This document shows, one piece after another, positions 1 through 21,688 of a DNA stretch of 21,688 bases (position 1 is its first letter; every line of letters begins with the position of its first letter). The stretch lies in assembly GCA_040757115.1 (NCBI GenBank), contig JBFLYA010000049.1, positions 1-21,688 of the forward strand, given 5' to 3'. Position numbers and translations under genes: made by a program. Under the pieces are notes generated by a model that worked only from the letters and a program-made list of their open reading frames with translations, searched no databases and was not told where the DNA came from. The stretch is from a bacterium (GTDB lineage Bacteria; UBA9089; CG2-30-40-21; SBAY01).

Positions 1-28
1 AAGGAAAAGACAGCGAATCAAAGTTTTT

Positions 29-160
29 GTCTAACCCTGCGTTGCAGTTGACGGCGGGGGACTGTGCCGTGGTCAGAGTTTTGTGGTCTCTCAAAGTTTT
101 ATCTTGCTATCAAACTTTTGTGGTAATCCTCCCCGCCGCACCTGAACTTTATCGTTAGAA
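29..160 (+). repeat. attC: Integron attC site 1 (about 132 bp)
   Basis: The site begins with an R''-type box GTCTAAC (29-35) and ends with an R'-type box GTTAGAA (154-160). Inside are complementary arms rich in GC: GACGGCGGGGG at about 50-60 pairs with CCCCGCCG at about 131-138. The spacer is AT-rich and contains two AGTTTTGTGG-like units. This is the architecture of a long attC site, recombined by the integron integrase as a folded bottom strand. Two near-identical copies lie downstream at 353-484 and 1084-1215. Confidence 0.85.
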
Positions 161-352
161 CAATAAAAATAATCACACAGAGACACAAAGTCACAAAGGA
201 ATTGAATAAAACAATAAACCTTTGTGTTCTTTGTGGCTTTGTGTGAGAAAATAAAAAGGAGATATTTTAGGGTCAACCGTGAATGTGGAATGCACAATAA
301 TTCGGTGAGGCAGAGGAAAAGGGAAAGGGAAAGACAGCGAATCAGAGCTTTT
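161..352. other. ORF-less integron cassette body
   Basis: This stretch lies between the R' box of attC 1 and the R'' box of attC 2 and has no credible coding region on either strand. It holds a palindromic insertion (170-249) and a tail (about 262-352) with a TTAGGGTCAACC motif, a GGAATGCACAATAA motif and the stretch GACAGCGAATCA just before the attC. A similar tail precedes the attC at 2232 (about 2155-2231), so this is probably a shared cassette 3' end rather than random spacer. Bases 325-484 repeat 1-160 almost exactly, so the duplication extends about 28 bp upstream of the attC. Confidence 0.6.
170..249. mobile_element. 80-bp hairpin element with 8-bp direct repeats
   Basis: The arms 174-199 and 219-245 are imperfect inverted repeats built of CACAAAG-type units (right arm TTTGTG units), with a 19-nt AT-rich loop. 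An 8-bp sequence AATAAAAA occurs immediately on both sides (162-169 and 250-257). The ends match as T-A-A-T-CACACA against T-T-C-T-CACACA. This fits a small non-coding insertion with a target duplication, inside an integron cassette. The direct repeat is A-rich, so chance cannot be excluded. Confidence 0.5.
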
Positions 353-484
353 GTCTAACCCTGCGTTGCAGTTGACTGCGGGGGACTATGCCGTAATTAG
401 AGTTTTGTGGTCTCTCAAAGTTTTATCTTGCTATCAAACTTTTGTGGTAATTTTCCCCGCCGCACCTGAACTTTATCGTTAGGT
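353..484 (+). repeat. attC: Integron attC site 2 (about 132 bp)
   Basis: GTCTAAC (353-359) and GTTAGGT (478-484) bound this second copy of the 132-bp site. It differs from site 1 at only a few positions, mainly in the central spacer. The cassette behind it carries the BrnT/BrnA-like pair. Confidence 0.85.
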
Positions 485-527
485 TCATGGTGGATGAAGT
501 ATTTATCTCGGTGTAAAAAGGTGGGTT

Positions 528-800
528 ATGTACATTAACAAGTTAGAGTGGGACGATTATCGCATTGAGCATATTGCTCGGCATAATGTTGAACCTCGTG
601 AAGTATGGGAAGTATGTGAAGATTTGTTCCATCTGGCTCACCGTGAAGGACTTGATCGCTATCGATTATACGGCCAGACTGCAGAAGGTCGTTACCTATT
701 CGTCGTATTAGAGCAAGTCAAAAAGACAGTGTATAAACCTATCACAGCTCGAGATATGACTGATAAGGAAAAGCGAAATTACAGGAGATTAATAAAATGA
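528..800 (+). CDS. BrnT-like toxin of a type II toxin-antitoxin pair
   Basis: This 90-residue protein resembles the BrnT family, RelE-fold ribonucleases that inhibit translation until bound by their antitoxin. The family pattern is visible as an N-terminal LEWDDYRIEHIARHNVEP (family form: EWD..K...N..KHGV), a central basic and hydrophobic RYRLYGQTAEGRYLFVVLE strand region, and a C-terminal ITARDMTDKEKRNYRR. The length is normal. The ATG at 528 follows AAAAGGTGG, a fair ribosome-binding site. The stop overlaps the start of the next gene by 4 nt (ATGA), as in toxin-antitoxin operons. The gene lies 43 bp after an attC, so it is an integron cassette gene. I am fairly confident in the family; toxicity is inferred. 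Confidence 0.72.
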   Translation: MYINKLEWDDYRIEHIARHNVEPREVWEVCEDLFHLAHREGLDRYRLYGQTAEGRYLFVVLEQVKKTVYKPITARDMTDKEKRNYRRLIK

Positions 801-1081
801 ATAAGTTGCAAGTACCAGAATTCAAAACTTACGAAGAGGAAGCAGCCTTCTGGGATAATCTCGATACCTCTGCTTTCATGGAAGATGATGGAGAATGGTT
901 TCGATTTGAGACGCCTAATAAACGAGCGATTCGTATTACGGTTCTGCCAGAGGTCGCGGATGAACTCATACGGCGAGCTCATGCCCAAAGGGTGTCAGTT
1001 GAAACGCTGGTGAACGTCTTACTATTGGAGCACATACGTAAATTCACTGTCGCAAGAGTAAATAAGGATGGCGATCAATAA
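797..1081 (+). CDS. BrnA/CopG-type antitoxin
   Basis: This 94-residue partner of the preceding toxin begins with KLQVPEFKTYEEEAAFWDN, the signature of CopG/BrnA-type antitoxins (P-x-F-x-x-x-x-E-E-x-x-F-W-D). The C-terminal half, RAIRITVLPEVADELIRRA followed by a hydrophobic helix, resembles a ribbon-helix-helix DNA-binding domain. Such antitoxins bind the toxin and repress their own operon. The ATG lies inside the ATGA overlap with the toxin, implying coupled translation. The stop lies 3 bp before the R'' box of attC 3, so the cassette is very compact. Confidence 0.72.
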   Translation: MNKLQVPEFKTYEEEAAFWDNLDTSAFMEDDGEWFRFETPNKRAIRITVLPEVADELIRRAHAQRVSVETLVNVLLLEHIRKFTVARVNKDGDQ

Positions 1082-1083
1082 AA

Positions 1084-1215
1084 GCCTAACCAAGCGTTGC
1101 AGTGGACGGCGGGGGACTGTGCCGTGGTCAAAGTTTTGTGGTCTCTCAAAGTTTTATCTTGCTATTAAACTTTTGTGGTAATTCTCCCCGCCGCACCTGA
1201 ACTTTATCGTTAGAC
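1084..1215 (+). repeat. attC: Integron attC site 3 (about 132 bp)
   Basis: GCCTAAC (1084-1090) and GTTAGAC (1209-1215) bound the third copy of the 132-bp site. The first bases differ from copies 1 and 2 (GCCTAACCAAGCG instead of GTCTAACCCTGCG), while the rest is nearly identical. This is expected because integron recombination cuts inside the boxes and mixes the two ends of adjacent sites. Confidence 0.85.
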
Positions 1216-1242
1216 GGTAAGTAAATAAAAGGAGGGAAAGCG

Positions 1243-1488
1243 ATGCTTTACAAACTCCCAGTGATACTTTCACCACAACAGGAAGGTGGATATACGGTGA
1301 CTTCCCCGCTGTTACCAGAATTGGTTACGGAGGGAGATACTATCGAGGAGGCATTGATTAACGTTCGTGACGCGTTCACAGCCGTGGTTGAAGCCTATCA
1401 AGAACTAGGTCGGTTGCTACCTGTGAATACGAAGCTGACAGATGCCAATAGCCCTGTGTGGTTAGAGACGGTGGTTACTACTCCATGA
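1243..1488 (+). CDS. hicB: HicB-family antitoxin
   Basis: This 81-residue protein shows the HicB partial RNase-H-like fold pattern: YKLPVILSPQQEGGYTVTSPLLPELVTEGDTIEEALINVRDAF. HicB binds and neutralises HicA. It lacks the DNA-binding C-terminal domain of longer HicB proteins, ending with SPVWLETVVTTP. The ATG is preceded by AAAGGAGGG at good spacing. The stop overlaps the ATG of hicA (ATGA, 1485-1488). The antitoxin-first order is common in HicBA cassettes. The start lies 28 bp after the R' box of attC 3. Confidence 0.85.
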   Translation: MLYKLPVILSPQQEGGYTVTSPLLPELVTEGDTIEEALINVRDAFTAVVEAYQELGRLLPVNTKLTDANSPVWLETVVTTP

Positions 1489-1697
1489 TCTATCGCGAAG
1501 TAACTCGTAAGTTTATTGTCTTGGGTTGCTACGAATTGCCTTGGCGAAGTGCTGGATCTCATCGTAAGTGGTTCAACCCAAATACACAACGAGTCACCTC
1601 CTTACCTGACTGGGGCGGTCGTGATCTGAAGTTGGGGACCATCCGAGCGGCTGTTCGACAATTGGGTATAGATTGGTATAGTTTTGAAAATGCCTGA
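1485..1697 (+). CDS. hicA: HicA-family mRNA interferase toxin
   Basis: This is a 70-residue HicA-like protein: MIYREVTRKFIVLGCYELPWR, then SAGSHRKWFNP with the conserved catalytic-region His (Gly-Ser-His), then RVTSLPDWGGRDLKLGTIRAAVRQLGI. HicA toxins are double-stranded-RNA-binding-fold ribonucleases that cut mRNA. I chose the ATG at 1485, inside the ATGA overlap with hicB, rather than an upstream in-frame start at 1458 that would overlap hicB by 31 nt and add nine residues foreign to the family. The degenerate attC begins inside the last codons. Confidence 0.85.
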   Translation: MIYREVTRKFIVLGCYELPWRSAGSHRKWFNPNTQRVTSLPDWGGRDLKLGTIRAAVRQLGIDWYSFENA

Positions 1698-1738
1698 GTT
1701 GTGATTTGATATAGAGTCCGTTTAACAACTTGTTAGGC
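1692..1738 (+). repeat. attC: Degenerate, shortened attC site
   Basis: The right end is a canonical box, CAACTTGTTAGGC (1726-1738). The complementary left end appears only as GCCTGAGTTG (1692-1701), which matches the expected GCCTAACAAGTTG with about 3 nt missing. A second box-like GTTTAAC lies at 1720-1726. The site is about 47 bp, short for an attC, and may fold poorly, so the hicBA cassette may no longer be separately mobile. Confidence 0.45.
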
Positions 1739-1756
1739 GAAAAGAGGAATAGTGAA

Positions 1757-2152
1757 ATGGTTAGACTTTTTTCAGATTTGGTTGAAGAGGCGGATCCTGG
1801 AGAAAAATCAGCAATTCGTGCGCTTCAGGCGTGGCAATTTTTAGCTGGCAAGGCAAACAATCGCCAAACAGTGAGATATGGAGATCTTGCGAATTTAATG
1901 GGATACGCAGATAACCGCCCACTGTCTTCTATTCTTGGGCACATCATGTATTTCTGCAATCAGAATAATCTTCCCCCATTAACTATTATTGTCGTTAACA
2001 AAGATGGCACGCCAGGCGAAGGATTCACTGATGCTGTCCCAGATGAATTTCACAAAAAGCGTGAAGATGTATTTTTATACGACTGGTTCGGAACTCTGCC
2101 ACCAACAATTCAGGAATTTCAGGAAGCGTGGAATGTTGGTAAGAGCAATTAA
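1757..2152 (+). CDS. Conserved cassette protein, possible alkyltransferase-like fold
   Basis: This 131-residue protein is one I do not recognise by name. Visible blocks are TVRYGDLANLMGY, NRPLSSILGHIMYFCNQNNLPPLT, IIVVNKDGTPGEGF and YDWFGTLPPTIQEFQEAW. The order (a YGDLA helix, a Leu-rich helix, PPLTIIVVN, then a PG-x-GF turn) loosely recalls the winged-helix part of alkyltransferase-like proteins (Y-x-x-LA..., P-x-VV...G). It lacks a PCHRV active-site cysteine motif, so repair activity is not implied. I chose ATG 1757, preceded by AAAGAGG at suitable spacing; an in-frame TTG at 1730 lies within the attC box. The location shows it is a cassette gene. Confidence 0.6.
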   Translation: MVRLFSDLVEEADPGEKSAIRALQAWQFLAGKANNRQTVRYGDLANLMGYADNRPLSSILGHIMYFCNQNNLPPLTIIVVNKDGTPGEGFTDAVPDEFHKKREDVFLYDWFGTLPPTIQEFQEAWNVGKSN

Positions 2153-2231
2153 GCAGTGAGTTAGGGTCAGCCTTTGTTTATGGAATACAGAAATAAGAAG
2201 AAAAGAAAAAAGACGGCGAAGTGAATCTTTT

Positions 2232-2301
2232 ACCTAACACTTGCTGCAGCCGACCCGCCTCTGTTGGCGCTCCGGCGGGCGGCTGAGCTTGGTCGTTAGG
2301 C
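2232..2301 (+). repeat. attC: Integron attC site (70 bp, canonical)
   Basis: ACCTAAC (2232-2238) and GTTAGGC (2295-2301) are the outer boxes. The inner arms are TGCAGCCGACCCGCC on the left and GGCGGGCGGCTGAGCTTGG on the right, around a short CTGTTGGCGCTCC loop. The size and imperfect palindrome are those of a classical short attC and differ from the 132-bp type upstream, so the array mixes cassettes of different origin. Confidence 0.88.
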
Positions 2302-2343
2302 AACATTGTGCTGCAACGAAGACTATAAGGAGGTCAAAAAACG

Positions 2344-2739
2344 ATGAGTACTTCAAGCGAAATGGTCAAGAAAGTTGAGGAAGGAAAGATTGTCTATTTT
2401 GAAAAAGAGGTAAATGTAAAAGATTTGGAATGGAATGCACATTCAGTATTCAAGGGTGTCTCATTAAAGCATCTTGTGAAAGGAGAATCTACAAATGGTA
2501 AATTCAGTTGTCATTTGGTGAAGGTAGAATCTGGTTGTCAAATTGGAGAGCATATCCACGAGGATAAATGGGAGTTACATGAGATAATTGGTGGAAAAGG
2601 CAAAGGTATTCTTGCTAATAAAGAAATTTTCTATGAAGTAGGTGTTTCTGTTGTAATTCCTGAAGGGAAAAAGCATAAAGTTATTGCTGCCGAAGAAGAC
2701 TTATATTTGCTGGCAAAATTTGTTCCAGCATTAGTTTAA
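2344..2739 (+). CDS. Small single-domain cupin protein
   Basis: This 131-residue protein has one cupin beta-barrel. The first cupin motif reads CQIGEHIHEDKWELHEIIGGKGKG (His at HIHE, then Glu and His as possible metal ligands). The second reads VSVVIPEGKKHKVIAAEEDL. Cupins of this size can be metal-dependent isomerases or dioxygenases, or sugar or ligand sensors; nothing here fixes the substrate. The ATG follows a perfect AAGGAGGT site. The gene lies between a 70-bp attC and a decayed attC, so it is a cassette gene. It is clearly more AT-rich than the toxin-antitoxin cassettes upstream. Confidence 0.78.
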   Translation: MSTSSEMVKKVEEGKIVYFEKEVNVKDLEWNAHSVFKGVSLKHLVKGESTNGKFSCHLVKVESGCQIGEHIHEDKWELHEIIGGKGKGILANKEIFYEVGVSVVIPEGKKHKVIAAEEDLYLLAKFVPALV

Positions 2740-2835
2740 ACAGCACTCACAAACGGTACTTAGAGATGATAATCTAATAGATTTCTGCACCTGATGCTAT
2801 TGTACTGACGATCCATAGCGGCAGAGTTGTTAGGT
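2735..2835 (+). repeat. attC: Putative degenerate attC closing the cupin cassette
   Basis: A right box GAGTTGTTAGGT (2824-2835) is clear. The left partner is weak: TTTAAACAGCACTC from 2735 resembles the expected complement CCTAACAACTC only partly. This is the last cassette boundary I can see, so the array probably ends here or decays into the hairpin-rich region that follows. Confidence 0.4.
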
Positions 2836-2860
2836 GTACGGAAACAAAACGAGGTGAAAC

Positions 2861-2968
2861 ATGACAAAATTACTTGAGAAAGCTTTTAAGGAGGCATCCA
2901 GACTCCCCAATGTCGAGAAAAAGTTACCACGAATTAAACGAATTTTACGAATGAATACTAATTATTAG
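2861..2968 (+). pseudogene. Truncated antitoxin, 3' end replaced by a repeat
   Basis: An ORF of 35 codons begins MTKLLEKAFKEASRLPNVE, which matches the start of a widespread family of small type II antitoxins (MT-LLEKAF-EAS-LP-EEQ...). The family is normally about 70-90 residues. From residue 22 on, the reading frame runs through a palindromic repeat of ACGAATT units (2925-2957) and reads PRIKRILRMNTNY. The natural second half and any partner toxin are absent. AACGAGGTG is a fair ribosome-binding site, so a short peptide could still be made. It lies 25 bp after a decayed attC and was probably another cassette gene. Confidence 0.6.
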
Positions 2969-3073
2969 AATATTGTAACCGTTCAGGTGGTCTGGTGTCT
3001 ATGTGTCTGAGTTACATAGACTACCAGACACTTAGACACATTTTTATTCGTCCAATTCGTGAAATTCGTGGTA
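2925..3073. repeat. Hairpin with ACGAATT-type periodic arms
   Basis: The left arm (2925-2957) is built of CACGAATTAAACGAATTTTACGAAT-like units. The right arm (3044-3073) is the inverted equivalent, with three ATTCGT units ending in ATTCGTGGTA. Between them lies a second hairpin, about 2988-3041, whose arms contain GTCTGG/GTGTCT units and their complement AGACTACCAGACAC. The left arm encodes the tail of the broken antitoxin, so the element arrived after that gene. Confidence 0.6.
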
Positions 3074-3254
3074 TATTTTATACTTTCCTATATGATCGAG
3101 CAAAACATAGTGGCTAATTGGTTGCTTGAAGCAGGAAAGCGAACCTAAAGGTTCGCACTACATTTATCGAATGTCACAGATTAATTCGTGTCCATTTGTG
3201 GCTAATTTCTCTAATTCTCTGTGAACTCTGTGCCTCTGTGGCTGAACGGTTAAG
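2975..3254. mobile_element. Non-coding element with TAACCGTTCAG terminal inverted repeats
   Basis: TAACCGTTCAG at 2976-2986 is repeated inverted as CTGAACGGTTA at 3242-3252, about 277 bp apart. The adjacent right arm contains CTCTGTGCCTCTGTGGC-like units. The ends resemble those of the 484-bp element at 15465 (GTAACTATTCA), giving a common form GTAAC-Y-R-TTCA. No flanking direct repeat is evident. Inside are GCGAACC/GGTTCGC (about 3139-3156) and ATTCGTGTCCATTTGTGGC, both apparently parts of other hairpin families. It carries no gene and overlaps the hairpin at 2925-3073. The 332 bp from 2969 to 3300 contain nothing else recognisable. Confidence 0.5.
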
Positions 3255-3300
3255 TTATTTTAATATAGCCACCAAAAGAAAAAAATACGAGAGGTAAGAG

Positions 3301-6297
3301 ATGAAATTACATGGAATATGGATTTTAGAAGATGAGATTGTAGCAAAAGGTAAACTTTTCCTATGGGCAGAACAGTTAAAACCTTACCTGCCTACAAAGC
3401 CAAAGAAAACTAATATTCATCCTTATGCACTGCCTTCAAAAAAGATACTTGAATCTATTAAAATTTCTGCAACTTCGCATCAACAGGTTTTACTTCTTCC
3501 ATCTTATCCAGCATTTCCTATCCCTTCGTCTTTGATGGAGATAGACGATAAACCAGAGCTTAAGGAATGGAAGGTACCAGGTGTTGTAGTAAATGACGAT
3601 GAGATTTTACAATTTCTTATTTTGCTTGATGAGACGGAATTAAAAGAAAAGAAAATATTACTGGGTGAAGATATACTATTTTTAAGTAAGGTAGTTAGAT
3701 TTGGCATTGAATTACTTACCAGACAAAGATTCATTCCTTATCTTAAGATTACAGAAGATAAAAGCCTTGCGTGTCTTTGGCAGCCTGTATTTATAAATGA
3801 GGAAGAGAAAAAGTTATTTTCTTACCTTAAAGATTCTATGCCTGATGCTATCAGATGTGCAGTTACTAAGAAAAGCATTCCATCAAAAGAAAAATTTATC
3901 TTAGGTTTTTTGACCTTCCTGATTAACCATACAATTAGAAATTCTATAACCTATAATTTAAGTGAATTTTTCGTAGGAGAGGGATATCCTGCTGCACAAA
4001 GAAAAGATGATTACCTATTGGATGTAGCAAGGCAAGATGTTATTTACTCCCAGTTTAAGGATTGGTCATCTCCTCTTAAAATAAAACCTCAAGCAAAAGG
4101 CTTCAGAACATGCTTTCGGCTTGAACCTGCAAAAGGGAATAATGAACCCTGGTATTTAAAATTCCTTTTCCAGGCAGAAGACGACCCAAGTCTCCTGATT
4201 GATGTGAAGGATGCCTGGGAGAAAAAGAATAAGGTAGAAAAGGTTGGTTTGAAAGGAGATTTCCATAACAGGCTTCTAACAGACTTAGGAGTTGCTATGC
4301 GGCTTTTTCCTCAAATAGAACGGGCATTAAATGAACCTAAACCGTACGCATTAAAGATTGATACAATTGAAGCTTATTCATTTTTACAAGAGGCTTCATT
4401 ATTATTTAAAGAGTGTGGTTTTGGTATATTCGTCCCATCTTTCTGGGATATGCAGCGTAAAAGGGGAACACAAGCTGGGGTAATGATGAAGGTTGCACCC
4501 TCTACAAGTAGCTCTAAATTCGGGCTTTCTCAACTTATAAAATTCGACTGGCAAATAGCAGTAGGTGATGAAACTATTCCTAAAGAGGAATTTGAGAAAT
4601 TGGTCAAGCTTAAGATTCCATTGGTCAATATAAGGGGGCAATGGGTTGAACTTCAACCTGATGCAGCAGAACATATATTAAAATATCTTAAGACAAACAA
4701 AGAGATACCTCTGAATGAATTTATTCGGCTTTCCTTAGGAGGTGGAGATAAGGAGGGATTGTTGTTTGCTGGTTTTGAGGCAGAAGGCTGGCTTGCAGAA
4801 TTATTGGAAGGGTTGAAAGGTGATGTCAAAATCAAAGAGATTCCTCAGCCAAAAGATTTTATTGGAACTCTTCGTCCATATCAAATAAGGGGTTTATCAT
4901 GGATGGACTATATGAACAGATTTGGGCTTGGTGTGTGTCTGGCGGATGATATGGGTCTTGGAAAAACTATTCAGTTTATTGCATTATTACTTCATCAGAA
5001 AAAGCAGGGGATAACCGGACCTTCACTATTGGTCTGCCCTACATCAGTGATGGGTAACTGGGAAAGGGAATTAGCCAAATTCTCTCCCAACCTTAATGTA
5101 TTACTTCATCATGGACATACAAGACTTAAAGGCAAGGAATTTAAAAAAGAGGCAAAAAATAAAGATGTTATTATCACCAGTTTCTCTTTGATACATCGAG
5201 ATAAAGAAAGCCTTCAAAATCTTGATTTTAGATACATAGCTCTTGATGAGGCACAGAATATTAAGAATCCCTATACCAGGCAGGCACAGGCTGCTCGTAG
5301 CATTAAAGCAGACCTAAAGGTTGCACTTACAGGTACACCTATTGAAAACAGACTCTCAGAACTCTGGTCGATTATGGAATTTTTAAATCCAGGATATTTA
5401 AGAGGTGTTACTGAATTTAGAAAAGAATTTGCTATTCCTATAGAGCGGTATAATGATGAGGAGAAAGCAAATAGGCTTAAAAAGGTAATTTCACCATTTA
5501 TCCTGCGGCGACTAAAAACCGACCCCAGGATAATCACTGACCTGCCAGAAAAAGTAGAGGCAAATACATTCTGTCCACTTACCAAAGAGCAAGCAACACT
5601 GTATCAAGCCACGGTGGAAGATATGATGAAAAAGATTGAATCAAAAGAAGGAATAGATAGGAAAGGAGAGGTATTAGCTTTACTTATGAAACTAAAACAG
5701 ATATGTAACCACCCTGCCCTATTCTTGCATGATAGGAGTAAACTTGAGTCCCGCTCTGCGAAATTGGAAAGGCTCAAAGAGATGCTTGAGGAGGTATTAG
5801 AGGAAAATGATAATGCCTTGATATTCACCCAGTTTGCCGAGATGGGTAAGATGATAAAGGATTACCTTGAGGATATTTTCCTTTGTGAGGTGCTTTTTCT
5901 TTATGGTGGAGTATCGAGGAAGAAGCGAGAAGAGATGATTGCCAGATTCCAACAAGAAGATGGCCCACGACTATTCGTGCTTTCCCTTAAGGCAGGCGGC
6001 CTGGGATTGAATCTTACCAGAGCTAATCGTGTATTTCATTTTGATAGATGGTGGAATCCTGCAGTAGAAAATCAGGCAACAGATAGAGCCTTTCGTATTG
6101 GACAGAAGAAGAATGTTATGGTGCATAAGTTCATCTGCCAGGGAACGGTTGAGGAAAGGATAAATGAGCTATTAGAAAAGAAAAAAGGGTTGGCAGAGAA
6201 GATTGTAGGTGCAGGGGAAAATTGGATTACAGAGCTTTCAACAAAACAACTACGCCAGCTTTTTACACTGCGTAAAGAGGCAGTGATGGAGGAATAA
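3301..6297 (+). CDS. SNF2-family DEAD/DEAH-box helicase
   Basis: This 998-residue Swi2/Snf2-type ATP-dependent DNA translocase has a long N-terminal part (1 to about 500) resembling the bacterial SNF2-helicase-associated domain. The ATPase core follows, with ADDMGLGKT (Walker A, 548-556), DEAQ box (649-652), and ALTGTPIENRLSELWSIMEF (motif III). The C-terminal lobe has LSLKAGGLGLNLTRA and DRWWNPAVENQATDRAFRIGQ, diagnostic of SNF2. Length is normal and no motif is missing. GAGAGG precedes the ATG by 6 nt. The stop abuts the ATG of the SWIM-domain gene, and such pairs recur in bacteria. It probably remodels protein-DNA or RNA polymerase complexes; the actual target is unknown. Confidence 0.92.
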   Translation: MKLHGIWILEDEIVAKGKLFLWAEQLKPYLPTKPKKTNIHPYALPSKKILESIKISATSHQQVLLLPSYPAFPIPSSLMEIDDKPELKEWKVPGVVVNDDEILQFLILLDETELKEKKILLGEDILFLSKVVRFGIELLTRQRFIPYLKITEDKSLACLWQPVFINEEEKKLFSYLKDSMPDAIRCAVTKKSIPSKEKFILGFLTFLINHTIRNSITYNLSEFFVGEGYPAAQRKDDYLLDVARQDVIYSQFKDWSSPLKIKPQAKGFRTCFRLEPAKGNNEPWYLKFLFQAEDDPSLLIDVKDAWEKKNKVEKVGLKGDFHNRLLTDLGVAMRLFPQIERALNEPKPYALKIDTIEAYSFLQEASLLFKECGFGIFVPSFWDMQRKRGTQAGVMMKVAPSTSSSKFGLSQLIKFDWQIAVGDETIPKEEFEKLVKLKIPLVNIRGQWVELQPDAAEHILKYLKTNKEIPLNEFIRLSLGGGDKEGLLFAGFEAEGWLAELLEGLKGDVKIKEIPQPKDFIGTLRPYQIRGLSWMDYMNRFGLGVCLADDMGLGKTIQFIALLLHQKKQGITGPSLLVCPTSVMGNWERELAKFSPNLNVLLHHGHTRLKGKEFKKEAKNKDVIITSFSLIHRDKESLQNLDFRYIALDEAQNIKNPYTRQAQAARSIKADLKVALTGTPIENRLSELWSIMEFLNPGYLRGVTEFRKEFAIPIERYNDEEKANRLKKVISPFILRRLKTDPRIITDLPEKVEANTFCPLTKEQATLYQATVEDMMKKIESKEGIDRKGEVLALLMKLKQICNHPALFLHDRSKLESRSAKLERLKEMLEEVLEENDNALIFTQFAEMGKMIKDYLEDIFLCEVLFLYGGVSRKKREEMIARFQQEDGPRLFVLSLKAGGLGLNLTRANRVFHFDRWWNPAVENQATDRAFRIGQKKNVMVHKFICQGTVEERINELLEKKKGLAEKIVGAGENWITELSTKQLRQLFTLRKEAVMEE

Positions 6298-7173
6298 ATG
6301 AGATATTGGGATTATTATCCTCGTTATACACCAGCAAGACCAAAGGCTGTAAAGGATGGTCTGCGAACACGAAAGAAGGCAGGCGAAATAGGTGAGACAT
6401 GGTGGGCAAAACGATTTTTAGAGGTATTGAATAATTTTGGCTGGTCAAATAGGCTTGGACGAGGTAGAAGTTATGCCAGAAAAGGTCAGGTGATAGACTA
6501 CAACATAGATTATGGTATTATCACATCAAAGGTGCAGGGCACACAAAGAAGACCATATTCAATAAAGATACAGGTAAAGACTTTATCAGATAAGGAGTGG
6601 GCAGAGGTAATAAAAACTATGTCACAACAGGCACGATTTTCTGCAAAGCTGTTGGCAGGACAGATGCCTCATGATATTGAGAAGGTGTTTGAGGAAACAA
6701 AGGTTTCTTTATTCCCCACCTCTGAGAAGGATTTTGTGGCAGATTGCTCTTGCCCAGACTGGGCAAATCCATGCAAGCATATTGCCGCAGTGTATTATAT
6801 AGTTGGTGAGGCATTTGACCGCGACCCATTTTTGATATTCCATCTAAGAGGTCTTAAGAAAGATGAATTGTTAGAGGCATTAAATAAAGAAAGAGGTAGT
6901 GTGCAGAGAGAAATTGAAGAAGTTGTTGAAGAAGAGAAAGAGGCAGCCGAGCCAATCGCTTGTGACCCGGCTATATTTTGGAAAGTAAATAAAGAGATAG
7001 ATTATCACTTCGAGTTAAATCCCCCACCTTTAAATGCAGCTATTCTGCATCGGCTTGGTGTCCCACAGTTCTGGATGGGAACTGAAAAAGACTTCTACAA
7101 AACGATGGAGAAGATATACAAAGATGTAAGTAACTCAGCCATAAAAATTGCATATTCATCAAAAGAGGTGTAA
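6298..7173 (+). CDS. SWIM zinc-finger protein, partner of the SNF2 helicase
   Basis: This 291-residue protein has a SWIM zinc-binding motif, C150-x-C152 ... C159-x-H161 (CSCPDWANPCKH). SWIM fingers bind DNA or protein. Upstream is a basic Trp-rich segment (ETWWAKRFLEVLNNFGWSNRLGRGRSYARKGQ is the region of residues 36-67). The C-terminal third is acidic (EREIEEVVEEEKEAAEP region) and ends with a compact helical part. The ATG starts immediately after the TAA of the helicase gene without its own clear ribosome-binding site, so translation is probably coupled. The adjacency suggests a two-subunit machine in which the SWIM protein supplies specificity; that role is inference. Confidence 0.88.
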   Translation: MRYWDYYPRYTPARPKAVKDGLRTRKKAGEIGETWWAKRFLEVLNNFGWSNRLGRGRSYARKGQVIDYNIDYGIITSKVQGTQRRPYSIKIQVKTLSDKEWAEVIKTMSQQARFSAKLLAGQMPHDIEKVFEETKVSLFPTSEKDFVADCSCPDWANPCKHIAAVYYIVGEAFDRDPFLIFHLRGLKKDELLEALNKERGSVQREIEEVVEEEKEAAEPIACDPAIFWKVNKEIDYHFELNPPPLNAAILHRLGVPQFWMGTEKDFYKTMEKIYKDVSNSAIKIAYSSKEV

Positions 7174-7184
7174 AAAAGGAAAAA

Positions 7185-7392
7185 GGAAAAAATTTCGACC
7201 TGTGCAATTAGAAATAAAAGGATAATTGATTAAACAGATTACATTTTTTATTGTAAGCGGATTGAACAGATTGAGCGGATTTTTTTTATTTCCTTTTCCG
7301 CTAAATCCGTTAAATCCGCTTACTAAATCCACCCGCTGACTATTAAAAATCTGCTCCCTTAATTTTCTACCTGCACAGGTCGATATTTTTCC
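7185..7392. repeat. 208-bp palindromic element with 21-22 bp ends and an inner hairpin
   Basis: The left end (7185-7206, GGAAAAAATTTCGACCTGTG...) and right end (7372-7392) are inverted repeats differing by one indel or mismatch. Inside is a strong hairpin: the left arm 7253-7279 and right arm 7297-7323 are made of (A/T)ATCCG(C/T)TAA-type units around a T-rich loop. The CACAGGT motif of the outer ends recurs at 7424-7430 and in front of fur (about 9504 and 9525), so the ends belong to a dispersed repeat family. The gap 7174-7470 contains no gene. Confidence 0.55.
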
Positions 7393-7399
7393 TTTGCAT

Positions 7400-7428
7400 C
7401 TGTGCGATGAATTAGTCTAATCGCACAG
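7400..7428. promoter_or_regulatory. Perfect 9-bp hairpin upstream of the MOSC gene
   Basis: CTGTGCGAT (7400-7408) and ATCGCACAG (7420-7428) form a perfect inverted repeat around an 11-nt loop, 42 bp before the MOSC start. There is no T-tract, so it is not a standard terminator. It could be an RNA structure in the leader, an operator, or a remnant of the adjacent CACAGGT repeat family. Confidence 0.35.
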
Positions 7429-7470
7429 GTGGAAGTTATTCATCTCTATTTCAGAGGTTTCTAAGAAGGC

Positions 7471-7953
7471 ATGAAAAAATCAAAAATGACAGAAGGTAGG
7501 GTTGTTGGTGTTTGCATAAGTAAAAAACGGGGTGTTTCAAAAGAGAATGTTAGCAGCGGTATCTTGCAAAAAGATTATGGGCTTGTCGGTGATGCTCACG
7601 CAGGGACAAATAAGCAGGTGAGTTTGCTGACTCAGGAAGATATCGAAGAAGCAGACATCCCTGCATCTCCAGGCAATTTTGCTGAAAATATTACCACCAG
7701 AGGTATTGATCTGCTGGCACTAAAGATTGGGGGTGAATTGCAAATAGGGTCCGCTCTGATTTCAATTACTCAGTTTGGCAAAACCCCAGAAGAGATGTGT
7801 GGGCACAGCTTTTCTTACCAGGGAATTGCCCTTCTGCCCACAAAAGGTGTTTTTGCTAAGGTGATAAATGGTGGGGAAGTGGAGGTTGGGGACAAAATCA
7901 GGGTAACGAGGAGGGATAATTCAGTAAGGAATTGGGGTTGTAAATATGAATAA
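7471..7953 (+). CDS. MOSC-domain protein
   Basis: This 160-residue single-domain MOSC protein belongs to a family related to the C-terminal domain of molybdenum-cofactor sulfurase. Recognisable blocks are GRVVGVCISKKRGVSKENV, KDYGLVGDAHAG, SLLTQEDIEEA, PGNFAENITTRGIDL and GEVEVGDKIRV. MOSC proteins are thought to carry sulfur or bind Mo cofactor; this one has a cysteine at MCGHSF, a plausible persulfide site. ATG 7471 is used here; ATG 7486 (MTEGRVVG) is an alternative and neither has a strong ribosome-binding site. The 3' end overlaps the next gene by 8 nt. No molybdoenzyme is encoded nearby. Confidence 0.82.
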   Translation: MKKSKMTEGRVVGVCISKKRGVSKENVSSGILQKDYGLVGDAHAGTNKQVSLLTQEDIEEADIPASPGNFAENITTRGIDLLALKIGGELQIGSALISITQFGKTPEEMCGHSFSYQGIALLPTKGVFAKVINGGEVEVGDKIRVTRRDNSVRNWGCKYE

Positions 7954-8488
7954 ACCAATGTCTGATTTTCATTTCAAGCTTATGTCGTCTATTGGAATAA
8001 AGATCAGGAACCTGTTTTTATCACCCGCAAAGATCATAAAAGAAGTGAAAATCGAGCCAGGTTTTCAGGTTCTTGATTTTGGTTGTGGGCCGGGATATTT
8101 CACCATCATGGCTGCTGAAATAGTGGGAGAGTCAGGGAAAGTTTATGCTCTGGATATTCACCCACTTGCAGCTAAAATGGTTGAAAAAAGAGCGAAGAAA
8201 AAGAAATTAGCTAATGTAAAAACTATCCTTTCTGATTGCCAAACTGGTTTGCCTGATAATACCATGGATGTTATTCTATTCTACGATACTTTTCATCTCT
8301 TAAGTGAGCCGAATAAAGTATTAGTAGAATTACATCGGGTTTTGAAGCCAAATGGAATCCTGTCTTTCAGCGATCACCATATGAAGGAGGATGAAATCAT
8401 ATCCAAAGTAACAAATAGAGAATTGTTCAGGCTGTCGAGAAAGGGTAAAAGAACATATAGTCTTTTGAAGGAGGAACCGAAGAAATGA
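7946..8488 (+). CDS. Class I SAM-dependent methyltransferase
   Basis: This 180-residue methyltransferase has SAM-binding motif I VLDFGCGPGYFT (42-53), motif II acidic residue in YALDIHP, a motif-IV-like region NTMDVILFYDTFHLL, and HRVLKPNGILSFSDHHM. The pattern is that of the Methyltransf_11/UbiE-like group; the substrate cannot be read from sequence. Start ATG 7946 lies inside the MOSC gene (8-nt overlap); ATG 7958 is an alternative. The end overlaps the next small gene by 4 nt (ATGA). The tight coupling with the MOSC, small Cys-rich and J-domain genes suggests one co-translated unit. Confidence 0.85.
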   Translation: MNKPMSDFHFKLMSSIGIKIRNLFLSPAKIIKEVKIEPGFQVLDFGCGPGYFTIMAAEIVGESGKVYALDIHPLAAKMVEKRAKKKKLANVKTILSDCQTGLPDNTMDVILFYDTFHLLSEPNKVLVELHRVLKPNGILSFSDHHMKEDEIISKVTNRELFRLSRKGKRTYSLLKEEPKK

Positions 8489-8652
8489 ACATCTTCAAAA
8501 AGATTATGGCTGTGGGGTGTCGGGTTTGCCCTCTTTGCTGGTATGCTCGTAAACACCCAAAGAATTGGTTGGGCAGGCTCATGCAGTGGCATGGCAAGTG
8601 GTGTCCTGTCTGGAATGCCCATGAAGAATTTTATGGAGAAAAGAGAGATTGA
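8485..8652 (+). CDS. 55-residue Cys/Trp-rich small protein
   Basis: This short gene is supported by its exact 4-nt overlap at both ends: ATGA with the methyltransferase, and TTGA with the J-domain gene. The protein begins MNIFKKIMAVGCRVCPLCWY and has an N-terminal C-x-x-C-x-x-C cluster (CRVCPLC) and a later WCPVWNAHEEFYGEK with a further Cys. The paired Cys groups and Trp residues could bind a metal or an iron-sulfur centre. It has no signal peptide or membrane segment. A strong AAGGAGGAA lies about 9 nt before the ATG, inside the upstream gene. I do not recognise the family by name. Confidence 0.7.
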   Translation: MNIFKKIMAVGCRVCPLCWYARKHPKNWLGRLMQWHGKWCPVWNAHEEFYGEKRD

Positions 8653-8933
8653 TAACTTTTAAAAACCTTGATGAAGCAAGAAGAATATTGGGTCTGGATG
8701 AAGAGGTCAGCTTAGAAGAAATAAAAGAAGCATATCACAATAAAGCTAAAAAGCTTCATCCGGATAAAGGTGGAGAAGAAGAGCAGATGAAGAGGCTAAA
8801 CCAAGCATACAAATTGCTTATCTCCTATTGCTCAAACTATAAAATCTCCTTTAGACAAGAGGATTACAAACGGGCTAACCCAGATGTGATGGAACGATTT
8901 ATGCATGACTGGATGTGGGGTGATGGGGTGTGA
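8649..8933 (+). CDS. Short J-domain (DnaJ-like) protein
   Basis: This 94-residue protein is essentially a J domain: helix I DEARRILGLDEEVSLEEIKEAYHNKAKKLHPDKGG with the catalytic HPD tripeptide in HPDKGG, then MKRLNQAYKLL. J domains stimulate the ATPase of DnaK (Hsp70). The C-terminal tail RFMHDWMWGDGV is aromatic. No ATG is available at the right place. The TTG at 8649 overlaps the preceding stop (TTGA) and gives MITFKNLDEARRILG, so it is the likely start. It may present the product or a partner of the upstream genes to DnaK. Confidence 0.82.
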   Translation: MITFKNLDEARRILGLDEEVSLEEIKEAYHNKAKKLHPDKGGEEEQMKRLNQAYKLLISYCSNYKISFRQEDYKRANPDVMERFMHDWMWGDGV

Positions 8934-8947
8934 TATACTTTAAAAGC

Positions 8948-8966
8948 TCACAAACTGTGATTTTTT
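8948..8966 (+). terminator. Possible weak intrinsic terminator
   Basis: TCACA-AAC-TGTGA (8948-8960) forms a 5-bp stem directly followed by six T residues, 15 bp after the J-domain gene. The stem is short and low in GC, so this is a weak candidate. The rest of the gap up to 9047 has a CTCCT/AGGAG dyad (about 8980-8996) without a T-tract. Confidence 0.35.
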
Positions 8967-9046
8967 AAAAGCCAGCTCCTGATAGGCTTAGGAGTTAGGT
9001 CAGGATAGTTGTGCAAAAAGACTAACTTTATAACCCCTAAACCAAA

Positions 9047-9425
9047 CTAGTGCTCTGTCGCTACTCAATTGATGTCCCCCGCTGGCGGGGGATTAAGGGG
9101 GTGGAATATGAAATCTGAAATAGAAGAATCCACCCCCCTACCCCCGCCCTTATCGTTACCCACATCTTGAGAGAGGGAAGATTTTTGAGGGGAAGTACTG
9201 CGAAATAACAGAGATATGCAGCCCCCAATAATTAACAATTGATAATTTACAATTAACAATTGACCATTATTTGTTAATTTTGTCAACATCAAATATTAAT
9301 TGTGAATTGATAATGGCTAATTGATAATTGTCAATTAACTATATTTGGACTTGTGGGTAACGATAAGACCCCCGCCAGCGGGGGACAACGGCCAATCAAT
9401 CACTTGAATGGCGACAGAGCACTAG
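9047..9425. mobile_element. IS630-like MITE with nested repeats
   Basis: The ends CTAGTGCTCTGTCGC (9047-9061) and GCGACAGAGCACTAG (9411-9425) are perfect 15-bp inverted repeats. If the outer TA pairs are the target duplication, as for IS630/Tc1-mariner elements, the element is about 375 bp. A second exact inverted pair, GTCCCCCGCTGGCGGGGG (9074-9091) and its complement (9369-9386), is itself palindromic. There is no transposase. The interior is occupied by further inverted repeats, so the element has been a landing site or is composite. Confidence 0.6.
9149..9367. repeat. Nested palindrome inside the MITE
   Basis: CTTATCGTTACCCACA (9149-9164) and TGTGGGTAACGATAAG (9352-9367) are exact 16-bp inverted repeats. 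Between them, AT-rich arms made of AATTGATAATT/AATTAACAATT units (about 9229-9270 and 9295-9346) form another periodic hairpin. No coding region lies here. Confidence 0.55.
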
Positions 9426-9553
9426 CCTACTAACCATAACCCTTTCACCAAAAACTCCTAAATATATCCCTTTATCTCCTTTATCTCCATATCTCCTTTT
9501 TGGACACAGGTCTATTTGTTAACTGCACAGGTGGAAATTTTTTAAAAAAATAC

Positions 9554-9582
9554 TTGACAAAAAAATTACATTGTGGTATAAT
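9554..9582 (+). promoter_or_regulatory. Consensus sigma-70 promoter of the fur-family gene
   Basis: TTGACA (9554-9559), a 17-bp spacer, and TATAAT (9577-9582) match the consensus perfectly. The expected start of transcription falls inside the operator that follows directly at 9583-9609, so binding there would block transcription. Confidence 0.85.
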
Positions 9583-9609
9583 AATTGAAATTGATTCTTA
9601 ATTGCAATT
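9583..9609 (+). promoter_or_regulatory. Fur-family operator (autoregulatory)
   Basis: This 27-bp AT-rich dyad contains TTGAAATTGA-TTC-TTAATTGCAA (8 of 10 symmetric matches). It is identical at 21 of 27 positions to the sequence at 10078-10104 in front of the feo remnant. The position just downstream of the -10 box and upstream of a Fur-type gene indicates autorepression. The sequence resembles Fur boxes of the ATTGAGAAT-x-ATTCTCAAT kind. Confidence 0.72.
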
Positions 9610-9619
9610 GGTGTTTAAA

Positions 9620-10060
9620 ATGATGACCAAAGAAGAGATATTTAGAGACTATTTGAACCAGAAGGGGTTGAAGTTTACCCCAGAGAGAGAGGTTGTTTTG
9701 GAGGAGGTATTCTCCACCCATAAACATTTTGATGTAGATCAGCTTTATGATCGTTTGCGTAAGCGAGACGAACATATCTCAAGAGCTACTATTTATAGAA
9801 CTCTTCCTTTATTAGTTGAGAGTAATCTGATTAAAGAAACCTTCCGTTACCAAGGTAGGGCGAGTTATGAACATACCTTTGGACATGACCACCATGATCA
9901 CCTATTCTGTATAGAGTGCGGTAAGGTCATTGAATTTAAGGAAGAGCAGATTGAAAGATTGCAAGATGAAATTTGCAAAAGGTATGGGTTTGAACCTGTT
10001 GAGCATAGATTAGGTATTAGAGGGTATTGTAAGATGTGTAATAAGGATTCCAATACTTAA
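9620..10060 (+). CDS. fur: Fur-family metal-dependent repressor
   Basis: This 146-residue ferric-uptake-regulator family protein has a winged-helix N-terminal domain (GLKFTPEREVVLEEVFSTHKH, with recognition region ISRATIYRTLPLLVESNLI). The dimerisation and metal domain has HDHHDHLFCIECGKVIEF and C-terminal CKMC, giving two CxxC zinc pairs and the His-rich regulatory site. The iron context (feo remnant, TonB system) favours Fur over PerR or Zur. ATG 9620 or 9623 fits the family; a longer in-frame TTG at 9602 lies in the operator and is unlikely. A consensus promoter and operator precede it. Confidence 0.88.
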   Translation: MMTKEEIFRDYLNQKGLKFTPEREVVLEEVFSTHKHFDVDQLYDRLRKRDEHISRATIYRTLPLLVESNLIKETFRYQGRASYEHTFGHDHHDHLFCIECGKVIEFKEEQIERLQDEICKRYGFEPVEHRLGIRGYCKMCNKDSNT

Positions 10061-10074
10061 GATTTTTTTAAAAT

Positions 10075-10104
10075 TATAATTGCGATTGCGTCTCAATTGT
10101 AATT
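10075..10104 (+). promoter_or_regulatory. -10 box and Fur-like operator of the feo remnant
   Basis: TATAAT (10075-10080) overlaps the start of a 27-bp operator (10078-10104) that matches the fur operator at 21 of 27 positions and contains ATTATAATTG and CAATTGTAAT as near-perfect inverted halves. No good -35 box is visible at 17-18 bp. The site is followed by AAAGGAGG and the feoA start, so it was the iron-controlled promoter of feoAB. Confidence 0.65.
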
Positions 10105-10121
10105 AAAGGAGGCTTAAAATC

Positions 10122-10241
10122 ATGGCTTCTAGACCTTTGAAGGAGCTTTTACCTGGCCAGAAGGGTAAGATTACAAAGGTTACAGGGTCTGGTTCTATTC
10201 ATCGACGGATTTTGGATATGGGGATTATCAAATTTATATAG
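10122..10241 (+). pseudogene. feoA: feoA fragment (5' half)
   Basis: Thirty-nine codons from a well-placed ATG (AAAGGAGG, 9-10 nt upstream) read [20 protein letters not shown], then [15 protein letters not shown]. This is the N-terminal half of FeoA, the small SH3-like accessory protein of ferrous iron transport; full FeoA is about 75 residues. Right after DMGI the expected TPGT-x-V stretch is missing and the frame ends at TAG. The sequence then continues with the end of FeoB in another frame, so an internal deletion has joined the two genes. Confidence 0.75.
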
Positions 10242-10384
10242 CCTGCATAGCTACGATTGCAGTAATAAAGAGGGAGACAAATTCCTGTCGCTGGCCTTTC
10301 TTTGCTGCATTTTATACCACTGCAGTTGCCTGGGTAGTATTCTTCATTATCTATCAGGGAGGAAGGCTCTTGGGATTAGAATGA
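10232..10384 (+). pseudogene. feoB: feoB fragment (C-terminal 50 residues only)
   Basis: In the frame ending at TGA 10382-10384 the sequence reads [18 protein letters not shown], then [20 protein letters not shown] and GGRLLGLE. This is the conserved end of FeoB, the ferrous iron permease, including its last membrane helix. FeoB is normally about 650-750 residues; the GTPase domain and all other helices are absent. There is no start codon or ribosome-binding site, and it overlaps the feoA fragment out of frame. Function must be lost. Confidence 0.78.
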
Positions 10385-10629
10385 GGAGGTGATAAAAGCA
10401 ATGACACTATCAAGTATTTAAAGTGATGATGGGTAACGAGTTACCCAATTACAAAAAAAGGAGGTGATAAGATTGTTAGGAAGCAAAAGTTTCATACGGG
10501 GATGTCCCCCAGAAAGTAAGAAGGCGGCTCCGCAACCAGAAAAGCAGAAACCGCCTTCAGCCGGAACCCGGCATGATAAACACACCAGTCCCACGCATAA
10601 GTATACCATAAGTGCGGGGTTGGTGTCAA
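10385..10629 (+). other. Feo-to-receptor spacer with several hairpins and possible tiny ORFs
   Basis: After feoB, two sequences GGAGGTGATAA (10385-10395 and 10461-10471) look like ribosome-binding sites. The first precedes a 6-codon ORF (10401-10421). The second precedes a 56-codon TTG-start ORF (10474-10644; starts LGSKSFIRGCPPESKKAAPQ, Pro/Lys-rich) that runs into the next repeat and is not convincing. Structure is dense: TGGGTAAC/GTTACCCA (10430-10448), GGGGA-TGTCCCC (about 10499-10510), AAGGCGG/CCGCCTT (10521-10558), GCCGG/CCGGC (10561-10573), and a long imperfect stem ACACCAGTCCCACGCA/TGCGGGGTTGGTGT (about 10582-10627). It could be a leader RNA or a remnant of downstream feo genes. Confidence 0.35.
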
Positions 10630-10737
10630 CTAAAAATTGGTAATTGGTAATTGGTAACTGGTGATTGGTAACTGGTGATTGGTGATTATTTAACCAGTTA
10701 CCATTTAACCATTTACCATTTAACCAATTACTAAAAC
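10630..10737. mobile_element. Hairpin element with TTGGTAA-type arms, 7-bp direct repeats
   Basis: The left arm (10637 to about 10687) is a tandem of ATTGGTAACTGGTG-like units. The right arm (about 10690-10730) is the inverse, TTAACCAGTTACCATTTAACC. The sequence ACTAAAA stands at both outer edges (10630-10636 and 10731-10737), as a target duplication would. A close relative follows the receptor gene at 12927-13010. The next bases, ACATGGAGGTGT, supply the ribosome-binding site of the receptor gene. Confidence 0.55.
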
Positions 10738-10750
10738 ATGGAGGTGTACT

Positions 10751-12928
10751 ATGTTAACAAGGTTAACAAAAACAATGCCAGTAATCATTCTGGCAGGAGT
10801 GATGGGGTTCTACCTACCCCAATCAGTTTTAGCAGAGGAGGCTATTGAACTGGAAAAGGTAGTGGTAACAGCCACTAAGGGCGAAAGGGTAATAGCAGAT
10901 GTCCCTGTGCGCACTGAGGTGATTACCAGCAAGGAAATTGAAGCAAAAGGGGCAACAAATCTTTACGAGGCTTTAGAAGGAACACCTGGAATAAGGGTAG
11001 AACAACAATGTTCCTATTGTAACTTCAGCGTTTGCAGAATGCAAGGATTAGAAGCAGGACATGTCCAGATATTGATTGATGGACAACCGGTATATTCCGG
11101 GCTGGCATCCGTATATGGTTTACAGCAGGTGCCAACTGCAAATATCGAGCGTATCGAGGTGGTAAAAGGTGCAGGGTCTGCCCTTTACGGGGCAAGTGCT
11201 ATTGCCGGGGTGATTAACATCATCACTAAAAAGCCAACTAAAGAGCCTACAATGAATGTAAATATGAGCTTTGGAGAGCATAAAACCAATAATTATGAAA
11301 TATTTGCCTCTACCAAAAAGGCAAATATGGATATGATGCTCACTGCTCAGAAGACTACCGGTGATGAAATATTAGAGGATGATTCAGGTCTTTCAAAAGA
11401 GGAAGAACGATTGACGGATAGAGTGAAAACCGACAATGTTGCTGGGGGAGTAGAGATAAACTGGTACGATGTGTTTGGAGATGACAAACTCAGTTTTTCA
11501 GGAAGAACCACAAATGAGCAGCGCCAGGGTGGTGATGTAGACACATTTGAAAATTTCTATGCAGAATCAGCAGAGAATATTAAGACTACTCGGTATGAGG
11601 CAGGAATTGGTTACAGAAAAAATCTTTCAGAAGACCAAATAGTAAATCTTAACCTCAGTTACTGCACCCATCATCGCAACGCCACTAATGATTCCTTTGT
11701 GGGTGACTATAAAGACACTCATAATGACGCATTTCCACCCGTAGATGAAATGCGACCCTATCTGGCAGATGAAAAACTTTATGTGCTGGATTTGAACTAT
11801 GCCTGGCTGGCAGGAGAAAAACATCGCCTGTTAGCAGGGGTTCAATACGGCAAAAATGAGCTGGAGGAGTCAGGCAAGTATGTAATCCTTGAAGGTCCAG
11901 ACCCCGCTACTGGAAGCACCTATCTCTCCACAAGCAAAAAGAGTGCGGATGAGATAGGGATTTATCTCCAGGATGAAGTATCTCTAAACGATACCCTGGA
12001 GTTGGTAGTAGGGGCAAGGTATGACAGGCATAACTCAGAGGATGATTTTGGAGGTTCTGGTGATGCTGCTCCCAAGGATAGGATTAAACTTACCTACGAC
12101 GAAAAGGCATTTAGTCCCAGAGCGGCGTTAATGTATCGTCCAAATCCTCAAACTACCGTCCGCACAAGTCTTGGCACAGGTTTCCGTGTACCGTATGGAT
12201 TCAGTGAAGATTTGCATCTTTGCAGTGGCTCGCCAAGAGTTTATAAAGGTGCAGGCTTAAATCCTGAAAAATCGGTAAGCCTAAATTTTGGCGTAGATTA
12301 TGAGGCAGAAAGATATAGATTATCTGCCAATATCTTTCGCACAAACCTTAAGGATAAGATTGGCTTTACTGATGCCAGTGATAAGGCTACAAAGTTAGGA
12401 TATACCTATGAATGGGCAAATATAGGTGACGCCTATACCCAGGGCATAGAATTGGGTCTGGTAACTCGCTTAGCCGAAAATCTCAATCTCGACTGCAATC
12501 TGGCTTACACCGATGCCCAATATAAGAAAGAACGAGCGGATTGGGTAAATTCTCATGGAGGTAAATATGCCTCTGACAGTAAGTATATCCCTCGTGTTCC
12601 AGAGCTTACAGCAGGCGTTAAGCTGGATTATAACAAGGTGAACTGGAACCTTGTATTAGACTGTAACTATACGGGTAGAATGTACATTGATTATTGCCAG
12701 GAGGAAGAGGTAGAGAATCCTAATAGCAAAATTAAGCATACAGAGCCGTTCGTAGTAGTCAATAGCAAAATATCCAGAAGTTTTCCAGATTATGGACTTA
12801 CTACCTTTGTAGGTGCTAAAAATCTATTTGATGAAGTACAGGATGAGAAGCATCCGGATGATGCGGCATTTATGTACGCACCTTACACGGGCAGGATGCT
12901 TTACGCTGGAATGGAAGTAGCATTTTAA
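10751..12928 (+). CDS. TonB-dependent outer-membrane receptor
   Basis: This 725-residue protein has a signal peptide (MLTRLTKTMPVIILAGVMGF...VLAEE, cleavage near residue 28) and a TonB box ELEKVVVTATK. The plug domain has DVPVRTEVITSKEIEAKG, LYEALEGTPGIRVEQ, ILIDGQPVYSG and ERIEVVKGAGSALYGASAIAGVINIITKKP. A 22-strand barrel follows, with LNPEKSVSLNFGVDYE and an aromatic C-terminus (YAGMEVAF). It imports a siderophore, metal chelate or similar with energy from TonB-ExbBD, encoded next door. The plug has an unusual CSYCNFSVCRMQGLE segment (residues about 87-101). GGAGGTG precedes the ATG by 4 nt. The stop codon is the first part of a hairpin repeat. Confidence 0.92.
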   Translation: MLTRLTKTMPVIILAGVMGFYLPQSVLAEEAIELEKVVVTATKGERVIADVPVRTEVITSKEIEAKGATNLYEALEGTPGIRVEQQCSYCNFSVCRMQGLEAGHVQILIDGQPVYSGLASVYGLQQVPTANIERIEVVKGAGSALYGASAIAGVINIITKKPTKEPTMNVNMSFGEHKTNNYEIFASTKKANMDMMLTAQKTTGDEILEDDSGLSKEEERLTDRVKTDNVAGGVEINWYDVFGDDKLSFSGRTTNEQRQGGDVDTFENFYAESAENIKTTRYEAGIGYRKNLSEDQIVNLNLSYCTHHRNATNDSFVGDYKDTHNDAFPPVDEMRPYLADEKLYVLDLNYAWLAGEKHRLLAGVQYGKNELEESGKYVILEGPDPATGSTYLSTSKKSADEIGIYLQDEVSLNDTLELVVGARYDRHNSEDDFGGSGDAAPKDRIKLTYDEKAFSPRAALMYRPNPQTTVRTSLGTGFRVPYGFSEDLHLCSGSPRVYKGAGLNPEKSVSLNFGVDYEAERYRLSANIFRTNLKDKIGFTDASDKATKLGYTYEWANIGDAYTQGIELGLVTRLAENLNLDCNLAYTDAQYKKERADWVNSHGGKYASDSKYIPRVPELTAGVKLDYNKVNWNLVLDCNYTGRMYIDYCQEEEVENPNSKIKHTEPFVVVNSKISRSFPDYGLTTFVGAKNLFDEVQDEKHPDDAAFMYAPYTGRMLYAGMEVAF

Positions 12929-13010
12929 CTGGTGATTGGTAATTGGTAACTGGTAACTGGTAAGTGGTAATTGGTAACTATTTAACCAGTTACCATTTAA
13001 CCAGTTACCA
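12927..13010. repeat. Hairpin with TTGGTAA-type arms, second copy
   Basis: The left arm (12927 to about 12980) consists of ACTGGTAATTGGTA units and the right arm (about 12981-13010) of TTTAACCAGTTACC units. It begins at the receptor stop codon. It is followed by ATGGAGGTGT, as after the copy at 10637, so the receptor gene is bracketed by two related palindromes in the same orientation. No clear direct repeat flanks this copy. Confidence 0.6.
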
Positions 13011-13030
13011 AAAAAATGGAGGTGTTTTTT

Positions 13031-13699
13031 ATGCTTGAGTTTATTTCAAAAGGTGGGGTATTGATGTATCCCATTGTTCTATGTTCGATAGTGGCTATTG
13101 CTATTATCTTAGAGCGGGCGTACCACTTTTTTCGGATAAAGACAAATGTATCTCAATTCTTGCTTCAAATCGAGCAGACACTGCAATCTAATAAAATAGA
13201 AACTGCATTAAGGCTGGCAAAAAATGCTACAGGCCCAGTAGCCTCTGTAGTGGAAGCTGGCATAAGCAACTGCCAAAAAGATGCAGAGAGGTGGGAAAAG
13301 GCAGTAAGTGGAGTGGGGACGAAGGAATTAGTCAGGTTAGAAAAAAACCTGCGTGTATTGGGAATTATTGCCCATGTATCGCCCCTTTTAGGGCTTCTGG
13401 GGACGGTGACCGGGATGATTAAAGCGTTTATGAAAATACAGGAGTTAGGGGGCAGGGTTGATGCCTCGGTTTTAGCCGGTGGTATCTGGGAGGCACTTTT
13501 GACTACTGCCGCTGGACTATCTGTGGCCATACCTGCTATGTTTGCCTATCATTATTTTGAAGGTAAGGTGGATAATTGTGCTATTGCCATGAAAGAGGCT
13601 GGACTACTTGTTTCTGAATGGTTGGGAGTCGGAAAGCCAAAAGAAGAAGGCAAAAATTACTCTGAACATTCAGGGGAGGATGTGGACTATGGAATTTGA
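13031..13699 (+). CDS. exbB: ExbB/TolQ-family proton channel subunit
   Basis: This 222-residue inner-membrane protein is the pentameric proton channel subunit that energises TonB. The first helix is near residues 10-30 (MYPIVLCSIVAIAIILERAY); the second and third are in the conserved MotA/TolQ/ExbB block (LRVLGIIAHVSPLLGLLGTVTGMIKAF and LLTTAAGLSVAIPAMFAYHYF). I chose ATG 13031: the ATG at 13016 is part of ATGGAGGTG, which is the ribosome-binding site. The end overlaps exbD by 11 nt. It is the first gene of an exbB-exbD-tonB unit placed directly after the receptor. Confidence 0.9.
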   Translation: MLEFISKGGVLMYPIVLCSIVAIAIILERAYHFFRIKTNVSQFLLQIEQTLQSNKIETALRLAKNATGPVASVVEAGISNCQKDAERWEKAVSGVGTKELVRLEKNLRVLGIIAHVSPLLGLLGTVTGMIKAFMKIQELGGRVDASVLAGGIWEALLTTAAGLSVAIPAMFAYHYFEGKVDNCAIAMKEAGLLVSEWLGVGKPKEEGKNYSEHSGEDVDYGI

Positions 13700-14099
13700 G
13701 CGACGCAAACGAATAAGCCAGCATCTGGATATTGCTCCATTAATAGATATAGTATTTTTGCTTTTGATATTTTTCATGCTTACAGCTAATTTCATCATGC
13801 AGCCCGGAATAAAGATCACCCTGCCGCAAGCTAAAACCAGTCAGCCGCAGGAAGAAAGAATTGTTGTGTTTATAGGTGAGAATAGCCAGATTTATCTTAA
13901 TGAAAAACAGGTGGATATTTCGCTTTTAGAAGATGCCCTAAAACTAAAATTACAAGAAGTGCAAAAGAAAACTGTAGTTATCAAAGCAGATAAAAAGATA
14001 GACCTGGGGTTGGCTGTCAAGGTGATGGATATTGCTAAGGGAGCGGGAGCAGATGCCCTGACAATTTCAACTGAAAAAGGTGATGAGGATGCTAAGTGA
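13689..14099 (+). CDS. exbD: ExbD/TolR-family protein
   Basis: This 136-residue protein starts MEFERRKRISQHLDIAPLIDIV and has one N-terminal helix with the essential Asp (LIDIVFLLLIFFMLTANF), followed by a periplasmic domain (IKITLPQAKTS ... VVIKADKKIDLGLAVKVMDIAKGAGADALTISTE). ExbD sits inside the ExbB pentamer and passes the proton-motive force to TonB. I rejected longer in-frame starts at 13608 and 13680. ATG 13689 follows AGGGGAGG at 9 nt and gives the family N-terminus. It overlaps exbB and tonB by 11 nt each. Confidence 0.9.
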   Translation: MEFERRKRISQHLDIAPLIDIVFLLLIFFMLTANFIMQPGIKITLPQAKTSQPQEERIVVFIGENSQIYLNEKQVDISLLEDALKLKLQEVQKKTVVIKADKKIDLGLAVKVMDIAKGAGADALTISTEKGDEDAK

Positions 14100-14769
14100 T
14101 AATCCCTTGAAAGTTACCATTCTTGTTTCTATTCTTATCCATGTGCTGTTTTTGGGGATACCAGAAGGGATATTAAAATTCCTCTCACCTGAGGTTGAGG
14201 CATCCAGAGAGTTTATAGCCCAAATAGCAATAGAAAAGCCACCGCCACCACAAAAAATAGAAAAGCCCAGGCCAAAACCCAAACCAAAAGAACCTGAGCC
14301 GGAGGCAGAAGAGGCAAAACCAAAACCAAAAGAGCCAGAAGAGGTTATTGAAGAACCAAAACCTGCGTCTTTGCCAGAAGAGAAGCCAGTGGTTGAACCT
14401 GTACAAGTAGAAGAACCTCAAGTTACTCCCCAACCAGTTGAACAAGTAACCATAGCGAAGATTGATGTTGCTAAGATAGCGATTCTAAACTATCAAACAA
14501 AGGTTAGAAGGAAGATCGAGCAGGCAAAAAGATACCCTGCTTTTGCCAGAAAGAACGAGATTGAGGGAGTAGTTAAGGTTAGATTTACGATTCTTTCGGA
14601 TGGGAGTGTAGACAAGATAGAGATATGTCAGTCTTCAGGCAGCAGCCTTCTTGATAAGGAAGCCTGTAGCACCATCAAGCGAGCTGCTTCTTTTCCACCT
14701 ATACCAGAAGAGGTAGGGAGAAGTCAGATTCAGATGCAGGTGAATATTGTGTTTACTTGCATTGATTGA
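14089..14769 (+). CDS. tonB: TonB energy-transducing protein
   Basis: This 226-residue protein has an N-terminal membrane anchor with the SxxxH-type signature (KVTILVSILIHVLFLGI; Ser and His on one face). A long Pro/Lys/Glu-rich periplasmic spacer spans about residues 47-120 (KPRPKPKPKEPEPEAEEAK and similar repeats). The C-terminal TonB domain (KIEQAKRYPAFARKNEIEG ... VRFTILSDGSVDKIEIC) ends with two extra cysteines (IEICQSSGS and IVFTCID), which could form a disulfide. ATG 14089 lies 8 nt after AAAAGG; upstream GTG 14080 and ATG 14083 are less well spaced. It contacts the TonB box of the receptor. Confidence 0.9.
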   Translation: MLSDNPLKVTILVSILIHVLFLGIPEGILKFLSPEVEASREFIAQIAIEKPPPPQKIEKPRPKPKPKEPEPEAEEAKPKPKEPEEVIEEPKPASLPEEKPVVEPVQVEEPQVTPQPVEQVTIAKIDVAKIAILNYQTKVRRKIEQAKRYPAFARKNEIEGVVKVRFTILSDGSVDKIEICQSSGSSLLDKEACSTIKRAASFPPIPEEVGRSQIQMQVNIVFTCID

Positions 14770-14778
14770 GGATTGTAA

Positions 14779-15411
14779 ATGAAGAGTGAAGAGTTATTCG
14801 ATCAGTATGCTGAGAAATATGATGAATGGTATGAAATGAATCGCCTGGCATACCTTTCAGAGCTTGAGGCGGTGAGAAGTGTTTTGCCTCAGGGTAAAGG
14901 TTTAGAGGTAGGTGTAGGCACAGGTAGATTTGCTACCCCCCTTGGGACATCAGTCGGCATAGACCCATCTTACAAAATGCTTAAAAAGGCTGCGGAACGA
15001 GGGATAAGCGTGATACAGGCACTCGGAGAGCACCTTCCTTTTAAGGGGGCTGAGTTTGATTATCTGCTCTTGATTGTTACCCTGTGTTTCGTGGATAACC
15101 CTCAGGCTGTCTTAGCAGAGTCTAAATGGGTGCTTAAGCCGGGTGGTAGGCTCATTATTGGCATAGTGGACAAAGATAGCTTTCTTGGTAAACTCTATCA
15201 GAGTAAGAATAGTGTGTTTTACAAGGTAGCCAGATTTTATTCGGCTCAGGAGGTTATAGAGTTGCTGAAGGTGAACGATTTTAAGGAGATAACAACTATC
15301 CAGACCATCTTTTGTTTGCCGAAGATTTTAAAGGAAGTAGAACCCCATCGGCAGGGATACGGTCAAGGTGGTTTTGTGGTTATATGCGGGATAAAAAGTA
15401 ATCAGTATTAA
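14779..15411 (+). CDS. Class I SAM-dependent methyltransferase
   Basis: This 210-residue methyltransferase reads FDQYAEKYDEWYEMN, then motif I LEVGVGTGRFATPLG, an acidic motif II GIDPSYKML, ALGEHLPFKGAEFDYLLLIVTLCFVDNP, and WVLKPGGRLIIGIVDKDSF, which is the Methyltransf_11 pattern. It starts 9 bp after tonB and is probably the last gene of that operon. Its substrate is unknown; some relatives are found with metal or arsenic uptake genes, but nothing here proves that. The C-terminal part (QTIFCLPKILKEVEPHRQ) contains a single cysteine. Confidence 0.85.
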   Translation: MKSEELFDQYAEKYDEWYEMNRLAYLSELEAVRSVLPQGKGLEVGVGTGRFATPLGTSVGIDPSYKMLKKAAERGISVIQALGEHLPFKGAEFDYLLLIVTLCFVDNPQAVLAESKWVLKPGGRLIIGIVDKDSFLGKLYQSKNSVFYKVARFYSAQEVIELLKVNDFKEITTIQTIFCLPKILKEVEPHRQGYGQGGFVVICGIKSNQY

Positions 15412-15430
15412 GTTGACTGAAAAATTATGA

Positions 15431-15459
15431 TTGACTATTATACTTCTTTAGGTTATAAT
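15431..15459 (+). promoter_or_regulatory. Strong promoter, likely of the R-M operon, disrupted by an insertion
   Basis: TTGACT (15431-15436), a 17-bp spacer and TATAAT (15454-15459) make a near-consensus sigma-70 promoter. The last three bases of the -10 box are the first bases of AATAATTC (15457-15464), which is duplicated at 15949-15956. The insertion therefore lies at the transcription start. Without it, the promoter would be about 130 bp from the mod start. Confidence 0.65.
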
Positions 15460-15464
15460 AATTC

Positions 15465-15948
15465 GTAACTATTCACCCTGTAGGAAAGTAGGAGAGTAGG
15501 GAAGTAGGAAAGGGAAAGAAAATGAATGAGAAGTTAGATGATTTTAGACAACTTGTAGTATGGCAAAAAACCATCATTTAGTGATAAGAATATACGAAAT
15601 AACCAAAAACTTCCCCACTGAAGAAAAATATGGATTGGTGCAACAGATGTGCCCAGCGGCTGTTTCTATTCCAGCAAATATTGTAGAAGGTTTTAAGAAA
15701 CAAGGCATAAAGAATAAGTTAAATGCCTATAATATAAGCCAGGGATCTCTTGAAGAACTAAGGTATTATCTAATTCTATCTAAAGATCTTAATTATCTGC
15801 CAGATTTTCAATCCATTTGGGATATATCTGAAGAAGTGAGTAGGATGCTTATAGGTTTAATCAAATCAATTAAGAGTAAAATAGTATGAAGTATTTTCCC
15901 CCTTTCCTACTTCCTACTTCCTACTTGCTTGGTATGCTGAATAGTTAC
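15465..15948 (+). mobile_element. 484-bp insertion with terminal inverted repeats carrying a 23S-IVP-like gene
   Basis: The ends GTAACTATTCA (15465-15475) and TGAATAGTTAC (15938-15948) are perfect inverted repeats. An exact 8-bp direct repeat AATAATTC flanks them (15457-15464 and 15949-15956). Inside the ends are a second pair of inverted arms made of AGTAGGA units (about 15480-15512 and 15898-15926), so transcripts would form a long stem closing around the single gene, a four-helix-bundle protein. There is no transposase. The plan resembles intervening sequences of 23S rRNA (stem plus IVP gene), but here it sits in an ordinary intergenic site with a target duplication. Confidence 0.75.
15522..15889 (+). 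pseudogene. Four-helix-bundle protein of the 23S rRNA intervening-sequence family, frameshifted
   Basis: The gene starts at ATG 15522 (MNEKLDDFRQLVVWQK). The frame breaks at a run of six A residues (15565-15570), where it would soon stop at TAG. The frame shifted by -1 continues HHLVIRIYEITKNFPTEEKYGLVQQM, then AAVSIPANIVEGF, LEELRYYLILSKDL, about 121 residues in all, the usual family length. Members form pentameric basic bundles; homologues occur in 23S rRNA intervening sequences and as Avd with diversity-generating retroelements. The conserved RR before AAVSIPANI is replaced by CP. The break could be decay, a sequencing error, or programmed -1 slippage on A6. An internal ATG at 15560 also gives most of the protein. 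Confidence 0.75.
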
Positions 15949-16078
15949 AATAATTCTTATCAGCGTTGGGTAAATTTTTTAAGGAGAATCTATACCCATA
16001 GAGAGAAATGTACGAATTCTTTTGATAATATACAAGATACACCATGCCGTGCCTGAGACTATATGGAGGATAAAATAA

Positions 16079-17752
16079 ATGGCAACGCTAAATTTTAAAG
16101 GAAAAACATTTGTCCAGAATCATCATCTATCGGTGAAGTATCATCAGCTTGTCCCTAAAAAAGATAAAAGTTTGACTGATAAAGTTAGCCTTAATGATAA
16201 CCTCATACTTTATGGGGATAATCTCAAAAGCCTAAAAGCCCTTCTCCCCACTTATACCGGCAAAGTGAAATGTATCTATATCGACCCACCATACAATACC
16301 GGAAATGAAAGATGGGTCTATAACGATAATGTCAACTCTCCGATGATGCAGGAGTGGCTCGGTAAGGTGGTTGATATTGAGGACTTGACCCGCCATGATA
16401 AATGGCTTTGTATGATGATGCCAAGATTGAAACTTCTGCGAGAGTTATTAAGAGAAGATGGTGTGATTTTTATAAGTATTGATGATAACGAAGTCCACCG
16501 TTTGAGAATGTTAACGGATGAGATTTTTGGTGAACAAAACCTTATTTCTCAAATTATTACAGTAGCAAATAAGGGAGGACAGGATTATTTGGATATTGCG
16601 AAGACCCATGAATATATTCTTTGTTATGGCAAAACAGATTTTGTTAAAGTAGGTGAGTTACCTAAAGATATATCTGAGTTTCCTTTTAAGGATAAAGAAG
16701 GTAACTACCAATTAAGAGAGTTGCGGAATAGAAATCCTAAATTTAATCGGCAAAATCGTCCGAATTTGTTTTATCCAATCTATATCAACCCCAATTTATG
16801 TGATACAAATAAACATTGCGCTATAACTTTAGAAAAAGATAATAATTTTCATATAGAGGTATTCCCTAAAAACAGTGAGGGGAAAGATAGTTGCTGGCGG
16901 TGGAGTCAAGAATTACTGCTTAGAAATATTTCAAAGAGACCAGAAGATAGTACTGTGATAGCAAGGCAGAGAAAAGACGGTGGTTGGAATATTTATGAAA
17001 AAAATCGAAAGGCAACCCAAAAAGCAAAATCAGTGTGGGATGAAAAAGAAATGAGGACAGAATTAGGAACGCGTATACTTAGAGAAATTTTTGGTGAGTC
17101 AAATCTGCAATTTCCAAAACCAGTTGAATTGATTAAAAAAATAATTCTGCTAAGCACGGAGAAAGAAGATATTATTCTTGACTCCTTTGCTGGCTCTGGC
17201 ACAACAGCCCATGCAGTTTTAGACCTAAACAAAGAAGATGGCGGCAATCGTAAATTCATCCTGGTTGAATGTGAAGATTATGCAGACAGAATAACCGCAG
17301 AAAGGGTGAGAAGGGTTATCAAGGGTGTCCCAAATGCAAGAGATGAGAAATTAAAAGAAGGCTTAGGTGGCACATTCAGCTATTTTGAACTTGGTGAGCC
17401 GATTGAGATGGAGAGTATTTTAGAAGGCGATAAGCTGCCCACCTACCTTGAGCTTGCAAGATATGTCTTTTATACTGCTACAGGTGAGGAATTTGACTCA
17501 TCAGAAGTTGATGAGAATAAAAACTTTATCGGTGAATCAAAGGAATACGAGGTTTATTTGTTTTACAAGTCAGATATTGAATATCTTAAATCCACCGCAC
17601 TTACGCTTGATAGGGCAAAGAATTTAGGGACTTACAAGGGCAAAAAGCGATTGGTTTTTGCACCCAGCAAATACCTTGATACCGAATATCTTTTAGAATA
17701 CCGGATTGATTACTGCCAATTGCCGTTTGAGATTTATAAGTTGAAGGAGTGA
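16079..17752 (+). CDS. mod: Type III-like DNA adenine methyltransferase (Mod)
   Basis: This 557-residue N6-adenine or N4-cytosine DNA methyltransferase of the beta class has catalytic motif IV DPPYNTGNE (69-77) first and SAM-binding motif I DSFAGSGTTAHAVL (from 368) later. The variable middle (about 150-340) is the target-recognition region. Upstream NLILYGDNLKSLKALLP and KWLCMMMPRLKLLRELLREDGVIFISIDDNE are typical of Type III Mod subunits. It would mark host DNA and give sequence specificity to Res. The ATG follows TGGAGGA. The downstream genes are on the same strand with short gaps, so they form one operon; the target sequence cannot be predicted. Confidence 0.9.
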   Translation: MATLNFKGKTFVQNHHLSVKYHQLVPKKDKSLTDKVSLNDNLILYGDNLKSLKALLPTYTGKVKCIYIDPPYNTGNERWVYNDNVNSPMMQEWLGKVVDIEDLTRHDKWLCMMMPRLKLLRELLREDGVIFISIDDNEVHRLRMLTDEIFGEQNLISQIITVANKGGQDYLDIAKTHEYILCYGKTDFVKVGELPKDISEFPFKDKEGNYQLRELRNRNPKFNRQNRPNLFYPIYINPNLCDTNKHCAITLEKDNNFHIEVFPKNSEGKDSCWRWSQELLLRNISKRPEDSTVIARQRKDGGWNIYEKNRKATQKAKSVWDEKEMRTELGTRILREIFGESNLQFPKPVELIKKIILLSTEKEDIILDSFAGSGTTAHAVLDLNKEDGGNRKFILVECEDYADRITAERVRRVIKGVPNARDEKLKEGLGGTFSYFELGEPIEMESILEGDKLPTYLELARYVFYTATGEEFDSSEVDENKNFIGESKEYEVYLFYKSDIEYLKSTALTLDRAKNLGTYKGKKRLVFAPSKYLDTEYLLEYRIDYCQLPFEIYKLKE

Positions 17753-17757
17753 TTGAG

Positions 17758-17907
17758 ATGTCTATAGTGTTAAATGACCAGGAGATATTGCAACTTATTC
17801 AAGAAAAAAAGACTCTTCCAAAAGAATACAATGAATTGTTCCAGATGAAAGAAAAGAGAGGTCATAAAGAGAGGGAACTGACATTTAAAATTGTTTTAAG
17901 GAGGTAA
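17758..17907 (+). pseudogene. Truncated DUF6978-like gene
   Basis: A 49-codon ORF starts 6 bp after mod: MSIVLNDQEILQLIQEKK, then EYNELFQMKEKRGHKERELTFK. From memory this matches the start of a family (DUF6978) of about 150 residues (L-x-DEEI-x-LI-x-x-PK-x-LP ... LKEKRGHKERELE). Here it passes straight from ELTFK to IVLRR and stops, so the middle and end are missing. The bases of its last codons, TTTTAAGGAGGT, serve as ribosome-binding site for the next gene. The family is often next to DUF1828 genes; it is not described well enough to give it a function. Confidence 0.55.
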
Positions 17908-17911
17908 TACG

Positions 17912-18688
17912 ATGGACATTTTATCAATTGAGAAAGATTTTAGAGAAAAGGTTTGCGATAAAATAAAGATTGTTCAAGAAGGAAAAGAGCGATTCAGAAT
18001 ATCCACTCCCTTTATGTTTGAAGATGGTGACCATTTAGTTTCTTTGTTGAAAAAATCGGATAGAGGCTGGGTTATTTCGGATGAAGGGCATACCTATATG
18101 CATTTAAGTTATGACCTTGATATGAAAGATTTAGAAAGGGGGACAAGGCAAAAGATTATTGAATCTGCTTTATCAATGTTTGACATCAAAGATAAAAACG
18201 GTGAGTTGGTAACAACAGTAGAAAATGAAGCCTATGGAGATGCACTTTATAGTTTTGTTCAAGGGGTATTAAAGGTAACTGATGTATCCTATCTTTCACA
18301 GGAAAGAGTCAAGTCTACTTTTATGGAAGATTTCAAATCTTTTATCGCTGAAAAAGTTCCTGAAGATAGAAGGGTTTTTGATTATTATGATAAGAGATAC
18401 GACCCTGAAGCAAAATATACTGTTGATTGTAAGGTGAATTGGAGGGGAGAGCAACTCTTTATATTTGCTATACCCAACGATGACAAATGCCGTGATGCAA
18501 CAATAAGTTTATTACAGTTTGAGAAATGGAATATACCATTTTATTCAATGGCTGTTTTTGAAGACCAGGAGACTATCGGCAGAAAAGTTTTAGCAAGGTT
18601 TAGTGATGTTTGCGAAAAGCAATTTTCAAGTTTTACCTTAAATAAAGACCGCATTGAAAAATATCTAATTTCGAGGGATGGGACTTAA
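17912..18688 (+). CDS. DUF1828/DUF1829-like protein inside the R-M operon
   Basis: This 258-residue cytoplasmic protein's N-terminal part contains FRISTPFMFEDGDHLVSLLKK and GWVISDEGHTYMHLSY, the pattern I associate with DUF1828 (TPF...DGDH..., ...D-x-G-x-T...L). The C-terminal half (TVDCKVNWRGEQLFIFAIPNDDKCRDATISLL) resembles DUF1829. Such proteins occur in phage and restriction islands, but the activity is unknown. An AAGGAGGT site lies 8 nt before the ATG. The stop overlaps or abuts the start of res, so it is co-translated. Its place between mod and res suggests an accessory part of this defence operon. Confidence 0.7.
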   Translation: MDILSIEKDFREKVCDKIKIVQEGKERFRISTPFMFEDGDHLVSLLKKSDRGWVISDEGHTYMHLSYDLDMKDLERGTRQKIIESALSMFDIKDKNGELVTTVENEAYGDALYSFVQGVLKVTDVSYLSQERVKSTFMEDFKSFIAEKVPEDRRVFDYYDKRYDPEAKYTVDCKVNWRGEQLFIFAIPNDDKCRDATISLLQFEKWNIPFYSMAVFEDQETIGRKVLARFSDVCEKQFSSFTLNKDRIEKYLISRDGT

Positions 18689-18692
18689 AAAG

Positions 18693-21215
18693 ATGGAACT
18701 TAAAGAGTATCAGAAAAAGACATTAGAGCAGATTAAGCGTTATCTTGACTCCCTTGCTGAATTTAGGGCAAAGAATGCAAAGGCAATAGAACTAGACCCC
18801 GAACTGTCAATTAACTTTCCGCTTAAAGCCTGGGAAAAGGTTGTTGAAACAGCCTATCACTCCAAGAAGAATGGACTGGGTGAGGAATTGCCAAATTTCT
18901 ACCTTAAGATTCCAACAGGTGGTGGCAAGACAATACTTGCCTGTCATACCATTGACTTAATAAATAGGACTTATCTAAAGAAACAAACAGGGATTGTCTT
19001 ATGGATTGTGCCAACCACACAAATTTATAAGCAAACACTTGCCAGCTTAAAAAATCGTGAACATCCATATCGTCAGGTTTTGGATATTTCAAGTGCTGGC
19101 AGAACGATTATCTTAGAAAAAACAGATAGGTTCACTAAATTAGATGTAAAAGAAAATCTGGTGCTCATGCTACTTATGTTGCCATCAGCCAGCAGGCAGA
19201 ATAAAGAGGTATTAAAGGTCTTTAAGGATAATGGTGGTTTTGGTGAATTTTTCCCTGAGGAAGATGATAGAGAAGGAAATAAAAAGCTCTTAGAAGAATT
19301 TACAAATTTAGATTGTTTTGGGGATGAAAAAGGGTTTTGGGGTAGGGTGGTAAAGACTTCTCTTGGGAATACCTTGAGAATACTAAAGCCTATAATTATC
19401 ATTGATGAAGGGCATAAGGCATACAGTGAGGTTGCTCAAAAGACAATCAGAGATTTCAATCCGGAGATATTAGTAGAATTATCAGCCACTCCACCTAAAA
19501 ACAGCAATATTCTGGTAAATATTAGTGGGCAAGAACTTAATCGGGAAGAGATGATTAAGCTTGATTTGCACATTACCAATAAAGCAAGCCTTGACTGGAA
19601 AGATGCAATGCTGGCGGCTGTTGAGAAAAGAAACTTTTTAGAAGAAAAAGCCAAACAATATGAGGCCAATACCAGCGAGTATATCCGGCCTATTTGCCTT
19701 ATCCAAGCGGAAAGAACAGGTAAAGAACAGAGAGGAACAAGGTATATCCATGCAGAGGATGTAAAGGAATATCTGATTAAGCAATGCGGAATTTTAGTAG
19801 AAGAAATAGCTATAAAGAGTAGTGAAAAGGATGATATTGAGGGAATTGACCTTTTAAGCAGAGATTGTCCAATCCGCTATATCATTACCAAACAGGCATT
19901 GCAGGAAGGTTGGGATTGTGCCTTTGCCTATCTTCTTGCAATCCTGACCAATCCGAGTTCTCAATTGAGTATTACTCAATTAGTGGGAAGAATCTTGAGG
20001 CAACCGAAGGCAAGAAAAACAAAGGTAAAAGAGCTTGATGAGAGCTATGTCATCTGTTTTCGCCCAAAGGCAACAGAGCTTTTGGAAAATGTAAAAGGAG
20101 GTTTTGAATCAGAAGGATTAGGAGATCTGGCTGGAAGGGTCTCTGTAGATGAAGGAGATCTGGAAAGTATAGAGGCAACAAGAGAAAGAACTGTTGGTTA
20201 TAGAGAAAGGTTTAAAAAGTTTGAAGGAAAGATTTATCTGCCGAAGTTTGTTATTCAAGAAGGGGAAAGTTGGCGTGATGTTAATTATGAAATGGATATT
20301 TTGAGTAGAATAGACTGGAGCAAAGTTAATCTTACGGTATTAACAGATATTCTTCTGGCAGAATCACAGACTGAAGAACAAGAAGTTATTGTTGGGCTTA
20401 GTAAGGATACAAAAATACTGATTGAAGAGAAAGGGCGAGTTTCTAAAGAAGGGGGATTGGAAATTAATAAGGTTTTTCTCACCAGACAAATTTTGGATAT
20501 TGTTCCAAATTCCTGGGTAGCTTATGAAATTGGTAAAAAAGCAATCGATATTTTTTTAGAGAACTACGATGAAAAAACGGTTGCTAATAATCTTGCTTTT
20601 GTTATCGAAGAGTTAAGAAAACACCTTACAAAGGAAAAAGATAGACTATCAGAGCAAGTATTTAGAAAGCTGATTGAGCAAAAAGTCCTTTGGTTCTTTT
20701 TACTTTCTGATAGGGGTGGATACAAATTGCCAGGGAGGATAAGTGTAAAGAAGAGTTCTAAATTATTGGTAAGGCATGATAACACCCCAATACAACTAAG
20801 CCTATTTGATTCTGTCCCAGAGGAGGAGTTTAACGAGTTGGAAAAATCCGTGGCTCTTTACCTTGATGAGCAGGAAAAACTCCTGTGGTGGTATAGGAAC
20901 TTATCGAGGCAAGATTACTATGTTCAAGGTTGGAAGAAACACAGAATTTATCCCGATTTTATTCTTGCTGATACCGATGACAAAAAACAAGATGATTACA
21001 ATAAGGTGTATGTAGTTGAGGCAAAAGGTATACATCTAAAAAATGAAGATACTGATTATAAAAAGAATGTCTTTGATTTCTGTAATAGATTGGGACAACA
21101 GAGGGATTGGAGAGAATTGAATTTAGACTTTGCCCAAAAGAAATTTGAATTTCAGGTAATTTTTGAAGATGAATGGGAGGCAAGAATCAATAAAATATTC
21201 AGTACTAATGTGTAG
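18693..21215 (+). CDS. res: Type III-like restriction endonuclease subunit (Res)
   Basis: This protein of about 840 residues has an N-terminal superfamily-2 helicase with Walker A PTGGGKT, Walker B DEGH, and LSATPPKN; helicase lobe 2 ends with ITQLVGRILRQPKAR. The C-terminal nuclease has the PD-(D/E)xK signature YPDFIL (Asp about residue 755) and VVEAKG (Glu-x-Lys about 20 residues later). With Mod it forms an ATP-dependent restriction enzyme that cleaves unmodified DNA. ATG 18693 (MELKEYQKKTLEQ) gives the usual N-terminus; ATG 18678 in the end of the preceding gene adds five residues. All catalytic motifs are intact. Confidence 0.9.
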   Translation: MELKEYQKKTLEQIKRYLDSLAEFRAKNAKAIELDPELSINFPLKAWEKVVETAYHSKKNGLGEELPNFYLKIPTGGGKTILACHTIDLINRTYLKKQTGIVLWIVPTTQIYKQTLASLKNREHPYRQVLDISSAGRTIILEKTDRFTKLDVKENLVLMLLMLPSASRQNKEVLKVFKDNGGFGEFFPEEDDREGNKKLLEEFTNLDCFGDEKGFWGRVVKTSLGNTLRILKPIIIIDEGHKAYSEVAQKTIRDFNPEILVELSATPPKNSNILVNISGQELNREEMIKLDLHITNKASLDWKDAMLAAVEKRNFLEEKAKQYEANTSEYIRPICLIQAERTGKEQRGTRYIHAEDVKEYLIKQCGILVEEIAIKSSEKDDIEGIDLLSRDCPIRYIITKQALQEGWDCAFAYLLAILTNPSSQLSITQLVGRILRQPKARKTKVKELDESYVICFRPKATELLENVKGGFESEGLGDLAGRVSVDEGDLESIEATRERTVGYRERFKKFEGKIYLPKFVIQEGESWRDVNYEMDILSRIDWSKVNLTVLTDILLAESQTEEQEVIVGLSKDTKILIEEKGRVSKEGGLEINKVFLTRQILDIVPNSWVAYEIGKKAIDIFLENYDEKTVANNLAFVIEELRKHLTKEKDRLSEQVFRKLIEQKVLWFFLLSDRGGYKLPGRISVKKSSKLLVRHDNTPIQLSLFDSVPEEEFNELEKSVALYLDEQEKLLWWYRNLSRQDYYVQGWKKHRIYPDFILADTDDKKQDDYNKVYVVEAKGIHLKNEDTDYKKNVFDFCNRLGQQRDWRELNLDFAQKKFEFQVIFEDEWEARINKIFSTNV

Positions 21216-21301
21216 TGAGAGTAGATCGGCAGAGCGTATAACAGCAGTTTGTGAGCAGACATTGTCAAGGGATATTTTAGATTTGAAAACCCCGAGTCCC
21301 G

Positions 21302-21410
21302 ATTTTCAGGAGAAAGGAAGTTTCACGCCAAGCACGCAAAGAACGCAAAGGGAAATAAGGGGAAAAATTACCTTTGCGTCCTTTGCGTGAAAAAACTATT
21401 TTCAGGAGAA
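21302..21410. mobile_element. Hairpin element between 13-bp direct repeats
   Basis: The arms at about 21321-21349 (TTTCACGCCAAGCACGCAAAG...) and 21370-21391 (CCTTTGCGTCCTTTGCGTGAAA) form an imperfect hairpin of ACGCAAAG units. The sequence ATTTTCAGGAGAA occurs exactly at 21302-21314 and again at 21398-21410, bracketing it. The right copy contains a ribosome-binding-site-like AGGAGAA before the next ATG. The stretch 21216-21301 has nothing recognisable. Confidence 0.5.
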
Positions 21411-21412
21411 TC

Positions 21413-21555
21413 ATGAAAGAAGTATATAAACTTACACATTTCTTTATTCCGGTCCTGCTATAAATGTACTGGCAATCATTTTAACTGCATGTGTTTTGGG
21501 AATGGAAATGGGTATTGCAAGAACATTAGGAGCCATAAAGGTTTTCAAAAAATAA
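21413..21555 (+). pseudogene. Fragment of a membrane permease, frameshifted
   Basis: From ATG 21413 the frame reads MKEVYKLTHFFIPVL and stops. The next frame continues PAINVLAIILTACVLGMEMG, then IARTLGAI and ends KVFKK at TAA. Joined, they resemble one part of an ArsP/UPF0718-type permease (FFIPV-PAIN-LAIILTA-VLG...IAR-xGAI), which is normally above 300 residues. One base appears missing at about 21452-21455, and everything after the first helix is gone. The family call rests on memory of the motif and is moderate. Confidence 0.45.
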
Positions 21556-21666
21556 ATTAACAGATGTGCGGTATAATGTCAAGTAAAAAAAGACAGACTA
21601 TCCCCCAGCAAGATATAACTAAATTTAAAAAAACTAAAATTTGAGATAAATCTTGTTAACATAATC

Positions 21667-21683
21667 TGCTCTTTGATAATTTA
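21667..21683 (+). promoter_or_regulatory. boxA-like antitermination element at the right edge
   Basis: The 17 bases TGCTCTTTGATAATTTA match the Escherichia coli rRNA leader boxA region (TGCTCTTTAACAATTTA) at 15 positions. A TATAAT lies at 21572-21577, without a clear -35. This suggests that an rRNA operon, or another long untranslated transcript such as a CRISPR array, begins just past the window. The interval 21556-21666 holds nothing else recognisable. Confidence 0.5.
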
Positions 21684-21688
21684 TTTAA

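Follow-up and report, generated by a model that had tools for sequence, protein, structure and literature searches.

The window, a 21,688-nucleotide stretch of DNA, carries a discrete 484-bp insertion (15465-15948) in the intergenic space between ORFs 14779-15411 and 16079-17752. The insertion is bounded by perfect 11-bp ends, GTAACTATTCA, and the only two exact matches to this sequence within the whole window are the ends of this element. Further inside, AGTAGGA-type tandem units, in which 7- and 8-bp units are mixed, form complementary arms around a gene of the four-helix-bundle family. The features are as follows.

15457-15464, no strand: left copy of the target duplication, AATAATTC, which is single in the empty site of the sister species G001
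15465-15475, + strand: left terminal inverted repeat, GTAACTATTCA, an end of the IS66/ISBst12 type (compare the ISDge4 ends, PMC12898284)
15480-15514, + strand: left inner arm of tandem 7-8-bp GTAGGAA/AGTAGGAG units, with a 15-bp perfect complement to 15900-15914
15522-15889, + strand: four-helix-bundle (S23/23S_rRNA_IVP) gene, frameshifted (PF05635; alignment with the intact copy L004)
15900-15928, + strand: right inner arm, complementary to the left one and built of CCTACTT units
15938-15948, - strand: right terminal inverted repeat, TGAATAGTTAC, reading inward GTAACTATTCAGCATACC, in which 12 of 14 bases equal the ISDge4 end GTAACTGCTCAGCA
15949-15956, no strand: right copy of the target duplication, AATAATTC, exact

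The 11-bp inverted ends, the exact 8-bp duplication and the inner arms of AGTAGGA units had been proposed in a sequence-only reading, and all three were borne out at these coordinates. When folded as RNA, the element is predicted to form a long hairpin (-123.7 kcal/mol; z -3.4), with none of 100 shuffled sequences equally stable. No match to an Rfam family was found in the window.

The gene locus matches PF05635 with an E value of 6.2e-29 and 102 bits (cut-off, 33.8), and the protein of the intact sister copy L004, for relatives of which structures have been solved (2gsc and 2rld), matches TIGR02436 with an E value of 3.2e-33 and 114 bits (cut-off, 24). The window gene lacks one base near 15570 that L004 has; this breaks the frame that begins at the family start (15522) and leaves 15560-15889 as the only part open in the original frame. 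The single gene described in the sequence-only reading is therefore frameshifted, not intact. For orthologous cassettes, dN/dS could be considered in one pair only, an underpowered comparison of 1 synonymous and 4 non-synonymous changes. Avd of diversity-generating retroelements, to which there is distant sequence similarity (NF033474, 35.3 bits), was rejected as a candidate, the score being far under the family cut-off of 80 bits.

The source genome (G000, 4.3 Mb) was compared with that of G001, a sister species of the same genus; both assemblies are fragmented. At the window site, G001 has the empty allele ...AGGTTATAATAATTCTTATTAGCG... with a single AATAATTC, as had been anticipated for a relative, and a query made of the two flanks joined by one AATAATTC matched G001 unbroken across the junction (...TTTAGGTTATAATAATTCTTATTAGCGTTGGG...). 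The window element is thus a genuine, discrete insertion, given this empty site, the near-identical copies at unrelated sites and the exact 8-bp duplications. The ends, at 11 bp, are short enough to bring to mind a palindrome that arose by chance, or a normal host gene flanked by repeats through coincidence, but the same three lines of evidence leave that explanation a negligible probability, and the empty sites and the multicopy alignment rule it out. Directly to the right of the empty site, G001 (L063, ~1827-2650) contains ~0.8 kb of other sequence that has no counterpart in the window and reads like a nucleotidyltransferase/HEPN gene pair.

Copies in the source genome and its sister species

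Six further copies with the same ends were found in G000 (L004, L009, L010, L011, L019, and L023), and these are 90-99.5% alike where aligned. An exact 8-bp duplication is present in four of the six G000 copies with both ends and flanks visible, the window copy included, namely AATAATTC (window copy), AGAAAAGT (L010, with a clean empty site in G001), and CTATAAAT and GTGAAATG (in L011 and L019). L004 and L009 contain no exact duplication. At the L004 site, a sequence of roughly the size of the element is present in G001, and L004 may be an older insertion. L009 has no duplication because 110 bp of target is missing; G001 has this additional target, so the loss either accompanied or followed the insertion. 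G001 contains at least seven copies, and all seven complete copies found there are flanked by an exact 8-bp duplication, so that the duplications expected in other copies were indeed found in both species.

An intact reading frame was seen only in L004 among the G000 copies. L009 and L011, which lie at different sites, share one rearranged, gene-broken interior, and a single internal deletion is common to L019 and L023. In G001, remnants of 176 and 202-209 bp, which retain only a fragment of the gene, occupy six sites, all of them flanked by separate exact 8-bp duplications; a 284-bp form is found at a seventh site. Loss of the gene did not halt spread, and, since frameshifted or mostly deleted copies were inserted with exact duplications, the protein is dispensable in cis. 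The sequence-only reading had proposed an autonomous or host-assisted mobile hairpin with this protein as its only product, linked to the 23S rRNA intervening sequences; on such a model, the protein itself would be the mobility factor, acting in cis or in trans. The single gene, the hairpin fold and the protein family shared with those sequences (PMC4990558) favour such a mobility factor, as does the recurrence of these genes in repeat-armed hairpins across phyla. An intact four-helix-bundle protein from elsewhere could help in trans, and the spread of broken and deleted copies is accordingly an argument against a role of the protein in mobility rather than its exclusion; together with the evidence on the ends given below, it makes protein-driven movement very unlikely.

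Terminal sequences of the element

The end consensus GTAACYRTTCA occurs 1065 times in the genome (525 + 540), compared with 22 times (9 + 13) for a reversed-pattern control. In a 386-kb sample of G000 used for the pairing of ends, 24 facing pairs enclose 165-541 bp. An exact 8-bp duplication was found at nine of these 24 pairs and an exact duplication of 5-7 or 9-12 bp at none, and the mismatched-pairing control yielded no exact 8-bp duplication in 552 combinations. The four-helix-bundle gene is present in only a handful of the GTAACYRTTCA elements of the genome, and hundreds are gene-less.

Ends of the same type also bound genes for IS66-family transposases. In G000, such a gene (L057), which contains two stop codons, lies between GTAACCGTTCAGGTA and the inverse of this sequence. 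Three more come from related species: an intact single-ORF transposase of 468 aa (L230) has the ends GTAACCGTTCACA, another transposase gene (L232) has the ends GTAACTACTCAGG, and a third (L233) has ends near-identical to the latter. No exact 8-bp duplication was present at any of the IS66 transposase loci, and none of the transposases found was both intact and bounded by exactly GTAACTATTCA. ISDge4, a member of the ISBst12 group that has been caught transposing, has GTGACTACTCAGCA and GTAACTGCTCAGCA as its ends, together with an 8-bp direct repeat and a single gene for a 449-aa transposase (PMC12898284); the right end of the window element, set beside these ends, reads inward GTAACTATTCAGCA. 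An 8-bp duplication has also been given for IS66 members (PMC3281130).

The same-type ends on IS66 transposase genes and the likeness to ISDge4 lead us to read the outer element as a non-autonomous element of the IS66/ISBst12 type. The window element combines family-type ends beginning with GTAA, an 8-bp duplication, the lack of its own transposase and a multicopy distribution, as is characteristic of miniature inverted-repeat elements (MITEs). A new type of mobile element, as first suggested, is not indicated, because the same ends bound IS66 transposase genes in the genome and in the order, as well as hundreds of gene-less elements. That the ends are common to so many gene-less elements and are IS66-type also counts against protein-driven movement.

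A second IS66-ended MITE remnant lies at 2975-3253 of the window (GTAACCGTTCAGG ... CTGAACGGTTAA, the right end being degenerate); it contains GTGTCTG-type repeats and no four-helix-bundle gene. In many other gene-less GTAACYRTTCA elements (L147-L166, and one in the 5' flank of L025), the inner arms consist of repeats of CCGCAGAGACGCAGAGA, CCACGAAGRACACGAAG, or CCACTGATTAACACGGAT, which may resemble the repeats around GxxExxY genes.

Repeat arms around four-helix-bundle genes

Inverted arms were found beside the four-helix-bundle gene at 24 of 25 loci in G000 and at 68 of 79 loci in relatives from many phyla, the criterion being that the arm score exceeded the 95th percentile for offset controls (shifted positions at the same loci, not other gene families); the relatives were picked by protein closeness, and the figure of 68/79 applies to this sample rather than to the family as a whole. 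Arm scores above 50 were obtained at 21 loci and at none of 374 controls. The arms have a period of 7 bp, with a self-identity of 0.40 at lag 7 against 0.26-0.28; the value is raised again at lag 14, and no excess comparable to the 7-bp period was seen at other lags. Likewise, the 386-kb sample contains 32 arrays of period 7, compared with 0-4 for any other period from 5 to 12. When arms were swapped between loci, the own partner paired best in 12 of 20 cases in G000, a clear signal, the remainder including near-duplicate loci. Among the relatives, the signal was weak (own partner best in 10 and within the top 5% in 31 of 79) because many lineages share similar units. Arms of 7-bp units were also recognized by eye around plasmid-borne genes in Trichormus variabilis ATCC 29413, Nostoc sp. 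ATCC 53789, Picosynechococcus sp. PCC 7003, Aulosira laxa NIES-50, and Anabaena sp. 90.

GTAACYRTTCA ends, which had been expected to be conserved around homologues, were absent around the four-helix-bundle genes of 80 relatives except for one stray match. This near-absence is a further point against protein-driven movement. The notion of a wider family of four-helix-bundle hairpins is therefore retained in part: the 7-bp-period arms recur across phyla, but usually without IS66 ends.

The cassette was also found in other settings in G000. L012 is an unrelated MITE that has CCCTACAACG ends and a TTAA duplication and for which G001 shows a clean empty site, and the four-helix-bundle gene of L020 lies within the CTAGTGCTCTGTCGC ends of another unrelated MITE type. 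The sites of L017, L018, and L202 differ between the two species: the repeat-armed gene found in one of them corresponds, in the other, to a heptamer hairpin that lacks the gene. L209 is a bare cassette between nuoA-like and nuoB-like genes in G001 and is missing from G000, the spacer being too diverged for its borders to be defined. The cassettes L005, L007, and L014 were simply inherited.

These observations bear on the possibility that the inner repeat-armed cassette is itself mobile, as has been proposed for 23S rRNA intervening sequences, and was carried secondarily by IS66-type ends at the window site, a reading that extends the one given for the outer layer rather than competing with it. 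The arms at most own and related loci and their 7-bp period, the copies within three unrelated MITE types, the presence or absence of L209 without MITE ends, and the exchange of gene and gene-less hairpin at L017, L018, and L202 speak in its favour, but recombination between repeats, through loss or gain, would look alike, three cassettes were simply inherited, and no bare-cassette insertion with exact borders or a target duplication was found in the G000/G001 comparison. A self-mobile cassette is therefore regarded as a tentative and rather unlikely reading. Concerted change of both arms could, as a conjecture, arise from repeat slippage and hairpin template switching, with no dedicated enzyme.

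Two further gene-less structures were observed in the window: an element at 9048-9425 with CTAGTGCTCTGTCGC ends and internal CAATTAA/CAATTGA repeats, of the same MITE type as L020, and a bare heptamer hairpin at 12925-13010, composed of TTGGTAA/CTGGTAA units and their inverse, directly upstream of the AGGAGG-like site that precedes the next gene. At the L017 and L022 sites in G001, the two species differ in the small elements that occupy the same intergenic place (a gene-less TTACCAR hairpin and an element of the CCACAGAG type), which would fit the idea that certain spacers are landed on repeatedly.

Several four-helix-bundle genes are located near CRISPR components. In L001, L006, L205, and L207, repeat-armed genes lie between copies of the CRISPR-like repeat GACCTGATGAATAAGGGATTGCGAC, and in L001 a gene-less CGGGACT hairpin is also present between the next two GACCTGATGAATAAGGGATTGCGAC repeats. 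Other genes lie inside cas operons (L248, 486-842; L250, 498-866; and L002, whose cas-like neighbours were read by eye), with neighbours of the cas10/cmr3 type in Picosynechococcus PCC 7003 and cas6/cas4 in Anabaena sp. 90. The 23S rRNA IVP is listed among CRISPR-associated genes in a published figure (PMC10910872). Hitchhiking cassettes might explain this association of the S23-family protein with CRISPR operons.

A proposed two-layer element and its known relatives

The window element is best explained, with a probability of about 0.87, as a non-autonomous IS66/ISBst12-type element (MITE) that carries a passenger gene cassette, in two nested layers. The outer layer would consist of the GTAACTATTCA ends, with cutting and joining carried out by a single-ORF IS66 transposase that acts in trans and has its gene at another place in the lineage; this transposase is the probable mobilizing enzyme, and its action on the ends would yield the 8-bp duplication. 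The inner layer would be the passenger cassette, a hairpin with arms of ~7-bp tandem repeats and the four-helix-bundle gene in its loop; this cassette appears to have been captured by the window element and by several other MITEs. It would then be the outer element that moved the window copy, and the protein, broken there, would have been unneeded. The ends, the duplication, the empty site, the multicopy family, the IS66-borne ends, the spread of forms without an intact gene and the recurrent 7-bp arms that support this explanation are all observed. The earlier proposal of a discrete insertion with a hairpin gene survives, but it fused the two layers in treating hairpin and mobility as one system, and the testable two-layer model, in which IS66-type ends move the element and the hairpin cassette rides, supplants the self-mobile four-helix-bundle hairpin.

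More speculatively, and with the odds against it, S23 genes with 7-bp-period arms would form a widespread hairpin cassette in its own right, mobile or RNA-active independently of IS66, taken up by unrelated MITEs and representing the common origin of 23S intervening sequences and gene-less heptamer hairpins. The link between S23-family genes and 7-bp inverted arms across phyla offers a handle on the origin of the 23S rRNA intervening sequences and on the nature of dispersed bacterial heptamer repeats. In the open-licence literature, no paper was found that describes a link of four-helix-bundle proteins with IS66/MITE, GxxExxY, or tandem repeats, or that ties heptamer repeats to S23-family genes.

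Among known systems, cyanobacterial STRR repeats are 7-bp tandem units between genes and often form inverted pairs. Heptameric repeats, often as inverted pairs, have also been described in Xanthomonas and Nostoc (PMC4692102). The arms reported here resemble both in their tandem 7-bp units, frequent inverted pairing and intergenic position, but they enclose a four-helix-bundle gene, a tie of which no description was found in PMC4692102, and the units of the window element are a mixture of 7 and 8 bp.

Intervening sequences of 23S rRNA with an S23-family gene and a long hairpin have been described (PMC4990558). The window element resembles those of Coxiella and Leptospira in that its S23/four-helix-bundle gene is predicted to lie in the loop of a long stem (z -3.4), but it is located between protein-coding genes rather than in a 23S rRNA gene, has transposon ends and a target duplication, and its gene is broken; the suggested link is thus one of common protein family and hairpin shape.

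The IS66 family, in particular the ISBst12 group (e.g. ISDge4) and derived MITEs, shares with the window element the GTAAC-type ends and the 8-bp duplication, and ends of this type are found on single-ORF IS66 transposase genes in the element's own genome. The window element differs from these in that it contains no transposase and carries a four-helix-bundle gene in the form of a repeat-armed hairpin.
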